Source: Methylophilaceae bacterium LSUCC0401
GTDB lineage: Bacteria > Pseudomonadota > Gammaproteobacteria > Burkholderiales > Methylophilaceae
Direction: 5' to 3'
DNA: 64,000 bases
Assembly: GCA_024919035.1 (NCBI GenBank)
Contig: CP103442.1
Span: forward strand, 124,001 to 188,000
The position numbers were made by a program, and so were the translations under genes. The notes under the pieces are model-generated. The model ran no database searches. It was not told the DNA's origin and worked only from the letters and a program-made list of their open reading frames with translations. Below are positions 1 to 64,000 of the stretch, one piece after another (positions within the stretch are counted from its first letter, which is position 1; every line of letters starts with the position of its first letter).

Positions 1-456
1 GCAATGGGAGCAAACATAGGTGGACTGAAAGCCATATTTAAAGCAGGTTATAAGGAATATATTGTCGCTAGATCGAGTGATCAAAAATTAGACAAACAGA
101 CTAAAGACAGCGTGCGTCGCGCCATGCAAGTGGCTTATAATCGAGAACTCGATGCGCTTGAACGACATCTTCCTTTTCTTGCCAGCGTGGGCTCGGTCAG
201 TCCTTACATTGGATTATTTGGGACGGTTTGGGGCATTATGAATTCTTTTATCGGTCTTTCCAATGTTGCTCAATCAACACTGGCGCAAGTGGCCCCGGGA
301 ATTGCAGAGGCTTTAATTGCCACAGCCATCGGACTCTTTGCAGCAATTCCAGCGGTGATAGCATACAATCGATTTGCAGCTAAAGTGGATAGACTTGCCA
401 TTCGCTATGAAAGCTTTATGGAGGAATTTATCAACAACGTGGATAGACGATCTTGA
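1..456 (+). CDS. tolQ: Tol-Pal system protein TolQ (5' end cut off)
   Basis: This is the C-terminal two thirds of TolQ, the inner-membrane proton-channel subunit that with TolR energises TolA for outer-membrane constriction at division. About 152 codons are present against roughly 220-230 in the family, and the frame is open at base 1, so the gene begins upstream. The MotA/ExbB-type core is visible: a cytoplasmic segment, then the helix around SVSPYIGLFGTVWGIM and a second one around GIAEALIATAIGLFAAIPAV. The neighbours tolR, tolA, tolB, pal and cpoB confirm TolQ over ExbB. Its stop codon overlaps the tolR start. Confidence 0.95.
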   Translation, partial: AMGANIGGLKAIFKAGYKEYIVARSSDQKLDKQTKDSVRRAMQVAYNRELDALERHLPFLASVGSVSPYIGLFGTVWGIMNSFIGLSNVAQSTLAQVAPGIAEALIATAIGLFAAIPAVIAYNRFAAKVDRLAIRYESFMEEFINNVDRRS

Positions 457-842
457 TGAAAAAACGACGCCTAATGAATAACATCAATGTGGTGCCATAC
501 ATTGATGTGATGTTAGTGTTGTTGGTCATTTTTATGGTCACAGCGCCGATGACCAACCCTGGAGTGGTGGAGCTTCCCCGTGTTGGGCAAGATTTAAAAC
601 AACAAGGGTCCCCCATTACCATTTCGGTGAAGAAAAATGGCAACATTGAGATGGAGGGCAAGGAAATAAAAACGGATGAATTATTAATCCAGTTGAATCA
701 AGCCATTGAGAAAAATCCTGAACAATCGGTAGTGATCGCTGCTGATAAAAAAACACAATATGAAAACGTTATCACCATCATGGATTTATTAAAACAAAAT
801 AAAATTCATAAAGTGGGTTTACTGCTAAAGCCTGAAAAATAG
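456..842 (+). CDS. tolR: Tol-Pal system protein TolR
   Basis: ExbD/TolR-family inner-membrane protein that forms the TolQ-TolR motor. It has a short basic cytoplasmic N-terminus, one membrane helix at about residues 12-33 holding the proton-path aspartate (VPYIDVMLVLLVIF), then a periplasmic domain of about 95 residues. Length (128 aa) is slightly below the usual 135-150. The ATG at 456 overlaps the tolQ stop (TGATG arrangement), which suggests translational coupling. A TTG at 453 would add one residue. Confidence 0.93.
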   Translation: MKKRRLMNNINVVPYIDVMLVLLVIFMVTAPMTNPGVVELPRVGQDLKQQGSPITISVKKNGNIEMEGKEIKTDELLIQLNQAIEKNPEQSVVIAADKKTQYENVITIMDLLKQNKIHKVGLLLKPEK

Positions 843-851
843 CGAATTAAA

Positions 852-1679
852 ATGGATTTAGACGCAAAAATTAATCTTCAATCCAATCTATTTTCATTGC
901 TGATTCATTTAACAATTCTCCTGGTGATGATTGTAACCGTTCAGTGGGCACCCAAATATCCTTACTTTGCAGAAGTGGAGTTATGGGAAGCAATACCGAC
1001 GGTGAAAGAGCAAGCCAAAGCCCCTCCAAAATCAAAAGCTAATCCTGCTCAAAAAATAGAAATAGAGAAAGCTCCAACAAAGTCCTTAGAAAAAAATCAA
1101 GATGATCAAGCTGAGATTAATTTGAAGCAAAAAAAAGCAAAGGAGATTGCAGAACAAAAGAAAAAAGAACAAATTAAGAAAGTCCAACAGGAGCTATTAA
1201 AGCAGGAGCAAATTAAACAACTGCAACAACAATTAATGCAGGAAGAGAAGTTAGACAGATTGAAAGAAGAGCTGCTCGAGCAAGAGCTGAAGGTGGCTGA
1301 TCAGAAAATTGTTTCTCAAGACAAGAAAAAAACAGAAAGAATTGCCATTGAAGCTGATCAAGATGTAGAAGCAGGAAAAAACAAATCAGAAATTGATAAA
1401 TATAAAGCTTTGATTCAACAAAAAATTCAGCAGAATGTGAATAATAATTTGTGTGGTTTGGATTATTTAAGTTTATCTTTTGAAATTACCTTACTGCCCT
1501 CTGGAGAATTACTCAATGATCCGGTTTTGAAGGAAACCAGTAAAAATTTAAGTTGTGATGAAGCTGTGGAGAGAGCTATTTATCAATCGGAACCCCTACC
1601 AGTTCCAACAGACCCAAAATTATTTGCTAAACTCAAAAAAATTAAATTAAAATTCTATCCAAATGGACAACCACAATGA
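852..1679 (+). CDS. tolA: Tol-Pal system protein TolA
   Basis: TolA spans the periplasm and couples the TolQR motor to TolB and Pal. The three expected parts are visible: an N-terminal membrane helix (about residues 13-32), a long Lys/Glu/Gln-rich helical coiled coil (about 55-175), and a compact C-terminal domain (about 185-275). The C-terminal domain carries two cysteines (NLCGLDYL and NLSCDEAV), consistent with the disulfide known in TolA domain III. Primary sequence is poorly conserved, so the call rests on architecture and operon position. The stop overlaps the tolB start (ATGA). Confidence 0.9.
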   Translation: MDLDAKINLQSNLFSLLIHLTILLVMIVTVQWAPKYPYFAEVELWEAIPTVKEQAKAPPKSKANPAQKIEIEKAPTKSLEKNQDDQAEINLKQKKAKEIAEQKKKEQIKKVQQELLKQEQIKQLQQQLMQEEKLDRLKEELLEQELKVADQKIVSQDKKKTERIAIEADQDVEAGKNKSEIDKYKALIQQKIQQNVNNNLCGLDYLSLSFEITLLPSGELLNDPVLKETSKNLSCDEAVERAIYQSEPLPVPTDPKLFAKLKKIKLKFYPNGQPQ

Positions 1680-2956
1680 AATCTTTAACTAAAACCTTAT
1701 TTTTAATTTTATTTTTATTGCAAACTGTCCATGCGATCGAGGTGATTGATATCTTAGGCGGAAAAGCAAATGAGTTGGCAGTTGCTGTAATTCCTTTTTC
1801 TGACGACGATGCCGATAATGAAAAAAATCAAATTCACAATGTGATCAAGTCTGATTTATCTCGATCCGGTTTTTTTAGAATCATCAAAACGGAGGGTGTT
1901 AAATCCTTACCTGCGAATTCTGATCAAGTTGATTATACCTTTTGGTCAGGACTGAAAGCTGAATTATTGGTGATTGGACGCGTGGAAAAAAATGATCAGC
2001 AAATCAAAGTGACCTATGATCTTATCGATGTATTTAAAGAAAAGTTGATTATCTCAACCGAATATAACGGTTCATTAAAACAGGCAAGGCAAATCGGTCA
2101 TCAAATCTCAAATGTGATCTACGAAAAAATTACCGGAACTCCGGGTGTGTTTCATACGAAAATTGGTTATGTTCAAAAAGTAAACAATAATAAATTTCAC
2201 TTGAATGTTTCAGATATGGATGGGTTTAATCCAAAGTCAGTGGTAATTTCAAATCAGCCAATTATTTCAACGCGTTGGTCACCGGATGGAGAAAAAATTG
2301 CCTATGTTTCTTTTGAGAAGAAAAAACCTGTTATTTTTGTGCAAAATCTTAAAACAGGTGACAGGAAATTAGTTGCTAATTTTAAAGGAAATAACAGTTC
2401 ACCAGCATGGTCTCCCGACAGTAAAAAATTAGCCATTGTTCTCACCTACAATGCATTTTCTCAAATCTATGTCATGGATGTGGATGGAGGTAATGTTCAG
2501 CAATTAATGAGAAGTCGTTCCATTGATACTGAACCGGTGTGGGCGCCTGATGGTAAATCAATTTTCTTTGTTTCCGATCGGGGCGGTGGCCCGCAAATTT
2601 ATACCATTGATTTGGCTACCGAGCAGGTGAGACGAGTAACCTTTGAAGGCAAATACAATGTGAGTCCGCGATTATCGCCCGATGGAAAATTATTAACGTT
2701 TATCACCAACGATAATGGATCATATAAAGTTGCGGTACAAAATTTAGTATCAAATCAAGTGATGCGTTTAACCAAAGGCAAAAATGATGAGGCACCTGTT
2801 TTCAGTCCGAATGGACATATGGTATTATATACAGTGAAAGAATCTGATAAAGTAACTGCGTTAAAAACAGTGTCTTTAAATGGATTTAAACAACTGTTAA
2901 TTGATACAGGGCCATTGAGTAATCAAGAAGCCACTTGGTCACCGATTGATTTTTAA
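1676..2956 (+). CDS. tolB: Tol-Pal system beta-propeller protein TolB
   Basis: Periplasmic TolB, which binds Pal and TolA. A signal peptide covers about residues 1-20. It is followed by the N-terminal alpha/beta domain (DILGGKANELAVAVIPF) and a six-bladed propeller of TolB/PD40 repeats, seen as repeated W(S/A)P-DG/DS-K motifs such as RWSPDGEKIAYVS, AWSPDSKKLA, VWAPDGKSIFFVSDRGG and RLSPDGKLLTF. The 426 aa length is normal for the family. Start overlaps the tolA stop by 4 bp. Confidence 0.96.
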   Translation: MKSLTKTLFLILFLLQTVHAIEVIDILGGKANELAVAVIPFSDDDADNEKNQIHNVIKSDLSRSGFFRIIKTEGVKSLPANSDQVDYTFWSGLKAELLVIGRVEKNDQQIKVTYDLIDVFKEKLIISTEYNGSLKQARQIGHQISNVIYEKITGTPGVFHTKIGYVQKVNNNKFHLNVSDMDGFNPKSVVISNQPIISTRWSPDGEKIAYVSFEKKKPVIFVQNLKTGDRKLVANFKGNNSSPAWSPDSKKLAIVLTYNAFSQIYVMDVDGGNVQQLMRSRSIDTEPVWAPDGKSIFFVSDRGGGPQIYTIDLATEQVRRVTFEGKYNVSPRLSPDGKLLTFITNDNGSYKVAVQNLVSNQVMRLTKGKNDEAPVFSPNGHMVLYTVKESDKVTALKTVSLNGFKQLLIDTGPLSNQEATWSPIDF

Positions 2957-2974
2957 TGAAAGGAAATTAAATCA

Positions 2975-3469
2975 ATGAACAAACTTTTTTATGCAGGTTT
3001 TGCTTTTGCCGTATTAGCTGGCTGTAGTTCGACTCCGCTGAATGATGCAAATGCCCCTTCTGATGCAAAAGCGGGCGCAGCATCAGGTTCAGAAAGTGGC
3101 GAGTTGAGTTTAGATAAACTAAGATCTGATAGTTTGCTTACACAAAGAAGTATCTATTTTGATTTTGATAAATTTGAAGTCAAACCAGAGTATCTTGATG
3201 TTGTGAATGCGCATGCTCGATATGCTGCAGACCATCCAGCAGCAAAAATGACCCTTAAAGGTCATGCAGATTATCGCGGATCTCATGAATATAACTTAGC
3301 CCTTGGACAAAAACGATCAGTTTCTGTAAAAGATGTGATGAACACATCAGGCGCTAATGATTCACAAATTGAAACAGTGAGTTATGGTGAAGAAGAAGCT
3401 AATCAAAACTGCCAAGGGAAGGAATGTGATCAGGACAGAAGAGTAGATATAAGCTACGAAGTAGAATAA
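2975..3469 (+). CDS. pal: Peptidoglycan-associated lipoprotein Pal
   Basis: Outer-membrane lipoprotein that anchors the envelope to peptidoglycan and partners with TolB and TolA. The signal peptide ends in a lipobox (AVLAGC), putting the lipidated Cys near residue 17. A flexible Ala/Ser/Asp linker follows, then an OmpA-like domain from about residue 55 with IYFDFDKFEV, LKGHADYRGSHEYNLALGQKR and a C-terminal DRRVDI, the conserved residues that bind diaminopimelate. An AAAGGAAA ribosome site precedes the start. Confidence 0.96.
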   Translation: MNKLFYAGFAFAVLAGCSSTPLNDANAPSDAKAGAASGSESGELSLDKLRSDSLLTQRSIYFDFDKFEVKPEYLDVVNAHARYAADHPAAKMTLKGHADYRGSHEYNLALGQKRSVSVKDVMNTSGANDSQIETVSYGEEEANQNCQGKECDQDRRVDISYEVE

Positions 3470-3488
3470 GGCTATATAGATTGCTTTC

Positions 3489-4439
3489 ATGAAAAGAATA
3501 TTATGGGCTGGTTTATTGATTTTAAGTTTTAATTCATTTGCCTTTCTTGAGGACGATGAAGCGAGAAAAAAAATTAATGACCTGCAAAACCAGCTCAATT
3601 CTTTAAAAACAGAAAAGCTTGTCAATTTAGAAGCTCAAATCACTGACCTTCAGCAAGTCCTCCAAGGGGGAAGCCTGCAGCAATTTAACAATAAAATTAA
3701 TGAAATTTTTGATGACCTTGCCAAGCTCAGGGGTGATGTTGAGGTTCTGCAATTTGGTCTCCAGAGTTTTGAAGATCGCCAAAAACTAAATTATCAAGAT
3801 ATTGAAAGTCGTTTTGAAAAATTAGAACAACAACTCGAGCTATTGCAAGAGCAGCCAAAAAAACAACAGGATGTTATTCAAGATAATCCAAAAGAGCTTG
3901 ATCAGGACCCAATTAATAATGTCGATCAAAATGTTGTGCAAGCTGTTCAAAATGATATCAATCAAGAGTTATTGGATGAAGAGAAGGTGTCATCAACCAG
4001 TCAAACTAAAAAAAACGTTGTTGAGAATAAACTTCCTCCTCTGATAGATGAAGAGCAGGCAATGAATATGTTCAACGATGCGGAAGGGTTGATGCGCTCA
4101 ACTAAGTATAAAGAGGCTTTTGAATTATTTGATCGATTTATCACAACCTATCCGAAATCGCAACGATTGGTGGAGGCAAAAAAGAATATTGGGTTTATTC
4201 AATTTGCACTCAAAAACTACAATGCCTCGTTGAAAACTTATGAAAAATTAATTCAAAATCACCCAGATCATGAGTTGATGCCAGAAATCCTGTATGGAAA
4301 AGCAAACACGGAAATTCAGTTAACGCGAATAACAAAAGCAAAACAAACTTTAAGAAAAATTATCAAAGATTATCCAAACGCATCAATTATTGAAAGTGCC
4401 AAAAAAAGATTAAAAGCACTGGAATCCATCAAGCTCTAA
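3489..4439 (+). CDS. cpoB: Cell division coordinator CpoB (YbgF)
   Basis: Last gene of the Tol-Pal operon. CpoB is a periplasmic protein that links Tol action to septal peptidoglycan synthesis. The sequence shows a signal peptide (about 1-18), an N-terminal coiled coil for trimerisation (about 25-125), a Gln/Asn/Glu-rich linker, then TPR-like repeats (about 190-316) such as AFELFDRFITTYPKSQRLVEA and SLKTYEKLIQNHPDHELMPE. The C-terminal pattern KQTLRKIIKDYPNASIIESA matches the family ending. Length (316 aa) is a little long because of the linker. Confidence 0.92.
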   Translation: MKRILWAGLLILSFNSFAFLEDDEARKKINDLQNQLNSLKTEKLVNLEAQITDLQQVLQGGSLQQFNNKINEIFDDLAKLRGDVEVLQFGLQSFEDRQKLNYQDIESRFEKLEQQLELLQEQPKKQQDVIQDNPKELDQDPINNVDQNVVQAVQNDINQELLDEEKVSSTSQTKKNVVENKLPPLIDEEQAMNMFNDAEGLMRSTKYKEAFELFDRFITTYPKSQRLVEAKKNIGFIQFALKNYNASLKTYEKLIQNHPDHELMPEILYGKANTEIQLTRITKAKQTLRKIIKDYPNASIIESAKKRLKALESIKL

Positions 4440-4448
4440 TCAACGTCA

Positions 4449-5087
4449 ATGAAAACAATCAGAATCAATGAAATCTTCTATTCGATTCAGGGAGAATCTT
4501 CGAGAATTGGTTTTCCAACAGTTTTTATCAGATTGACGGGTTGCCCCATGCGATGTACCTATTGCGATACTGCTTATGCCTTTCATCAGGGCAATCAACA
4601 GGAGATTGATGCGATCATTAATCAGGTTCAACAATATCCCACAAAATTTGTAACCGTAACTGGCGGCGAACCCTTGGCGCAAAAAAATTGTCTTGATTTA
4701 TTGGATCAACTTTGTGACCTAGATTATGAGGTGTCTTTAGAAACAGGAGGCGGGATAGATATCTCTCCCGTAAACGCAAAAGTAAAAATTATTTTGGACA
4801 TAAAAACACCTAAATCAGGGGAGGCTGAGAATAATTTTTGGCCTAATTTAAAACAAATTAAACCGATGGATGAAATTAAATTTGTCGTTGCAGATCAAGA
4901 AGATTTTGAGTGGGCAATACAAACAATGCACGAGCACCAACTGGATCAGAAAAAAATACTTTTTTCACCAGTTTATAATCAGCTTGAGGGTGAATTACTT
5001 GCCAAGTGGATTTTAGATCATGGGATAGAAGCTCGACTTCAATTGCAACTGCATAAAATATTATGGGGTGAAAAACAAGGTGTCTAA
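4449..5087 (+). CDS. queE: 7-carboxy-7-deazaguanine synthase QueE
   Basis: Radical SAM enzyme that turns 6-carboxytetrahydropterin into 7-carboxy-7-deazaguanine on the route to queuosine in tRNA. The cluster motif is visible as GCPMRCTYCDT (CxxxCxxC), next to the N-terminal FYSIQGESSRIGFPTVFIRL and the SAM-contact VTGGEPL. The 212 aa length is typical of the short proteobacterial type. It lies 10 bp after cpoB and overlaps queC, the next enzyme of the pathway. Confidence 0.95.
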   Translation: MKTIRINEIFYSIQGESSRIGFPTVFIRLTGCPMRCTYCDTAYAFHQGNQQEIDAIINQVQQYPTKFVTVTGGEPLAQKNCLDLLDQLCDLDYEVSLETGGGIDISPVNAKVKIILDIKTPKSGEAENNFWPNLKQIKPMDEIKFVVADQEDFEWAIQTMHEHQLDQKKILFSPVYNQLEGELLAKWILDHGIEARLQLQLHKILWGEKQGV

Positions 5088-5751
5088 GAAAGCCATTATT
5101 TTACTCTCAGGCGGTTTGGATTCATTAACGACATTGGCGATTGCAAAACAACAAGGATTTAAATGCTATGCCTTGCATGTCATATATGGGCAACGACATG
5201 CCTCTGAAACTCATGCAGCAAAAAAAATTGCAGATTTTCATCAAGTTGAATCTTTTAGACAGATCAATATTGATATGAGCTGGCTGAAGTCATCAGCTTT
5301 AACCAACCATTCGCTCACAATCCCAGAACAAAGAACCGATGGCATTCCGGTCACCTACGTGCCTGCTAGAAATACAATTATGATGTCGTTAGCTCTCGCT
5401 TGGGCTGAAACGGTTGAAGCAAATGATGTATTTTTGGGCGTCAATGCTGTTGACTATTCCGGCTACCCCGATTGTCGACCTGAATACATCAAGGCCTATG
5501 AAACAATGGTCAATTTAGGCATTAAAAGTGCTGTCGAGGGCGAACCATTTCATATCCACACCCCTTTAATTCAGCTCTCAAAAGAGGATATTATTCTTAA
5601 AGGTTTAATGTTGGGAGTTGATTACTCGATGAGTGTCTCATGTTATCAGGCAGATGCTGATGGGCGAGCCTGTGGTAAATGTGATTCATGCGACTTAAGG
5701 CAAAAGGGTTTTGAAAAAGCAGGAGTTAAAGATCCTACTTTGTACAGATAA
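5080..5751 (+). CDS. queC: 7-cyano-7-deazaguanine synthase QueC
   Basis: ATP-dependent enzyme that converts 7-carboxy-7-deazaguanine to preQ0 in queuosine synthesis. The PP-loop motif LLSGGLDSLTTLA is at the N-terminus, and a zinc site is at the C-terminus (SCYQADADGRACGKCDSCDLR, four Cys). The start is taken as the GTG at 5080, giving MSKKAIILLSGG, which matches the usual family beginning; an in-frame GTG at 5068 would add four residues. Both overlap the end of queE, consistent with coupling. Confidence 0.94.
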   Translation: MSKKAIILLSGGLDSLTTLAIAKQQGFKCYALHVIYGQRHASETHAAKKIADFHQVESFRQINIDMSWLKSSALTNHSLTIPEQRTDGIPVTYVPARNTIMMSLALAWAETVEANDVFLGVNAVDYSGYPDCRPEYIKAYETMVNLGIKSAVEGEPFHIHTPLIQLSKEDIILKGLMLGVDYSMSVSCYQADADGRACGKCDSCDLRQKGFEKAGVKDPTLYR

Positions 5752-5764
5752 AATGACGAAACAC

Positions 5765-5794
5765 TTGCCAAAATACCCAAAAATAGCGTAAAAT
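5765..5794 (+). promoter_or_regulatory. Sigma-70 type promoter for rpsP operon
   Basis: TTGCCA at 5765-5770 and TAAAAT at 5789-5794 are separated by 18 bp. This is a good housekeeping -35/-10 pair about 37 bp before the rpsP start codon, in the 80-bp gap between queC and the ribosomal protein operon. Confidence 0.7.
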
Positions 5795-5831
5795 CCACCC
5801 CTTTTCTGTATAAAATTTTTAGAGATTATTT

Positions 5832-6326
5832 ATGGTAATTATTAGACTATCAAGAAGTGGTTCAAAACAAAAACCTTACTACAATGTAGTGGTGCAAGAT
5901 TCCAGAAAACGCAGAGATGGACGGTTTATTGAGCGCGTAGGTTTTTATAACCCTATGGCGCAATCTGGCTCTGAAACAATTCGTCTCAATGAAGAGCGTA
6001 TCGCGTATTGGAAAGGCCATGGAGCTCAAATTTCTGAGACTATGACACGAATTATAAAATTACAAGCTAAAGGTCCTGCTGGGCTTGAAGCAATGAAACA
6101 AAAAGATGCAAAAAAAGCTGAAGCTAAAAAGGCTAAAAAAGAAGCTGAAAAAGCAGCATCGGCTGAACCAGTAGCTGAAGAGGCTGCTGCTCCTGCTGAA
6201 GAGGCTGCTGCTCCTGCTGAAGAGGCTGCTGCTCCTGCTGAAGAGGCTGCTGCTCCTGCTGAAGAGGCTGCTGCTCCTGCTGAAGAGGCTGCTGCTCCTG
6301 CTGAAGAGGCTCCAAAAGAAGACTAA
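5832..6326 (+). CDS. rpsP: 30S ribosomal protein S16 with repeat-built C-terminal tail
   Basis: S16 assembles early into the 30S body. The canonical domain covers about residues 1-80 ([45 protein letters not shown]). The family is usually 80-90 aa; here the protein is 164 aa because a Lys/Ala-rich stretch and then an acidic Ala/Pro/Glu tail are added. The tail is six exact copies of EEAAAPA encoded by a perfect 21-bp tandem repeat (6177-6302). Operon order rpsP-rimM-trmD-rplS is the bacterial standard. The tail is unlikely to be needed for folding of S16; its role is unknown. Confidence 0.97.
6177..6311 (+). repeat. 21-bp tandem repeat inside rpsP
   Basis: Six exact copies of a 21-bp unit (GAAGAGGCTGCTGCTCCTGCT) run from 6177 to 6302, followed by a 9-bp partial copy. 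The unit is a multiple of three, so copy-number change keeps the reading frame. It is far more GC-rich than the surrounding DNA. Confidence 0.97.
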
Positions 6327-6329
6327 TTT

Positions 6330-6827
6330 TTGGAAAACCTTGTCATCATAGGGAAAATTATTTCAGCCTATGGGATTAAGGGTTGGGTCAAAATAAGACC
6401 CTTCACGGAAACAGCTAAAAGTTTTATACAGTACAAAAAGCAATTTTTGTCTAAAAACCAAAAAGACTGGAATTGCATACAAATTGAAAAAATGAAAATT
6501 CAGGGTCAGGACGTAGTTGCTGATCTTGGGTTTGAAAATCGTGACCAGGCAATTGAGAGTAAAGGTCAGATTCTTGCAGTTGATAGACAACAATTGCCAC
6601 AGTTGGAAGAAAATGAATATTACTGGGATGATTTGATAGGCTTAAATGTCTATGACTTGCAACACAATGATCTCGGAAAAGTGATTGAGTTAATTGAAAC
6701 CGGAGCTAATGATGTTCTGGTTGTTTCGGGAGAAAAAGAAAGGTTAATACCTTATATACCCCAAGTTATTGTCAAGATTGACTTAACAGAGAAAAGAATA
6801 GATGTAGATTGGGATAAAGAGTTTTAG
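6330..6827 (+). CDS. rimM: Ribosome maturation factor RimM
   Basis: RimM helps assemble the head of the 30S subunit and binds S19. The N-terminal domain starts with IIGKIISAYGIKGWVKI, and the C-terminal PRC-barrel contains YYWDDLIGLNVYD and LIPYIPQVIVKIDLTEKRI. Length (165 aa) is normal. The start is TTG at 6330, only 3 bp after rpsP; no other start fits the conserved N-terminus. The stop abuts the trmD ATG. Confidence 0.95.
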   Translation: MENLVIIGKIISAYGIKGWVKIRPFTETAKSFIQYKKQFLSKNQKDWNCIQIEKMKIQGQDVVADLGFENRDQAIESKGQILAVDRQQLPQLEENEYYWDDLIGLNVYDLQHNDLGKVIELIETGANDVLVVSGEKERLIPYIPQVIVKIDLTEKRIDVDWDKEF

Positions 6828-7601
6828 ATGCTTACATTTAACATTGTCTCCCTAATGCCGCAGATGTTTGAAATTTTAAAAATGGATGGGGTCGTTAGTC
6901 GAGCGTTAAATGAGCAAAAATTAAAATTAGATTTATGGAATCCTCGGGATTTTGTTCTGGATGCCCATAACACGATAGATGATAGGCCTTATGGCGGCGG
7001 ACCTGGAATGGTCATGATGATTGAGCCCTTGGTAGATACTCTTGAGGAAATCCAAAAGAGTTTGGCTAAGGCAAATAAAGGTAATTCTAAAGTGATTTAC
7101 TTAAGTCCAAAAGGACAGACTTTGAGTCATAAAAAATCTTTAGAATTGTCGAAAGAAAAAAATTTAATATTGATCTCAGGTCGATACGAGGGTATTGATC
7201 AAAGGTTTATAGATCAATATGTTGATGAAGAAATCTCGATTGGTGATTTTGTAACAACAGGCGGTGAATTGCCAGCGATGGTTCTAGTGGATGCAGTGTC
7301 TCGGTTAATTCCGGGGGTTTTGAATAAAGCTGAGTCATACCAAGAAGACTCATTTTTTGAAGGACTTTTAGACCACTGCCACTATACAAGACCTGAGATT
7401 TTTAAAGATTTAAAAGTGCCAGAGGTTTTATTATCTGGAGATCATAAGAAGATAGCTAAGTGGAGAAAAAAAAACGCTTTGCTTGAAACTTTTAAAAAAA
7501 GACCTGATTTAATTAATAATCGGGAATTAACAATAGAGGAGTCTCGGCTGCTACAAGAAGCATTAAAAGAGCAGGAACAAGACTTAAATAAAAGGAAATA
7601 G
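6828..7601 (+). CDS. trmD: tRNA (guanine-N1-)-methyltransferase TrmD
   Basis: SPOUT-class methyltransferase that makes m1G37 in tRNAs reading CNN codons, preventing +1 frameshifting. The trefoil-knot motifs are clear: [55 protein letters not shown] and the downstream YTRPE. The 257 aa length is typical. It begins directly after the rimM stop. Confidence 0.97.
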
Positions 7602-7603
7602 TT

Positions 7604-8149
7604 ATGAAAAATATTATTCAAACCATAGAAAATGAAGAAATCGCACGTTTAGGTAAAAAAATACCTAAATTTGCACCAGGCGATACAGTCGCAGTAGGTG
7701 TGAACGTGGTCGAGGGCGATCGAAAAAGAGTACAGATTTTTGAGGGCGTGGTTATTGCTAGAAAAAATCGTGGATTAAATTCCTCCTTCATTGTCAGAAA
7801 AATTTCATCGGGTGAGGGTGTAGAAAGAACCTTTCAGCTTCATTCCCCATTAATAGATACGATCGAAGTGAAGCGCCGTGGTAATGTGAGAAGAGCAAAG
7901 CTGTTCTATCTTCGTGAGCGTTCTGGAAAATCTGCGAGAATTAAAGAAAGACTTAAAATGCGTGACTCAGATTCACAATTCGAGGACATTCCAGTCGTTG
8001 AAGCAGCGCCAGCTGAACAAGCGCCAGCAGCAGAAGCAGCGCCAGCTGAACAAGCGCCAGCAGCAGAAGTTCCAGCAGCAGAAGTTCCAGCAGCAGAAGC
8101 TCCAGCAGCAGAAGCTCCAGCAGCAGAAGATAAAAAAGACGCTGAATAA
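7604..8149 (+). CDS. rplS: 50S ribosomal protein L19 with repeat-built C-terminal tail
   Basis: L19 lies at the 30S-50S interface. The normal domain is about residues 1-115 ([73 protein letters not shown]). The usual length is 115-125 aa; here it is 181 aa. The extra 60 residues are Ala/Pro/Glu/Gln-rich and encoded by tandem repeats at 8000-8125. Start ATG 7604 follows AAAGGAAA just inside the end of trmD. A strong terminator follows, closing the operon. Confidence 0.97.
8000..8125 (+). repeat. Nested tandem repeats inside rplS
   Basis: A 33-bp unit occurs twice without change (8000-8032, 8033-8065). It is followed by four copies of a 15-bp unit of the form GAAGNTCCAGCAGCA (8066-8125; two with GTT, two with GCT). 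All units are multiples of three and keep the frame. Confidence 0.95.
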
Positions 8150-8167
8150 TAAGTTAAGACATACCCT

Positions 8168-8194
8168 AAAAGCCCCTTTAAAGGGGCTTTTTTT
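8168..8194 (+). terminator. Rho-independent terminator after rplS
   Basis: The stem AAAGCCCCTT / AAGGGGCTTT with a TA loop is followed by a T run. It lies 19 bp after the rplS stop and ends the rpsP-rplS operon. Confidence 0.9.
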
Positions 8195-8211
8195 ATGTCA
8201 TAATTTGTTGA

Positions 8212-9111
8212 ATGACGTCAGATGATATTAAAGATCTTCCACCCATCATAGATCAATTCTTAAATAGCTTATGGCTAGAAGATGGCCTGTCAAAAAATAC
8301 ACTGAATAGTTACAGATATGATTTAAAACAACTGGTCGCTTGGCACAAAAATAATGATATTGTTTTCATTTCGAAAAGTGAAATTCAGGAATACTTGGCC
8401 TTTCGATTTCCACATTCAAAATCAAGAAGCATCTCAAGATTACTCGCCTGTCTCAGAAGATTTTATCGATACCTCATTCGTGAAAATATCATTAAAGTAG
8501 ATCCAACATTGATGATTGAAGCCCCCAAGGCTTCAAAATCTCTCCCAAAAAGTTTAAATGAAACCGATGTTGAGGCTTTGTTAAAAGCGCCCAATTTAAA
8601 TGATGATCAAGGAATGCGTGATCGGGCTATGCTTGAACTTCTTTATGCATGTGGATTGAGGGTCAGTGAATTAATTTCCATTTTAATGACGGAAGTTTCT
8701 ATAACTGAGGGCGTGATTCGTGTAACTGGAAAAGGCAATAAAACTAGATTAGTCCCTTTAGGGGAGGAGGCGTCGTTTTGGATTGAGCAATATGTGAAAA
8801 AAAGTCGAGATCTCATTTTAAAACAGAAACAATCCAAGTATTTATTTGTAACTTCACGGGGAGGACCAATGAGCCGTCAAGCATTTTGGTATTTAATAAA
8901 ACGCTATGCAGATATATCAGGGATAACTCAACCTTTGTCCCCTCATGTGCTTCGTCATGCTTTTGCAACTCACCTCTTAAATCATGGGGCTGACTTACGA
9001 GTAGTGCAAATGCTTTTGGGCCATAGCGATATTTCTACTACCCAGATATACACCCACGTTGCTCGTGAAAGATTAAAAGACCTTCATCAAAAACACCACC
9101 CTCGAGGCTAA
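8212..9111 (+). CDS. xerD: Site-specific tyrosine recombinase XerD
   Basis: XerD, with XerC, resolves chromosome dimers at dif. The N-terminal SAM-like domain (FLNSLWLEDGLSKNTLNSYRYDL) is typical of XerD, and the catalytic domain carries the Arg of YACGLRVSELISI, the HVLRHAFATHLL box (HxxR), LLGHSDISTTQIYTHV with the nucleophilic Tyr, and a Lys in the beta-hairpin (VTGKGNKTR). Length 299 aa matches XerD (298 in E. coli). XerC cannot be wholly excluded from sequence alone, but the N-terminus favours XerD. Overlaps the convergent folB by 4 bp. Confidence 0.9.
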   Translation: MTSDDIKDLPPIIDQFLNSLWLEDGLSKNTLNSYRYDLKQLVAWHKNNDIVFISKSEIQEYLAFRFPHSKSRSISRLLACLRRFYRYLIRENIIKVDPTLMIEAPKASKSLPKSLNETDVEALLKAPNLNDDQGMRDRAMLELLYACGLRVSELISILMTEVSITEGVIRVTGKGNKTRLVPLGEEASFWIEQYVKKSRDLILKQKQSKYLFVTSRGGPMSRQAFWYLIKRYADISGITQPLSPHVLRHAFATHLLNHGADLRVVQMLLGHSDISTTQIYTHVARERLKDLHQKHHPRG

Positions 9112-9461
9112 ATGGACCGGGTGAGGATGATCCCTACAAAATCAGTTTCAGGTAGAATTTTTTTCTTAGCAATTTTCAGCTCAATACGTTGGGCAGGAAA
9201 GTTTTTAAAAATATGATTAATAATGTTTTCACCAAAACTCTCTAATAGAATTTGTTTGTTTTGGTTAGCAATTTCCTTTATTCCACTGGTGACAGCAGCA
9301 TAATCAATGGTTTCAGAAAGATCATCTTTAGTGAATGGATCAGATTTTTTTAGATCGATAGAAAGGTCTAGATATAAATTTTGCGGAATAGCTCTTTCCC
9401 ATTCGGGCACACCAATAATAATCGGAACCACGAGGTTGGATATAAATATTCGATTATTCAT
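9108..9461 (-). CDS. folB: Dihydroneopterin aldolase FolB
   Basis: Folate pathway enzyme that cleaves dihydroneopterin to hydroxymethyl-dihydropterin and glycolaldehyde. The short tunnel-fold protein (117 aa) shows IGVPEWERAIPQNLYLDLSIDL, the DDLSETIDYAAVT active-site region, LLESFGENI and the C-terminal ELKIAKKKILPETDFVGI with the catalytic lysine. It is divergent from plsY with only 28 bp between the starts. Confidence 0.93.
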   Translation of the reverse strand: MNNRIFISNLVVPIIIGVPEWERAIPQNLYLDLSIDLKKSDPFTKDDLSETIDYAAVTSGIKEIANQNKQILLESFGENIINHIFKNFPAQRIELKIAKKKILPETDFVGIILTRSI

Positions 9462-9489
9462 CTAATGAGTTATCACTTATAATTAAACT

Positions 9490-10071
9490 ATGGAATTTAC
9501 TGTTGTTCTCATTTTAGCGTATTTTATTGGCTCAATATCATTTGGTATTGTTTTCAGCAAACTTTTTAAATTAAAAGACCCTCGAAGTTTTGGGTCTAAA
9601 AATATCGGCGCTACCAATGTCATGCGGTCTGGAAAAAAGCTTCCAGCTGTTTTAACTTTATTAGGCGATTTAGCAAAAGGTTCTGTAATGATCCTTCTTT
9701 GCCAATATCTTGGTTTTGAAAAAAATGAAATTTTTTTAGTTGCTGGTGCAGTTTTTTTAGGACATTTATTTCCAATCTATCATAAGTTCAAAGGGGGTAA
9801 GGGGGTTGCAACAGCCTTTGGTATTTTACTGATTATCCATTCTAAGATTGCTTTGATGGTGTTAGCAACTTGGATTTTTATATTTCTTATCACAAGAATT
9901 TCTTCGCTTTCAGCATTAAGTGCGGCAATAGTTTTGCCGATTATTGCGTATTTGATGAATACAGAAACTGGGTTTATATATCTAAGTCTATTTTTAAGTC
10001 TTATGCTGATCTATCGGCATAAACAAAATATTCAAAAATTATTACAACGACAAGAATCAAAATTCCGTTAA
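9490..10071 (+). CDS. plsY: Acyl-phosphate:glycerol-3-phosphate acyltransferase PlsY
   Basis: Inner-membrane enzyme that acylates glycerol-3-phosphate from acyl-phosphate, the first step of phospholipid synthesis. The three signature motifs are visible: GSISFGIVFSK, FGSKNIGATNVMRSGKK and GHLFPIYHKFKGGKGVAT. Five to six hydrophobic helices and 193 aa fit the family. The TATAAT at 9478-9483 sits only 6 bp before the ATG, so the mRNA may be leaderless. Its 3' end is separated by 4 bp from the convergent tsaD. Confidence 0.95.
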   Translation: MEFTVVLILAYFIGSISFGIVFSKLFKLKDPRSFGSKNIGATNVMRSGKKLPAVLTLLGDLAKGSVMILLCQYLGFEKNEIFLVAGAVFLGHLFPIYHKFKGGKGVATAFGILLIIHSKIALMVLATWIFIFLITRISSLSALSAAIVLPIIAYLMNTETGFIYLSLFLSLMLIYRHKQNIQKLLQRQESKFR

Positions 10072-10075
10072 GTCG

Positions 10076-11080
10076 TTATATGTCATTTAACTTCCATTTG
10101 GGTTTGACCGAAAATTCATAGTTTGTTGATGCTGATAGTTGATGTCGAAAACAACCAGCCAAGGCAATCATTGCTCCATTATCAGTACAAAATTCTAGGC
10201 TTGGAAAATATAATTTAAACTTATGCTCATGAGACAGGGCAGTTAATTTTTCTCTTAATTGTCGATTGGCACCTACACCCCCGGATACGACTAATGATGA
10301 TAGTTTTTTTTCATCTAAGGCTTTTAAACATTTAACAGAGAGCACGTCTGTTATTGATTCTTGAAAGGCAAAAGCAATATTTGCTTTGGTTTCATCGTTT
10401 AAAGGTTTTTCTTTATTCACCAAATGTAAAACTGCTGTTTTTAAGCCACTAAAACTAAAGTTTAGGTCATCCGTATTGATCAGCGGTCGGGGGAGTGAAT
10501 ATTTTTCATGACCTTGATCAGCAAGTTTGGATAATGCAGCCCCACCAGGATAACCGAGGCCAAGTAATTGAGCGCTCTTATCAAAGGCCTCTCCCGCAGC
10601 GTCATCAAGGGTGTCCCCAATAATTTCATAATTTCCCAGACTGTGGACCTGAATTAATTGAGAATGACCTCCTGAAACCAATAAGGCTAAAAATGGAAAT
10701 TCTGGAGTGTTTTTTTCTAAAAATGGAGATAATAAGTGGCCCTCCAAGTGATGCACAGGAATTGTTGGGATATTGAGGCTAAACGCTAAACTTTCAGCAA
10801 CGCTGGCCCCCACCAAAAGTGCGCCTGATAAACCTGGCCCCTTGGTGTATGCAACGGCATCAATTTGATCAATAGAAATAGCCGTTTTTTTTAAAAGTTC
10901 GTCAAGCAAAGGCAGAATAAACCGAATATGGTCTCTGGAGGCCAGTTCAGGGACAACCCCACCATATAGCCGATGTAAATCAACCTGAGAATTTAATACA
11001 TGCCCCACTAACCCGGTGTTTGAATCATATATTGCTAACCCGGTTTCATCGCATGAGCTTTCTATGCCTAGAACTAACAT
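10076..11080 (-). CDS. tsaD: tRNA N6-adenosine threonylcarbamoyltransferase TsaD
   Basis: TsaD transfers the threonylcarbamoyl group to A37 of ANN-decoding tRNAs. It has the ASKHA-fold start MLVLGIESSCDETGLAIYD, the metal-binding HHLEGH, LALLVSGGHSQL, and the C-terminal VVSGGVGANRQLR and CTDNGAMIALAG. Length 334 aa is normal. It is divergent from rpsU, as in many proteobacteria. Confidence 0.97.
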   Translation of the reverse strand: MLVLGIESSCDETGLAIYDSNTGLVGHVLNSQVDLHRLYGGVVPELASRDHIRFILPLLDELLKKTAISIDQIDAVAYTKGPGLSGALLVGASVAESLAFSLNIPTIPVHHLEGHLLSPFLEKNTPEFPFLALLVSGGHSQLIQVHSLGNYEIIGDTLDDAAGEAFDKSAQLLGLGYPGGAALSKLADQGHEKYSLPRPLINTDDLNFSFSGLKTAVLHLVNKEKPLNDETKANIAFAFQESITDVLSVKCLKALDEKKLSSLVVSGGVGANRQLREKLTALSHEHKFKLYFPSLEFCTDNGAMIALAGCFRHQLSASTNYEFSVKPKWKLNDI

Positions 11081-11094
11081 TTCATATTTTTTAG

Positions 11095-11123
11095 TTGAAA
11101 AAAAGTGATATTAGCATTAAAAT
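11095..11123 (+). promoter_or_regulatory. Sigma-70 type promoter for rpsU operon
   Basis: TTGAAA at 11095-11100 and TAAAAT at 11118-11123 are separated by 17 bp. This near-consensus pair lies in the 81-bp gap between tsaD and rpsU and gives a 5' leader of about 30 bases. Confidence 0.75.
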
Positions 11124-11161
11124 AGCGGACCTTATTTAGTAATTAATAATATTTAATATTT

Positions 11162-11374
11162 ATGACAACAATTAAAGTAAAAGAAAACGAACCTTTTGAC
11201 GTTGCTTTGAGAAGATTTAAGCGTCTTGTTGAGAAAACAGGCTTAATGAATGATCTTCGTGCTAAAGAGTTCTATGAAAAACCAACTTGGGAACGTAAAC
11301 GTAAAGCAGCTGCTGCAGTTAAAAGACAGTACAGACGTCTTCGCAATCAGATGCTTCCTCCAAAACTTTATTAA
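11162..11374 (+). CDS. rpsU: 30S ribosomal protein S21
   Basis: Small basic ribosomal protein (70 aa, full family length) needed for efficient initiation. The sequence shows [20 protein letters not shown], then [22 protein letters not shown]. It heads the macromolecular-synthesis operon rpsU-yqeY-dnaG-rpoD behind a near-consensus promoter. Confidence 0.97.
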
Positions 11375-11386
11375 TCCAAACTTGAG

Positions 11387-11830
11387 ATGTCGATAAAGCA
11401 AACCATCTCTGAAGATATGAAAACATTTATGCGAGCTAAAGATACAGCTCGCCTAGGTGCAGTCCGTTTACTTCAAGCGTCCATTAAGCAAAAAGAGATT
11501 GATGATCGTGTTGAGTTAACAGATGATCAAGTGCTGAGTGTCATTCAAAAAATGTTAAAACAGCGCAAAGACTCGATAGAAGCCTACCAAAAAGCAGACC
11601 GCCAAGACCTCATTGATCAAGAGCAACTTGAAATTGATGTGCTTTCGAAATATATGCCAGAACCTCTCACTGATGACGAGGTCAGTAAAATCATTGATGA
11701 AGTCATTTCTGAAGTTAACGCTACGGATATGAAAGACATGGGTAAAGTGGTTGGTGTTTTAAAATCGAAAATTTCTGGCCGTGCTGACATGGGTCAAGTT
11801 TCAAAAATTGTTCGCGAAAAGCTAACTTAA
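11387..11830 (+). CDS. GatB/YqeY domain protein
   Basis: YqeY-family protein, related to the tail domain of the GatB amidotransferase subunit; its cell role is not settled. Visible family features are MRAKDTARLGAVRLLQASIKQKEID, VIQKMLKQRKDSIEAYQKA, LSKYMPEPLTDDEV and the C-terminal KDMGKVVGVLKSKISGRADMG. Length 147 aa is standard. Its place between rpsU and dnaG is common in proteobacteria. Confidence 0.92.
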   Translation: MSIKQTISEDMKTFMRAKDTARLGAVRLLQASIKQKEIDDRVELTDDQVLSVIQKMLKQRKDSIEAYQKADRQDLIDQEQLEIDVLSKYMPEPLTDDEVSKIIDEVISEVNATDMKDMGKVVGVLKSKISGRADMGQVSKIVREKLT

Positions 11831-11874
11831 AAATCCATTCATAAATTTAATTTAATTTCAGTTATCATAATGCG

Positions 11875-13614
11875 ATGATCCCTGAATCATTTATTCAAGA
11901 AGTACTTAATCGTATTGACGTTGTTGATATCGTTGACCAGAGAGTTAAATTAAAAAAAGCTGGAGCAAACTATGTTGCCTGCTGCCCTTTTCATCAAGAA
12001 AAATCACCCTCTTTTACTGTCAGTCCGTCGAAGCAGTTCTATCATTGTTTTGGTTGTGGGGCACATGGATCAGCTATTAGTTTTCTAATGGAATATGAGG
12101 GATTGACCTTTATTGAGTCAATTCAATCCATAGCAAGTCAATTAGGTCTGTCTGTTCCAAATGAACAAACAACCTCAAAGTCGGATAAGTCTGATTATTT
12201 GATTCTTGAACAAGCCTTAATGCAAGCGAATCAATTTTATAAAAAAAATCTTCGCGCATCTAAGGAGGCAATTCATTATTTAAAAAATCGTGGAGTATCT
12301 GGTGAAATTGCAAAACAATTTCAAATTGGTTTTGCCAACCAAGAATGGCAGGGATTACAACAAGTTTTTAAAAATTATGATGACCCCATCTTGCAGTCGG
12401 CTGGTCTCGTGCAAAAGAATGAGGCTGGTAAATTGTATGATCGATTTAGAAATCGGATTATGTTTCCAATTTTTAATGCCAAAGATAATATTATTGGCTT
12501 TGGCGGCCGTGTTATCCATGCAGACGATACGCCCAAATATTACAACTCACCTGAAACACCCTTATTTAAGAAAAGTTATGAATTATACGGTTTATCACAG
12601 TCCAAAAAGGGAATTCGTGATGAACAAAATATCTTGATTGTTGAAGGTTATATGGATGTGATTTCGCTCCATCAGCATGGCGTTCATAATGCAGTTGCTA
12701 CCCTCGGAACCGCGACAACTGTATATCATTTGAAAAAGTTAATTCGGTACTCAAAAAAAATCACATTTTGTTTTGATGGCGATAATGCAGGAATCGAAGC
12801 TGCATGGAAAGCATTGAATACAGCTGTTGAAATTTTAGAAGATGATCTTGAATTTTATTTTATGTTTTTACCCGAAAGTGAAGATCCAGACACGTATATT
12901 AGGAATCATTCACTAGATGATTTTAAAAAAATGATCAATCAAGCAACACCCTTATCCGATTTTATAATAAAGCGATTAACCTCGAATAACGACTTAAATT
13001 CTCAGGAAAATAAAATAAAATTTATTAATAATTTTGAGCCTATCTATAAAAAAATGAGCTCACCCAAGTACAAGATATTTTTATTAAAAAGGGTATCCGA
13101 ATTGATTCATCTGTCTCAAGTTGAAATTGAAAAAATGGTTGGTGGAAAATCACAGAGTGTCAATTCATCCATGAATACAAAAATAAAATATAGCGCATCA
13201 GCTAAAAATACTCTGACGGCAAAAAGAAAATATATTCTAATTGTATTAATACAACCAAAATTATTTAATCCTCAGGATGAGAAAGTGTTTCAAGGAAATT
13301 CTGTCGATGATGAAATTTATAAAGCCATGTTATCAATTATTCAAGGGAATGATGCCCCATTTGAAAATAGTGCAAGTTTAATTCATGGATTAGCTGACAG
13401 AGTTGAAGAAAAATTAATAAATGAATTACAAAATCAAATCATGAACTATGCAGAAAATATTGATTTGGATGCTGAGTTTACTTTAGTCCAATCGGTATTA
13501 AATAATATATCCACCAAGCAAATACAGTCTCAAAAATTGGCGGCATTAAAAAATAAAAAATTAAGCGAATTAACAACAGAAGAAAAAGATTTCTTAAAAA
13601 ATTTCAAAAAATAA
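11875..13614 (+). CDS. dnaG: DNA primase DnaG
   Basis: Primase that lays RNA primers at the replication fork with DnaB. The N-terminal CHC2 zinc-binding domain (CPFHQEKSPSF and YHCFGCGAHG) is followed by the TOPRIM core, with IIGFGGRVI, the acidic ILIVEGYMDVISL and the ITFCFDGDNAGIEAAWKAL metal site. The C-terminal third (about 400-579) is the poorly conserved DnaB-interacting region. Length 579 aa is normal. Between rpsU/yqeY and rpoD as expected. Confidence 0.96.
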   Translation: MIPESFIQEVLNRIDVVDIVDQRVKLKKAGANYVACCPFHQEKSPSFTVSPSKQFYHCFGCGAHGSAISFLMEYEGLTFIESIQSIASQLGLSVPNEQTTSKSDKSDYLILEQALMQANQFYKKNLRASKEAIHYLKNRGVSGEIAKQFQIGFANQEWQGLQQVFKNYDDPILQSAGLVQKNEAGKLYDRFRNRIMFPIFNAKDNIIGFGGRVIHADDTPKYYNSPETPLFKKSYELYGLSQSKKGIRDEQNILIVEGYMDVISLHQHGVHNAVATLGTATTVYHLKKLIRYSKKITFCFDGDNAGIEAAWKALNTAVEILEDDLEFYFMFLPESEDPDTYIRNHSLDDFKKMINQATPLSDFIIKRLTSNNDLNSQENKIKFINNFEPIYKKMSSPKYKIFLLKRVSELIHLSQVEIEKMVGGKSQSVNSSMNTKIKYSASAKNTLTAKRKYILIVLIQPKLFNPQDEKVFQGNSVDDEIYKAMLSIIQGNDAPFENSASLIHGLADRVEEKLINELQNQIMNYAENIDLDAEFTLVQSVLNNISTKQIQSQKLAALKNKKLSELTTEEKDFLKNFKK

Positions 13615-13650
13615 TAAAGTGTTTATCGTGAACATAAGTGTGCAAAGTTA

Positions 13651-13679
13651 TTGATGAAAAACAGTGAATTTGGTATTAT
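13651..13679 (+). promoter_or_regulatory. Sigma-70 type promoter for rpoD
   Basis: TTGATG at 13651-13656 and TATTAT at 13674-13679 are separated by 17 bp in the dnaG-rpoD gap. They would let rpoD be transcribed on its own as well as from rpsU. Confidence 0.6.
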
Positions 13680-13718
13680 GTCGGGTCGCATTACAATTAA
13701 ATTTTAAGGCATTCACGC

Positions 13719-15701
13719 ATGGGTAGACCAAGAAAAAATCCTGAAGAAAAAGTAACCGAAAAAAAAACACGTAAGCCTCGTGTCAAAAAATTAAAAGACC
13801 TATATCTTGATGAAGCTTCAAGTCCTAAAGAAGCCGAGAATCGCCGCAATCAATTAAAAGCATTAATTATTTTAGGGAAAGAACGAGGTTACCTAACTCA
13901 TGCAGAAATTAATGACCACCTTCCTGATGAAATCTCTGAAACGGATCAAGTCGATGAAATCATTTCCATTATTCATGACATGGGTATTCGAACTTACGAT
14001 GAGGCACCGGATGCAGAAAATTTATTAATGGATGATGCGCCTGCTCCCGTTACAGATGAGGAAGCAGCAGAAGAAGCAGAACAAGCCCTGGCTACAGTCG
14101 ATTCTGATTTTGGTCGGACAACGGATCCAGTTCGTATGTACATGCGTGAGATGGGAAAAGTTGGTCTACTTGATAAAAAAGAAGAAATTGAAATTGCCAA
14201 AAGAATTGAAGATGGTTTGAAACATATGGTTCAAGCAATTTCCGCATGTCCAGGGATTATTGATGATCTTCTACAAATGGGTGACCGCGTTAAAGCCGGA
14301 GAGTTATCTGTAGATGAATTCGTTGATGGACTCATTGATATTGAGGCTGAGAAAGAATTAAATGAAGCGCTCGGTATGAACGAGGAGGATTCAGCCGATG
14401 AAGATGGTGATGCAGGCAGTGATGACGAGGATGATTCATCCAGCTCTGATAGTGGCAAAGGAATGTCTTCTGAAGATTTGAGAATATTAACTGAAGAAGT
14501 TCTGAAGCGATTTAAGAAAATAAGAACAGCGCATAAAAAATTAGCCCAACTTCGTGAAGAAAGTAAATGGATTGATGACGAAGAATACAAGAAACATCAA
14601 GATCTTATCCAGAAAGAATTATTAAATTTTAGATTTTCAGCAAAATTAGTTGAAGTGTTATGTGATAAAGTTCGTCAATTTATCGTTCAGATTAGGTCGC
14701 ATGAAAGAGCGATTATGGATTTTTGTGTGAATCAGGCGAAAATGCCACGGACTCAGTTTATTAAATCATTTCCTGGTAATGAAACCAGCAATAAATGGCT
14801 CAAGGAGGAAATGAAGGCAGATAAAGCTTACGTTCAAAGTTTAGAAAAATTAAAACATTCGATTTTGGATCAACAACTAAAATTAAAAGATCTAGAGGCT
14901 TTTTCTGGCATCCCAATTAAAAACTTCAAAGAAATTAACCGACAAATGACTCGCGGGGAATCTCGAGCACGCAGAGCAAAAAGAGAAATGATTGAGGCTA
15001 ACTTGCGCCTAGTGATCTCTATTGCTAAAAAATATACCAATCGGGGTTTGCAGTTCCTTGATCTGATTCAAGAAGGCAATATTGGCTTAATGAAAGCGGT
15101 TGATAAATTTGAATATCGTCGTGGATATAAATTTTCCACATATGCAACTTGGTGGATTCGACAAGCAATTACTCGATCTATTGCAGATCAGGCGAGAACC
15201 ATTCGTATTCCTGTGCATATGATTGAAACGATAAACAAAATGAATCGAATCTCAAGACAGATTTTGCAGGCTACTGGACAAGAGCCTGAGCCAGCAGAAT
15301 TGGCTGAAAAAATGGAAATGCCTGAAGATAAGATTAGAAAAATCTTAAAAATATCTAAGGAGCCTATCTCCATGGAAACGCCGATTGGCGATGATGAGGA
15401 TTCTCATTTAGGCGACTTTATTGAAGATGTTGGCACACTCACTCCAGACGATGCAGCTGTTTATTCAAGTCTGAGAAGTGTGACCAATGAAATCTTAGAG
15501 GGATTAACACCCCGTGAAGCCAAGGTTCTCAGAATGCGTTTTGGTATTGAAATGAATACGGATCATACACTTGAAGAAGTCGGTAAACAGTTTGATGTGA
15601 CCAGAGAGCGTATTCGTCAGATTGAAGCAAAAGCATTAAGAAAATTAAGACACCCTACTCGATCAGATCGATTGAAAAGCTTCCTTGAAGGTAAAGAGTA
15701 A
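13719..15701 (+). CDS. rpoD: RNA polymerase sigma factor RpoD (sigma-70)
   Basis: Primary sigma factor. Region 1.1 is at the N-terminus after a basic stretch ([11 protein letters not shown]). Region 1.2 follows ([17 protein letters not shown]), then a long acidic non-conserved insert around residues 220-250 rich in Asp/Glu/Ser. Region 2 contains [31 protein letters not shown] and [15 protein letters not shown]; region 3 is [14 protein letters not shown]; region 4 is the [26 protein letters not shown]. The 660 aa length is typical for betaproteobacteria. A tRNA gene starts 5 bp after the stop. Confidence 0.98.
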
Positions 15702-15706
15702 TCGTA

Positions 15707-15783
15707 GGGCCCATAGCTCAGTTGGTTAGAGCAGAGGACTCATAATCCTTTGGTCCCTGGTTCGAGTCCAGGTGGGCCCACCA
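15707..15783 (+). tRNA. tRNA with CAU anticodon, probably tRNA-Ile2 (lysidine type)
   Basis: A full cloverleaf is visible: acceptor GGGCCCA / TGGGCCC, D arm GCTC-GAGC, anticodon stem GAGGA / TCCTT around loop CTCATAA (anticodon CAT), T arm CCTGG-TTCGAGT-CCAGG, and an encoded CCA (77 nt). CAU anticodons belong to initiator Met, elongator Met or Ile2. The fully paired first acceptor base pair argues against initiator. C4-G69 and C5-G68 match the known TilS identity pairs of tRNA-Ile2 rather than elongator Met. Elongator tRNA-Met remains possible. It is likely co-transcribed with rpoD. Confidence 0.85.
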
Positions 15784-15844
15784 TATAAATCATTCTCGCT
15801 TTAGATTATGTTATTCTCTTAGTAGTTAATCTATTGAGAGCATT

Positions 15845-15985
15845 ATGGCTAATTTTTTTGAGAGTGGCTTTACCGTTTTGCAAGAGCTTGCAAAATTAAA
15901 ACAAAAAGAGAAGAAAGATAAAATTTTAGCTGAGGCTAAAAAAGCAAAAAAAAAGGCAACTAAGAAACAGTTGCCTAATGAATAA
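15845..15985 (+). CDS. Small lysine-rich protein of 46 aa, function unknown
   Basis: A complete small reading frame begins at ATG 15845. The N-terminal part is mixed (MANFFESGFTVLQELAKLKQ) and the rest is Lys/Ala/Glu-rich and probably helical ([19 protein letters not shown]). The strong positive charge would suit nucleic-acid or ribosome contact, but no family is recognised. It ends 8 bp before the convergent cold-shock gene. Low-complexity composition makes the coding call moderate. Confidence 0.5.
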   Translation: MANFFESGFTVLQELAKLKQKEKKDKILAEAKKAKKKATKKQLPNE

Positions 15986-15993
15986 ACAATGAA

Positions 15994-16206
15994 TTATTCC
16001 ATGATGGTAACGTTGACCGCTTGAGGGCCTTTTTGACCTTCACCAACTTCGTAATTTACCTTGTCATTATCTTTAAGAACCGGATGAGCGCCAGTTGGCG
16101 ATCTGTATTCGGTGTAATGAACAAAGAGATCTTTGCCTCCGTCATTGGGCATAATAAAACCAAAACCTTTATCCTCATTAAACCATTTAACAATTCCTGT
16201 TGCCAT
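15994..16206 (-). CDS. Cold-shock protein (CspA family)
   Basis: Single cold-shock domain (70 aa) that binds single-stranded RNA or DNA. RNP1 (KGFGFIMP) and RNP2 (LFVHYTEY) are present after the canonical MATGIVKWFNEDKG start, and the C-terminal GQKGPQAVNVTI matches the family. RNP2 has Tyr where many CspA proteins have Phe. An AAGGAA ribosome site precedes the start on the minus strand. Confidence 0.95.
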   Translation of the reverse strand: MATGIVKWFNEDKGFGFIMPNDGGKDLFVHYTEYRSPTGAHPVLKDNDKVNYEVGEGQKGPQAVNVTIME

Positions 16207-16451
16207 GTGTATTCCTTTTTAAAAATTTAGTAGTAAGTATTAATTTATGGGGAGTTATGAAGTATTAAAAGACTAAGTAAAAGTGCAACTGTAGATTCTA
16301 AGCATAAATAACAAGCGTAAATTAAGGGGCTACTATCCCCTTTTTTTGTAGGCAAGTCAATTAAAAGCAAAAATAGATGTAACTTTTCAAAAAATAGGGG
16401 ATCATAGAGATGTGGGTTTTAATAAAGCCATTTTAAGAAAGCCGAGATATT
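16207..16451. other. Intergenic stretch, cold-shock leader and an orphan hairpin
   Basis: This 245-bp gap between the cold-shock gene and the next small frame has no convincing open frame. The part next to the cold-shock start is AT-rich and may be its 5' leader. A terminator-like hairpin reading on the plus strand lies at 16324-16347 with no plus-strand gene directly before it. Confidence 0.4.
16324..16347 (+). terminator. Terminator-like hairpin with no obvious upstream gene
   Basis: AAGGGG, a 7-base loop, CCCCTT and a T run. It could end a plus-strand transcript running across the cold-shock gene from 15845, or a short RNA from 16207-16324. Confidence 0.5.
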
Positions 16452-16574
16452 ATGAAAAAAATTATTTATGTCGTCATAATTTTGTTGCTTGTTTTAACAT
16501 ACTTTTATATCTATCCAGAGCGTTGTGAAAAATTACTCGGGGATGAGAATTTTATTTGTGAGCTTGGCTGGTAA
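16452..16574 (+). CDS. Small membrane protein of 40 aa, function unknown
   Basis: A complete frame starts at ATG 16452. It encodes MKK followed by one strongly hydrophobic segment (residues 4-20, rich in Ile/Val/Leu), then a short polar tail with two cysteines (YPERCEKLLGDENFICELGW). The pattern fits a single-pass small membrane protein or an uncleaved signal anchor with a small periplasmic tail. No family is recognised. A weak ribosome site precedes it. Confidence 0.5.
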   Translation: MKKIIYVVIILLLVLTYFYIYPERCEKLLGDENFICELGW

Positions 16575-16606
16575 AAGCTAAACCATAATATTTTAAAAGG
16601 AAAAAG

Positions 16607-17005
16607 ATGACTTATATTAAGTCGAGTGGGTTCTTATTTTTATTTTTTATGCTGAGCGTTGCTCAGGCCAAAATTATCAATATGGAATGTGATTTGAAAA
16701 TGACGACCAGCACGGATTGGGTGTCTTCAGAAACAGACAATCAAAAAGAAGTCTGGACTTATGATGATCAAAGGGGTTTACAGTCAATGCACACTCAATA
16801 CCTTTTAAAAGAGTGCAAATTAGGTGAGGAAGAATTGGTGTGTGAAAAGTACACCATTCAAAATACGGATCAGGCTATCGCATTCTATGAAAAAACTTAC
16901 CTAAATCGATATAACCTGTTATTAAAAGATTACTCTGAAAAAGAGTTAACTAAAGGTCAATTTTCTTCACGCATGCGTGAAGGCACATGTGCCTTGATCA
17001 ATTAA
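16607..17005 (+). CDS. Exported protein of unknown function, 132 aa
   Basis: The first 22 residues form a classical signal peptide ending in SVAQA, so the mature protein is periplasmic. The mature part (about 110 aa) is polar and contains cysteines in MECDLKM, LKECKLGEEELVCEKY and REGTCALIN, which could form disulfides. No known family is recognised. An AAAAGGAAA ribosome site supports the ATG at 16607. A weak inverted repeat at 16992-17011 overlaps the stop and might act in termination. Confidence 0.7.
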   Translation: MTYIKSSGFLFLFFMLSVAQAKIINMECDLKMTTSTDWVSSETDNQKEVWTYDDQRGLQSMHTQYLLKECKLGEEELVCEKYTIQNTDQAIAFYEKTYLNRYNLLLKDYSEKELTKGQFSSRMREGTCALIN

Positions 17006-17108
17006 TCAAGGATTTTCTTGCCAAACCTGAACTTAATTTGATATTCTTCATCTTAACAGTAGCCAAAAGCTAAACGTTAACAATGTATCTCACAAGGAGA
17101 AAAGAAAC

Positions 17109-17282
17109 ATGCCCAGCTATCATACTAGCGGTTTTGAGGTAATGAAAACCCTATCAGAAGAAAAGTTATCTTCAAAAACACATCAACAAAAAAAAGTAGT
17201 CCCCAGTGAACTTGACAAGTGTTTGAGTGAAGATAAAGAATGTCAAACCCGGTATTTGGAAGCATTCGGTGATTGCGCATAG
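17109..17282 (+). CDS. Small cysteine-containing protein of 57 aa, function unknown
   Basis: Complete frame from ATG 17109 with a strong AAGGAG site 9 bp upstream (17094-17099), which is the best evidence that it is translated. There is no signal peptide or membrane segment. The C-terminal half has three cysteines in ELDKCLSEDKECQTRYLEAFGDCA; the spacing is helix-friendly and might bind metal or form a disulfide. No family is recognised. The following msrA starts 16 bp later, so the two could be co-transcribed. Confidence 0.6.
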   Translation: MPSYHTSGFEVMKTLSEEKLSSKTHQQKKVVPSELDKCLSEDKECQTRYLEAFGDCA

Positions 17283-17297
17283 TATTATGTTGAATTA

Positions 17298-17858
17298 ATG
17301 CAGCGTTTTCTTTTAGCTTTTTTATTATTCTTTCAAACTTTTACAATCTTTTCTATGGAAAAAAAAGAAATATATTTAGCCGGTGGCTGTTATTGGGGCC
17401 TTGAATACCTTCTCCAAGACTTGGATGGCATTATAGAAACCACCGTTGGTTTTTCTGGAGGAACATTAAAAAATGCCACGTATGATGATGTGAAAACGGG
17501 GGAAACGGGCCATGCGGAAACCATTCAGGTAGTGTATAACGCTGAGACAATAACAACAGAAAAATTGTTGTTTGAATTTTTTAGAATGCATAATCCAACG
17601 ACAATCAATCAACAAGGCAACGACCGGGGAACGCAATACCGATCAGCCATTTTTTATGTCACGGAAGATCAAAAGCAAGCGATTCACAATGTCATCAGCC
17701 AAGTGAATGCCTCTGGACATTGGCAAGATCCAGTCGTCACTGAAATCCATCCATTCAAAAGTTTTTACCCTGCTCAAGAGTCTCACCAAAATTATTTAAA
17801 AAAAAATCCAAACGGATATTCCTGTCACTTTGTAAGAGATTTTAAATTTACCGATTAA
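17298..17858 (+). CDS. msrA: Peptide methionine sulfoxide reductase MsrA, probably exported
   Basis: Reduces the S form of methionine sulfoxide in proteins. The catalytic motif is GGCYWGLEYL (usual GCFWG, with Tyr for Phe), with TTVGFSGG, YDDVKTGETGHAE, the FFRMHNPTTINQQGNDRGTQYRSAIF core and AQESHQNYL. A hydrophobic N-terminal segment (residues 1-19) before the conserved domain looks like a signal peptide, so this copy probably works in the periplasm. An internal ATG at 17355 would give a cytoplasmic form. Confidence 0.93.
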   Translation: MQRFLLAFLLFFQTFTIFSMEKKEIYLAGGCYWGLEYLLQDLDGIIETTVGFSGGTLKNATYDDVKTGETGHAETIQVVYNAETITTEKLLFEFFRMHNPTTINQQGNDRGTQYRSAIFYVTEDQKQAIHNVISQVNASGHWQDPVVTEIHPFKSFYPAQESHQNYLKKNPNGYSCHFVRDFKFTD

Positions 17859-17873
17859 ATTAAGGAGAAATTA

Positions 17874-18200
17874 ATGCGCTGTGCTTTTGTAAGATTATTT
17901 TTTTGGATTCTATTCTTAGTCCCTCTAACCTACGTCCCTGCGGTGATTACCCGGGTAATCGATGGTCAGACCCTGTATGAAAATACGAGACTATTTTTTA
18001 TGTGCTTGGGGGCTAACTCTATGGATTCTGCTGTTGCTGACATCACCACAATTAATTGGGCTGGGTACCTGATTCAAATTGTACTATTTATTGTTGTGTT
18101 TCAATTGATCATTGATGCTCTGACGGTGATGTGTGCCTATCGAAAAGGTTCTTCTTGTCATGCCCAGGAATCCAAGATTAAAAAATCAAAGAAGAAATAG
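17874..18200 (+). CDS. Small two-helix membrane protein, function unknown
   Basis: A 108-aa protein with two hydrophobic helices (about residues 5-27 and 62-85) separated by a polar loop of about 35 residues, and a short basic tail (KIKKSKKK) that should lie in the cytoplasm. A clear AAGGAG site (17867-17872 region) precedes the ATG, 15 bp after msrA, so it may be co-transcribed with msrA. No family is recognised. Confidence 0.7.
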   Translation: MRCAFVRLFFWILFLVPLTYVPAVITRVIDGQTLYENTRLFFMCLGANSMDSAVADITTINWAGYLIQIVLFIVVFQLIIDALTVMCAYRKGSSCHAQESKIKKSKKK

Positions 18201-18204
18201 ATGT

Positions 18205-18810
18205 CTATTTGACCTGCCATAAATACCAAGCAGCAATCGAGCGATAAGGACTTAAGTGTTGAGTGACCTTGCCTAGTTCGGTTGCTGTAATGAGTTGATC
18301 TAATTGGAAAAGCTTGGTGAAATTTTTGCGGAGCGCGTAATCTGATGCGGGCATAACATCCATGCGAAGTTGATTAAACATTAACATCATTTCCACAGTC
18401 CATTGGCCTATCCCCTTAATTTGTATAAATCGCTCAATAATCATTTGATTGCTGAGTGTTTTTATTTCTTCTGCACTAGGAATAGCCTTATTCAGGCTAA
18501 ATTCACTAATACGAATAATCGTTTCCATTTTTCGTTGCGACAATCCAATGACTTTCAAGAGTTCAGATGCTTTTAATATCTCTTCATCTGGTGGAAAGTG
18601 ACCGCCAAATAATTCTTTAAATCGATTGAAGATGATGTTTCCAACATGTGGGGTTAATTGTTGAAAAAAAATACTTTTGATGACACTTTGATGAGGGAGT
18701 AGATGGTCTTTTTTTGCAAGCTTACAAGGCCTGAATTGTTGAATTAATAAACTCCATGGCTTCCCAAGGGAGGCCAGATAAGCCTCCCCAAGTTCAATAT
18801 CCCCTACCAA
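18205..18810 (-). CDS. DNA-3-methyladenine glycosylase (AlkA/HhH-GPD family)
   Basis: Base-excision repair glycosylase that removes alkylated purines. The HhH-GPD core shows FFQQLTPHVGNIIFNRF, the helix-hairpin-helix IQIKGIGQWTVEMMLMF and the catalytic Asp in VMPASDYALRKNF. It lacks the N-terminal TBP-like domain of E. coli AlkA (201 aa against 282), matching the shorter MAG-type enzymes. The start is TTG at 18810, overlapping the SDR gene stop by 7 bp, so the two are probably one operon. Confidence 0.88.
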   Translation of the reverse strand: MVGDIELGEAYLASLGKPWSLLIQQFRPCKLAKKDHLLPHQSVIKSIFFQQLTPHVGNIIFNRFKELFGGHFPPDEEILKASELLKVIGLSQRKMETIIRISEFSLNKAIPSAEEIKTLSNQMIIERFIQIKGIGQWTVEMMLMFNQLRMDVMPASDYALRKNFTKLFQLDQLITATELGKVTQHLSPYRSIAAWYLWQVK

Positions 18811-19487
18811 GGAATAATCTTTCCTGCATAGTCTATGTATTGTCCAGTATTTTTAAGGCTGAGCTGATCAATCACCTTAATCATTCCTGACACACTTTCT
18901 TGAACATCAATCCATCCACCCGGACCTCCCATATCAGTTCTAACCCAGCCGGGGTGAAGGGTGCAGGTCGCAATACCTTGAGGTGTTAAATCATGACGCA
19001 TGCTTTGCATGGCAGAGTTGAGAGCAGTTTTTGAGGAGCGATAGATGTATGAACCGCCACTAGTATTGTCGTCAATGCTCCCCATCTTACTGGTGATGGA
19101 AATCACTTTTTTATCTTTACCAGCTTCAAGGTTAGGCAAGAATGTTTGGATCATGTGTATGGGCGCTATGCTGTTAATCCTAAAACTTTCCATCCATTCG
19201 TCAATAGAGATATGGCCCAGTTGGCTCCCTCTCCAAATACCGGCATTATTAATTAAAATATCGATGGGAAGATGCGCTAACTGTTTTTGAAGGGTGTTGA
19301 CTTGATCTGGATTGCCTACATCAAGTTGATAAATTTCAACTGGACCTAAGTTTTGTAAGTCATGCAATTGATCAGCAGTATCTGGATTTCTACACGTTGC
19401 AATAACGTGATCCCCACGATTTAAGAACTGGCGAACAAATTCTAGACCCAAGCCTCGATTTGCACCTGTAACAAGGATTTGACTCAT
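18804..19487 (-). CDS. Short-chain dehydrogenase/reductase (SDR) family oxidoreductase
   Basis: Classical SDR with the NAD(P)-binding VTGANRGLGLEF, IDILINNAGIW, the catalytic Ser region ISITSKMGS and YRSSKTALN (YxxxK). An Arg soon after the first strand (ATCRNPDTAD) favours NADPH. The arrangement resembles C-factor-like/sniffer-type SDRs acting on carbonyl compounds. The substrate cannot be told from sequence. A GGAGAA ribosome site precedes the start. It is divergent from the metal efflux operon. Confidence 0.88.
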   Translation of the reverse strand: MSQILVTGANRGLGLEFVRQFLNRGDHVIATCRNPDTADQLHDLQNLGPVEIYQLDVGNPDQVNTLQKQLAHLPIDILINNAGIWRGSQLGHISIDEWMESFRINSIAPIHMIQTFLPNLEAGKDKKVISITSKMGSIDDNTSGGSYIYRSSKTALNSAMQSMRHDLTPQGIATCTLHPGWVRTDMGGPGGWIDVQESVSGMIKVIDQLSLKNTGQYIDYAGKIIPW

Positions 19488-19542
19488 TTTTTCTCCTTAA
19501 ATATTCTGTTTTTCTAACTCGATTACTCTATAATATACTGCA

Positions 19543-20772
19543 ATGATTTTAAAACAGTCAAAACTCATTCTTTTTCTGATGTTAGTGTCATCTGGATTGT
19601 TTTCAAATCCGGTTTATACACTCAACGACCTCATCGATATGGCGAATCAAACCAATCCTGTCATGGACGTCATTCAAGCCAAAGAAGATGCCGCAAAAGC
19701 TGGAATTACCGTGGCTGAACAATATTTGAACCCAAATCTTGGCGTCGCTGTTGGCCCCTCTAAAACACGGCAGGCTCCCATAGTAGAAGATAAGAATTGG
19801 GCCATTGGCATCTCACAACCCATCGAATTTTCTGATGTAAGAAGTGCTCGTAAACAGATTGCCGAGTCAAATTTAAAGTTTGTTGATGAAGTGAATAAAG
19901 GAACCAAAATTAATTTAATGCTGAATATTAAGTCAGCTTTTTATAGCGTCATTCACAATCAGGAAATCTTAAAATTAGCCGAAGCCGATCAAAAGGTTAT
20001 TCAAGATATCAGAGACCGGGTTGAGTTAAGGGTGAATGTGGGTGAGTCACCTCGCTACGAATTAATTAAAGCTGATACAGAACTGTTGGCGGCAAGACGA
20101 GATGCTCAAGCTGCAAAACTGAGAATTCAGGAGAGTAAGTTTTTTTTAAAGGGTTTGATTGGCAAAAGTATTCCAGATGAGTTTGAGTTGACTGGAGAAT
20201 TTCCTCAGTCCAATATTAGACTGAACAAAGTTGACGTAACAAATTTAATCGAAAACAGTCCCAGGCTGAAGCAATTGAAGGCTGCCTCCTCAGTGTTTGA
20301 GAATAAAATTAAATTAGAAAAAAATTTAGTCAATCCAGGACTGACATTAAGTGCTGGCATGAATCAAGATCCTGGTATTCGGAACTACACCATTGGGGTC
20401 AGTATTCCGCTACCCATTTGGAATCAAAGAGAAGGTGAAATTAGCCAAGCTGCAGCAAATTTAAGAGAAGTAGAGGCAACCTATGAGCAACAATCCCTTC
20501 TGTTAAAAAGGGATGTGAATGCAGCATTTCAGAGATATTTAATTGCTAAAGAACAAGTGATGACTTTTGAAGAGAGTCTTTTAGATCAAGCACAATCGGT
20601 ATTAAAAGTGGTTGAAGCCGCCTATCGATTTGGCGAGCGAGGCATTTTAGAATACTTAGATGCACAAAGAACGCAAAGGGTCGTGCGTAAAGATTATTTG
20701 TCGGCGCGACTTGATTACATCGTATCGATTATGGAGATGGAACAATTGTTAGGTTCAAAAATAATGGAGTGA
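19543..20772 (+). CDS. Outer-membrane efflux protein of a heavy-metal RND system (CzcC/CusC-like)
   Basis: TolC/OEP-family outer-membrane channel of the tripartite pump encoded with the next two genes. A signal peptide (about 1-20) is followed by two OEP repeats rich in coiled-coil helix (for example ELIKADTELLAARRDAQAAKLRIQ and VNAAFQRYLIAKEQVMTFEE), with the beta-strand motif YTIGVSIPLPIWNQREGEI. Length 409 aa is typical. TATAAT at 19529-19534 lies 8 bp before the ATG, so the transcript may be leaderless. No metal-responsive regulator is adjacent. Confidence 0.9.
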   Translation: MILKQSKLILFLMLVSSGLFSNPVYTLNDLIDMANQTNPVMDVIQAKEDAAKAGITVAEQYLNPNLGVAVGPSKTRQAPIVEDKNWAIGISQPIEFSDVRSARKQIAESNLKFVDEVNKGTKINLMLNIKSAFYSVIHNQEILKLAEADQKVIQDIRDRVELRVNVGESPRYELIKADTELLAARRDAQAAKLRIQESKFFLKGLIGKSIPDEFELTGEFPQSNIRLNKVDVTNLIENSPRLKQLKAASSVFENKIKLEKNLVNPGLTLSAGMNQDPGIRNYTIGVSIPLPIWNQREGEISQAAANLREVEATYEQQSLLLKRDVNAAFQRYLIAKEQVMTFEESLLDQAQSVLKVVEAAYRFGERGILEYLDAQRTQRVVRKDYLSARLDYIVSIMEMEQLLGSKIME

Positions 20773-20773
20773 T

Positions 20774-21901
20774 ATGAAAATTAAATATTTATTAATAATG
20801 TTAGTTGTATTTTTAGGAGCCTGTTCAGAAAAAAGTGATGAGGCTGAAGCTCAAAGAATTAATCCCAATGAAGTTGTGGCCTCTGATTCCATGTTGCAAC
20901 AAATAAAGTTTCAGCAGGCAATAAAAATTCCCATTAAACGATCATTAGATATTCCAGGCAGTATTGAAGTGAAACAAAATTTATTGGCTCGTATTGGATC
21001 CCCCGTGCAAGGCAGGATTATCGAAATCAGTGGCATGCTTGGGCAAACCGTTAAACAAGGCGATGTTCTAGCCGTCATTAATAGCACCGAGCTTGCTCAA
21101 CAGCAGCTGAATTATATTAAATCGGTACAAATGGTTGAATTAAAAACGAAAGCTTATGAACGTGCTGTTTTATTATTTGATGCTGATGTGGTCAGTGAGG
21201 CGCAAAAATTAGAGCGTAAAACAGAGCTTTCCGCGGCCAAAGCTGAAATGGAAGCCAGTAAAGATCAATTATTTGTTATGGGGATGACACTAAAAGAAAT
21301 AGAAGCGATTCAATCGGAAACTCAAATTGATGCAATTACCAGCATCGTTGCTAAAATTGACGGCAAAATTATCAAAAAAAATGTCAATGTAGGCCAAGTC
21401 GTTGAGCCAACCGAAGATATTTTTACCATTGCTGAATTAAGTGAGGTTTGGGGCGTAGCCCAAGTTCCAGAGCGACAGATCGGATTTTTAAAAGAAGGCG
21501 ATGATATCTTGATCGATGTTCCTGCCTACGAAGAAAAACATGTTGAAGGAAAAATAAGCTATCTCGGGGACATTGTTGACCCAGTAACCAGAACGGTGAC
21601 CATAAGGACAGAGATTGATAATAGCCATGGTCTCCTCAAACCTGACATGCTGATTACCATGAAAGTATCGGGTAAAGAAGTTGAAAAAGTGGGGGTTCCA
21701 GTAAATGCGATCGTATCGATTGACGATATCCCCAATGTCTTTATCAAAATTGCTGATAATAAGTTTTTATTAAGACCAGTCACTTTAGGCATTAAAAATA
21801 AAGAATTCATTCATATTGAAGATGGCTTGCTGGAAGGGGAAGAGGTTGTCATTGATGGCGCTTTTCATTTAAATAATGAGCGTCTCTATGCAAAAGAATA
21901 A
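20774..21901 (+). CDS. Periplasmic adaptor of a heavy-metal RND system (CzcB/CusB-like)
   Basis: Membrane-fusion protein bridging the RND pump and outer-membrane channel. It starts with a lipoprotein signal (LVVFLGAC, lipidated Cys near residue 17). The barrel-sandwich halves are visible (ARIGSPVQGRIIEISGMLGQTVKQGDVLAVI and DAITSIVAKIDGKIIKKNVNVGQVVEP) around a helical hairpin, followed by the beta-barrel and membrane-proximal domains. There is no His- or Met-rich N-terminal metal segment. It starts right after the czcC-like stop. Confidence 0.9.
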   Translation: MKIKYLLIMLVVFLGACSEKSDEAEAQRINPNEVVASDSMLQQIKFQQAIKIPIKRSLDIPGSIEVKQNLLARIGSPVQGRIIEISGMLGQTVKQGDVLAVINSTELAQQQLNYIKSVQMVELKTKAYERAVLLFDADVVSEAQKLERKTELSAAKAEMEASKDQLFVMGMTLKEIEAIQSETQIDAITSIVAKIDGKIIKKNVNVGQVVEPTEDIFTIAELSEVWGVAQVPERQIGFLKEGDDILIDVPAYEEKHVEGKISYLGDIVDPVTRTVTIRTEIDNSHGLLKPDMLITMKVSGKEVEKVGVPVNAIVSIDDIPNVFIKIADNKFLLRPVTLGIKNKEFIHIEDGLLEGEEVVIDGAFHLNNERLYAKE

Positions 21902-21907
21902 TTACTT

Positions 21908-24900
21908 ATGATTGAATCATTCATTAACGGTTCTTTAAAGCAAAGACTTATTGTTTTGGTTATTTCTGCCATGTTGATTGTGGGCGGTTTTTTTGCAGCA
22001 AAAAAATTATCATTGGATGCCTTTCCTGATGTAACCAATATTCAAGTGCAAGTTGCTACAGTAGCCACTGGCAAGTCCCCTGAGGAAGTTGAACGTTTTA
22101 TTACAGTCCCCATTGAAATTGCCATGACCGGCTTACCTGGCTTGGTTGAAATGAGATCATTAAACAAAGATGCTCTTTCTTTGATCACCCTTGTCTTTGA
22201 TGACAAAACAGATGTTTATTTTGCACGTCAATTAGTCATGGAAAGGTTGATGCAAGTCCAAGACGATATGCCTAAAGGCGTTTCTCCAATTCTTGGACCG
22301 GTCTCTACAGGTTTAGGTGAAATATTTCAATACACTTTAGAGCTTCCTGGCGAGGAGGATCGACAGCTGTCGATTCCTGAGCTGACAAATCGACGAACAA
22401 TAAACGACTGGGTGGTTCGACCCTTATTAAGAAATATAAGTGGGGTTGCTGAGATAAACTCCCAAGGGGGTTACGTTAAACAATACCAAGTGTTGGTGAA
22501 TCCTGATCGATTGGCCCACTATAAAATTAAATTATCCCGAGTGTTTGAAGCTTTAGAAAAAAATAATATTAATAGTGGAGCAGGTGTTTTGCCCAAAGGT
22601 GCTCAACAATATTTAATTCGTGGAGAAGGCCTAATACAAACTGTCAATGATATTGAAAATATTGTTCTTGTTGAAACTGACGGTATCCCTGTTTATATGC
22701 GAGATATTGGCGAGGTAAAAATTGGCTATGAAGTTCGCGTGGGTGCAGTCATCAAAAATGGAATTACAGAATCAGTGGGCGGGGTTGTGATGATGCTGCG
22801 AGGGGGTAATGCCAAGGAGGTTGTAAAAAATATTAAAGCCAGGGTTGAGGAAATTAATGATAAAGAATTATTACCAGGCGGCTTAAAAATTGTTCCTTAT
22901 TACGACCGAAGTGAGTTGGTGAATGCGGCAATTAATACGGTAGTGAAGGTACTGATTGAAGGCATTATTCTGGTGATTCTTATTTTATTTGTCTTTTTGG
23001 GTGATTTTAGATCAAGCATGATTGTTGTGATGACCTTGGTGTTAACACCGTTAATCACTTTTATGGTCATGAACTATTTAGGCATCTCTGCGAACTTAAT
23101 GTCGCTCGGAGGATTAGCAATTGCCATTGGACTCATGGTCGATGGGTCCGTGGTAATTGTTGAAAATACCTTTCATCGCTTGGGCCATAAAAAAGGAGAC
23201 AATCAAAAAGCGTTGATGAAAATGGATCCAAACTTTATTAAGACATTAGATAAATATGACGCCAAAGAGCGACAAACTATTATAAAAAATACGGTGATTT
23301 TTAATGCGTGCAAGGAAGTCGCAACCCCAGTTTTATTCGGAGTGGGAATTATTATTTTAGTTTTTTTACCGTTAATGACAATGCAAGGTATGGAAGGAAA
23401 AATGTTTTCTCCATTGGCTTTAACCATAGCCATAGCCCTTACAATTTCATTGATTTTATCCTTCTCATTATCCCCAGCATTATGCAGTTTCTTTTTAACG
23501 GGCGGCTCAGGTGAGGATACAAAAATTATTCAAAAAATAAAAACACCCTATGTAGCTTTATTAAAAAAAGTTTTAATAAATGAAAAAAAAGTGATCTCTG
23601 TTGCTGTTGGGTTTTTTATTGCATCTATATTAACAATTCCTTTTTTAGGGACTTCTTTTATTCCAGAAATGAAAGAGGGCTCGATTGTTCCGGGGATTGA
23701 TCGAGTTCCAAATATTTCCATTGAAGAATCAATTAATATGGAATTCAAAGCCATGAAGGCCATCATGGAAGTCCCTGGCGTTAAATCTGTGGTCAGTGCC
23801 CTAGGTCGGGGAGAGAGCCCAGCGGATCCTCAGGCCCAAAATGAATCAACACCATTGGTAAGCTTAAAACCTAAGGATGAGTGGCCGGAAGGATGGACGC
23901 AAGATGACATATCTAACGCCATTAAAGAGAAAATTAAATTCCTTCCGGGGGTAGTGATCATTATGATGCAACCCATCTCTGATCGGGTGGATGAATTAGT
24001 GACTGGGGTGAGAGCGGATGTTGCGGTCAAGATTTTTGGTGATGACATCAACATACTTCGAAAAAAAGCGGATGAAGTAGCCGAGTTGGCTAAAGCCATT
24101 CCGGGGGCTACTGGGATTAAGGTTGAAAAAATCACGGGCCAACAGTACTTGAACATTGTATTGGATCGACCTGCTATAGCGCGTCATGGATTTAATGTAT
24201 CAGAAATTAATGATCTGATTGAAATGGCCATTGGCGGCAAAGAGGCGACAAGAATTTATGAGGGGCAAAGAAACTTTGGAGCGGCGGTGAGATTTCCAGC
24301 TCAATATCGAGACGATGAAGATGTGATCCGTAATATTATGTTGACCTCGCCTAACGGATCCAGAGTATCTTTAGGAGACCTGGCCACTATTGAAACGCGT
24401 GATGGCCCAGCCCGGATTAGTCGTGAATTTGCAAAACGACGGGTTTATACCGGTATTAATGTTGAAGGACGTGACTTGGGTAGCTTAGTTGCTGATTTAC
24501 AAAAAGCAATCGATCAAAAACTTAACCTCCCTGATGGTTATTATATTGAGTATGGAGGGCAATTTGAAAATATGACCCGAGCTCTTGGCCACCTTTCTAT
24601 TATTATTCCACTCACCATTGTTGGTATCTTCTTTCTTTTGTTTTTATTATTTAATTCAGTGCGCTTTGCTACTTTAATTATCACAGTGCTTCCGTTTGCC
24701 AGTATTGGTGGTATTTTTGGTTTGGCCATTACCGGAGAATATTTGTCTGTCCCGGCCTCTGTTGGATTTATTACGCTCGCGGGTATTGCTGTACTAAATG
24801 GCGTGGTGTTAATTTCTTGTATTCAAGGTTTACAAAAAGAGGGCATCAAACAAGATTTGGCAATTATTGAAGGCTGTAAGCAACGATTAAGACCAGTGTT

Positions 24901-25072
24901 AATGACAGCTGCCGTTGCGATGTTGGCATTAGTCCCATTTTTATTTGCAACCGGCCCAGGTTCTGAAGTTCAAAAACCTTTAGCCATCGTTGTGATTGGG
25001 GGACTCATCACTTCAACATCACTCACGTTAATTGTTCTACCTGTTCTGTATAAAATGTTTACCAAAAAATAA
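21908..25072 (+). CDS. Heavy-metal RND efflux pump (CzcA/CusA family)
   Basis: Proton-driven inner-membrane pump of the HME-RND family, 1054 aa, with 12 predicted helices and two large periplasmic loops. Family signatures include LDAFPDVTNIQVQV near the N-terminus, RSLNKDALSLITLVF, and the helix-4 region LAIAIGLMVDGSVVIVENTF with the essential proton-relay Asp. The AIG-xxx-DGS-xxx-VEN pattern differs from CzcA of Cupriavidus (DFG-xxx-DGA) and from CusA (AIG-xxx-DAA), so the metal cannot be named with confidence. A terminator shared with hup follows. Confidence 0.93.
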   Translation: MIESFINGSLKQRLIVLVISAMLIVGGFFAAKKLSLDAFPDVTNIQVQVATVATGKSPEEVERFITVPIEIAMTGLPGLVEMRSLNKDALSLITLVFDDKTDVYFARQLVMERLMQVQDDMPKGVSPILGPVSTGLGEIFQYTLELPGEEDRQLSIPELTNRRTINDWVVRPLLRNISGVAEINSQGGYVKQYQVLVNPDRLAHYKIKLSRVFEALEKNNINSGAGVLPKGAQQYLIRGEGLIQTVNDIENIVLVETDGIPVYMRDIGEVKIGYEVRVGAVIKNGITESVGGVVMMLRGGNAKEVVKNIKARVEEINDKELLPGGLKIVPYYDRSELVNAAINTVVKVLIEGIILVILILFVFLGDFRSSMIVVMTLVLTPLITFMVMNYLGISANLMSLGGLAIAIGLMVDGSVVIVENTFHRLGHKKGDNQKALMKMDPNFIKTLDKYDAKERQTIIKNTVIFNACKEVATPVLFGVGIIILVFLPLMTMQGMEGKMFSPLALTIAIALTISLILSFSLSPALCSFFLTGGSGEDTKIIQKIKTPYVALLKKVLINEKKVISVAVGFFIASILTIPFLGTSFIPEMKEGSIVPGIDRVPNISIEESINMEFKAMKAIMEVPGVKSVVSALGRGESPADPQAQNESTPLVSLKPKDEWPEGWTQDDISNAIKEKIKFLPGVVIIMMQPISDRVDELVTGVRADVAVKIFGDDINILRKKADEVAELAKAIPGATGIKVEKITGQQYLNIVLDRPAIARHGFNVSEINDLIEMAIGGKEATRIYEGQRNFGAAVRFPAQYRDDEDVIRNIMLTSPNGSRVSLGDLATIETRDGPARISREFAKRRVYTGINVEGRDLGSLVADLQKAIDQKLNLPDGYYIEYGGQFENMTRALGHLSIIIPLTIVGIFFLLFLLFNSVRFATLIITVLPFASIGGIFGLAITGEYLSVPASVGFITLAGIAVLNGVVLISCIQGLQKEGIKQDLAIIEGCKQRLRPVLMTAAVAMLALVPFLFATGPGSEVQKPLAIVVIGGLITSTSLTLIVLPVLYKMFTKK

Positions 25073-25102
25073 ATAAAAAATTCGATATAGACTTAAGACG
25101 AA

Positions 25103-25130
25103 AAAAAACCCAGAAAATCTGGGTTTTTTT
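25103..25130. terminator. Bidirectional terminator between efflux pump and HU genes
   Basis: AAAAAACCCAGA and TCTGGGTTTTTT form a symmetric stem with an AAA loop. A-run and T-run on both sides serve both converging genes. Confidence 0.88.
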
Positions 25131-25149
25131 ACATTCATTAAAGAATAAA

Positions 25150-25422
25150 TTAGTTGACTGCTGCTTTTAAGCCTGCACCTGCCTTGAATGATGGAACTTT
25201 ACGCGCTGGGATTTTTAATTCAGCACCGGTTTGTGGGTTTCGACCTGTTCGAGCTGCTCGTTTAGTAACCTTGAATGTACCAAAACCAATGAGAGTCACT
25301 GTGTCCCCCTTTTTTAAAGCTTTGGTAATACTTGCAATCGTAGCATCTAGAGCACGTCCGGCATCAGCCTTTGTAGAGCCTGTTGCCCCTGCAATTGCTT
25401 CTATAAGTTCGCCTTTATTCAT
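25150..25422 (-). CDS. DNA-binding protein HU
   Basis: Histone-like nucleoid protein of 90 aa, the exact family size. It shows [27 protein letters not shown]-type helices, the [14 protein letters not shown] saddle and the DNA-gripping arm [34 protein letters not shown] ribosome site lies just upstream. HupB is likely, but IHF-alpha/beta features are absent. Confidence 0.96.
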
Positions 25423-25600
25423 CTATAATTTCCTCCATATTTTTTGAATAAATTATTTAAGCTAATCACAAATAATTTCTATTATCAGCTCAAACTGCCC
25501 ATGTACTGGTGAATCTGGGCACCTGTGAATCACTTTGCCGTGATTAAATTAAGTTGTCAAGATAATTTTCGATTTTTTTTTAAAATTGAGGGCTGTAAAA

Positions 25601-25633
25601 ATATTTTGATTAATGTTACATTAATCAAAATAT
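25601..25633. promoter_or_regulatory. Perfect 15-bp inverted repeat over the umuD start codon
   Basis: Left arm ATATTTTGATTAATG (25601-25615), spacer TTA, right arm CATTAATCAAAATAT (25619-25633). The arms are perfect complements, and the right arm includes the first two bases of the umuD ATG (25632). It looks like an operator for a dimeric repressor or an RNA hairpin hiding the start. No ribosome site is visible at this start. Inference: autoregulation by the extended UmuD or control by another repressor. Confidence 0.75.
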
Positions 25634-26216
25634 GAGTCAAATTAAACACACACATGGAGGCTTGAGAGTAGGTGCTGGTCGAAAAAAAGACACAGGACCT
25701 TATGCCGAATCAACCAAGGTAGTCCGTATTCCACATAGCCGTGTTAAGGCAGTGAAGAATTTTTTATTACATCAAATGACATCAAATGTAGAGTCATTCA
25801 TTATGCCAGCAGAGCAAGCCAGGGTTAATCCAATAACATTGTTTAGCCATAAAGTTCCTGCCGGGTTTCCATCACCGGCCGATGATCATGCGGAAAAAAG
25901 ATTAGATTTAAATGAATACCTTATCGATCAAAGTGAGTCCACTTTTTTTGTTCGCATTAAAGGAGACTCTATGATTGATGCTGGAATTTTAGATAATGAT
26001 ATTGTGATTGTGGATCGCTCTAAGTCAGCAGCAATTAATGACATTGTGCTCGCGTCTATTGATGGTGAATTCACGGTGAAGGTGCTTGCTAAAAATAGTG
26101 AGGGACCATATTTAATGCCTGCAAATAAAGAATATAAACCAATCCATATTAAGTCAGACAGTGAATTTGAAATTTGGGGTGTGGTTACAGGATCTGTACG
26201 TAAATTTAAAAAATGA
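25632..26216 (+). CDS. umuD: UmuD-like S24 autoprotease with N-terminal extension
   Basis: Subunit of error-prone DNA polymerase V, activated by self-cleavage after DNA damage. The S24 domain has the scissile Ala77-Gly78 ([12 protein letters not shown]), Ser113 (KGDSMIDAG) and Lys150 (EFTVKVL). Spacings of 35 and 37 residues equal those of E. coli UmuD (Gly25-Ser60-Lys97). The family prodomain is about 24 residues; here it is 77. The extra part begins with a Gly/Arg/Lys-rich motif ([13 protein letters not shown]) and a [11 protein letters not shown] strand-helix that resembles small DNA-binding modules. umuC overlaps the stop by 4 bp. Confidence 0.92.
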
Positions 26217-27457
26217 TTGCACTGGTTGATGTGAACAATTTTTATGTCAGTTGCGAGCGTGTATTTAATCGATCGCTTGAAAAAAATCCTGTTGTTGTTT
26301 TAAGTAATAATGATGGCTGTATTATCTCGCGAAGTAATCAGGCCAAATTGCTAGGCATTAAGATGGGAATGCCGCTATTTAAAGCGCAATCTATTATTCG
26401 TCAACATAAAGTGAAGATTTATTCGTCTAATTACCCTCTTTATGCAGACATGAGTAATCGAGTGATGCAAGTGTTAGGAAAGCTTGCGGAAGATCAAGAG
26501 GTTTATTCCATTGACGAATGTTTCTTAAAATTAAAACGTACAAATTGTCTACAACAGGGCCGACTGATTCGATTTAAAATACTCAAAGATATTGGACTCC
26601 CGGTTTGTGTTGGCATGGCTGAAACTAAAACTTTAGCCAAATTAGCAAATTACATGGCAAAAAAAAATCCTGAGTTTGAGGGGGTGGTGTGTTTTTCTGA
26701 GATTAATTTAGCAGCACAAGATCGTTTGATAAAAAAAATACCTGTTTCTGAGTTGTGGGGTATTGGAGTTCGACTAGCAAAGCGACTGAATGCAATTGGA
26801 ATTGACTCTGTATATCAGTTGAAAACAGCCAACCCAAAATGGATGAAGCAGCTCTTTGGTGTCAACATGGAAAGAATGATTTATGAGCTGAATGGAATCC
26901 AGTGTTACCCGATAGAGTCTTTGAAACCCGATCAAAAACAAATCATATGCTCGAGAAGTTTTGGACAAACAATTGATAACTTTACGGATATGGCAGATGC
27001 AATTGCGACGTTTGTACAGAGGGCTTCAGTTAAACTGAGAAAGCAAGAATTACTCACAAAGGAAATGATCTTATTTATTAGAAATAACCCATTTACTGCT
27101 AAACAGCCTATCCAATATTCGATTCGATTGACACACGGCATCCATACCGATCATCATGAGCAGCTAATGCGTTTAGCAATGACCGGTTTAACACAAATAT
27201 ATCAGCATAATACGGCATATCATAAAGCGGGTATTATTCTGCTAGATCTAAAAAGAGCTCAGCATGTGAATCAGGATTGTGCGGCACAGACAATCCGTAC
27301 CAATTTAAGCAACGCTTTGGATGCCATTCGTAGTAAATATCATCACAATATTATTACCAGTGGCTGGCAGTCAAAAGATGGAAAGTGGCAGATGAAGCAA
27401 TTAAACAAGAGTCAACGCTTCACAACATCTTGGCAGGAATTACTCGAGGCTTGTTAA
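26213..27457 (+). CDS. umuC: DNA polymerase V catalytic subunit UmuC
   Basis: Y-family translesion polymerase, used with processed UmuD to copy damaged DNA. Motifs are [18 protein letters not shown] with the first catalytic acid, [29 protein letters not shown] with the second acidic pair, and the helix-hairpin-helix [17 protein letters not shown]. The little-finger and C-terminal UmuC-specific parts follow ([14 protein letters not shown]). Length 414 aa against 422 in E. coli. The ATGA overlap with umuD shows coupling; its 3' end overlaps the convergent rodZ-like gene by 18 bp. Confidence 0.95.
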
Positions 27458-28333
27458 AGCCGGATCCCGGTAAGAGTTAATCTTAAAGACTTGAAAGTTA
27501 GGATTCAGCCATACTTTCCAGCCTTGAAAATACACCTCGACTTTATCTGGTTCGTTGATGTGCACTAAAAATGGCGCACTCCCCTTAAAATTTAATGGTT
27601 CAGATTCTGTGACTATAATTGATTTAGCTTCTTCATTTCCTGACTGAATGCATAGCGTTTGTGTCAATGAGGATTTAATGTGAATATAATTATTTGGTTT
27701 TTCAGGGACATACTTTGTTTGATAATTTTGAAAATTATCAGTATTTAACAAGGTAATGCAGTCGTTTAAATTGTTCACAGAAGCTGCTTCAGTGTTAGCA
27801 ATAATCGGATTAGGTGAATAATGTGAATGATCATCGTGTTCATTCATCAGAATCGGCTCATCAGATAGGGATAAATCAGCTGGATTGTCACTTAATGCAT
27901 CTGTCGTAATTTCATTTTCTTGAAGATTGTCTGCTGTTTCAATTGGATCCTTAAGGGCAAGCATGAGCAATAGACTCACTAATAGAACAGAAATAATTGT
28001 GCTTTTCTTTTTTGTTATCGCAATGTTAGTAAGCTTTTGAAAATTTGTTTCGGGGGTTAATTTCTGTTCCGAGGGTTCAGCTTCTTTGCTATGGTTACTC
28101 TCCTCAGGAATCAGGATCTCTGATTGGGTTAAGCCAAGGTATGTAATATATTTTTTGACGGCTATCTCTTTAAAATGCTCATTAAAAAAACCAACATCTA
28201 AATCTTTTTCAAGTGAATTAATTTGCTGCGCAGATAAGCTGCAAGAGGAGGCAGCGTCTTCAAGGGTTAGTTTTTCCCGCTCACGGGTTGATTTTAATTT
28301 ACTTGAATTAATAACATATTTTGACTTGGACAA
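27440..28333 (-). CDS. RodZ-like protein: N-terminal HTH, one membrane helix, periplasmic domain
   Basis: Architecture is that of RodZ-type cytoskeletal linkers. A Cro-like HTH is at the N-terminus ([33 protein letters not shown]), followed by a Lys-rich stop, one membrane helix ([15 protein letters not shown]), a long acidic linker and a C-terminal beta-rich domain ([31 protein letters not shown]-type, DUF4115-like). The longer frame to 28423 overlaps the antiporter gene; the better start is TTG at 28333, one base after the antiporter stop, with AGGG 9 bases upstream. RodZ normally neighbours ispG, which is not the case here. Confidence 0.7.
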
Positions 28334-28334
28334 A

Positions 28335-29600
28335 TTAAATGACCCTGAATAAAACAACAGCGACCAATGTGGGAGCAAGTGCACCTGCCAATAATCCCAA
28401 TGGACTGATCGATTGTTCATCAAAATGTTGCTTTAAGATACTAATTCCTGCAGGATTAGGTGCATTTGCAATGACGGTGAGGCCCCCTCCCGTGACAGCA
28501 CCGGCAACCAGTGAAATTTTAAAGGGATCGCTCAGCCCATCAACCAATGATCCTAGATAGGTTAATGCAGCATTGTCAGTAAAAGCGGTTAAAATTGTTG
28601 CTCCAAAATACACCGCATTGTCAGTCATTGAGACTAAAATGGGTTGCAACCACCATTGCTGGACGCCCCCAATAACTACTAGACCTGCCAAGAAAAAAGC
28701 AACCAATAAAGCTTCTTTGAGAATTAATTCAGATTGATAATGTTTGTAAGCCGTTGTGATTCCCAGAAAAAATAAAAAAAGCGACATAAACACTGCTGGA
28801 TGATGAGCAAAAACTACAACACCTAAAAGGAATAATAAATGAATGAGCGTAAGTACAGAGGGAACAACACTTTTTGCTTGTGGGTTAAAGTTTATTAGTT
28901 TTATTTGATTTCTAAACAAAAAGGTGAGGAGTCCGGCGTTAATCAAAACAGCGATAGCAGATCTCCAACCAAAGTTTTCAAGCATAAATACAATATCCCA
29001 ATTCCAGGTCGCAGCAACCATGAGCACAGGCGGTGCCGCATAAGGGGTCAGTGTTCCACCGATGGAGATATTTACAAATAAAACACCTAAAGTTAAGTAC
29101 TTCAGGGTATTGGATAAATTACTTTTATAATACAATCGGCCAAGCAGGAGAGCTGCAAGTGTCATCGCTGCGGGTTCAGTAATAAAAGATCCTAACAGGG
29201 GGACAAAGCATAATAATAAGAAAAACATTCCTATCTCTTTTTTAATTGGAATTAACTTACTCAATAAGATGACCAGTTTTTCTGAAAACTCCAGAATAGG
29301 CTTGGTGGCTGCAATGACCATAATCACAAATACGAACATGGGTTCGGTAAAGTTTCTTGAATCTACATATTCAACAGCTGATGTTTTGCCCTCAAGGATA
29401 AACATAAAAATAACAAGCACCATGGCCCAAAAACCAAAGACAATTTCAACTTCACCTAATAAATGGAGGAGTCCAGAAAATTTTTTGTGAGTGTGTGCTA
29501 AATGCTCAAAGTACTTGGTGGAAAAAGTATGTAAAATTGCTATAGCAAAAAGGGCTGATCCAATTAAATTGATTGTAGTGATATTATCCATAGCGCGCAT
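28335..29600 (-). CDS. Putative Na+/H+ antiporter (ion-transporter superfamily)
   Basis: Polytopic membrane protein of 421 aa with about 11-12 hydrophobic helices. Features such as FITEPAAMTLAALLLGR, GGTLTPYAAPPVLMVA, FTDNAALTYLGSL and GGGLTVIANAPNPAG are typical of the NhaD/arsenite-permease superfamily, where paired half-repeats carry the ion-binding Asn/Thr/Asp residues. It most resembles the group annotated as putative Na+/H+ antiporter. The ion is inferred from the family only. An ATG at 29591 would shorten it by three residues. The rodZ-like gene follows within one base. Confidence 0.82.
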   Translation of the reverse strand: MRAMDNITTINLIGSALFAIAILHTFSTKYFEHLAHTHKKFSGLLHLLGEVEIVFGFWAMVLVIFMFILEGKTSAVEYVDSRNFTEPMFVFVIMVIAATKPILEFSEKLVILLSKLIPIKKEIGMFFLLLCFVPLLGSFITEPAAMTLAALLLGRLYYKSNLSNTLKYLTLGVLFVNISIGGTLTPYAAPPVLMVAATWNWDIVFMLENFGWRSAIAVLINAGLLTFLFRNQIKLINFNPQAKSVVPSVLTLIHLLFLLGVVVFAHHPAVFMSLFLFFLGITTAYKHYQSELILKEALLVAFFLAGLVVIGGVQQWWLQPILVSMTDNAVYFGATILTAFTDNAALTYLGSLVDGLSDPFKISLVAGAVTGGGLTVIANAPNPAGISILKQHFDEQSISPLGLLAGALAPTLVAVVLFRVI

Positions 29601-29696
29601 TTTATCATGACAACGTAGAGGTTTGATAATCAGATCAAATAATTTGTTAAGATGAAGTTGTAAGAAAAATTATTTAAAAATTCCAACAACGCGATA

Positions 29697-31283
29697 ATGA
29701 AAAATTTAACACAAAGTGATATTCAACATATTATCCAGCTTCATGAACAGGGTGATTACAAGAGTGCCATAAAACAAGCACAAAGTTTTATTAAACATTT
29801 GCCTAATGAAATATTTTTATGGAACATTTTGGGGGCCTGTTTTGAAAAAACTGGAGATTTGATTAACGCTCAAAAATCTTATGAACAGGCACTAAAAATA
29901 AATAATCAGATCCCTGAGATTATCTTTAACTTAGGTGCGGTTAAATTCAATTTAAATGATTCTCAAGGTGCACTAGATTGTTATGATCGAGCAATAAAGG
30001 TCAGACCTGATTTTGTAGAAGTATTTTTTAACAAAGGAATCTTGTTTCAACAGCTCGGAAATTTTGAAGAGGCCATTGTTAATTATCAAAAAGCAATCCA
30101 ACTTCAACCAGGTTTTTATGAAGCTTTAAATAACATGGGATCGGTTTATCAGCAGCAAGGGAGATTAGATGAGGCAATTGATATTTATCGACAATCTTTA
30201 ATGATTACCAAAGCGTCGAGAACACATTTTAATTTAGCCGGAGCTCTGAGAAATCTAGGTCAACTGAAATTAGCGATACAAGAATATGAAAATGCAATTA
30301 ATCTGGAACAAGATAATGCAGAATTTTTTACCGATATTGGGGATGCTCTTTGGCATGATGGAAATATTAATGAAGGGCGAAAGTTCCTCTTAAAAGCGAT
30401 TGAGGTTGACCCTAATCATCCAAAAGCCAATTATCAACTCGCTATTTTTTATTACGATAATCAGCTATTTGAGTTAGCGATTCCTCATTTTGAGAAAGCT
30501 AATCTATATGATGCCTCATCAAGGGCTTTGTATTGCCACTATAAATTAAAACAATTCAGTCAATTTGAACAAAAATTAAAAAAAGTCATTGGTACAAAGC
30601 ATACATCCCCATTGCTTGCCACGCTCTCAAATCATTACGCTGTAAATTTTAATAAACCGGATTTGTATAATTTTTGCCCAAACCCATTGGAATTTGTTTT
30701 ACATGAGAGGGTACCGGAACTCGTACACAATAATCACAAGCTTCGATTTGATTTGTTATCAGATATTGAGCAAGCTGAAATTTCAGATCGCAAGCAAAGC
30801 AGGTTATATAACGGAATTCAATCTTCAGGAAATTTATTTCAGCGCAATGAAAAATCATTTCAGCTATTATCTTTGGCTTTAAAAAAAATGATTCAAAAGT
30901 ATTACGAGATGCATCAAACGAGTCCTTGTGCATTTATTAAACTTTTTCCTAAAGACATACAATTTAGTAGTTCTTGGTATGTGAGAATGAAACAAGGGGG
31001 GCACTTAAATTCTCATATTCATGAGGATGGTTGGATCAGTGGAGCTGTGTATTTAAGTATTCCAAAGCTGAGAGAAAGCCCTGATGAAGGAGCTATTGAA
31101 TTAAGCACTGATGGGGATAATTACCCAAAGCAACATAACAACTTCCCAAAATTAACTATCCTTCCTAATGAGGGCGATGTAATTTTTTTTCCATCCTCTG
31201 TGTTTCATCGAACCATTCCTTTCAATTCTGATGAAGAGAGAATTTGCATCGCCTTTGATTTAAAGCCCAGCCTTAAGAGTTAG
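29697..31283 (+). CDS. TPR-repeat protein with C-terminal 2OG-Fe(II) oxygenase domain
   Basis: Residues 1-310 are a row of about nine tetratricopeptide repeats (for example ALDCYDRAIKVRPDFVEVFFNKG and AIVNYQKAIQLQPGFYEALNNMG), a protein-binding superhelix. Residues about 400-528 form a jelly-roll oxygenase of the 2OG-FeII_Oxy_5 kind: HSHIHEDGWISGAVYLSIP supplies His metal ligands, VFHRTIPF the distal His and EERICIAFDL the 2-oxoglutarate Arg. The substrate is unknown; protein hydroxylation is a possibility. It overlaps the convergent yihY gene by 4 bp. Confidence 0.82.
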   Translation: MKNLTQSDIQHIIQLHEQGDYKSAIKQAQSFIKHLPNEIFLWNILGACFEKTGDLINAQKSYEQALKINNQIPEIIFNLGAVKFNLNDSQGALDCYDRAIKVRPDFVEVFFNKGILFQQLGNFEEAIVNYQKAIQLQPGFYEALNNMGSVYQQQGRLDEAIDIYRQSLMITKASRTHFNLAGALRNLGQLKLAIQEYENAINLEQDNAEFFTDIGDALWHDGNINEGRKFLLKAIEVDPNHPKANYQLAIFYYDNQLFELAIPHFEKANLYDASSRALYCHYKLKQFSQFEQKLKKVIGTKHTSPLLATLSNHYAVNFNKPDLYNFCPNPLEFVLHERVPELVHNNHKLRFDLLSDIEQAEISDRKQSRLYNGIQSSGNLFQRNEKSFQLLSLALKKMIQKYYEMHQTSPCAFIKLFPKDIQFSSSWYVRMKQGGHLNSHIHEDGWISGAVYLSIPKLRESPDEGAIELSTDGDNYPKQHNNFPKLTILPNEGDVIFFPSSVFHRTIPFNSDEERICIAFDLKPSLKS

Positions 31284-32470
31284 TTAATAATAATCTTATT
31301 TAAATTTTTGAGAATATCATTCTGAAAGTTTATGTCCTCTTTGAGTAATTTTTTAAAAGCGTGCTGAGGAATTTTAATGACTTTTGCCCAATCAGAAATC
31401 ACTTTGGCATTGCCCACTCTCTTGGTATTGTTAATGATAGAAAGCTCCCCAAAATATTCATTGTTATGTAAAACTCTTTTTTGATTATTGATGGTTGTCT
31501 CAATTTGACCCTCGACGATAAAGAAAACAAAGGTTGATGGACTTCCATCATGAAATAGGACCTCGTCTTTTTTAAAACGCTCAATTTTATTCTTAAAAAA
31601 GTTTTCGATTAAGATCCGGTTTGGCTGCATTAATAACATCCGATATTTGTAAATATCTTTATTATAAATAAACGCAATGAGCTCCACCCCAAAAAGTAAG
31701 CCAGCAATATTTAAAAACAACCAGATCAAAGAGATAAATAAATTTCTCATGCTTCCATAAAATATTCCATAAGACTGGCTCATATTCATAATGACATCGA
31801 ACATTTCATGCAAAAATATCCATACAGCACAGGTGGCTGCAGCGCCAATGATCAATAATATTTTTGGTAATCTTTTTATCGGAACCATAATGCTGTAAAA
31901 AATGGTCATCACGGTAAGCATGAGAATACTTGAAAACAATATTAACAAAAATGATTTTTCACTAAAGGGGATGAGGGCATTAAAGACAGAGGCTAAATTT
32001 TGAAGATACTTTGAAATAAAAATGTAACTGAAAAAAAGAGAAATAATTAGCAGCAGCACAATGACATCGATTATTTTATTTGTTAAAAATCGTCTTTTTA
32101 TTTGGATATTGAAAATTAATTGAAAATTTTTTCTTAATCCATTTGCCAATGGACTTGCAGCCCAAAATAAAATAAAAAACCAAATCCAACTTAAGCCTTT
32201 TGAGTCTGCGGTGAATTTTTTCACTTGAGTCATCATTCGTTCAGAAATTTCAGGTAACAGTTTATTAGTAACATCATGCAGTTCAAGCAATAAAATATCT
32301 GAATTCGATACCCATTTACTTAATAACAAAAAAATCAGAATAATAAATGGAATCAAAGTAAATAAAAAATAAAAACTGGTCGTTGCACACAAAGAAAAGA
32401 ATCGATGCTGATTTAAATTCTTAGAAAAATGTGAAAAGTAAAATTTATATTTCCACAGAAATAAATTCAT
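31280..32470 (-). CDS. YihY/BrkB-family membrane protein fused to a cyclic-nucleotide-binding domain
   Basis: Residues 1-270 match the YihY/BrkB (formerly RNase BN) membrane family: six hydrophobic helices with CATTSFYFLFTLIPFIILI near the start, FFILFWAASPLANGL and LLFGVELIAFIYN at the end of the membrane part. Residues about 285-396 are a cNMP-binding beta-roll: VLFHDGSPSTFVFFIVEGQIE, LHNNEYFGELSIINNTKRVGNAKV and a C-terminal helix. The phosphate-cassette region (FGELSIINNTKR) keeps the GEL but the Arg is displaced, so cyclic-nucleotide binding is uncertain. The start shares a base with the pip stop. Confidence 0.85.
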   Translation of the reverse strand: MNLFLWKYKFYFSHFSKNLNQHRFFSLCATTSFYFLFTLIPFIILIFLLLSKWVSNSDILLLELHDVTNKLLPEISERMMTQVKKFTADSKGLSWIWFFILFWAASPLANGLRKNFQLIFNIQIKRRFLTNKIIDVIVLLLIISLFFSYIFISKYLQNLASVFNALIPFSEKSFLLILFSSILMLTVMTIFYSIMVPIKRLPKILLIIGAAATCAVWIFLHEMFDVIMNMSQSYGIFYGSMRNLFISLIWLFLNIAGLLFGVELIAFIYNKDIYKYRMLLMQPNRILIENFFKNKIERFKKDEVLFHDGSPSTFVFFIVEGQIETTINNQKRVLHNNEYFGELSIINNTKRVGNAKVISDWAKVIKIPQHAFKKLLKEDINFQNDILKNLNKIIIN

Positions 32471-33414
32471 TAGATTTTTTTAAATGCCTCTGTGGCTTTG
32501 ATCAGTGCGTCGGTGATCCCGGTTTCGGATGCGGAATGACCGGCATCTGCAATTAAATGAAATTCTGCATGGGGTAAAGCCTGATGAAGGTCAAAAGCGG
32601 TTTGAGGGGGGCAGACCATATCATATTGCCCCTGAACGATGACCGTGGGAATTTTTTTTAATGATTGAAGTTGATTTAAAATTTCATCTCCATTCACAAA
32701 ACAATGATGTTTAATGTAGTGTAATTGAACACGAGCCCTGGCTAACTCATCGTCGTAATTAATTTCAGGCTGGTCATCATCATTATTTTCATAGGTTAAC
32801 TTTAATATGCTTCCTTCAAAACTATTCCAAGCATGAGCAGCTTTTCCAGCAATGTTGTGATCTTGGCCAAACACTAACCGAGAGTAATCCGCTACCAGTG
32901 ATTCTTTATTAATGGAGTGATGAAAATCTAAAAGTTTTTGATATTTGACAGGAAAAAAAATAGCAACCTCTTTAAGAAACCAATCCAGCTCAAATGCACG
33001 ACTTAAAAAAATACCTCTTAAGATTAAACCCCTGACAAGTTTGGGAAATTTGACATAGTAGGCGAGAGCTAAAGTACTTCCCCAAGAGCCGCCAAATAAA
33101 ATCCACTGATCAATATTCAAATGTTTCCGAATTGTTTCAATGTCATCGATTAAATCATCTGTAGTGTTATTTACAATTTCACCATTAGGAGTGCTTTTTC
33201 CACAGCCACGTTGATCAAAAAGAACAATACGATAATGTTTAGGATCAAAAAAACGCCTTTGCTTTGGACCTGTTCCACCCCCTGGCCCTCCATGCAAAAA
33301 AATAATCGATTGACCCTTTGGGTTGCCTGACTCCTCAACGTAGATGGTATGACCGGAATCTACGGTCAATGCATGGACTTGATAGGGCTCAATATCTGGA
33401 AACAGGGTCTTCAT
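32470..33414 (-). CDS. pip: Proline iminopeptidase
   Basis: Alpha/beta-hydrolase that removes N-terminal proline from peptides. The oxyanion HGGPGGGTGP motif, DQRGCGKSTPNG, the nucleophile elbow FGGSWGSTLALAY, the acid in VQGQYDMVCPP and the His in ADAGHSASETG are all present. The DQRGCGKSTP signature is specific to the proline iminopeptidase S33 family. Length 314 aa is typical. It lies just before the yihY-like gene in the same direction. Confidence 0.95.
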   Translation of the reverse strand: MKTLFPDIEPYQVHALTVDSGHTIYVEESGNPKGQSIIFLHGGPGGGTGPKQRRFFDPKHYRIVLFDQRGCGKSTPNGEIVNNTTDDLIDDIETIRKHLNIDQWILFGGSWGSTLALAYYVKFPKLVRGLILRGIFLSRAFELDWFLKEVAIFFPVKYQKLLDFHHSINKESLVADYSRLVFGQDHNIAGKAAHAWNSFEGSILKLTYENNDDDQPEINYDDELARARVQLHYIKHHCFVNGDEILNQLQSLKKIPTVIVQGQYDMVCPPQTAFDLHQALPHAEFHLIADAGHSASETGITDALIKATEAFKKI

Positions 33415-33747
33415 GGGGCAGCAATCTTTCTTAAATATTTATGTTTGTGTGTACTTTGTCAACATTATATCTTAATCTAAATGATTTGAAATTTAGGCCA
33501 TCCCATACTATATATGGGGCTATATTGGGTACGATATACAAGATGTATTAATAAGAAATTTAAATCAAACAATTGTAAATAAATTGTAACAAAACTGTTG
33601 CAATTTATAAAAGTTGGGTATAGAGTGATCAACAAGCACACGAAGTTAGTGCTACAGTAAATGAAATCCACTGTGTAAAATTTTTATAGAGGGGAGTTTA
33701 TTTGCTCTTTTTTTAAACCCTTAGTTTTAACTATGGAGATTTATATA
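33415..33747 (+). promoter_or_regulatory. Upstream control region of xoxF
   Basis: About 330 bp without a credible gene, between the divergent pip and xoxF. It holds an inverted repeat CCCATA-N5-TATGGG (33502-33518), two direct copies of ATTGTAA near 33573-33589, and a loose inverted pair ACAGT-N11-ACTGT around 33654-33674. TTGCAA (33598) with TATAGA (33619) is a possible but short-spaced promoter. GGAG at 33735-33738 is the ribosome site. The start is therefore ATG 33748, not the ATG at 33733 that contains this site. Confidence 0.5.
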
Positions 33748-35625
33748 ATGAAATTAAATAAAATCAAATTAGCTCTTGGTTTAGTAGCTGGTTTTGCTGT
33801 TGCAGCCCCTATGGTTGCTTCTGCTGCTGCTGATCAAGAAAAAGCTATTGCTGATGCGAACAATTGGGCTCACCCACGTGGTAACCACTCAAACAATGGT
33901 CACTCAGCTTTAACACAAATCAACAAAGGTAACGTTAAGAACCTTAAAGCTGCATGGACATTCGCGACTGGTGTAAACCGTGGTCACGAAGGCTCACCAT
34001 TAGTTATTGGTAGCACAATGTATGTTCACACAGCGTTCCCAAATAACGTTTACGCTTTAGACCTAAACAACGATCAAAAAATCGTATGGTCATATTTCCC
34101 AAAACAAGATCCAAGCGTTCAAGCAGTATTATGCTGTGACAACGTTAACCGTGGTCTAGGTTTTGGTGATGGTAAAATTATGCTTCAACAGAACGACGGT
34201 ATCATGGTTGCATTAGATGCTAAAACTGGTAAAGAAGTATGGACTGCTCAAATCACAGATCCAAAAGTTGGTGCTACTAACACTTCAGCTCCACACGTAA
34301 TCAAAGACAAAGTTCTTCAAGGTTGTTCAGGTGCTGAATTTGGTGTTCGTTGCTTCTTTACAGCTCTTAACCTTAAAGACGGTTCTGTAGCATGGAAAGC
34401 ATACTCAACAGGTCCAGATAAAGAAGTTCTTATCGGTAAAGACTTCAACAAAGACACACCTTTATACTCAGCTCTATCAGTTTACGAAGATGTAAACGGC
34501 GGTAACAAACAAGGTGGTTCTTTCAAAAAAGTTCCTACTGACAAACTACAAGGTGGTGTAGCTGACTTAGGTCTTAAAACATGGCTCAAACCACAAGCAG
34601 TTAAAGACGGTTGGCAACATGGTGGTGGCTCTGTATGGGGCTGGTGGCCATATGATGCAAAAACAAACTTAGTGTACTACGGTACAGGTAACCCATCAGT
34701 TTGGAACCCAGACGTACGTCCAGGTGACAACAAATGGTCTATGACAGTTTTTGCTCGTGACTTAGATACAGGTATGGCACGTTGGGGTATGCAAATGACA
34801 CCACACGACGAATGGGATTACGACGGTATTAACGAAGTTATCTTATTTGACAAAGGTGGAAAAACATACGCTTGGCACCATGACAGAAACGGTTTTGCTT
34901 ACACATGGCAAGCTGACAATGGTGTTTTAGTTGCTGCTGAAAAAGTTCACCCATTCGTGAACTGGGCAACTGATGTTGACATGAAATCTGGTGTTCCAAA
35001 TAAAGTTGCAGAACACGCAACTCACCAAGATTACAACACTAAAGGTACATGTCCTGCAGCTCTTGGTACTAAAGACCAACAGCCTGCTGCATACTCACCT
35101 AAAACTGGCTTAGTCTACACACCACTTAACCACGTATGTATGACATACGAACCAGTTGAGTCTAAGTATGTAGCTGGTCAGCCATGGGTTGGTGCGACAC
35201 TTACTATGTTTGCTGGTCCTGACGGTGTAATGGGTGGCTTCGGCGCTTATGATCCAATGACTAACAAAAAAGTATGGTACAACAAAGAGAAATTCTCATC
35301 ATGGGGCGGTGCTTTAACAACTGACTCAGATTTGGTTTTCTACGGTACTTTAGATCGTTGGTTAAAAGCTCTTGACGCGAAAAGCGGTAAAGAACTTTGG
35401 AAATTCCAAGTTGGTTCAGGCGTTATTGGTAATGCCTTCACATACGGCCACAAAGGTAAGCAATACGTAGGTGTGCTTTCTGGTATCGGTGGTTGGGCTG
35501 GTGTTGCTATGAACCTTGGTCTAACAAATGACACAGACGCACTTGGTGCTGCTGGTGGTTATAAAGAACTAACAAAATACAACGCTGCTCCTGGCGGCGG
35601 TGCATTAACAGTATTTAGCTTATAA
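33748..35625 (+). CDS. xoxF: Lanthanide-dependent methanol dehydrogenase XoxF
   Basis: Periplasmic PQQ enzyme that oxidises methanol (and often formaldehyde), passing electrons to cytochrome c. After a signal peptide (MKLNKIKLALGLVAGFAVAA, cut near AASAA) the eight-bladed propeller follows with W-docking motifs. The adjacent Cys129-Cys130 pair (VLCCDNVNRG) is the PQQ-linked disulfide. The motif PHDEWDYDGINE contains the catalytic Asp357 and the extra Asp359 that marks lanthanide-using XoxF; calcium MxaF has Ala there. Codon use is unlike its neighbours (many AAC, GGT, CCA, TTC), as expected for a very highly expressed gene. Followed by a strong terminator, then xoxJ and xoxG. Confidence 0.97.
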   Translation: MKLNKIKLALGLVAGFAVAAPMVASAAADQEKAIADANNWAHPRGNHSNNGHSALTQINKGNVKNLKAAWTFATGVNRGHEGSPLVIGSTMYVHTAFPNNVYALDLNNDQKIVWSYFPKQDPSVQAVLCCDNVNRGLGFGDGKIMLQQNDGIMVALDAKTGKEVWTAQITDPKVGATNTSAPHVIKDKVLQGCSGAEFGVRCFFTALNLKDGSVAWKAYSTGPDKEVLIGKDFNKDTPLYSALSVYEDVNGGNKQGGSFKKVPTDKLQGGVADLGLKTWLKPQAVKDGWQHGGGSVWGWWPYDAKTNLVYYGTGNPSVWNPDVRPGDNKWSMTVFARDLDTGMARWGMQMTPHDEWDYDGINEVILFDKGGKTYAWHHDRNGFAYTWQADNGVLVAAEKVHPFVNWATDVDMKSGVPNKVAEHATHQDYNTKGTCPAALGTKDQQPAAYSPKTGLVYTPLNHVCMTYEPVESKYVAGQPWVGATLTMFAGPDGVMGGFGAYDPMTNKKVWYNKEKFSSWGGALTTDSDLVFYGTLDRWLKALDAKSGKELWKFQVGSGVIGNAFTYGHKGKQYVGVLSGIGGWAGVAMNLGLTNDTDALGAAGGYKELTKYNAAPGGGALTVFSL

Positions 35626-35667
35626 TTTTAAATTATAAGAAACTAATTACTCGTTAGTTAGTCTTAC

Positions 35668-35699
35668 AAACACCCTACTTCGGTAGGGTGTTTTTTTTT
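35668..35699 (+). terminator. Terminator after xoxF
   Basis: AAACACCCTAC and GTAGGGTGTTT form an 11-bp stem around a stable TTCG tetraloop, with nine Ts following. It should limit xoxJ expression relative to xoxF. Confidence 0.93.
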
Positions 35700-35744
35700 G
35701 TGTATAATCACGGACAATAATTTACAAATTAAGGAAATGCGGAT

Positions 35745-36629
35745 ATGGCTAAAAAAAGATTAATTACATTTTTGATTGCATTAATGTCGTTACCATTAGT
35801 GACTATGGAAACTGTTTATGCTGACGATATTTATAGTGATGGAAAGGTCGGAGAGGCTAGACGCGTTCCAAAAGATAATGAATTTAAGGTGTGCGCAGAT
35901 TCAAACAATCTTCCATATTCAAATGATAAAGGGGAAGGCTTTGAAAACAAAATTGCAGAATTGTTAGCCAAAGAAATGGGTAAAGAATTATCCTATCAAT
36001 TTTGGTTTGATCGCTTTGGTTTTCTGAAGAATACGTTGAATGCCTATCGATGTGATTATCTCATTGGAACGACTACAACTTATGATGCTGTCGATACCAC
36101 TAAGCCATATTATCGAGCCGGGTATGTCTGGGTATATCGAAAAGACAGGGGTTTGAATATTAAAGATTGGAAATCAGAAGATTTAAGAAAAAGTGTCATT
36201 GGTATTAAGGATAAAAGTCCTGTCACCGTCGCCCTGGATGATAATGATTTAATGGGTAATGCTAAACCCTACCGAATTCAACGAGACTTGACCGCATCTC
36301 CAGGCGAATTAATCGATGATGTTGTCTCAGGAGAAGTTGATATCGCCGTCGAATGGGGACCTCTAGCAGGCTATTATGCAAAACAATCGGGTGTAGAAAT
36401 GATGATTGTTCCAATTCCAGAATATGAACAAGTCAAACAAACAGGCAAAACATTATGGAACATCTCAGTTGGTGTGCGTAAAAGAGATGTGGAACGACGT
36501 GATGAAGTTGAGGCGGTTGTTATGAAAAATAGAGATAAAATTTTAAAGATTTTAGATGATTATGGCATCCCATATTTGGAGCCAGAATTTTCAAGTAATC
36601 TCGATGGATATAAGCGTCACAAGCAATAA
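35745..36629 (+). CDS. xoxJ: XoxJ, periplasmic solute-binding-like protein of methanol oxidation
   Basis: Member of the periplasmic substrate-binding protein 3 fold (MxaJ/XoxJ), thought to help mature or activate the methanol dehydrogenase. A signal peptide (about 1-26, ending VYADD) is followed by FKVCADSNNLPYSNDKGEGFENKIAELLAKEMGKE, the cysteine-containing YRCDYLIGTTTTYD, and VDIAVEWGPLAGYYAKQSG. The two cysteines match the expected disulfide. Length 294 aa is normal. It lies between xoxF and xoxG, each with its own terminator. Confidence 0.92.
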   Translation: MAKKRLITFLIALMSLPLVTMETVYADDIYSDGKVGEARRVPKDNEFKVCADSNNLPYSNDKGEGFENKIAELLAKEMGKELSYQFWFDRFGFLKNTLNAYRCDYLIGTTTTYDAVDTTKPYYRAGYVWVYRKDRGLNIKDWKSEDLRKSVIGIKDKSPVTVALDDNDLMGNAKPYRIQRDLTASPGELIDDVVSGEVDIAVEWGPLAGYYAKQSGVEMMIVPIPEYEQVKQTGKTLWNISVGVRKRDVERRDEVEAVVMKNRDKILKILDDYGIPYLEPEFSSNLDGYKRHKQ

Positions 36630-36650
36630 ATGTTGAAAAAAAAGTTTTAA

Positions 36651-36679
36651 AAAAGGGGTGATTTTTCACCCCTTTTTTT
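36651..36679 (+). terminator. Terminator after xoxJ
   Basis: AAAAGGGGTG, loop ATTTTT, CACCCCTTTT and further Ts, 22 bp after the xoxJ stop. Confidence 0.88.
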
Positions 36680-36775
36680 ATATAATATTGTCCAAAGATT
36701 GACTACCCATAATCTAATTTTTAAATAACCCTGATAGTTATAAATTATTAAACTATTAAACAGTTTTGGTGGTCA

Positions 36776-36802
36776 AGGTTATATAAACAGTTTATATAAC
36801 CT
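36776..36802. promoter_or_regulatory. Perfect 12-bp inverted repeat upstream of xoxG
   Basis: AGGTTATATAAA (36776-36787), spacer CAG, TTTATATAACCT (36791-36802). A related half (ATTAAACAGTTTTGG) lies just before it. The repeat is 21 bp upstream of the xoxG ribosome site, fitting an operator or an mRNA 5' hairpin. Confidence 0.6.
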
Positions 36803-36832
36803 GTGATTCTCAAAATACAAATAGGAGAAATT

Positions 36833-37324
36833 ATGTTTTCAAAAAAAGTAATTGTGTCATCACTATTAGCTGCATTAGTTGGTATTTCTAGTTTGACTTA
36901 TGCAAACATCAAACTGGTTAAAACCACTGATGGTAGTGAAATTAAATTTCCAGAAAAGGCTTTAGTAGGCACAGATGCTGAAAAAGAATTCCTAAAATCT
37001 GGTAAAAATATTTATGTTGGTGATGCTAAAGCCGAAGCAGATGGTAAAAAACGTTACAACATGTGGTCATGTACACAGTGTCATGGTCCAACAGCAAAAG
37101 GCCAAGTGGGTCCAGGTCTAACAGGTCCAAAATATAACTATGCTAAAGATGCGACAAACAAAGGTATGTTTGAAACTATCTGGGCAGGTACCAATGGCGG
37201 TATGGGTGCTAAGGGTTATGGCCTGATGGCAGCAGAAGACGGCGTAACAGTAGATGAATTATTAAAAATTATTGCTTTTGTTAGAAGCCATAATAAAGAC
37301 TTAAGCGGTAACGAAGGTCTGTAA
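36833..37324 (+). CDS. xoxG: c-type cytochrome XoxG (electron acceptor of XoxF)
   Basis: Periplasmic monohaem cytochrome c that takes electrons from methanol dehydrogenase. The start is ATG 36833, with AGGAG at 36823-36827; a longer GTG frame at 36803 has no ribosome site. The signal peptide ends near LTYA. The haem motif is Cys80-Thr-Gln-Cys83-His84, followed by GPTAKGQVGPGLTGP, and a likely Met ligand lies in GYGLMAAEDG or MGAKG. Its mature part is encoded by DNA identical to that of the next gene over 413 bp. A terminator follows. Confidence 0.92.
   Translation: MFSKKVIVSSLLAALVGISSLTYANIKLVKTTDGSEIKFPEKALVGTDAEKEFLKSGKNIYVGDAKAEADGKKRYNMWSCTQCHGPTAKGQVGPGLTGPKYNYAKDATNKGMFETIWAGTNGGMGAKGYGLMAAEDGVTVDELLKIIAFVRSHNKDLSGNEGL
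36903..37315 (+). repeat. Direct repeat copy 1 (mature xoxG)
   Basis: 413 bp identical, base for base as read, to 37537-37949. The offset is 634 bp. It covers everything after the signal peptide up to the last few codons; the leader and stop region are not repeated. Confidence 0.97.
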
Positions 37325-37356
37325 TTCAAAAGTATTTTGCATCATAGGTTATAATG

Positions 37357-37383
37357 ACGGCTGATTTATCAGCCGTTTTTATT
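37357..37383 (+). terminator. Terminator between the two cytochrome genes
   Basis: ACGGCTGA, loop TTTA, TCAGCCGT, then TTTTATTT. It separates xoxG from its twin, so the second copy may need its own promoter or depend on readthrough. Confidence 0.85.
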
Positions 37384-37400
37384 TGTAATCTGGGAGGATT

Positions 37401-37952
37401 ATGAAATATCTAGTTTTAATTTTTATATGTGTTATTCAGAGTTGCTCAAAAGATGATTCATCAATTCCTGTTGGCGCTGAGAATGATGTAGTAGCTCAGA
37501 CATCCACAGAAGAAAGTGTATCCACACAAACAGTCACAAACATCAAACTGGTTAAAACCACTGATGGTAGTGAAATTAAATTTCCAGAAAAGGCTTTAGT
37601 AGGCACAGATGCTGAAAAAGAATTCCTAAAATCTGGTAAAAATATTTATGTTGGTGATGCTAAAGCCGAAGCAGATGGTAAAAAACGTTACAACATGTGG
37701 TCATGTACACAGTGTCATGGTCCAACAGCAAAAGGCCAAGTGGGTCCAGGTCTAACAGGTCCAAAATATAACTATGCTAAAGATGCGACAAACAAAGGTA
37801 TGTTTGAAACTATCTGGGCAGGTACCAATGGCGGTATGGGTGCTAAGGGTTATGGCCTGATGGCAGCAGAAGACGGCGTAACAGTAGATGAATTATTAAA
37901 AATTATTGCTTTTGTTAGAAGCCATAATAAAGACTTAAGCGGTAACGAATAG
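37401..37952 (+). CDS. Second XoxG-type cytochrome c with lipoprotein-like leader
   Basis: The mature domain (residues about 47-183) is the same protein as XoxG, with one CTQCH haem site, and ends two codons earlier. The N-terminus is wholly different: a short hydrophobic signal followed by VIQSCSKDD, where Cys15 fits a lipobox (Ile at -3, Ser at -1, though Gln at -2 is unusual). A 30-residue Ser/Thr/Glu/Val linker then leads to the haem domain. This suggests a lipid-anchored form of the same electron carrier. A GGGAGG ribosome site precedes it. ndh starts 8 bp after the stop. Confidence 0.9.
   Translation: MKYLVLIFICVIQSCSKDDSSIPVGAENDVVAQTSTEESVSTQTVTNIKLVKTTDGSEIKFPEKALVGTDAEKEFLKSGKNIYVGDAKAEADGKKRYNMWSCTQCHGPTAKGQVGPGLTGPKYNYAKDATNKGMFETIWAGTNGGMGAKGYGLMAAEDGVTVDELLKIIAFVRSHNKDLSGNE
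37537..37949 (+). repeat. Direct repeat copy 2 (mature cytochrome)
   Basis: 413 bp identical to 36903-37315, including all synonymous sites. Identity starts exactly at the end of the leader/linker and stops two bases before the tag stop codon. Confidence 0.97.
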
Positions 37953-37960
37953 GGGACTGA

Positions 37961-39286
37961 ATGGAACAACAGCTTCATCGAGTTGTAATTGTTGGTGGTG
38001 GTGCGGGCGGCTTAGAGCTTGCGACTAAACTGGGTAATAGTTTAGGCAAAAAAAATCTCGCAGAAATTTTTTTAGTCGACGCCAAAAAGACCCATGTTTG
38101 GAAACCTTTATTACATGAAATTGCTGCAGGAAGTTTAAACCCAGATAAGGATGAGCTTGAGTATTTAGCGCAAGCGCATTGGCATCACTTCAAATTTCGC
38201 TATGGTCGTGTAGAGGATGTTGACGCTAAAAATCAAACCATCACCATTGCCCCGACATCAGATATTGACGGGATCGAGATTATCCCACAAAGAAAAATTA
38301 AATATGACACATTAGTCTTATCCGTGGGAAGCACTGTCAATGATTTTAATATTCCCGGAGCAAAAGAGCATGCTGTTGCGCTGGATACACAATACCAGGC
38401 CGAGCGATTCCATCAAAAATTACACAATTCAATTTTAAGAGCGCAGACCCAAGCCGGTTCGGTGAGACCAGGACAATTGGAAGTGGTGATAGTCGGAGGT
38501 GGCGCCACAGGAGTTGAGTTAGCGGCGGAATTGCATAAAGCGACCAGAGAAATGGCGGCCTATGGATTAGACCGTATTAATCCAGATCGGGATATCAGTA
38601 TTCATTTAGTTGAAGCAAGCCCAAGACTACTCCCAGCGCTTCCCGCAAAAATTAGTACTTCAGTTGAGATGGAGTTACGTAAATTAAACGTAAAATTATT
38701 TTTGGGTGAAAAAGTAACCCGAGTCACAGAGTTTGGTGTTGAAACCCATTCAGGGAAAAAAATTATTTCATCGTTAGTGGTGTGGGCTGCAGGAATAAAA
38801 GCCCCTGAATTTTTATCAAAAATTAAGGGCATTGAAACAAATGCAATTCATCAGGTAAAAGTACTTTCTACCCTGCAAACTTTAACGGACAAAAATATTT
38901 TTGCTTTTGGGGATTGCGCTGCGTGTCCGATTAAGCCTGGAGCTGAAGAGTTAGTCCCTCCTCGCGCTCAGGCCGCTCATCAGCAAGCATCTCTGCTCTA
39001 TAAAACCCTTAAAAATCGTGTGTTAAGACCCAACAAACCCCTTCCTCATTATGTGTATAAGGATTATGGTTCATTGGTCAACTTGGGTCGATATTCAACT
39101 GTAGGGAATCTTATGGGGTCCTTACTGGGTGGAAGTATGTTTGTTGAGGGATTGATTGCTCGATTAATGTACCTGATGTTGTATCAAATGCACCTCTCTG
39201 CCTTACATGGAGTTATTAGTGTGGTATTCCGCTTAATTGGTAAAATTATTTCACGAAGAACCGAGGCTAGGGTCAAGCTGCATTAG
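37961..39286 (+). CDS. ndh: Type II NADH dehydrogenase (NDH-2)
   Basis: Single-subunit, non-proton-pumping flavoenzyme that oxidises NADH and reduces quinone at the inner membrane. The FAD site is VVIVGGGAGGLELATKLG at the N-terminus; the NADH site is VVIVGGGATGVELAAELH near residue 175. Other motifs are LVLSVGSTVNDF, VVWAAGIKAPEFL, NIFAFGDCAAC and PRAQAAHQQA. The C-terminal 60 residues (LMGSLLGGSMFVEGLIARLMYLMLY) are amphipathic and bind the membrane. Length 441 aa is normal. It directly follows the second cytochrome gene. Confidence 0.92.
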   Translation: MEQQLHRVVIVGGGAGGLELATKLGNSLGKKNLAEIFLVDAKKTHVWKPLLHEIAAGSLNPDKDELEYLAQAHWHHFKFRYGRVEDVDAKNQTITIAPTSDIDGIEIIPQRKIKYDTLVLSVGSTVNDFNIPGAKEHAVALDTQYQAERFHQKLHNSILRAQTQAGSVRPGQLEVVIVGGGATGVELAAELHKATREMAAYGLDRINPDRDISIHLVEASPRLLPALPAKISTSVEMELRKLNVKLFLGEKVTRVTEFGVETHSGKKIISSLVVWAAGIKAPEFLSKIKGIETNAIHQVKVLSTLQTLTDKNIFAFGDCAACPIKPGAEELVPPRAQAAHQQASLLYKTLKNRVLRPNKPLPHYVYKDYGSLVNLGRYSTVGNLMGSLLGGSMFVEGLIARLMYLMLYQMHLSALHGVISVVFRLIGKIISRRTEARVKLH

Positions 39287-40483
39287 TTATTTATTATTTG
39301 CATCTTCATAATAAATTAAAGCGATGATCATGGTTAATGCAACAAAAAAACCAAAGATAAATACAATGCCGTTAATGGGTAATGATTGTTTGACCATAAA
39401 AGTGTAGGCGCCACTTAAAATTAAAATCCCAAGATTTTCACTAAAATTTTGCACTGCAATGGAATGCCCAGCCCCAATTAATTTATGCCCCCTGTATTGA
39501 AGTAGAGCATTCATGGGGACAATTAAAATACCGCTAAAGATTCCAATGATTAATAAATTGATGGCCGCAGCTTGCCATGTATTTAAAAACACCATGATGC
39601 AGACTAAAATACCCATAAAAAATCCTATTAATAGAATTTTGACGGCATCTTTCATTTTAATAAAACGAGCAGCGATTACTGAGCCAATCGCAACTCCAAG
39701 TGCAACCATAGCAGTAAGTAAAGTTGCTTTATCCAGACCAAATGACAATGCAAAGGCCGCCCAGGCAATGACAACAAGTCGCAGAGTGGCGCCGGCCCCC
39801 CAAAATAAAGTGGTAATAACTAATGAAAGTTGACCGAGGGGGTCAAACCATAATTTTTTTAGAGAAATATAAAAATCTTTGAGCAGATACATTGGATTTT
39901 TTGTATTTAACTTATGATCTATCGGAACAAAGGGAATATATCGGTTACATATGGCTGCGGCCAGATATAAAAAAGAGATGATAATAATCGCAATTTGGGG
40001 TGAAAAATTTGCAAAAATACCCCCAATAATTGCACCAAAAATAATTGCAGCGACCGTGAGTCCTTCAACCCAACCGTTGGCCGCAACGAGTTCTTTTGAT
40101 GGAAGTAATTCAGTCAAGATCCCATACTTAGCTGGGGAATAAGATGCAGCCCCAATACCAACAATCCCATAAGCATAAAGTGGAGGAATTCCGACTAACA
40201 TAGCTAAACTTCCTATGAGTTTAATCCCATTAGAAAAAAACATGACATTACTTTTTGGAAAAGCATCAGCGATGGCTCCAACAAAAGGGGCTAACACAAT
40301 ATAGGAAACTACAAAAAATTGAAGTAATAGGGGTTGGTGCCATTGGGGCGCCTGCATATTAGCGAGTAAAGCAATTGCAGCAAACAAAAGTGCGTTATCC
40401 GCTAGAGCTGACAAAAATTGAGCACTTAGGAAAAAGTAGAATCCTTTGCTGTGAATAGAATTATTAGAGGGCTTCTGCTGCAT
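39287..40483 (-). CDS. lplT: Lysophospholipid transporter LplT (MFS)
   Basis: Twelve-helix major facilitator that flips lysophospholipids inward for re-acylation. The N-terminal FLSAQFLSALADNALLFAAIALL and the SYSPAKYGILTELLPSKELVAANGWVEG region match LplT closely; length 398 aa equals the family (397 in E. coli). The partner acyltransferase gene aas is not adjacent here. It overlaps the upstream phoH-like gene by 20 bp on the same strand, and its stop abuts the convergent ndh stop. Confidence 0.9.
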   Translation of the reverse strand: MQQKPSNNSIHSKGFYFFLSAQFLSALADNALLFAAIALLANMQAPQWHQPLLLQFFVVSYIVLAPFVGAIADAFPKSNVMFFSNGIKLIGSLAMLVGIPPLYAYGIVGIGAASYSPAKYGILTELLPSKELVAANGWVEGLTVAAIIFGAIIGGIFANFSPQIAIIIISFLYLAAAICNRYIPFVPIDHKLNTKNPMYLLKDFYISLKKLWFDPLGQLSLVITTLFWGAGATLRLVVIAWAAFALSFGLDKATLLTAMVALGVAIGSVIAARFIKMKDAVKILLIGFFMGILVCIMVFLNTWQAAAINLLIIGIFSGILIVPMNALLQYRGHKLIGAGHSIAVQNFSENLGILILSGAYTFMVKQSLPINGIVFIFGFFVALTMIIALIYYEDANNK

Positions 40484-41846
40484 AATCTGCTAATCGAGAA
40501 CGCTCACCTCGCTGAAGAGTCACATGCCCATTATGCTGCCAACCCTTAAAGCGATCAACCACAAAAGTTAAACCTGAACTCCCTTCGGTTAAATATGGGG
40601 TATCAATTTGCGCAATATTTCCTAAACAAACGACTTTAGTTCCAGGGCCAGCCCGGGTAATTAAAGTTTTCATCTGTTTCGGTGTTAAATTTTGAGCCTC
40701 GTCAATGATTAAAAACTTTTTAAGAAAAGTTCTTCCACGCATAAAATTTAGTGATTTCACTTTAATTCTTGATTTAATTAAATCAGTGGTGGCCGCTCTT
40801 CCCCAGTCGCCAGCTGTTTCATCAGACTTATTTAATACATCTAGATTATCCTCTAATGCACCCATCCATGGGTTCATCTTTTCTTCTTCGGTTCCGGGGA
40901 GAAAACCAATATCCTCACCCACTGATACCGTCACTCGGGTCATAATAATTTCAGAATAAATTTTTAAGTCTAGGGTTTGTTGGAGAGCGGCTGCTAAAGT
41001 GAGTAACGTTTTTCCTGTTCCAGCTTGACCCAATAAAGTCACAAAATCAATATTTGGATCCATCAATAAATTGAGGGCAAAGTTTTGTTCCTTATTGCGT
41101 GCATTGATTCCCCAAACATTAAATTTTGTATTCGAGAAGTCTTGAACAATTTCTAGCGTGGCTGTATTTTTTACAATCTTGCGCACAATGGCGTGAAAAG
41201 GTTTATCAAAATCGTAACAAACAAATTCATTTTGTATAAAATCTTTACATTGGGGTCCAGTCAGTTTGTAAAACATTTTCCCTTCTTCTTGCCAAGACTC
41301 CATATCCTTGCTGTGATTTTCCCAAAAATTCTCAGGAAGCTCTTTCACACCAGAGTGCAAGAGTTCAGTATCTTCTAATACTTTATCGTTGAAGTAGTCT
41401 TCAGCTGGAATCGATAGGGCGCGAGCTTTAATTCTAATGTTAATATCTTTTGAAACAAGGATTACATCGCGTTTGAAGTATTCGGTTTTTAAGAAATGAA
41501 CCACACCTAAAATTTGATTATCAGCCTTAATGCCGGCAAGCATGGGAAGGTTATAGTCAATCGGTTGAGTTTGCAAAAATAATCGTCCTGAATTTTTACT
41601 AAACTTATCAAGTAAACATCCTTGATCTAGATTTGTTTCAGTATCTGCAATGATTTCTTCAATAAAACGGCTCGTTTGTCGAGCGTTTCGCGCAACCTCA
41701 GAGCTCCCTTTTTTGATATTATCCAGCTCTTCAAGGGTCACCATAGGAAGATAAATATCATGCTCTTCAAAGCGATAGAGACAGCTGGGGTCATGAAGAA
41801 GAACATTGGTATCCAGAACAAACAGCTTTGTTTTTGTATTAACCAT
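40464..41846 (-). CDS. PhoH-family protein with N-terminal PIN domain
   Basis: Fusion of a PIN nuclease-like domain (residues 1-150: LFVLDTNVLLHDPSCLYRF with the first acid, LEELDNIKKGSSEVARNARQ, ILVSKDINIRIKA) and a PhoH ATPase (residues about 230-460: FVTLLGQAGTGKTLLTLAAA Walker A, FLIIDEAQNLTPKQMKTLITR Walker B, GNIAQIDTPYL). This is the long PhoH2/YlaK type, associated with RNA unwinding and cleavage. The bcp gene lies 9 bp upstream on the same strand. Confidence 0.93.
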   Translation of the reverse strand: MVNTKTKLFVLDTNVLLHDPSCLYRFEEHDIYLPMVTLEELDNIKKGSSEVARNARQTSRFIEEIIADTETNLDQGCLLDKFSKNSGRLFLQTQPIDYNLPMLAGIKADNQILGVVHFLKTEYFKRDVILVSKDINIRIKARALSIPAEDYFNDKVLEDTELLHSGVKELPENFWENHSKDMESWQEEGKMFYKLTGPQCKDFIQNEFVCYDFDKPFHAIVRKIVKNTATLEIVQDFSNTKFNVWGINARNKEQNFALNLLMDPNIDFVTLLGQAGTGKTLLTLAAALQQTLDLKIYSEIIMTRVTVSVGEDIGFLPGTEEEKMNPWMGALEDNLDVLNKSDETAGDWGRAATTDLIKSRIKVKSLNFMRGRTFLKKFLIIDEAQNLTPKQMKTLITRAGPGTKVVCLGNIAQIDTPYLTEGSSGLTFVVDRFKGWQHNGHVTLQRGERSRLADYAAEAL

Positions 41847-41855
41847 ATATACCGT

Positions 41856-42299
41856 TTATGAGTTTAAGAAATCCAAAACGACGTCAACGTGTCCATTTAC
41901 TTTAACACCCCGCCATTCTTTTATGATGTTACCAGCTTCATCAATGATAAATGTACTTCTTTCAATGCCACGCACTTGTTTGCCGTACATATTTTTCATT
42001 TTAAGCACATCAAAAATATTGCACGCAACCGCTTCAGGGTCTGACAATAATTCAAATTTGAAATCGTATTTTGCCTTGAAATTTTCATGTGACTTAATAC
42101 TGTCTCTGGATATCCCAAATATTTCACAATTCAATTTTTTGAATGCTTCGATATTTGCAGAAAAATCAATACCTTCATTGGTACAACCTGGTGTTGAATC
42201 TTTAGGATAGAAATAAATGATCAGTTTTTTACCGGTAAAATTTTTTAGATCAAACTGGAGATTGTTAGTGCCTTCAAGGACGAAATTTTGTATTTTCAT
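41856..42299 (-). CDS. bcp: Peroxiredoxin of the Bcp/PrxQ family
   Basis: Thiol peroxidase that reduces hydrogen peroxide and organic peroxides, likely with thioredoxin. The active site is YFYPKDSTPGCTNEGIDF with the peroxidatic Cys in TPGCT, and FGISRDSIKSHENFKAKYDFKFELLSDP follows. The resolving Cys five residues later in E. coli Bcp (CTVQAC) is Gly/Ile here, so this copy should act by a 1-Cys mechanism or use another Cys (CEIFGISR or AVACNIFDV). Length 147 aa is typical. Confidence 0.9.
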   Translation of the reverse strand: MKIQNFVLEGTNNLQFDLKNFTGKKLIIYFYPKDSTPGCTNEGIDFSANIEAFKKLNCEIFGISRDSIKSHENFKAKYDFKFELLSDPEAVACNIFDVLKMKNMYGKQVRGIERSTFIIDEAGNIIKEWRGVKVNGHVDVVLDFLNS

Positions 42300-42346
42300 T
42301 GTTAATATTTTATTAAAGTTTAATTAATTTATGCGACAAATAAATC

Positions 42347-43042
42347 TTACTCAAGTTTAAAAGATATTGGTACTAAAACCGTGAAATTTCTTTTTTGTAA
42401 TTCTTCGGGAGGGTTTGGAAATGGAGCAGCACGTTTGACCATGTCGACCGCTTCATTATTTAAGATTTTATACCTCGATGCTTCTAAAATCTCAGTTTTG
42501 ACTAAATTTCCTTGGGGATCAATTTCAACATTTAACAGAACCTCTCCTTGCCATTGTCGCATTTGGGCAATTTTGGGATATTTTTTTTGCTTTGCAATCG
42601 CGCGCGTTAATTGATTTGTATAACTATCAGTGACCTGCTTTACAACTTCAGGCGAGGGTTGCGTGGGAACTGCTTCTGGGACAGGTTTTATTGCCTCCTC
42701 AATGGGTTGATCATTGAGTGGCTCTGCCATCTCTTCAATAATCGGCTCGATTACCTCCTTTTTAACCGTTTCTTGAATCGGCTTAATCTCCGGCTTCACT
42801 TCTTGTTTTTTTTCAACAGGTTTTTCTTGTTTCTTCGGCGGCTCGATAGGTTTGGGTATCTCTTCTATTTTTGGCGGTGGCTGTGGCTTACTTAATTCAA
42901 TTTCAACATTTAATAATTCAGGGATTACTACATCATTTAGATTCATTCGAGGAATTATGACCAATAACGAGGCATGCAGAAGCAAAGACAAAACAATTGT
43001 CTCAAAAAATTTAACTTCAAATTTTTGTAGAGTTGGGCCCAT
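42347..43042 (-). CDS. Energy transducer TonB
   Basis: Periplasm-spanning protein that carries proton-motive energy from ExbBD to outer-membrane receptors. It has one N-terminal membrane helix (IVLSLLLHASLLVII, with the conserved His), a Pro/Lys/Glu-rich rod (residues about 50-130, such as EEIPKPIEPPKKQEKPVEKK), and a C-terminal TonB domain (AIAKQKKYPKIAQMRQWQGEVLLNVEIDPQG through PFPNPPEELQKRNFTVLVPISFKLE). No exbB, exbD or receptor gene is adjacent. A possible use is lanthanide uptake for XoxF, but this is inference only. Confidence 0.88.
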   Translation of the reverse strand: MGPTLQKFEVKFFETIVLSLLLHASLLVIIPRMNLNDVVIPELLNVEIELSKPQPPPKIEEIPKPIEPPKKQEKPVEKKQEVKPEIKPIQETVKKEVIEPIIEEMAEPLNDQPIEEAIKPVPEAVPTQPSPEVVKQVTDSYTNQLTRAIAKQKKYPKIAQMRQWQGEVLLNVEIDPQGNLVKTEILEASRYKILNNEAVDMVKRAAPFPNPPEELQKRNFTVLVPISFKLE

Positions 43043-43076
43043 AAATAAAAAAACATAAACTAGTTTCAGTTAAGGA

Positions 43077-44351
43077 TTAAATTATCCCATCAAATGGAAG
43101 TATATTGACATAGGAATTTTTCCTAATTAAGTCTTGGTCTGCATCAAAAACAATAAAGCAATTTGCGTCAGACATTGATTTCAACATTCCTGAACCTTGT
43201 TGTAAAAGGGGAATCACTGAACAAGATTTTCCTTGGCGCTGTATGATCCCTCGAACAAATTCTTTACGACCTTTTTTTCTTTGGACTTCTGCATTAATTT
43301 TTAATTGTACATAGGGTAATTTTTCAAATTTTGCGCTGCCCATCATAAAGCGAATACTGGGCTTTACAAATTGTAAAAAAGTAACGGCTGCAGAGACTGG
43401 GTTGCCGGGTAAGCCAAAATAAAATGCTTTATTTACTTTACCAAATGCCATGGGTCGTCCAGGCTTAATCGCCATTTTCCAAAAAAGAACTTGCCCAATT
43501 TTTGTTAATATTTCTTTCATATAGTCAGCCTCACCGACAGAAACACCTCCGGTTGTAATAATCAAATCACATTCTCTCGATGCTTTCTTGAGTTGGTTTT
43601 CAAGTAAAATTTTATCGTCAGATAAATTTCCATAGTCCACTAAACATGCATACATTTTTTTAATGAAAGCTTTAATTAAAAAACGATTACTATCATAAAC
43701 TTGACCTGCTTTAATTTTCGATCCAAGCTGAACAACTTCATCTCCCGTGCTAAAAAAACCTATACGAATACATTGAAAAACTTTTACTTTTGTAATGCCA
43801 AGTGATGCAAGTAGACCAATATTACATGCATTTAAACAAACACCCTGTTTGATGGCCACTTGATTTTTTTTAATGTCTTCACCAATTTTACGAATATTTG
43901 CACCAACTTTTGGTTTGAAATCAAATTCAACAATTCCATGATTAATTTGAACCAGTTCTTGGGGGATGACGGTATCAAATGTCCGCGGAATCATTCCCCC
44001 AGTCATGATTTGTAAACATGATATCGATGAATTTTTAGTTTTGAGTGGATGACCCGCTAAAATTTTTCCATCAATTTTAAATTTATTATTTTTTGGCTTA
44101 ATAAATTTATGACGAAAAACATAGCCATCCATCGCTGAATTATTATAATTTGGAACATTCACTGGAGATCTTATATCTTCTGCTAAAAAACACCCTTGAG
44201 CTTCTTCGATCGGAAGATGCGTAGTTTTTTTGGTAACCGTTAGAAATTGTTCAAGCAGCATTAGGGCTTTTTCATAGGACATAGTATTTGGGTCGTATTC
44301 AGACAAGCAACCCTTGTCTTTTAAAAATTCATTTATTTTCATTTTTTTCAT
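43077..44351 (-). CDS. moeA: Molybdopterin molybdenumtransferase MoeA
   Basis: Inserts molybdenum into adenylylated molybdopterin, the last common step of molybdenum cofactor synthesis. Signature stretches are VNVPNYNNSAMDGYVF, LQIMTGGMIPRTFDTVIPQE, RIGFFSTGDEVVQLG, LIITTGGVSVGEADYMKE, KMAIKPGRPMAFGKV and FGLPGNPVSAAVTF. Length 424 aa is typical. It overlaps mobA by 23 bp, and both are in one operon with moaA, divergent from the formate dehydrogenase genes that need the cofactor. Confidence 0.95.
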   Translation of the reverse strand: MKKMKINEFLKDKGCLSEYDPNTMSYEKALMLLEQFLTVTKKTTHLPIEEAQGCFLAEDIRSPVNVPNYNNSAMDGYVFRHKFIKPKNNKFKIDGKILAGHPLKTKNSSISCLQIMTGGMIPRTFDTVIPQELVQINHGIVEFDFKPKVGANIRKIGEDIKKNQVAIKQGVCLNACNIGLLASLGITKVKVFQCIRIGFFSTGDEVVQLGSKIKAGQVYDSNRFLIKAFIKKMYACLVDYGNLSDDKILLENQLKKASRECDLIITTGGVSVGEADYMKEILTKIGQVLFWKMAIKPGRPMAFGKVNKAFYFGLPGNPVSAAVTFLQFVKPSIRFMMGSAKFEKLPYVQLKINAEVQRKKGRKEFVRGIIQRQGKSCSVIPLLQQGSGMLKSMSDANCFIVFDADQDLIRKNSYVNILPFDGII

Positions 44352-44904
44352 ATTTTTTTAATTCATCAAGCGTGTTGATATTAACAAATGCATCCTCATC
44401 CTCAAAAGAAACTGCTTCAAAACCAACTGAATTGATAAAGTTAATGAATCCACGATCTTCATTTTTAAGAAAAAGATTTAAATCATCAGCAATGGATGAA
44501 TGAAATAACCCCAAGGTTGGATGAATGTTATTTCGAGTTTGAGGAATGATGATTTTATGCGTGGACTGTTTTGATGTGCTCATTAATAATTGAGTCAGAT
44601 CTAAGGGTAAAAAGGGACTGTCGCATGGGGTGATTTGTAGCCATTCGGTTTGAATCATTTGTAATCCAGCATCAAGCCCAGCCAGCGGCCCCTGATAATC
44701 TTGTTTTTGATCGGGGATAATATTTTCTTTATATTTGAGATGATTACCAGCTTGGTTAATGTTAATAAAAACTTTTTCAACCTGATCCTTAATGCGATCA
44801 TATACATGTTCTATCAATGGCTTTTGTTTAAAGTAAGTTAATGCTTTATTTTGACCCATGCGCGATGACTTTCCGCCTGCAATGATTAATCCAGCAATCC
44901 TCAC
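44329..44904 (-). CDS. mobA: Molybdenum cofactor guanylyltransferase MobA
   Basis: Adds GMP to molybdopterin to form the guanine dinucleotide cofactor used by formate dehydrogenases. The nucleotide-binding motif is AGLIIAGGKSSRMGQNKAL, with QDYQGPLAGLDAGL and ITPCDSPFLPLDL (metal-binding Asp) further on. Length 191 aa matches the family. Its start abuts the moaA stop. Confidence 0.93.
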   Translation of the reverse strand: MRIAGLIIAGGKSSRMGQNKALTYFKQKPLIEHVYDRIKDQVEKVFININQAGNHLKYKENIIPDQKQDYQGPLAGLDAGLQMIQTEWLQITPCDSPFLPLDLTQLLMSTSKQSTHKIIIPQTRNNIHPTLGLFHSSIADDLNLFLKNEDRGFINFINSVGFEAVSFEDEDAFVNINTLDELKKYEKNENK

Positions 44905-45876
44905 TTAGCCTCCAGTGTGAGACATAAAACGAATAATTTGGGTTTTTGATTGCAAGTCAAAGTCATGAGATTTTGGTTTCACGAGCATCGCCTCTAAAAT
45001 AACCTTTTCTACTTCGTGATCTGATTGAGATGCTCGCAAAGGATCTATTAAATTGATCTTGTTCTCTTGTCCAAGGCAAAGATGTAAGTGACCATCAGCA
45101 CTAACTCGAATTCGATTACAGGCTTCACAAAAATTATGAGTATGAGGGGAAATAAATCCAACTGCGGTGTCGGTATTCTTAATTTTCCAGTAATCGGCGG
45201 GACCACCGGTTGATAAAGGAATTTTTATTAAAGAAAAATTCGATTCAATTAATTCTTTTGTTTTATCGCTGTCGATAAAACTATTGTATCGATCAAAACC
45301 AATGTCGCCTAATGGCATTTGTTCAATAAAAGTAATATTGAAATGACGTTCAATAGCGTAGTTTAATAAATCATTGATTTCATGATCATTGACATTTTTC
45401 ATTAAAACGACATTTAACTTTACTTGTATATTATTCTTTATTAACTCTAAATTTGATAACACTTGATTCAGGTCTCCCCCCCGGGTGATTGCTTTGAAGT
45501 GCTTTGCATTCAGACTGTCGAGACTGACGTTTATTCTTTTGATGCCAGATTTTTTCAATATGGAATATTTTTTATCTAGTTGTGATCCATTGGTTGTCAG
45601 CGTGAGTTCTTTGAGTTTTTTATTTTTTCCGAGCGAGCCAATTAAATCATCTATACCTCTTCTTACCAAAGGCTCTCCACCCGTTAATCGAATTTTGGTA
45701 ATACCTAAATTAATAAAAATTTGACTTAATCTTGTCATTTCCTCAATGGTGAGCATTTGTTGTTTTGGCATAAATTCAATATCTTCACTCATGCAGTATT
45801 GACAACGGAAATCACAACGATCAGTCACTGATAATCTTAAATAGGATATTTTTCTTTGATATTGATCAACTAACAT
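44905..45876 (-). CDS. moaA: GTP 3',8-cyclase MoaA
   Basis: Radical SAM enzyme that starts molybdopterin synthesis from GTP. The N-terminal cluster motif is DRCDFRCQYCMSED (CxxxCxxC), the C-terminal cluster has CEACNRIRVSADGHLHLCLG, and the SAM-contact ITKIRLTGGEPLVR is clear. The usual C-terminal GG is present (HTGG). Length 323 aa is normal. First gene of moaA-mobA-moeA, divergent from fdsG by 86 bp. moaB-E are not in this window. Confidence 0.96.
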   Translation of the reverse strand: MLVDQYQRKISYLRLSVTDRCDFRCQYCMSEDIEFMPKQQMLTIEEMTRLSQIFINLGITKIRLTGGEPLVRRGIDDLIGSLGKNKKLKELTLTTNGSQLDKKYSILKKSGIKRINVSLDSLNAKHFKAITRGGDLNQVLSNLELIKNNIQVKLNVVLMKNVNDHEINDLLNYAIERHFNITFIEQMPLGDIGFDRYNSFIDSDKTKELIESNFSLIKIPLSTGGPADYWKIKNTDTAVGFISPHTHNFCEACNRIRVSADGHLHLCLGQENKINLIDPLRASQSDHEVEKVILEAMLVKPKSHDFDLQSKTQIIRFMSHTGG

Positions 45877-45962
45877 TCAAACAGGATTAAGAATAATGAT
45901 TTCTCTTATTAAAAGGAATTAATTAACAAGTATAATACTCATATAAGTTAGGTCAATTAATT

Positions 45963-46415
45963 ATGAATGAAATAAATATACAAGTACATATCGATAAATT
46001 TAAAGATACACCAGGGGGATTGCTTCCATTGATGCATTCTATTCAGGATGAGTTTGGATATATTCCTGAAGAAAGCTATCCTTTAATTTCACAATCGATG
46101 AATCTATCAGTTGCAGAGATTCATGGATTTGTATCTTTTTATCATCATTTTAGAACTAGAAAAACGGGAAGAAATATAATACAAGTTTGTCGAGCTGAAT
46201 CTTGTCAGGCGATGAATGTCAGACATTTGGAACAATATATAAAAAATAAGCTGGGTATTGATTATCATGAAATGACGGAGGATCAAAAATTTTCATTAGA
46301 GCCAGTGTATTGTTTAGGAAATTGTGCCTGCTCCCCCTCGATTATGATTAATGATGAGGTGTATGGTCGGGTAACCGAAGAAAAAGTTGATCAATTAATC
46401 AAGGATTATAAATAA
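45963..46415 (+). CDS. fdsG: NAD-dependent formate dehydrogenase gamma subunit FdsG
   Basis: NuoE-like thioredoxin-fold subunit carrying one [2Fe-2S] cluster in the soluble NAD-linked formate dehydrogenase. Cluster cysteines appear in [11 protein letters not shown] and [15 protein letters not shown]. Length 150 aa fits FdsG rather than NuoE. A TATAAT at 45931-45936 could be its -10 box. Its stop overlaps the fdsB start. Confidence 0.94.
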
Positions 46416-47968
46416 TGGGTTTTAAAATTTTTGTGCCAATAGACTCAACATCTTTGTCACTTGGAGCTGATGACGTTGCTGATTTAATTGCGGCTACAGC
46501 AAAAAAAAGAAATATTGATGTCACAATTATTCGTAATGGATCTCGAGGCATGTTTTGGCTTGAACCCTTAGTTGAAGTTCAGACAGATGATGGAAGATTA
46601 GCTTATGGCCCGATTGAAATGAATGATGTTGATTCATTATTTGATTGTGAGTTTTATTTGGGTGGACAGCATCCCAAATACTTAGGCCCAACTGAAGAAT
46701 TGACATGGTTAAAAAAACAAGAAAGACTAACTTTTGCCCGAACAGGCATCACTGACCCACTTTCGATTGATGATTACATTGCTCACGACGGTTTCAATGG
46801 ACTTCTGAAATCATTAAAAATGACTAATCAGCAAATTGTAGATGAAGTTAAAGAATCAGGGTTAAGAGGCCGTGGTGGTGCTGCATTTCCAACAGGCATC
46901 AAATGGCAAACTGTTCTCGATGTAGAGTCAGATCAAAAATATATTGTATGTAATGCTGACGAAGGGGATTCAGGAACATACTCAGACCGAATGGCCATGG
47001 AAAATGACCCCTTTATGCTCATTGAAGGAATGGTTATTGCTGGGCTAGCCGTCAATGCCGATCATGGTTATATTTATCTGAGGTCGGAATACCCTCATGC
47101 ACTTGTAACCTTAAATAAAGCTATCAAAATTGCTGAAGAAAATAACTACCTTGGTAAAAATATTTTAAATTCGGGTAAAAATTTTAATTTAGAAGTGCGA
47201 AGAGCAGCCGGAGCTTATATTTGTGGAGAGGAAACATCATTACTTGAGAGCCTAGAAGGAAAAAGAGGGTTGGTTCGCTATAAACCCCCATTGCCTGCGA
47301 TTAAAGGACTTTTTGGTAAACCAACGGTGGTGAATAACGTCATTTCGCTTGCAACGATTCCTATCATTATGTCAAAAGGCGCTAAGTACTATGCTAATTT
47401 TGGGGTAGGCCGATCTAAAGGAACATTACCCATTCAGTTAGCGGGCAATCTAAAAAATACAGGATTGATTGAAAAAGCATTTGGAATCACATTGCGTGAA
47501 CTTTTGTATGATTTCGGCGGAGGTTCAGCATCAGGGAAAAAAATTAAAGCTGTCCAGGTGGGAGGCCCGCTTGGAGCGTTTATAGCTGAAGAACATTTTG
47601 ATATTGAATTAGATTATGAAGCATATTCTAAACTTAATGCAGTTGTCGGTCACGGCGGTATCGTTGCCTTTGATGAAACCGTAAATATGGCAGAAATGGC
47701 CAGGTATTCATTTGAGTTCTGTGCAATTGAGTCTTGCGGAAAATGTACCCCATGTCGCATTGGTTCAACTCGAGGTATGGAGGTGATTGATAAAATTACC
47801 GCAAATGATGAGCAAGCAAAAAATGTTCAATTATTAGAAAATTTATGTGACACCATGGTTAATGGATCATTATGTGCGATGGGTGGGATGACACCTTTTC
47901 CAGTAATGAGTGCATTAAAATATTTCCCTAAAGATTTTGGGGTTGATACAAATGCGTCGGACACTTAG
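46415..47968 (+). CDS. fdsB: NAD-dependent formate dehydrogenase beta subunit FdsB
   Basis: NuoF-like flavoprotein subunit that binds FMN, NAD and a [4Fe-4S] cluster and hands electrons to NAD+. Residues 1-110 are an extra thioredoxin-like N-terminal part typical of FdsB. The NAD/FMN motifs follow: SGLRGRGGAAFPTGIKW, CNADEGDSGTYSDR, GAYICGEETSLLESLEGKRG, and the cluster cysteines in SCGKCTPCRIGS and the later LCAMGG. Length 517 aa is typical. Confidence 0.95.
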   Translation: MGFKIFVPIDSTSLSLGADDVADLIAATAKKRNIDVTIIRNGSRGMFWLEPLVEVQTDDGRLAYGPIEMNDVDSLFDCEFYLGGQHPKYLGPTEELTWLKKQERLTFARTGITDPLSIDDYIAHDGFNGLLKSLKMTNQQIVDEVKESGLRGRGGAAFPTGIKWQTVLDVESDQKYIVCNADEGDSGTYSDRMAMENDPFMLIEGMVIAGLAVNADHGYIYLRSEYPHALVTLNKAIKIAEENNYLGKNILNSGKNFNLEVRRAAGAYICGEETSLLESLEGKRGLVRYKPPLPAIKGLFGKPTVVNNVISLATIPIIMSKGAKYYANFGVGRSKGTLPIQLAGNLKNTGLIEKAFGITLRELLYDFGGGSASGKKIKAVQVGGPLGAFIAEEHFDIELDYEAYSKLNAVVGHGGIVAFDETVNMAEMARYSFEFCAIESCGKCTPCRIGSTRGMEVIDKITANDEQAKNVQLLENLCDTMVNGSLCAMGGMTPFPVMSALKYFPKDFGVDTNASDT

Positions 47969-48001
47969 AATAGAGTAATTAACAAGGTAGTTAAAACAAA
48001 T

Positions 48002-50842
48002 ATGGACGATACGAGAGATTTTGGAACACCAAAAAAGGATGCTTTAAAGCAAATAACTTTGACTATTGATGGTCAGAAAGTTTCCGTTGCTGAAGGAACA
48101 TCAGTAATGCGTGCAGCCTCTGAGCTTGGATCGTCAATTCCTAAGTTATGTGCCACAGATTCACTTGAGCCATTTGGTTCATGTCGATTATGTTTGGTTG
48201 AAATCCAAGGAAAAAGAGGATACCCAGCTTCATGTACGACCCCTGTTGAAGAGGGAATGGTTGTTTCAACCCAGACTCCAAAATTAGCCGATATTCGAAA
48301 AGGTGTGATGGAGTTATATATATCTGATCACCCATTGGATTGTCTCACTTGTGCAACCAACGGTGATTGCGAGCTACAGGATATGGCAGGCGCAGTCGGG
48401 CTCAGAGAAGTGAGGTATGGGTATGAAGGTTTAAATCACTTAAATGCAGAAAAAGACGAGTCCAATCCATATTTCACTTTTGATCCTTCAAAATGTATTG
48501 TCTGTTCAAGATGTGTCCGAGCCTGTGAAGAAACTCAGGGAACGTTTGCGTTAACCATCGACAGCCGTGGTTTTGATTCCAAAGTATCAGCAGGAAATAA
48601 AAACTTCTTTGATTCTGAATGTGTTTCATGTGGTGCTTGTGTGCAAGCATGTCCCACTGCAACATTGATGGAAAATTCAGTTATTAAGTCAGGTGTTCCT
48701 GAAAGATCAGTGACCACAACCTGCGCATATTGTGGGGTGGGATGTTCTTTTAATGCGGAGATGAAGGGTGAGGAATTGGTTCGTATGACGCCAAATAAGA
48801 ATGGCGGGGCTAATCATGGACACTCTTGTGTTAAGGGAAGATTTGCCTGGGGGTACGCGACACACAAGGATCGTATCACCACTCCAATGATTCGTAAAAG
48901 TATTCATGACCCATGGGAAGAAGTTTCTTGGGATGAAGCAATAAATTACGCCGCTAAAGAAATTTCACGTATCCAAAAAAAATACGGCACCGAAGCTGTG
49001 GGAGCAATTAACTCATCTCGTTGCACCAACGAAGAAACTTATTTAGTTCAAAAACTTGTCCGAGCAGGTTTTGGCAATAATAATATTGATACTTGCGCGC
49101 GTGTTTGCCATTCACCTACGGGTTACGGTCTGAAACAAACACTTGGTGAATCTGCTGGGACACAGAATTTTGACTCTGTAATGAAATCAGATGTCATTAT
49201 GGTGATTGGTGCAAATCCAACAGATGGCCACCCTGTTTTTGGGTCGCAAATGAAACGTCGATTAAGACAGGGCGCCAAGCTAATTGTGGTAGATCCAAGG
49301 GAAATCGACCTAGTCAATAAGACACCTCATGTGAAGGCTGACTATCACTTAAAATTAAAACCAGGTACCAATGTCGCTATAATTAATGCGATTGCTCATG
49401 TCATTGTTACTGAGGGATTGGTTGATGAACAATTTGTAAATGATCGATGTGAAATAGATTCTTTCAAAAAGTGGGCTGATTTTGTCGGTTTGGAAAAAAA
49501 TTCACCAGAAGCCTTGCAATTAGAAACAGGAGTCCCTGCTGAAACAGTAAGACAGGCTGCACGTTTATTTGCTAAAGAAAATAATGGATCCATTTATTAT
49601 GGTTTAGGTGTGACTGAGCATAGCCAAGGTTCTACCATGGTTATGGGTATAGCAAACTTAGCGATGGCAACAGCTAATATTGGTCGCGAAGGAGTTGGAG
49701 TAAATCCTCTTCGTGGGCAAAATAATGTTCAAGGCTCATGCGATATGGGCTCATTTCCTCATGAGTTCCCTGGATATAGGCATGTTTCAGATGATGAAAC
49801 AAGAAAGATGCTTGAAGAGAGCTGGGGCGTTCAGTTGCAGTCAGAACCAGGCTTGAGGATTCCCAATATGCTAGATTCAGCAATTGATGGTTCTTTTAAA
49901 GGTTTATATTGCCAAGGTGAAGATATTGCTCAATCGGATCCAAATACCCAACATGTGACTCACGCCTTGGAGTCAATGGAGTGTGTGATTGTCCAAGATT
50001 TATTCTTAAATGAAACAGCAATGTATGCTCATGTATTTCTTCCAGGTTCGTCCTTTTTAGAAAAAAGTGGAACATTTACTAATGCGGAAAGACGCATTTC
50101 TCCAGTTCGCAGGGTGATGTCACCAAAAAATGGTTATGAGGACTGGGAAGTAACACAAATGTTATCAAATGCATTAGGTTATAAAATGAACTATAACCAT
50201 GCCTCAGAAATTTTAGATGAAATTGCTAAATTAACTCCAACTTTCAAAAATGTTTCATTCAAAAAGCTAGATGAGTTAGGAAGTATCCAGTGGCCTTGTA
50301 ATGATGAACACCCAGATGGAACACCGACAATGCATATTGATGAATTTGTGCGTGGTAAAGGTAAATTTTTTGTGACTGAATATATTCCTACAACAGAAAA
50401 AGTAAATAAACGCTTCCCTTTAATCTTAACCACAGGAAGAATACTTTCACAATATAATGTGGGAGCACAAACCAGAAGAACTGAAAATAGTCAGTGGCAT
50501 TCTGAAGACCTTATAGAAATCCACCCTCATGATGCTGAAGAGAGAGGGATCAACAACGGTGATTGGGTAGGCATTACTAGTCGAGCTGGTGAAACAGTAC
50601 TGAGGTGTCAGATTACCGAAAGGGTTCAGCCTGGAGTGGTTTATACAACTTTTCATCACCCTTTTTCGGGAGCGAATGTTATCACAACGGATAATTCAGA
50701 TTGGGCAACCAACTGCCCTGAGTTTAAAGTGACCGCTGTGCAATTAACCAAAGTGAGTCAAGTTTCATCTTGGCAGGAAAAGTACAGATCTTTTAGTGAA
50801 CAACAAATCTCTTTTGTTGATACTAAAAAAGAAAAAGTTTAA
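48002..50842 (+). CDS. fdsA: NAD-dependent formate dehydrogenase alpha subunit FdsA
   Basis: Catalytic subunit that oxidises formate to CO2 at a molybdenum centre. In order it has a [2Fe-2S] domain (GSCRLCLVEI), the HPLDCLTCATNGDCELQD cluster site, two ferredoxin-like [4Fe-4S] motifs (CIVCSRCVRAC and CVSCGACVQACP), the CAYCGVGCSF cluster of the catalytic domain, and the Mo-ligand Cys369 in TCARVCHSP (Sec in some enzymes). The C-terminal molybdopterin dinucleotide domain includes TTGRILSQYNVGAQTRR. Length 946 aa is as expected. Confidence 0.96.
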   Translation: MDDTRDFGTPKKDALKQITLTIDGQKVSVAEGTSVMRAASELGSSIPKLCATDSLEPFGSCRLCLVEIQGKRGYPASCTTPVEEGMVVSTQTPKLADIRKGVMELYISDHPLDCLTCATNGDCELQDMAGAVGLREVRYGYEGLNHLNAEKDESNPYFTFDPSKCIVCSRCVRACEETQGTFALTIDSRGFDSKVSAGNKNFFDSECVSCGACVQACPTATLMENSVIKSGVPERSVTTTCAYCGVGCSFNAEMKGEELVRMTPNKNGGANHGHSCVKGRFAWGYATHKDRITTPMIRKSIHDPWEEVSWDEAINYAAKEISRIQKKYGTEAVGAINSSRCTNEETYLVQKLVRAGFGNNNIDTCARVCHSPTGYGLKQTLGESAGTQNFDSVMKSDVIMVIGANPTDGHPVFGSQMKRRLRQGAKLIVVDPREIDLVNKTPHVKADYHLKLKPGTNVAIINAIAHVIVTEGLVDEQFVNDRCEIDSFKKWADFVGLEKNSPEALQLETGVPAETVRQAARLFAKENNGSIYYGLGVTEHSQGSTMVMGIANLAMATANIGREGVGVNPLRGQNNVQGSCDMGSFPHEFPGYRHVSDDETRKMLEESWGVQLQSEPGLRIPNMLDSAIDGSFKGLYCQGEDIAQSDPNTQHVTHALESMECVIVQDLFLNETAMYAHVFLPGSSFLEKSGTFTNAERRISPVRRVMSPKNGYEDWEVTQMLSNALGYKMNYNHASEILDEIAKLTPTFKNVSFKKLDELGSIQWPCNDEHPDGTPTMHIDEFVRGKGKFFVTEYIPTTEKVNKRFPLILTTGRILSQYNVGAQTRRTENSQWHSEDLIEIHPHDAEERGINNGDWVGITSRAGETVLRCQITERVQPGVVYTTFHHPFSGANVITTDNSDWATNCPEFKVTAVQLTKVSQVSSWQEKYRSFSEQQISFVDTKKEKV

Positions 50843-50845
50843 ATA

Positions 50846-51649
50846 TTGAGCGACCCAAGCTTATATTCAAAACATTTAGTTACAGATTCTAACTTACCTA
50901 ACTCCGACACTGAGGATTATCTTTCTAATGAAATGCCAATTGCTGTGAGTTATAACGGAATAGCTCATGTTGTTATGATGGCTTCACCCACTGATTTAGA
51001 GGAGTTTGTTGTTGGATTTTCATTCACAGAGGGAATCATTTCAAAATTTCAAAATATTTTCGATATTGAAATAAAAAAAAATGAGAACGGTATTCAAATA
51101 GAGGTTGAGATTGCCCAAGAAAATTTTCAAAAATTAAAAGAAGTGAAAAGAAATTTATCTGGAAAAACTGGCTGTGGAATTTGTGGAGTTGAGAGTCTAG
51201 ATTATTTTTCTCAAAGATTATTAGCAAATTATCCAAAGAAAAAAGATAATCAATTAGATAAAAAAATTATTCAAAAAAGTCTTGAGATATTTAATGCCAA
51301 TCAAGACGCACAGTCAAAAACTGGATCAATTCATGCGGCGGCCTTATTTGATCAAGACGGGAATTTATTATCAATTAAGGAAGATGTTGGAAGACATAAT
51401 GCCATGGATAAATTAATTGGCTCTAAATTAATGAACAATTTGTTAGGACATTTCATTGTATGTTCAAGTCGGGCTAGCTACGAAATGGTACAAAAAGTGC
51501 TAACGACAGAAATTTCGATCCTAATTGCTATATCTGCTCCCACTTCAATGGCAGTGAATCTTGCCGTCAAAAATTCTCTGACATTAATTGGCTTTGCTAG
51601 AGAAAAAAGATTCGTCACCTATGCTCACAAGCATCGAATAATCTTGTAA
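50846..51649 (+). CDS. fdhD: Formate dehydrogenase accessory sulfurtransferase FdhD
   Basis: Carries sulfur to the molybdenum cofactor before insertion into formate dehydrogenase. The CxxC motif is in KTGCGICGVESL; SIHAAALFDQDGNLLSIKEDVGRHNAMDKLIG and CSSRASYEMVQKVLTTEISILIAISAPTS are typical of the family. The start appears to be TTG at 50846, 3 bp after fdsA. Length 267 aa fits. Confidence 0.94.
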   Translation: MSDPSLYSKHLVTDSNLPNSDTEDYLSNEMPIAVSYNGIAHVVMMASPTDLEEFVVGFSFTEGIISKFQNIFDIEIKKNENGIQIEVEIAQENFQKLKEVKRNLSGKTGCGICGVESLDYFSQRLLANYPKKKDNQLDKKIIQKSLEIFNANQDAQSKTGSIHAAALFDQDGNLLSIKEDVGRHNAMDKLIGSKLMNNLLGHFIVCSSRASYEMVQKVLTTEISILIAISAPTSMAVNLAVKNSLTLIGFAREKRFVTYAHKHRIIL

Positions 51650-51660
51650 AATACCAACCC

Positions 51661-51870
51661 ATGGAACATCAGCAATTAATAAAAATGGCCAATCAAATTG
51701 CAAGTTTTTTTGAGGCTTACCCAGATAAAAAAGAAGCCATTGATGGCGTTGCAAATCATATCCAAAAATTTTGGGCACCGAAAATGAGAAACTTGCTTAA
51801 AGAAATTATCGAAGAAGATAAAATTGCTGATATTGATCCTTTGGTCAAAGATGCGTCTAAGCTGCTTTAA
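51661..51870 (+). CDS. fdsD: NAD-dependent formate dehydrogenase delta subunit FdsD
   Basis: Small subunit (69 aa) of the Fds complex. The family pattern is visible: LIKMANQIASFFEAYPDKKEAIDGVANHIQKFW and the start of the next helix APKMRNLLKEII. It is the last gene of fdsGBA-fdhD-fdsD, and its end overlaps the convergent glycosyltransferase gene by 4 bp. Confidence 0.92.
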   Translation: MEHQQLIKMANQIASFFEAYPDKKEAIDGVANHIQKFWAPKMRNLLKEIIEEDKIADIDPLVKDASKLL

Positions 51871-53489
51871 TTTTTAATAATATAAAATGACTTTCGGTCG
51901 TTTGGCATTTTTCCTGTCCAAAGAATATTTTTCTTATCCTTTACCAATTCTGAGCCTCTAGCTAAATTCGCATAGCCTATTGTATATGCACAACTATAAC
52001 TTTGATTTTTTATAATTAGTTGTGTGTAATAAAAGATAAGATCGATATGGCTTGCATTTAAATCAATTGAATTGAGACATTCATTCTTTGAAAGATCTAA
52101 TTCTTGGATAGATTGATATACCTGGCCATAATTTTTTCTATTTTCGATCATAGGAAACCAAAGTAAGGTGATGGTGACCCAGACTAAAGTAATACCAAGA
52201 GCCCAGTTTGTTACTGTTGATCGGTTCGTAAGTTTATTTTTTAACAAAGAATAAATCCATAAACTAAGAAAAGTTAAAGCTAATAAAAAATCAATTAGAT
52301 TAAATTCAGGAATTAGGTTGCCTGATAAATAAAGCATCCTCTCATGAAGCTTAAATGGAATACCGACATGAAATGCAAACCATCCGATCCATAATACTAA
52401 CGTGATAGATGAAAATATGAGGATTCCAAACCAATTTAAAGCACCTGAGGCCCCTCTTTGGAGTGAATCAATTGAGCTGCTCGCTAAAATTGAAATAGCA
52501 GGTAATAAAATCATCAGCTTAGTTTGATTTACTGAAGACTCTGAAATTAATAGGATTAAAAACCAAAAAATAAAAATGATGGGTAGATTAGTTCTTTTGA
52601 ATTTAAAAAAAGTATCAATTTCTTTAAAAAGTGTCCAAAAAAACAAGGGAATAGCGGGCCAAGCAAACCATAACAAATTAAGTAAGTAATACTTTAGATT
52701 TTGAGTAAGGGGGGTAAGGTTTTGATTGAGGTATTGATTCATACTCTCAGGAGCATGTGAAGATAATAAAAATAACCAGATAGATAAAATTATGACGCTA
52801 CAAAAGTAACCTATGGATGAAAAAATAAAGAGTCTTTTAGCATTCCAATTTGGCAGGAGCGCTAATGAAAGAGTTACTCCAAGTATTGGAAGATAAAAAA
52901 ATAAGCCTTTTGTAAAAATACCAATGGTAAGGGCTGAGCCAAGGAGTATGGAAGCTCTAAAAGGTCGTCGTTGCGATAATGAAAAAGCATACAAGCTGAG
53001 TGCAGATGCCGTTAAAATAGCTATTTCATAATTAAATGAATGAAGTGCAATAAATAAACCAACGGATGATAAAAAAATAATATTACTTTGTCTGCCATAA
53101 CCAAAACCCCTTAATTCTCTATTGGTTAATCCTATGCTGAGCATTGCAATAGAAACCCATACAATATTGCTTAAGCGTGCAGCATTGTGAGGCTCAAGGA
53201 AAAAAAATATTTTGCTAAATATGGCGCCCAAAACTTCATATAAATGAGCATGACCAAATCCCTCATTGCTAGCAAGATTGGCAGAAATAATATTTTTATT
53301 AAAAAAAATATCTGCAAAAATGCTAAAAGAGTCTGTCTCGAGGGGTCGCCATGGACTGTGATCAAATAAGCCAAAAATAATGTAGATTGAGGCAAAAATA
53401 ATCAAAAAATTTATTTTTGATTTTTCCCCAACCTTTTTTTTTGGGGTTTGCATATTACCTTGCCAGTCATGATCTAAAAAGTATTTCAT
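51867..53489 (-). CDS. GT39-like membrane glycosyltransferase (ArnT/PMT type)
   Basis: Large polytopic membrane protein (about 540 aa, roughly 12 hydrophobic helices) with the first periplasmic loop pattern of the family: DHSPWRPLETDSFSIFADI and LEPHNAARLSNIVWV. This class moves sugars from polyprenyl-phosphate donors onto lipid A, proteins or glycans. The acceptor is not predictable here. The start is taken as ATG 53489; the frame reaches a TTG at 53504 that overlaps the terminator of rpmE. The C-terminal 100 residues are soluble and periplasmic. Confidence 0.78.
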   Translation of the reverse strand: MKYFLDHDWQGNMQTPKKKVGEKSKINFLIIFASIYIIFGLFDHSPWRPLETDSFSIFADIFFNKNIISANLASNEGFGHAHLYEVLGAIFSKIFFFLEPHNAARLSNIVWVSIAMLSIGLTNRELRGFGYGRQSNIIFLSSVGLFIALHSFNYEIAILTASALSLYAFSLSQRRPFRASILLGSALTIGIFTKGLFFYLPILGVTLSLALLPNWNAKRLFIFSSIGYFCSVIILSIWLFLLSSHAPESMNQYLNQNLTPLTQNLKYYLLNLLWFAWPAIPLFFWTLFKEIDTFFKFKRTNLPIIFIFWFLILLISESSVNQTKLMILLPAISILASSSIDSLQRGASGALNWFGILIFSSITLVLWIGWFAFHVGIPFKLHERMLYLSGNLIPEFNLIDFLLALTFLSLWIYSLLKNKLTNRSTVTNWALGITLVWVTITLLWFPMIENRKNYGQVYQSIQELDLSKNECLNSIDLNASHIDLIFYYTQLIIKNQSYSCAYTIGYANLARGSELVKDKKNILWTGKMPNDRKSFYIIKN

Positions 53490-53502
53490 ATGATTAATAT
53501 AC

Positions 53503-53530
53503 AAAAAAAAAGGCAGCTCTGCTGCCTTTT
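53503..53530 (-). terminator. Terminator after rpmE
   Basis: On the minus strand AAAAGGCAGC, loop AGA, GCTGCCTTTT is followed by a long T run. It lies 15 bp beyond the rpmE stop. Confidence 0.88.
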
Positions 53531-53545
53531 ATGCATATGGACTAA

Positions 53546-53746
53546 TTACATCCCATATTTTTGTTTAAACTTCTCAACTCGACCTGCAGTGTCGACAATC
53601 TTTTGTTTTCCAGTGTAGAAAGGATGACATTGCGAGCATACCTCAATATTTAAGTCTTTGCCTGCTGTTGATTGGGTTGTAAATACATTACCACAACTAC
53701 AAGTTACATTAATTTCAGGGTATTTTGGATGTGTATTCTTTTTCAT
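53546..53746 (-). CDS. rpmE: 50S ribosomal protein L31, zinc form
   Basis: Ribosomal protein of the central protuberance. Four zinc-binding cysteines are in TCSCGNVF and [14 protein letters not shown], marking the zinc-containing C+ type. Length 66 aa and the ending [11 protein letters not shown] fit the family. It follows rho on the same strand by 63 bp. Confidence 0.97.
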
Positions 53747-53809
53747 AATATTTAATCTAATAATTTTTTAAGACGGATATTATCTTATTAATAAGATAAA
53801 AAATCAACA

Positions 53810-55069
53810 TTAACCTCTTCGCATGCTATCAAAAAAATTCTCATTGGTTTTTGTTGATTTAATTTTATCCATAAGGAATTCCATGGCTTCAATATCATCC
53901 ATCGGGTATAGCAATTTTCGTAAAACCCATATTTTCTGAAGAACTTCTTGGGGAATCAGCAATTCTTCACGTCTTGTACCAGATTTATTAACATTAATCG
54001 CAGGGTAAAGTCGTTTTTCTGCCATTCTTCGATCAAGATGAATTTCCATATTACCTGTACCTTTAAACTCCTCATAAATAACATCATCCATTTTGGAGCC
54101 AGTATCAATCAGAGCTGTAGCGAGAATAGTGAGTGATCCACTTTCTTCAGTATTTCTAGCTGCACCAAAAAAACGTTTAGGTTTATGTAATGCATTTGCA
54201 TCCACACCACCTGTTAATACTTTGCCAGAGGAAGGGATCACCGTATTGTATGCTCTGGCTAAACGGGTAATTGAATCAAGAAGTATAACGACGTCTTTTT
54301 TATGTTCAACCATTCGTTTGGCTTTTTCTATAACCATTTCGGCAACTTGCACATGTCGGGTAGCCGGCTCATCAAAAGTAGATGCGACCACCTCGCCTTT
54401 AACAGAACGACTCATTTCGGTCACTTCTTCTGGTCTCTCATCAATCAACAAAACAATTAGCTGGGTATCTGGATGATTTGCGGAGATTGCATGAGCAATG
54501 TTTTGCATCATCACAGTTTTACCGCTTTTTGGGCTGGCAACAATTAAACCTCTTTGTCCTTTTCCTATTGGCGAGATCATGTCAATGATTCTTCCAGTAA
54601 TATTTTCTTCGCTTAAAATATCACGTTCCAGATTAAGACGTTCAGTTGGAAATAAAGGCGTTAGGTTTTCGAATAAAATTTTATTTTTTGTGTTTTCAGG
54701 AGGTTCTTCATTTACTTTTTCAACCTTAACTAGTGCGAAATATCTTTCACTATCTTTTGGTGTTCTGATTTCACCCGCGACAGTATCTCCAGTATGTAAA
54801 TTAAACCTTCTAATTTGTGAGGGTGAGACATAAATATCATCTGGCCCAGCCAAATAAGATGTATCAGCTCCTCTTAAAAATCCAAATCCATCAGGGAGAA
54901 CTTCTAATGTGCCTTGACCATATAAAGTTTCACCACTTTTAGCTTTACTCTTAAGAATAGCAAAGATTAAATCTTGTTTTCTCATCCTTCCTGCATTATC
55001 AACTTTAATTTCGTTGGCTAATTCAATGAGGTTCGCTACCGGTAAGTGTTTTAAATCAGAAATTTGCAT
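53810..55069 (-). CDS. rho: Transcription termination factor Rho
   Basis: Hexameric RNA helicase that ends transcription. The N-terminal Rho domain ([23 protein letters not shown]) and cold-shock RNA-binding fold ([35 protein letters not shown]) are followed by the ATPase: Walker [21 protein letters not shown], Walker [17 protein letters not shown]-loop [24 protein letters not shown]. Length 419 aa is exact for the family. trxA lies just upstream. Confidence 0.98.
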
Positions 55070-55074
55070 ATATT

Positions 55075-55401
55075 TTAAATTGTTGAGTCAATAAAGGCTG
55101 ATAATTGTGATTTTGATAAGGCACCTACTTTAGTTGCTTCTATAGAGCCTGATTTAAAAATCATCAAAGTCGGTATGCCACGAACACCAAACTTGGCGGG
55201 TGTATTTGGGTTGTCATCAATATTTATTTTAGCCACTTTTATTTTACCGATGTATTCATTTGCAATATCGTCTAAAATTGGGGCTATCATTTTGCAAGGC
55301 CCACACCATTCGGCCCAATAATCAAGCAAAACGGGTAATTCGGATTTAATAACTTCATCATCAAAAGTTAAATCAGTTACATTAATTATATTTTCATTCA
55401 T
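55075..55401 (-). CDS. trxA: Thioredoxin
   Basis: Cytoplasmic disulfide reductase. The active site is [21 protein letters not shown], the cis-Pro loop is [12 protein letters not shown], and 108 aa is the standard length. The order trxA-rho-rpmE is common in betaproteobacteria. Confidence 0.97.
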
Positions 55402-55484
55402 AAATAGATTTCAAAAAGGTTAAACAATTAAATCTTGGAAAATTTTGAGGAGTTTTGGAGATTATAAAGTTTTTGAAAAATAAA

Positions 55485-56072
55485 TCAATTCTTTTTATAT
55501 TGGTTATTAATTTCAAAAAATGATTTTACTTTCAGGACTCCGGCACTGGTTTTTGCGATTTGCAATGCTTCATCTGCTTCTTGCTGTGTTACTAGGCCCA
55601 TTAAGTATACGATCTGTCTTTCAGTAACCACTTTTATATGAATAGGAGAAACGTTTGATTTAGTTTCTTCTTTAAAAAGACGGGCTATTATATTTGTTGT
55701 TATTCCATAATCTTTGGTTTTAGACTTAGCTTTTTCTTTGAGCGGAAGGGAGTTGGTGATTAAGACTTCGTTATAAATGGATTTAACTCCCTCGATCTTT
55801 GCAACTACATCTTGTATTTGGTCTTTTAATTCCTGTGTGGTGGATTCACCAGTAATAAGAACATTTTGACTATAACTTGTTGCACTGACACTAAAATCTC
55901 CATTGATTTTCTGAAACTCATAAAGCGCTTTAAGTTCTATAGTTTGATCTTCAACTTGGACGCCAGTTGTTCTTCTGTCCGCTATAGAGGAGGGTATAGC
56001 GACGATTCCTGTAGGAACACATGCTGCTAAGCTGAACAATATTAATGTGAAAGATATTATGTGTTTGATCAT
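55485..56072 (-). CDS. BON-domain outer-membrane lipoprotein, DolP-like
   Basis: Lipoprotein signal peptide with lipobox FSLAAC (Cys near residue 17), then SIADRRTTGVQVEDQTIELKA, a stretch typical of DolP (YraP), and two BON domains (about residues 45-110 and 120-190, with VLITGESTTQELKDQIQ and QIVYLMGLVTQQEADEALQIA). DolP supports outer-membrane integrity. The start is ATG 56072; the frame to 56102 would put ten polar residues before the signal. It is divergent from rsmI, matching the known rsmI-dolP neighbourhood. Confidence 0.85.
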   Translation of the reverse strand: MIKHIISFTLILFSLAACVPTGIVAIPSSIADRRTTGVQVEDQTIELKALYEFQKINGDFSVSATSYSQNVLITGESTTQELKDQIQDVVAKIEGVKSIYNEVLITNSLPLKEKAKSKTKDYGITTNIIARLFKEETKSNVSPIHIKVVTERQIVYLMGLVTQQEADEALQIAKTSAGVLKVKSFFEINNQYKKN

Positions 56073-56139
56073 TTTTTGGTTTACTTTATTTTTGGATCGC
56101 ATATAAATTGTATACTAGAGAAAACAATATTGGGTAAAA

Positions 56140-56988
56140 ATGTCATCAAAATTATTTATAATCGCCACACCAATTGGTAACTTAGGTGATATCACCTTAA
56201 GAGCAATTGAAACAATAAAAAATACTGAATATATTTTGTGTGAAGATACCAGACACACAAGAAAATTACTCAATCACTTTGGGATCAAAATAAATAAAAT
56301 TCTTTCAATCCATCAGCATAATGAGAAAGAAAAATCAGAGATTCTGTTAAAAAAAATAATTTCAGACAAAGCTGATATAGCCTATTTGACCGATGCTGGG
56401 ACTCCTTGCGTTAGTGATCCGGGAAGTTTTTTAGTAAATGTGGCTAGAAATCTCGGCATCGAAGTATTCTCAATTCCCGGACCCTCATCTGCAGTTGCTG
56501 CTTATGCGATAAGCGGAATAGTAGATGGAAAATTTAATTTTTATGGATTTTTACCGAATAAGAAAAAAAATACAGAAGAGCTTTTGGTAAAAATAAAACA
56601 AGAACAACATCCAGCTATACTCTTTGAATCTCCTAACAGAGTTCTTGCATTGTTAGAAGCTATTTGCGATGTGATTGATCCATCAACCCCAATATTTGTA
56701 GCTCGAGAAATGACAAAAATATATGAAACTCATTATTCTGATTCTGCAGAAAATTTATGTAATTTTTTTAAAAACAATACCAAGAGCTTAAAAGGTGAAT
56801 TTGTTATTATAATTAATCCATTAAAACAAGATGATAAAGAGGAGTTCTCTCATCAAGAGATTGAAATGTTATGCATGCTTAGTGAAGAGTTACCATTAAA
56901 AAAAGCAGCTAATATTGTGGCTAAAATTTTTAAAAGAAATAAAAAGGATTTATATAAAGTAGGCTTAAATAAAAAATATGACAAATAA
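56140..56988 (+). CDS. rsmI: 16S rRNA 2'-O-ribose C1402 methyltransferase RsmI
   Basis: SAM-dependent methyltransferase of the tetrapyrrole-methylase fold acting on C1402 of 16S rRNA. Motifs are LFIIATPIGNLGDITLRAIE, CEDTRHTRKLLNHF, YLTDAGTPCVSDPGSFLV, SIPGPSSAVAAYAISG, FYGFLPNKKK and ILFESPNRVLALLEAI. Length 282 aa is normal. Overlaps pyrC by 11 bp. Acts with RsmH, which methylates the same base and is encoded at 58890. Confidence 0.96.
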   Translation: MSSKLFIIATPIGNLGDITLRAIETIKNTEYILCEDTRHTRKLLNHFGIKINKILSIHQHNEKEKSEILLKKIISDKADIAYLTDAGTPCVSDPGSFLVNVARNLGIEVFSIPGPSSAVAAYAISGIVDGKFNFYGFLPNKKKNTEELLVKIKQEQHPAILFESPNRVLALLEAICDVIDPSTPIFVAREMTKIYETHYSDSAENLCNFFKNNTKSLKGEFVIIINPLKQDDKEEFSHQEIEMLCMLSEELPLKKAANIVAKIFKRNKKDLYKVGLNKKYDK

Positions 56989-58015
56989 ATTAACAATTCC
57001 ATTACCCAATGACATGCACATCCATTTTCGGGAGGGAATCCTCCTTGATTTTGCAGTTAATGCCACGGCTAAAAATTTTCATCATGCTATCGCGATGCCC
57101 AACTTAAAAGATCCAATTACCAGTTATTCCAAAGCAATTAATTATTATGATCAGATTCAAAAGATTTCTCGCTTTAAACATTTTGAACCTCTTGTTACCT
57201 TATATTTGACTATGACGTTAATGGAGGAGGATATTCGACTATCTGCTCAAGATAACAGAATCATTGGGGCTAAGTTGTATCCTGCAGGGGTGACTACAAA
57301 TTCTGAAAAAGGAGTTAGCGATCTTCAAGCTTGCTATAAAATTTTAGAATTAATGGAAAAGTATCAACTACCATTGCTTATTCATGGTGAGGTTGCGAAT
57401 AAAGAAATTGATATATTTGATCGCGAAAAGTTATTTATTGATGAATTGATCAAAATTACTTCAATGTTTCCAGCATTGAAGGTAATTTTTGAACACATTT
57501 CAACAAAAGATGCTGTTCAATTTATTGAAGCATCATCAATAAATGTGGCTGCAACAATCACCCCCCAGCATATGATTTTAAATCGAAATGATCTACTATC
57601 TGGTGGCCTGAAGCCTCATCACTACTGTTTACCTGTATTGAAGAGAGAAGAGCACAGGATTGCTGTAGCAAATGCAGCTGTTTCAGGAAATGCAAAGTTT
57701 TTTCTTGGAACCGACAGTGCGCCGCATCCAAGAAGTCAAAAAGAAAGCTCCTGTGGATGTGCAGGAATTTTTTCCGCAATTGGCGCTCTTGAAATTTATT
57801 TGCAATACTTTGAGGCTGAAAATGCTATAGATAATTTTGAAAATTTTGCTGTTCACAATAGTTGTGCTTTTTATGGACTAAAACCTTCGGATAAGAAGAT
57901 AACCTTTGAAAAGTCTGACTACATCATTCCCGCTGCCTTTACTATTGAAAATCATGAGCTAATTCCGTTGATGGCTGATCAAACAATTTCCTGGAAAATT
58001 TTAAACGAGTTATAA
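56978..58015 (+). CDS. pyrC: Dihydroorotase PyrC (class II)
   Basis: Zinc amidohydrolase that closes carbamoyl-aspartate to dihydroorotate in pyrimidine synthesis. The HxH motif is in PNDMHIHFREG; the bridging Lys is in IIGAKLYPAGVTTNS; later ligands are LLIHGEV, FEHISTKDA and the Asp of FLGTDSAPHPRSQKE. Length 345 aa matches E. coli PyrC (348). The RNase P RNA gene begins a few bases after the stop. Confidence 0.96.
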   Translation: MTNKLTIPLPNDMHIHFREGILLDFAVNATAKNFHHAIAMPNLKDPITSYSKAINYYDQIQKISRFKHFEPLVTLYLTMTLMEEDIRLSAQDNRIIGAKLYPAGVTTNSEKGVSDLQACYKILELMEKYQLPLLIHGEVANKEIDIFDREKLFIDELIKITSMFPALKVIFEHISTKDAVQFIEASSINVAATITPQHMILNRNDLLSGGLKPHHYCLPVLKREEHRIAVANAAVSGNAKFFLGTDSAPHPRSQKESSCGCAGIFSAIGALEIYLQYFEAENAIDNFENFAVHNSCAFYGLKPSDKKITFEKSDYIIPAAFTIENHELIPLMADQTISWKILNEL

Positions 58016-58023
58016 TTCTAATC

Positions 58024-58300
58024 AAGTTAGCTGGACAGTCGCTATTTATAGAGGAAAGTCCGGGCTCCATAGAGTATGGTGTTGGTTAACAGCCAACCAT
58101 CGTGAGATGAGGAATAGGGCCACAGAGACGAGCGTATTAAGTTACGGTGAAACGCGGTAACCTCCACCAGGAGCAAGGCCAAATAGGGTAATTACAGTGC
58201 TGCTCGCACTATTACCGGGTAGGCCGCTAGAGTGAATGAGTAATCATTAACCAAGATGAATGACTGTACAAATACAGAACCCGGCTTATAGGCTAACTTA
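58024..58300 (+). ncRNA. rnpB: RNase P RNA (bacterial type A, compact)
   Basis: Catalytic RNA that trims tRNA 5' ends. Conserved blocks are in order: TGGACAGTCGC (P2/P3), GAGGAAAGTCCGGGCTCC (CR I), CACAGAGACGAGC (CR II), GGTGAAACGCGGTAAC with CTCCACC, GGAGCAAGGCCAAATAG (CR III), CCGGGTAGG, AGATGAATGACTGT and ACAGAACCCGGCTTATAGGC (CR V). 5' AAGTTAGC pairs with 3' GGCTAACTT (P1). At about 277 nt it is some 100 nt shorter than in E. coli: P12 looks cut down and P13/P14 seem absent. Ends are set by the P1 pairing. Confidence 0.93.
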
Positions 58301-58312
58301 TTGAATTGATTA

Positions 58313-58338
58313 AAAAAGCGCTTGCAAAGCGCTTTTTT
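58313..58338 (+). terminator. Terminator after RNase P RNA
   Basis: AAAGCGCTT, loop GCA, AAGCGCTTT and more Ts, 13 bp beyond the P1 helix of the RNA. Confidence 0.88.
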
Positions 58339-58359
58339 TTTGCCTATAGTGTAATTGAG

Positions 58360-58384
58360 GGGGGAAAAGTGGTAATTTATGGGA
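58360..58384 (+). promoter_or_regulatory. Candidate MraZ-binding repeats
   Basis: GGGGG (58360), TGGTA (58370) and TGGGA (58380) occur at exact 10-bp steps. Known MraZ operators are direct TGGGN repeats with 5-bp gaps in front of mraZ. Two of the three units are imperfect. They lie about 65 bp before the mraZ start. Confidence 0.45.
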
Positions 58385-58449
58385 AATAATTAACAAAACT
58401 AAGGGTTGTTACTTATTTGACCAACCCCCTCTTTACAAAAGGATAATGA

Positions 58450-58893
58450 ATGTTTAGAGGTTCAAGTATTGTTAATTTGGATGAAAAAAACCGACTAGCA
58501 ATCCCTAAAAAATTTAGGGAAAAGCTTCTCGAAAATTCATCTAGTCTTGTTTTAACAGCACATCCCGAAAAATGTCTAATCTTATATAACATTTCTGAAT
58601 GGATTCCCATTGAAAAAAAATTAATGTCCCTATCAAGTTTTGATACAAAAATCAGCTCACTTCAAAGACTGCTTGTGGGTTATGCGGAAGAATTAGCGCA
58701 GGATAAAGTTGGTCGAATTTTGATCTCCCAGTCTCTTATGCAATTTGCAGAAATTCAAGAACAAGTAATCATTATTGGACAAGGATCTCATTTTGAAATT
58801 TGGGATAAAAATAAATGGGATACAAAAATTAACCATTCTTTACAAGAAATGCATTTAGAAGATATTAATGAATTGGATGGTTTTTCTTTATGA
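58450..58893 (+). CDS. mraZ: Transcriptional regulator MraZ
   Basis: AbrB-fold DNA-binding protein that represses the division and cell-wall (dcw) cluster. The first SpoVT/AbrB half is FRGSSIVNLDEKNRLAIPKKFRE; the second half carries AQDKVGRILISQSLMQFAEIQEQVIIIGQGSHFEIWD with the conserved D-x-x-GR. Length 147 aa is typical. Its stop overlaps the rsmH start (ATGA). Confidence 0.94.
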   Translation: MFRGSSIVNLDEKNRLAIPKKFREKLLENSSSLVLTAHPEKCLILYNISEWIPIEKKLMSLSSFDTKISSLQRLLVGYAEELAQDKVGRILISQSLMQFAEIQEQVIIIGQGSHFEIWDKNKWDTKINHSLQEMHLEDINELDGFSL

Positions 58894-59809
58894 CAGAACT
58901 TACACATTTGCCAATTATGGAATTCGAAGTAATTGATCACTTGGTTTTGAATGAACATGGAAAATTTTTAGACTGTACTTTTGGTCGCGGTGGACATTCG
59001 ACAGCAATATTAAAGAAATTATCATCAGATGGAAAATTAATTGCTCTGGATAAAGATAAAGATGCAATTGCTTACTCGGCAATGATAAACGATAAAAGAT
59101 TTAATTCTATTCATACCTCGATAATTGATTATGCAAAAACTTTAAAAAAAAAAGTTTTGACGGAATATTTATGGACCTAGGAGTTTCATCACCTCAGATT
59201 GATGATCCTGGAAGAGGATTTAGTTTTATGCATGACGGGCCTTTAGATATGCGTATGAATCAAGATCAAATTTTAGATGCAAGGCATATTGTCAATCATT
59301 ATGAAGAAACACAATTGGTTGAAATCTTCAAAGAGTATGGTGAAGAGCGTTTTGCAAAAAGAATTGCAGGAAATATTTGCAAAACAAGAGCATTGAGAGA
59401 AATTGACACAACATTTGAATTATCTGAAATAGTCAAAAAATCTATACCGTTTTCTCGAGAAAAAAAACATCCAGCAACAAGAATATTTCAGGCAATACGC
59501 ATAGAAGTAAATCAAGAAATGAATGAATTATCTTTGGCACTCCCCTTATTATTTGATGCTTTAAAAAATAAGGGTAGATTTGTGGTTCTAACCTTTCATT
59601 CTTTGGAAGATAGAATAATTAAAAATTACTTCAAACAATTAACCAAGCCCCCAGTCGATAATATTCCAAAATTCATCCCTATTAAAGACGAGGATATTGA
59701 TCAAGAAACATCTGCAATTAGCATTTGCTCAAAAGCTCCATCAGATAATGAGATTGAAAGAAATCCAAGATCCAGAAGCGCACGATTAAGGGTGATTGAA
59801 AAAAAATGA
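58890..59809 (+). pseudogene. rsmH: 16S rRNA m4C1402 methyltransferase RsmH, frame broken at an A10 run
   Basis: RsmH methylates N4 of C1402 in 16S rRNA. Frame 1 (58890-59180) has LTHLPIMEFEVIDHL and FLDCTFGRGGHSTAIL (SAM site). Frame 2 (open across 59171-59809) continues with MDLGVSSPQIDDPGRGFSF, PLDMRMNQ, KHPATRIFQAIRIEVNQE, VVLTFHSLEDRIIKNYF and RNPRSRSARLRVIEKK. The break is at ten As (59144-59153). One extra A gives the expected KKKSFDGIFMDLGVS junction and about 306 aa, the family length. Cause may be a sequencing error, a real mutation, or a tract read through by polymerase slippage. The rest is well conserved. Confidence 0.88.
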
Positions 59810-60069
59810 TGAAATTGAATATTTTATTATTCATTGTTCTTATTGTTTTTTGTTTATTAAAGGTTAATACAGAGCATTTATATAGAAAGAATTTTTCTAT
59901 TCTTGATTCTGAGCAAAAGAGAGAAATTGAATTAAAAGAAGAAAAAACAAAGCTTGAATTGGAAAATACCGACCAATCTGGGAATAACAGAATTGAAGAA
60001 TTTGCAAAAAAGAAATTGGAAATGGTTGAACCAAATCAAAATAATATTATTCAATTGGAAGGCCAATGA
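59806..60069 (+). CDS. ftsL: Cell division protein FtsL
   Basis: Small bitopic septum protein (87 aa) that forms a complex with FtsB and FtsQ. A short cytoplasmic start is followed by one membrane helix (LNILLFIVLIVFCLLKV) and a periplasmic coiled coil rich in Lys/Glu, ending with IEEFAKKKLEMVEP, a family-like motif. Sequence is poorly conserved in this family, so position between rsmH and ftsI is the main support. ATGA-type overlaps on both sides. Confidence 0.88.
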   Translation: MMKLNILLFIVLIVFCLLKVNTEHLYRKNFSILDSEQKREIELKEEKTKLELENTDQSGNNRIEEFAKKKLEMVEPNQNNIIQLEGQ

Positions 60070-61796
60070 AGCTATTTAGCCATCAAAGTGATATTTTTGA
60101 GCTTTCAAAAACAAGGAGAAGGGTTGTACTGGCTGTAGTGTTAATTTTATTTTCAATGCTTTTTTTAAGAGCATTGTATCTCCAACAAGTACAGCAAGAA
60201 TTTTTACAATTAAAAGGCGATGGGTTTAGTGTTCGTAAAGAAGTTTTGTATTCTTATCGGGGAAAAATTTATGATAGAAATAATAAGCTTTTAGCAGTCA
60301 GTAGCCCCACCTATGATGTTGGAATATCAATAAAAGAAAATCCTGATCTATCTAAAATTAAGGAAATTGCAAATCTCCTTGATATAAATCAACAGGAACT
60401 TATTAATAAAATTAAAAAAAAGGATAAAGGGTTTATTTATATCAAAAGAAGCATTTCTCCAGAAAAAGCAAAAAAATTAACAGATCTTAAGCTAACGGGG
60501 TTAAATCTTGAGAAAAAATATCGACGCTTCTACCCAAATCGTGAGTCAGCCGCTCATATAGTTGGAAAAACAAATATTGATGGGGTTGGCAATGAAGGAC
60601 TTGAGAAGTTATGGGACAAAACTCTGACGGGTGAGATTGGGCATAAAAAAGTATTAGTTGATGGTGGCAAAAGAATTATTGATGATCTACAAGACTTTAA
60701 ATTACCAATAAATGGATCCGACATCCATACCACCATTGACAACAGGCTTCAGCATACAACATATGAAACATTAAGAAAATATATCGAAAGATATGAGGCC
60801 GTAGCCGGATCTGCAATCTTGATGGATGCAAAAACTGGTGAAATTATTGCCATGACAAATTATCCATCTTATAACCCAAATTCCTCAATCACAAATTTGG
60901 ATGCAATGCGAAATCGAGCAGTTACGGATACCTTTGAACCGGGATCGACATTAAAACCCATCTCGGTTGCTTATGCTATGGAAAGAAAAAAAGTAAAAAC
61001 TAACGAGATAATACATACAAACAATGGCTTATTAAAAGTGGGAAGAACATTCATTAGAGATGACCATCCAGAAAATGAACTTACAATAAAAGATGTAATT
61101 AAGACTTCTTCTAATGTTGGCGCATCAATTATAGGTACCCGTTTAGAACCAAAAGAACTATGGGGAGTTTATGATAAGTTGGGGTTTGGAAAAAAAGCAA
61201 ATATCGGTTTACCAGGAGAAACCAGCGGTCGACTCAGTAACTTCTCGCTGTGGAGGGAGACGGATCATTCAAGAATGCCATATGGTTATGGAGTGAGTGT
61301 AAATTTACTTCAATTGACTCAAGCCTACTCAATTTTTGCAAATGAAGGTTTAATTGTTCATCCTAGAATTTATATGAATCAAGATGCTGTGTTTGGTGAA
61401 AAAGTCTTATCCCCAAACGTAAGTAATGAAATGAAAAATTATATGCGAGCCGTGGTAGAGGAAGATGGAGGTACAGGTTACAGGGCAAGAATCCCAGGCT
61501 ATTCGGTTGCTGGAAAAACTGGAACAGCTAGAAAAGTTGTAAATGGAGAGTATACCCGTGAATATGTGGCATCATTTATAGGCATGGCACCAAGCACAAA
61601 TCCAAAATTCATCATGGCAGTAATGATAGATAATCCAAAAAAAGATAGCTATTATGGAGGGACCGTTGCTGGCCCAGTATTTAAAGAGGTAATGAAGGAA
61701 GCTCTTAAATTATATGATGTTCCCTATGATAAACAATTAAATGAGAATTTATTAGACACAAAGATGGATGCTACTTATGAAGATAGCAGACTATAG
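60066..61796 (+). CDS. ftsI: Peptidoglycan D,D-transpeptidase FtsI (PBP3)
   Basis: Division-specific class B penicillin-binding protein that cross-links septal peptidoglycan. One membrane helix (residues about 20-40) is followed by the pedestal with YRGKIYDRNNKLLAVSSPTYDV and RRFYPNRESAAHIVGKTN. The transpeptidase domain has Ser294-xx-Lys297 (FEPGSTLKP), Ser348-Ser-Asn350 (TSSNVGAS) and Lys484-Thr-Gly (AGKTGTARK). Length 576 aa is typical. It overlaps murE by 29 bp. Confidence 0.96.
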   Translation: MKLFSHQSDIFELSKTRRRVVLAVVLILFSMLFLRALYLQQVQQEFLQLKGDGFSVRKEVLYSYRGKIYDRNNKLLAVSSPTYDVGISIKENPDLSKIKEIANLLDINQQELINKIKKKDKGFIYIKRSISPEKAKKLTDLKLTGLNLEKKYRRFYPNRESAAHIVGKTNIDGVGNEGLEKLWDKTLTGEIGHKKVLVDGGKRIIDDLQDFKLPINGSDIHTTIDNRLQHTTYETLRKYIERYEAVAGSAILMDAKTGEIIAMTNYPSYNPNSSITNLDAMRNRAVTDTFEPGSTLKPISVAYAMERKKVKTNEIIHTNNGLLKVGRTFIRDDHPENELTIKDVIKTSSNVGASIIGTRLEPKELWGVYDKLGFGKKANIGLPGETSGRLSNFSLWRETDHSRMPYGYGVSVNLLQLTQAYSIFANEGLIVHPRIYMNQDAVFGEKVLSPNVSNEMKNYMRAVVEEDGGTGYRARIPGYSVAGKTGTARKVVNGEYTREYVASFIGMAPSTNPKFIMAVMIDNPKKDSYYGGTVAGPVFKEVMKEALKLYDVPYDKQLNENLLDTKMDATYEDSRL

Positions 61797-63204
61797 ATTT
61801 TTTAAAGATGCCAAGGGGATAACGAATAACAGTAATCATGTAAAAAAAGATTATGTCTTTTGTGCTTATCCTGGCAAGAAATTTGATGGCGCTGAATTTA
61901 TAGAAGATGCAATCAAGAGGGGAGCAAAATTTATTCTTATTGAAGCAGGAAAAGAGATAAAGCTTCTCCAAAAAAACTACCCCAAAATAAATATTATAGA
62001 ATTTAAAAAAATTGGATCTAACCAAAAAAAAATTTTAGATAGTTTTTATGGTAATTTAAATCAAAAAATTAAATTAATCGGCATCACAGGAACCAATGGA
62101 AAAACATCAACAGGATTTTGGTTAGATTTTCTTATAAATAAACATATTCAACCTTCAAAATTAATCGGGACCATTTCAAAAGAAAAAAATATTCAAAATA
62201 CCACGCCTGACCTTTTTGTTTTATATGATCTATTTCATAAAAAAATGAATAAGATTAAAAATTTTGTACTTGAGGTTTCCTCTCATGGTATTGATCAACA
62301 AAGGATAAAAGGATTAAATTTTGAATATGGAATTTTTACAAATTTAAGTCGTGATCATTTAGATTATCACAAAACAATGGCTAATTACTTTAGCGTGAAA
62401 GAAAGGTTTTTTCTAGAAAATGTTAAAAATTGCTCAATAATTAACATTGATGACAAGTATGGAGCTAGACTGTGTCAAAATTTAAAAACATTAAATAAAA
62501 AAGTCTTAACTTTTGGCTATTCAAAACAAGCAGATATTAAAATTGTTCATAATGCTAAAAGCTTAAAAAGTAAAAGCAAGACGGAATTTGAATTAGAAAT
62601 TAAAAATAAACGATATCAATTTGAAACAAATATTATTGGTAAGTTTAATATTTTAAACCTTGTTGGCGCTATAGCAGTCTGTCATTTAAAAAAAGTTTCC
62701 ATGAATGCTTTAATTGAAACTGTGAAAAAACTTCCCATTCCAGAGGGGAGATTAGAGATGTTCAATAAAAAAATAAATAATATAAACAAAAAAATATTTA
62801 TTGATTATGCCCACACTCCTGACGGATTAAAAAATGTTCTTGAAACTATAAAGTCAAATTATAAAAAAAAAATAACATTAGTTTTTGGTTGTGGGGGTGA
62901 CCGAGATATGGGTAAACGAAAACTAATGGGTCAAGTTTCAAACAAATATGCTCACTCTGTATTTATTACCTCAGATAACCCAAGATCAGAAGACCCTATG
63001 AGCATTGCACTACAAATATCCAATCATGTGACAATTGATAAAAAAATCATTCTCGACCGAAAAAAAGCAATTGAAGAGGCATTGAAGCAACCCTCAAGCG
63101 AAGTAATTTTGATAGCTGGAAAAGGGCATGAAAATTACCAAATATTAAAAGATAAAACTATATTTTTTTCTGATAAAGATGTTGTAAAAGGTTTTAAAGG
63201 TTAG
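61768..63204 (+). CDS. murE: UDP-MurNAc-tripeptide synthetase MurE
   Basis: Adds meso-diaminopimelate to UDP-MurNAc-Ala-Glu in peptidoglycan synthesis. The ATP site is LIGITGTNGKTSTGFW; others are NTTPDLFVLYDLF, NFVLEVSSHGIDQQR, FTNLSRDHLDYHKTM, IDYAHTPDGLKNVL, FGCGGDRDMGKR and SDNPRSEDP. The DNPR motif marks the mDAP-adding, Gram-negative type. Length 478 aa is a little short. ATG 61768 and ATG 61777 are both possible starts inside the end of ftsI. Confidence 0.95.
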   Translation: MLLMKIADYRFFKDAKGITNNSNHVKKDYVFCAYPGKKFDGAEFIEDAIKRGAKFILIEAGKEIKLLQKNYPKINIIEFKKIGSNQKKILDSFYGNLNQKIKLIGITGTNGKTSTGFWLDFLINKHIQPSKLIGTISKEKNIQNTTPDLFVLYDLFHKKMNKIKNFVLEVSSHGIDQQRIKGLNFEYGIFTNLSRDHLDYHKTMANYFSVKERFFLENVKNCSIINIDDKYGARLCQNLKTLNKKVLTFGYSKQADIKIVHNAKSLKSKSKTEFELEIKNKRYQFETNIIGKFNILNLVGAIAVCHLKKVSMNALIETVKKLPIPEGRLEMFNKKINNINKKIFIDYAHTPDGLKNVLETIKSNYKKKITLVFGCGGDRDMGKRKLMGQVSNKYAHSVFITSDNPRSEDPMSIALQISNHVTIDKKIILDRKKAIEEALKQPSSEVILIAGKGHENYQILKDKTIFFSDKDVVKGFKG

Positions 63205-63206
63205 CT

Positions 63207-64000
63207 ATGGAGCTTTCCATTAAAGAAATTAAGCATTTATTTTCTAAGGTATCTAATCTGAGCGATGAGTTATGTTTCAATTCATCAGATATAAGTATTG
63301 ATTCAAGAACAGTTCAACCAAATCAAATTTTCATAACAATTAAAGGTGAAAATTTTGATGGGAATGATTTTATTCAAGAGGTAATAAAGATCAATCCACT
63401 GTTTATTATTTCTGAAAAAAAAATTGACAATCAGATACCTTATGCGCATGTAGATTCAGGAAAACAATTTTTAATTGATCTTGCAAAGCTAATCATTAGC
63501 AAAGCATCTTCAAAAAAAATTGCTATAACAGGCAGTAACGGTAAAACGACAACCAAAAATTTAATCGCCCATTTTTTAAGGTGTAAGGTGGGTGATCAAG
63601 ATGTGGCCGCAACCTTTGGAAATTTTAATAACGATATTGGTTTGCCACTTTCAATATTTAAAATTCAAGGAAATGAGAAATATCTAGTTTTAGAAATAGG
63701 AACTAATCATCCAGGTGAAATTAGAGAGTTAGCAAATATTGTGAGACCTCATATTGCTGTGATTACTAATATTGGCGATGCCCACATTGGTAATTTTGGT
63801 TCTCAAGTGGAAATTGCAAAAGAAAAAAAACAAATTTTTTATTATCTTAATCAGGATGATATCAAGATACTACCGGATAATATTAATTTCTTTTCAGAAC
63901 TTAATAATTCTAAAGGACAGTTGTTTATAGTTTCATCAGATTATTCAAATCAAGCCAATCGTTTAAATTATGAATATTTGGGGCTGAATAAGATTAAATT
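63207..64000 (+). CDS. murF: UDP-MurNAc-tripeptide:D-Ala-D-Ala ligase MurF (3' end cut off)
   Basis: Adds D-Ala-D-Ala to the UDP-MurNAc tripeptide, the last cytoplasmic stem-peptide step. The frame opens at ATG 63207, 2 bp after the murE stop, and stays open to the end of the window (264 codons). Visible features are ISIDSRTVQPNQIFITIKGENFDGNDFI, the ATP site ITGSNGKTTTKNLI, then FNNDIGLPLSIFK, LEIGTNHPGEI and NIGDAHIGNFGS. All are MurF signatures. Roughly the last 190 codons are outside the window. Confidence 0.95.
   Translation, partial: MELSIKEIKHLFSKVSNLSDELCFNSSDISIDSRTVQPNQIFITIKGENFDGNDFIQEVIKINPLFIISEKKIDNQIPYAHVDSGKQFLIDLAKLIISKASSKKIAITGSNGKTTTKNLIAHFLRCKVGDQDVAATFGNFNNDIGLPLSIFKIQGNEKYLVLEIGTNHPGEIRELANIVRPHIAVITNIGDAHIGNFGSQVEIAKEKKQIFYYLNQDDIKILPDNINFFSELNNSKGQLFIVSSDYSNQANRLNYEYLGLNKIK

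Follow-up and report, generated by a model that had tools for sequence, protein, structure and literature searches.

XoxG, a cytochrome cL, is the soluble electron acceptor of the methanol dehydrogenase XoxF, and concerted evolution of paralogues by gene conversion is well known, for example among the outer-membrane protein genes of Helicobacter pylori. Transcriptome work in the Methylophilaceae described the genes xoxF, xoxJ, xoxG and that of an oxidoreductase as tightly clustered and conserved across the family (PMC3728764). In coastal bacterioplankton, methanol oxidation through XoxF in OM43 bacteria ranks with the most strongly expressed functions, and the OM43 transcriptome paper mentions a single xoxG (PMC5120137); how electrons leave XoxF in OM43 cells has been little studied. 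In Rhodobacter, a soluble carrier (c2) and a membrane-anchored one (cy) serve one electron path (PMC7876108).

Here we analyse a stretch of 64 kb (the window) from a marine bacterium that lives on methanol; it carries two neighbouring cytochrome genes, slot 1 and slot 2, with the same haem domain behind different leaders. We consider it highly probable that they represent an old cL-type pair, one soluble and one a lipoprotein, that gene conversion homogenises in the OM43-type clade and in which the slot-1 domain has been replaced elsewhere.

An identical haem domain in two genes of the xox cluster

The window genes lie in the order xoxF, xoxJ, slot 1, slot 2 and NDH-2-like flavoprotein (Table 1). 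An exact repeat comparison within the window bore out the sequence-only reading that the two cytochrome genes share an identical tract between different leaders and tails: 413 bp match base for base at an offset of 634 bp. The match has no 5' extension, breaks immediately past 37315 and 37949 and has dissimilar flanks; it starts 2 bases 5' of the first mature codon and stops at the last common codon (GNE). It is the sole non-tandem exact repeat of at least 30 bp in the window, which excludes chance. Exact tandem repeats occur at 6174-6308 (period 21 bp) and 8000-8062 (period 33 bp).

Table 1 Features of the xox locus, in window coordinates.
Feature	Position	Strand	Evidence
xoxF, PQQ methanol dehydrogenase	33748..35625	+	TIGR03075 597.9 bits, above cut-off
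xoxJ, MxaJ/XoxJ-type periplasmic binding protein	35745..36629	+	TIGR03871 261 bits, cut-off 212.15
Slot 1, soluble cytochrome (XoxG position)	36833..37324	+	ORF; Cytochrom_C PF00034 33.8 bits
Cleavable signal peptide of slot 1, 24 aa	36833..36904	+	Sequence; homologous leader in relatives
Identical tract, copy 1	36903..37315	+	Mature haem domain 36905-37315; CTQCH 37070-37084
TATAAT (37350-37355), then intrinsic-terminator hairpin (37356-37377), between slots 1 and 2	37350..37377	+	Terminator scan
Slot 2, predicted lipoprotein cytochrome	37401..37952	+	ORF; lipobox VIQSC; lipobox in 68/71 orthologues
Lipoprotein signal peptide and predicted lipid-bearing Cys15	37401..37445	+	Cys15 codon 37443-37445; lspA, lolA in genome
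Ser/Thr/Asp/Glu-rich linker of slot 2, 31 residues	37446..37538	+	
Identical tract, copy 2	37537..37949	+	Mature haem domain 37539-37949; CTQCH 37704-37718
NDH-2-like FAD oxidoreductase	37961..39286	+	Pyr_redox_2 166.8 bits; same position in relatives

The slot-1 product (163 aa) consists of a 24-aa signal peptide, MFSKKVIVSSLLAALVGISSLTYA, followed by NIKLV and the rest of the domain; the slot-2 product (183 aa) has a lipobox (VIQS^C) and a 31-residue linker, then the same 137-aa domain. Both copies contain CTQCH and score above the Pfam Cytochrom_C cut-off, identifying them as class I c-type cytochromes, and the C-x-x-C-H motif is invariant across the alignment. An AlphaFold model of slot 1, made with a 16-row alignment, was poor (pLDDT 38) and gave no confirmation of the fold. 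The genome is one contig of 1.307 Mb (completeness 99.98%), and a search of it for a further copy of the cytochrome returned none besides slots 1 and 2.

With the curated model for cytochrome cL (TIGR03872), the two copies scored 86.0 and 85.5 bits, below the cut-off of 147.8, and the divergent type-A cytochrome-cL domains of relatives (see below) scored in the same range. The best PDB match was 2d0w (E = 4e-18), a distant cytochrome cL homology. The assignment to XoxG therefore rests on position and distant homology, both of which agree with the earlier proposal of a XoxG/cytochrome-cL-type protein in a XoxF cluster. XoxF itself is 79-100% identical in amino acids at the syntenic position in relatives, and the order xoxF-xoxJ-slot 1-slot 2-ndh recurs in Methylophilaceae loci wherever the contig is long enough, except in L087, L090 and L102, which hold a related cytochrome in a different setting.

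Lipoprotein leader and transcription

The slot-2 leader has a charged n-region and a hydrophobic stretch followed by the lipobox, MKYLVLIFICVIQS^C. The lipobox pattern is present in the window gene and in 68 of 71 slot-2 orthologues, in line with the initial identification of this leader as that of a lipoprotein, and the genome encodes LspA and LolA, both above cut-offs. In 66 of the 68, the residue after the lipid-bearing Cys is G, S or N. Such residues point to the outer membrane under the E. coli +2 rule, and the slot-2 protein would be sorted there if that rule, of uncertain validity in these bacteria, applies. That one haem domain would be made both free and lipid-tethered is well supported by sequence.

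Terminator-like hairpins lie 3' of xoxF (35668-35693) and xoxJ (36649-36678, scored on the minus strand) as well as 3' of slot 1, and the 'xox operon' may comprise several transcripts. The slot-1 hairpin occurs at the same place in nearly all relatives inspected. Because this terminator separates the two slots and the flavoprotein start codon lies just 8 nt past the slot-2 stop, slot 2 is probably co-transcribed with the flavoprotein gene and not with slot 1. A TATAAT stands immediately 5' of the slot-1 hairpin in the window clade and within its loop in many relatives; hairpin and TATAAT were also noted in L016, L017, L022, L025, L030, L032, L039, L040, L042, L043, L055 and L103. It is possible that this TATAAT is a promoter -10 box that overlaps the intrinsic terminator. 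A single haem-copper oxidase is encoded in the genome and is likely the final electron acceptor.

Age and concerted evolution of the pair

Both slots, with orthologous leaders and linkers, are present in seven other OM43-type genomes of the same genus (KB13 (L037), LSUCC0717 (L035), LSUCC0665 (L036), G003 (L008) and the metagenome-assembled genomes (MAGs) L033, L034 and L038), so the duplication predates these species. The domains of relatives that share the pair, leaders and gene order differ from those of the window by about 17-22% in DNA. The pair is therefore old.

Within each of the eight OM43-type genomes, the two domains are 94.1-100% identical. They differ at 0-24 of about 410 bases within a genome and at 16-85 between genomes; over the last 405 bp, the eight within-genome counts are 0, 0, 3, 0, 0, 23, 0 and 5, whereas same-slot counts between genomes have minima of 16-21, with a median of about 74. 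The within- against between-genome comparison suggested at the outset therefore shows copies that are closer within genomes. The two window copies have a synonymous divergence (dS) of 0 from each other, compared with 0.53 from the nearest relative (L033) and 1.25 from KB13. In the DNA tree, copies join by genome and not by slot, most pairs being strongly supported, and topologies in which either slot is monophyletic were rejected (p-AU 4.8e-06 and 2.7e-05). All five differences between the G003 copies fall in one short cluster near the 3' end, and the KB13 copies are 91.2% alike in their first half and 97.1% in their second, patterns that we read as partial conversion tracts. Ongoing gene conversion is the best explanation for the homogeneity of the pair, making the locus a clear case of concerted evolution. 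Homogenisation is not universal: the Methylophilus copies have about 80% identity and group by slot. Diverged, phylogenetically separate copies, which had been named as grounds for abandoning the idea, are thus found in distant genera and not in the window's clade; those of Methylophilus date the pair and do not refute it.

Loss of slot 2 and history of the domains

Slot 2 is absent in Methylopumilus, HTCC2181 and many OM43-type genomes and is therefore dispensable there. Every Methylopumilus genome that matched has one match only, as do about half of the genus-mates (some of these assemblies are incomplete). Single copies bear the slot-1 type of leader, and the slot-1 form looks like the essential one. 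In all six single-copy loci inspected, the terminator of slot 1 is still in place and the flavoprotein gene starts after a longer gap, of about 100 nt, indicating that slot 2 alone was removed. This contradicts, for these relatives, the 634-bp deletion by crossover between copies that had been foreseen, and such a crossover is not supported as the origin of single-copy genomes. In HTCC2181 (L025/L070; L070:5932-6447), L031 and L020, the single-copy slot-1 leader has acquired a Cys that creates a lipobox-like LLAAC, LLASC or LLAC, followed by a normal cleavage site (ANA^G, AQA^E), and their cytochrome might be lipid-anchored.

Across the family, mature domains fall into two deep types. Type A (CNLVS...) occupies slot 1 in many genera and in a single case, L071, follows a lipoprotein leader; type B, whose domains end in GNE, occupies nearly every slot 2, and also slot 1 in the window's clade, Methylopumilus, Methylophilus, much of Methylotenera and a few others. 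Slot-1 type-B signal peptides are in many cases clearly homologous to type-A slot-1 leaders; the leaders of L046 and L047, for example, are 80% identical in DNA and precede domains of different type. Outside the core clade, monophyly of the slot-1 type-B domains was rejected (p-AU 1e-56). Together, these observations indicate either that the lipoprotein's domain overwrote that of slot 1 on more than one occasion or that repeated conversion has followed; with a domain alignment of about 139 columns, many forks are not settled and the number of overwriting events is not fixed. An automatic lipobox rule flagged some slot-1 type-A proteins (QASA^AC), which we classed as soluble by judgement because the residue preceding that Cys is E or D in close relatives.

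Other arrangements occur locally. At L071:1555-3409, three cytochromes stand in a row, the middle one having a lipoprotein leader on a domain of type A (XoxG-like), which inverts the usual combination. At L067:4476-6513, two soluble type-A cytochromes precede the lipoprotein gene, representing another local duplication. Apparent damage to xoxJ in KB13 proved to be a 750-base run of N in the collection's copy and was discarded as a feature.

Relative to L033, the window shows 1-6% difference in xoxJ, the spacers and the slot-1 leader, 8% in ndh and 11% across the slot-2 leader and linker. The domain (36905-37315) differs by 6.3% in its first half and by 16.1% in its second, the latter as much as between distant species, and the two copies within each genome carry the same 46 differences. 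This half-to-half contrast is absent when the window is compared with the other genomes. On the simplest reading, one lineage probably took in a foreign second half, which conversion then spread to the other copy.

Discussion

Our results argue for an old pair of carriers kept alike by conversion, and two other origins of the identity can largely be set aside. Short-read assembly can be misled by repeats of this length, and some of the relatives are MAGs, but an assembly error is very unlikely to be the source of the pair, and we dropped it: the genome is a single contig of 99.98% completeness, the two leaders and two tails are distinct, independent isolate genomes also have both genes, and the KB13 copies differ at 24 sites and so are not one copy counted twice. 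At most, such errors would blur a few between-copy differences. A very recent tandem duplication in this strain, with leaders gained by fusion, would account for 413 bp at 100% identity, yet we find it scarcely credible and rejected it. The orthologous slot-2 leader and linker are present in KB13, LSUCC0717, LSUCC0665, G003, L033 and L038, whose domains differ from those of the window, and recognisable lipobox leaders in the same gene order extend across the family. Of the two origins initially offered, very recent duplication or gene conversion, only conversion stands, because relatives with domains about 17-22% from those of the window share pair, leaders and order, and their copies agree genome by genome.

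A separate question is whether the identity itself is selected. The abrupt start of identity at the mature domain had been taken as a sign of selection for two locations; the leaders are unrelated, conversion cannot extend further, and the sharp boundary where homology simply ends needs no selection. It is nearly an even question whether conversion is real and neutral, the 634-bp spacing giving frequent ectopic exchange and identity without benefit. Close direct repeats convert without selection, the tracts end where homology ends and include partial ones, and many lineages have lost slot 2. Against neutrality, pair and lipobox are kept over large sequence distances, the soluble domain has been replaced repeatedly, and between-copy dN in KB13 (0.019) is far below dS (0.236), which places each copy under constraint; neutral identity itself can accommodate all of these points. 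Somewhat tentatively, we suggest that an interchangeable haem domain sits behind two fixed leaders in the Methylophilaceae and that selection for matched carriers in two places of the cell may drive its repeated replacement and continual homogenisation, including the spread of an imported allele to both copies. We think it unlikely that the lipoprotein copy serves a partner other than XoxF, such as the adjacent NDH-like flavoprotein operon or an outer-membrane task. The terminator between the slots, the 8 nt between slot 2 and ndh and the residues after the lipid-bearing Cys, read by the E. coli rule, would fit such a role, but the slot-2 haem domain is the same as that in the XoxG position, and ndh is kept where slot 2 is lost, indicating that the flavoprotein does not need slot 2.

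If the homogenised pair serves XoxF, periplasmic XoxF would reduce the slot-1 protein, which would diffuse to its acceptor, and the slot-2 protein would be lipidated and held within about 30 linker residues of a membrane. Conversion between domain sequences of about 410 bp, 634 bp apart, would keep the same current haem domain at both locations. The soluble form could then handle bulk transfer and the tethered twin could speed short-range delivery or hold a carrier reserve, much as cy works next to c2. In this explanation we infer that slot 2 is lipidated, that XoxF passes on its electrons to the carriers and that the cell makes use of two locations; the two-location idea is plausible.

The locus offers a clean bacterial case of concerted evolution limited to one domain of two differently targeted proteins, and a natural experiment on why one electron carrier should be present at two cell locations. 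As the lipoprotein twin is identical, diverged or lost depending on the lineage, it also provides a comparative series for judging the importance of tethering. Both the lipoprotein twin and the overwriting domain by domain appear to be new, the kind of process being already known: we found no description of either, or of a lipoprotein XoxG, in the literature searched, most subscription papers being outside its reach.

Several known systems resemble parts of this arrangement. Like XoxG and MxaG (cytochrome cL), the window genes adjoin xoxF and xoxJ and encode a single CXXCH, and the closest solved relatives of their domain are the cytochromes cL 2d0w and 2c8s; they differ in scoring below the curated MoxG cut-off and in having a second copy with a lipoprotein leader and the same mature domain. 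Rhodobacter c2 and cy, and fatty-acid-anchored cytochromes c, likewise place soluble and anchored carriers side by side, although cy is anchored by an uncleaved signal sequence and slot 2 by a predicted lipid; to our knowledge, there is no case of c2 and cy sharing an identical haem domain maintained by gene conversion. The outer-membrane protein genes of H. pylori show the same excess of within-genome over between-species identity and the same partial tracts, but in the window the two targeting leaders remain distinct and homogenisation affects only the mature domain of the electron carrier.
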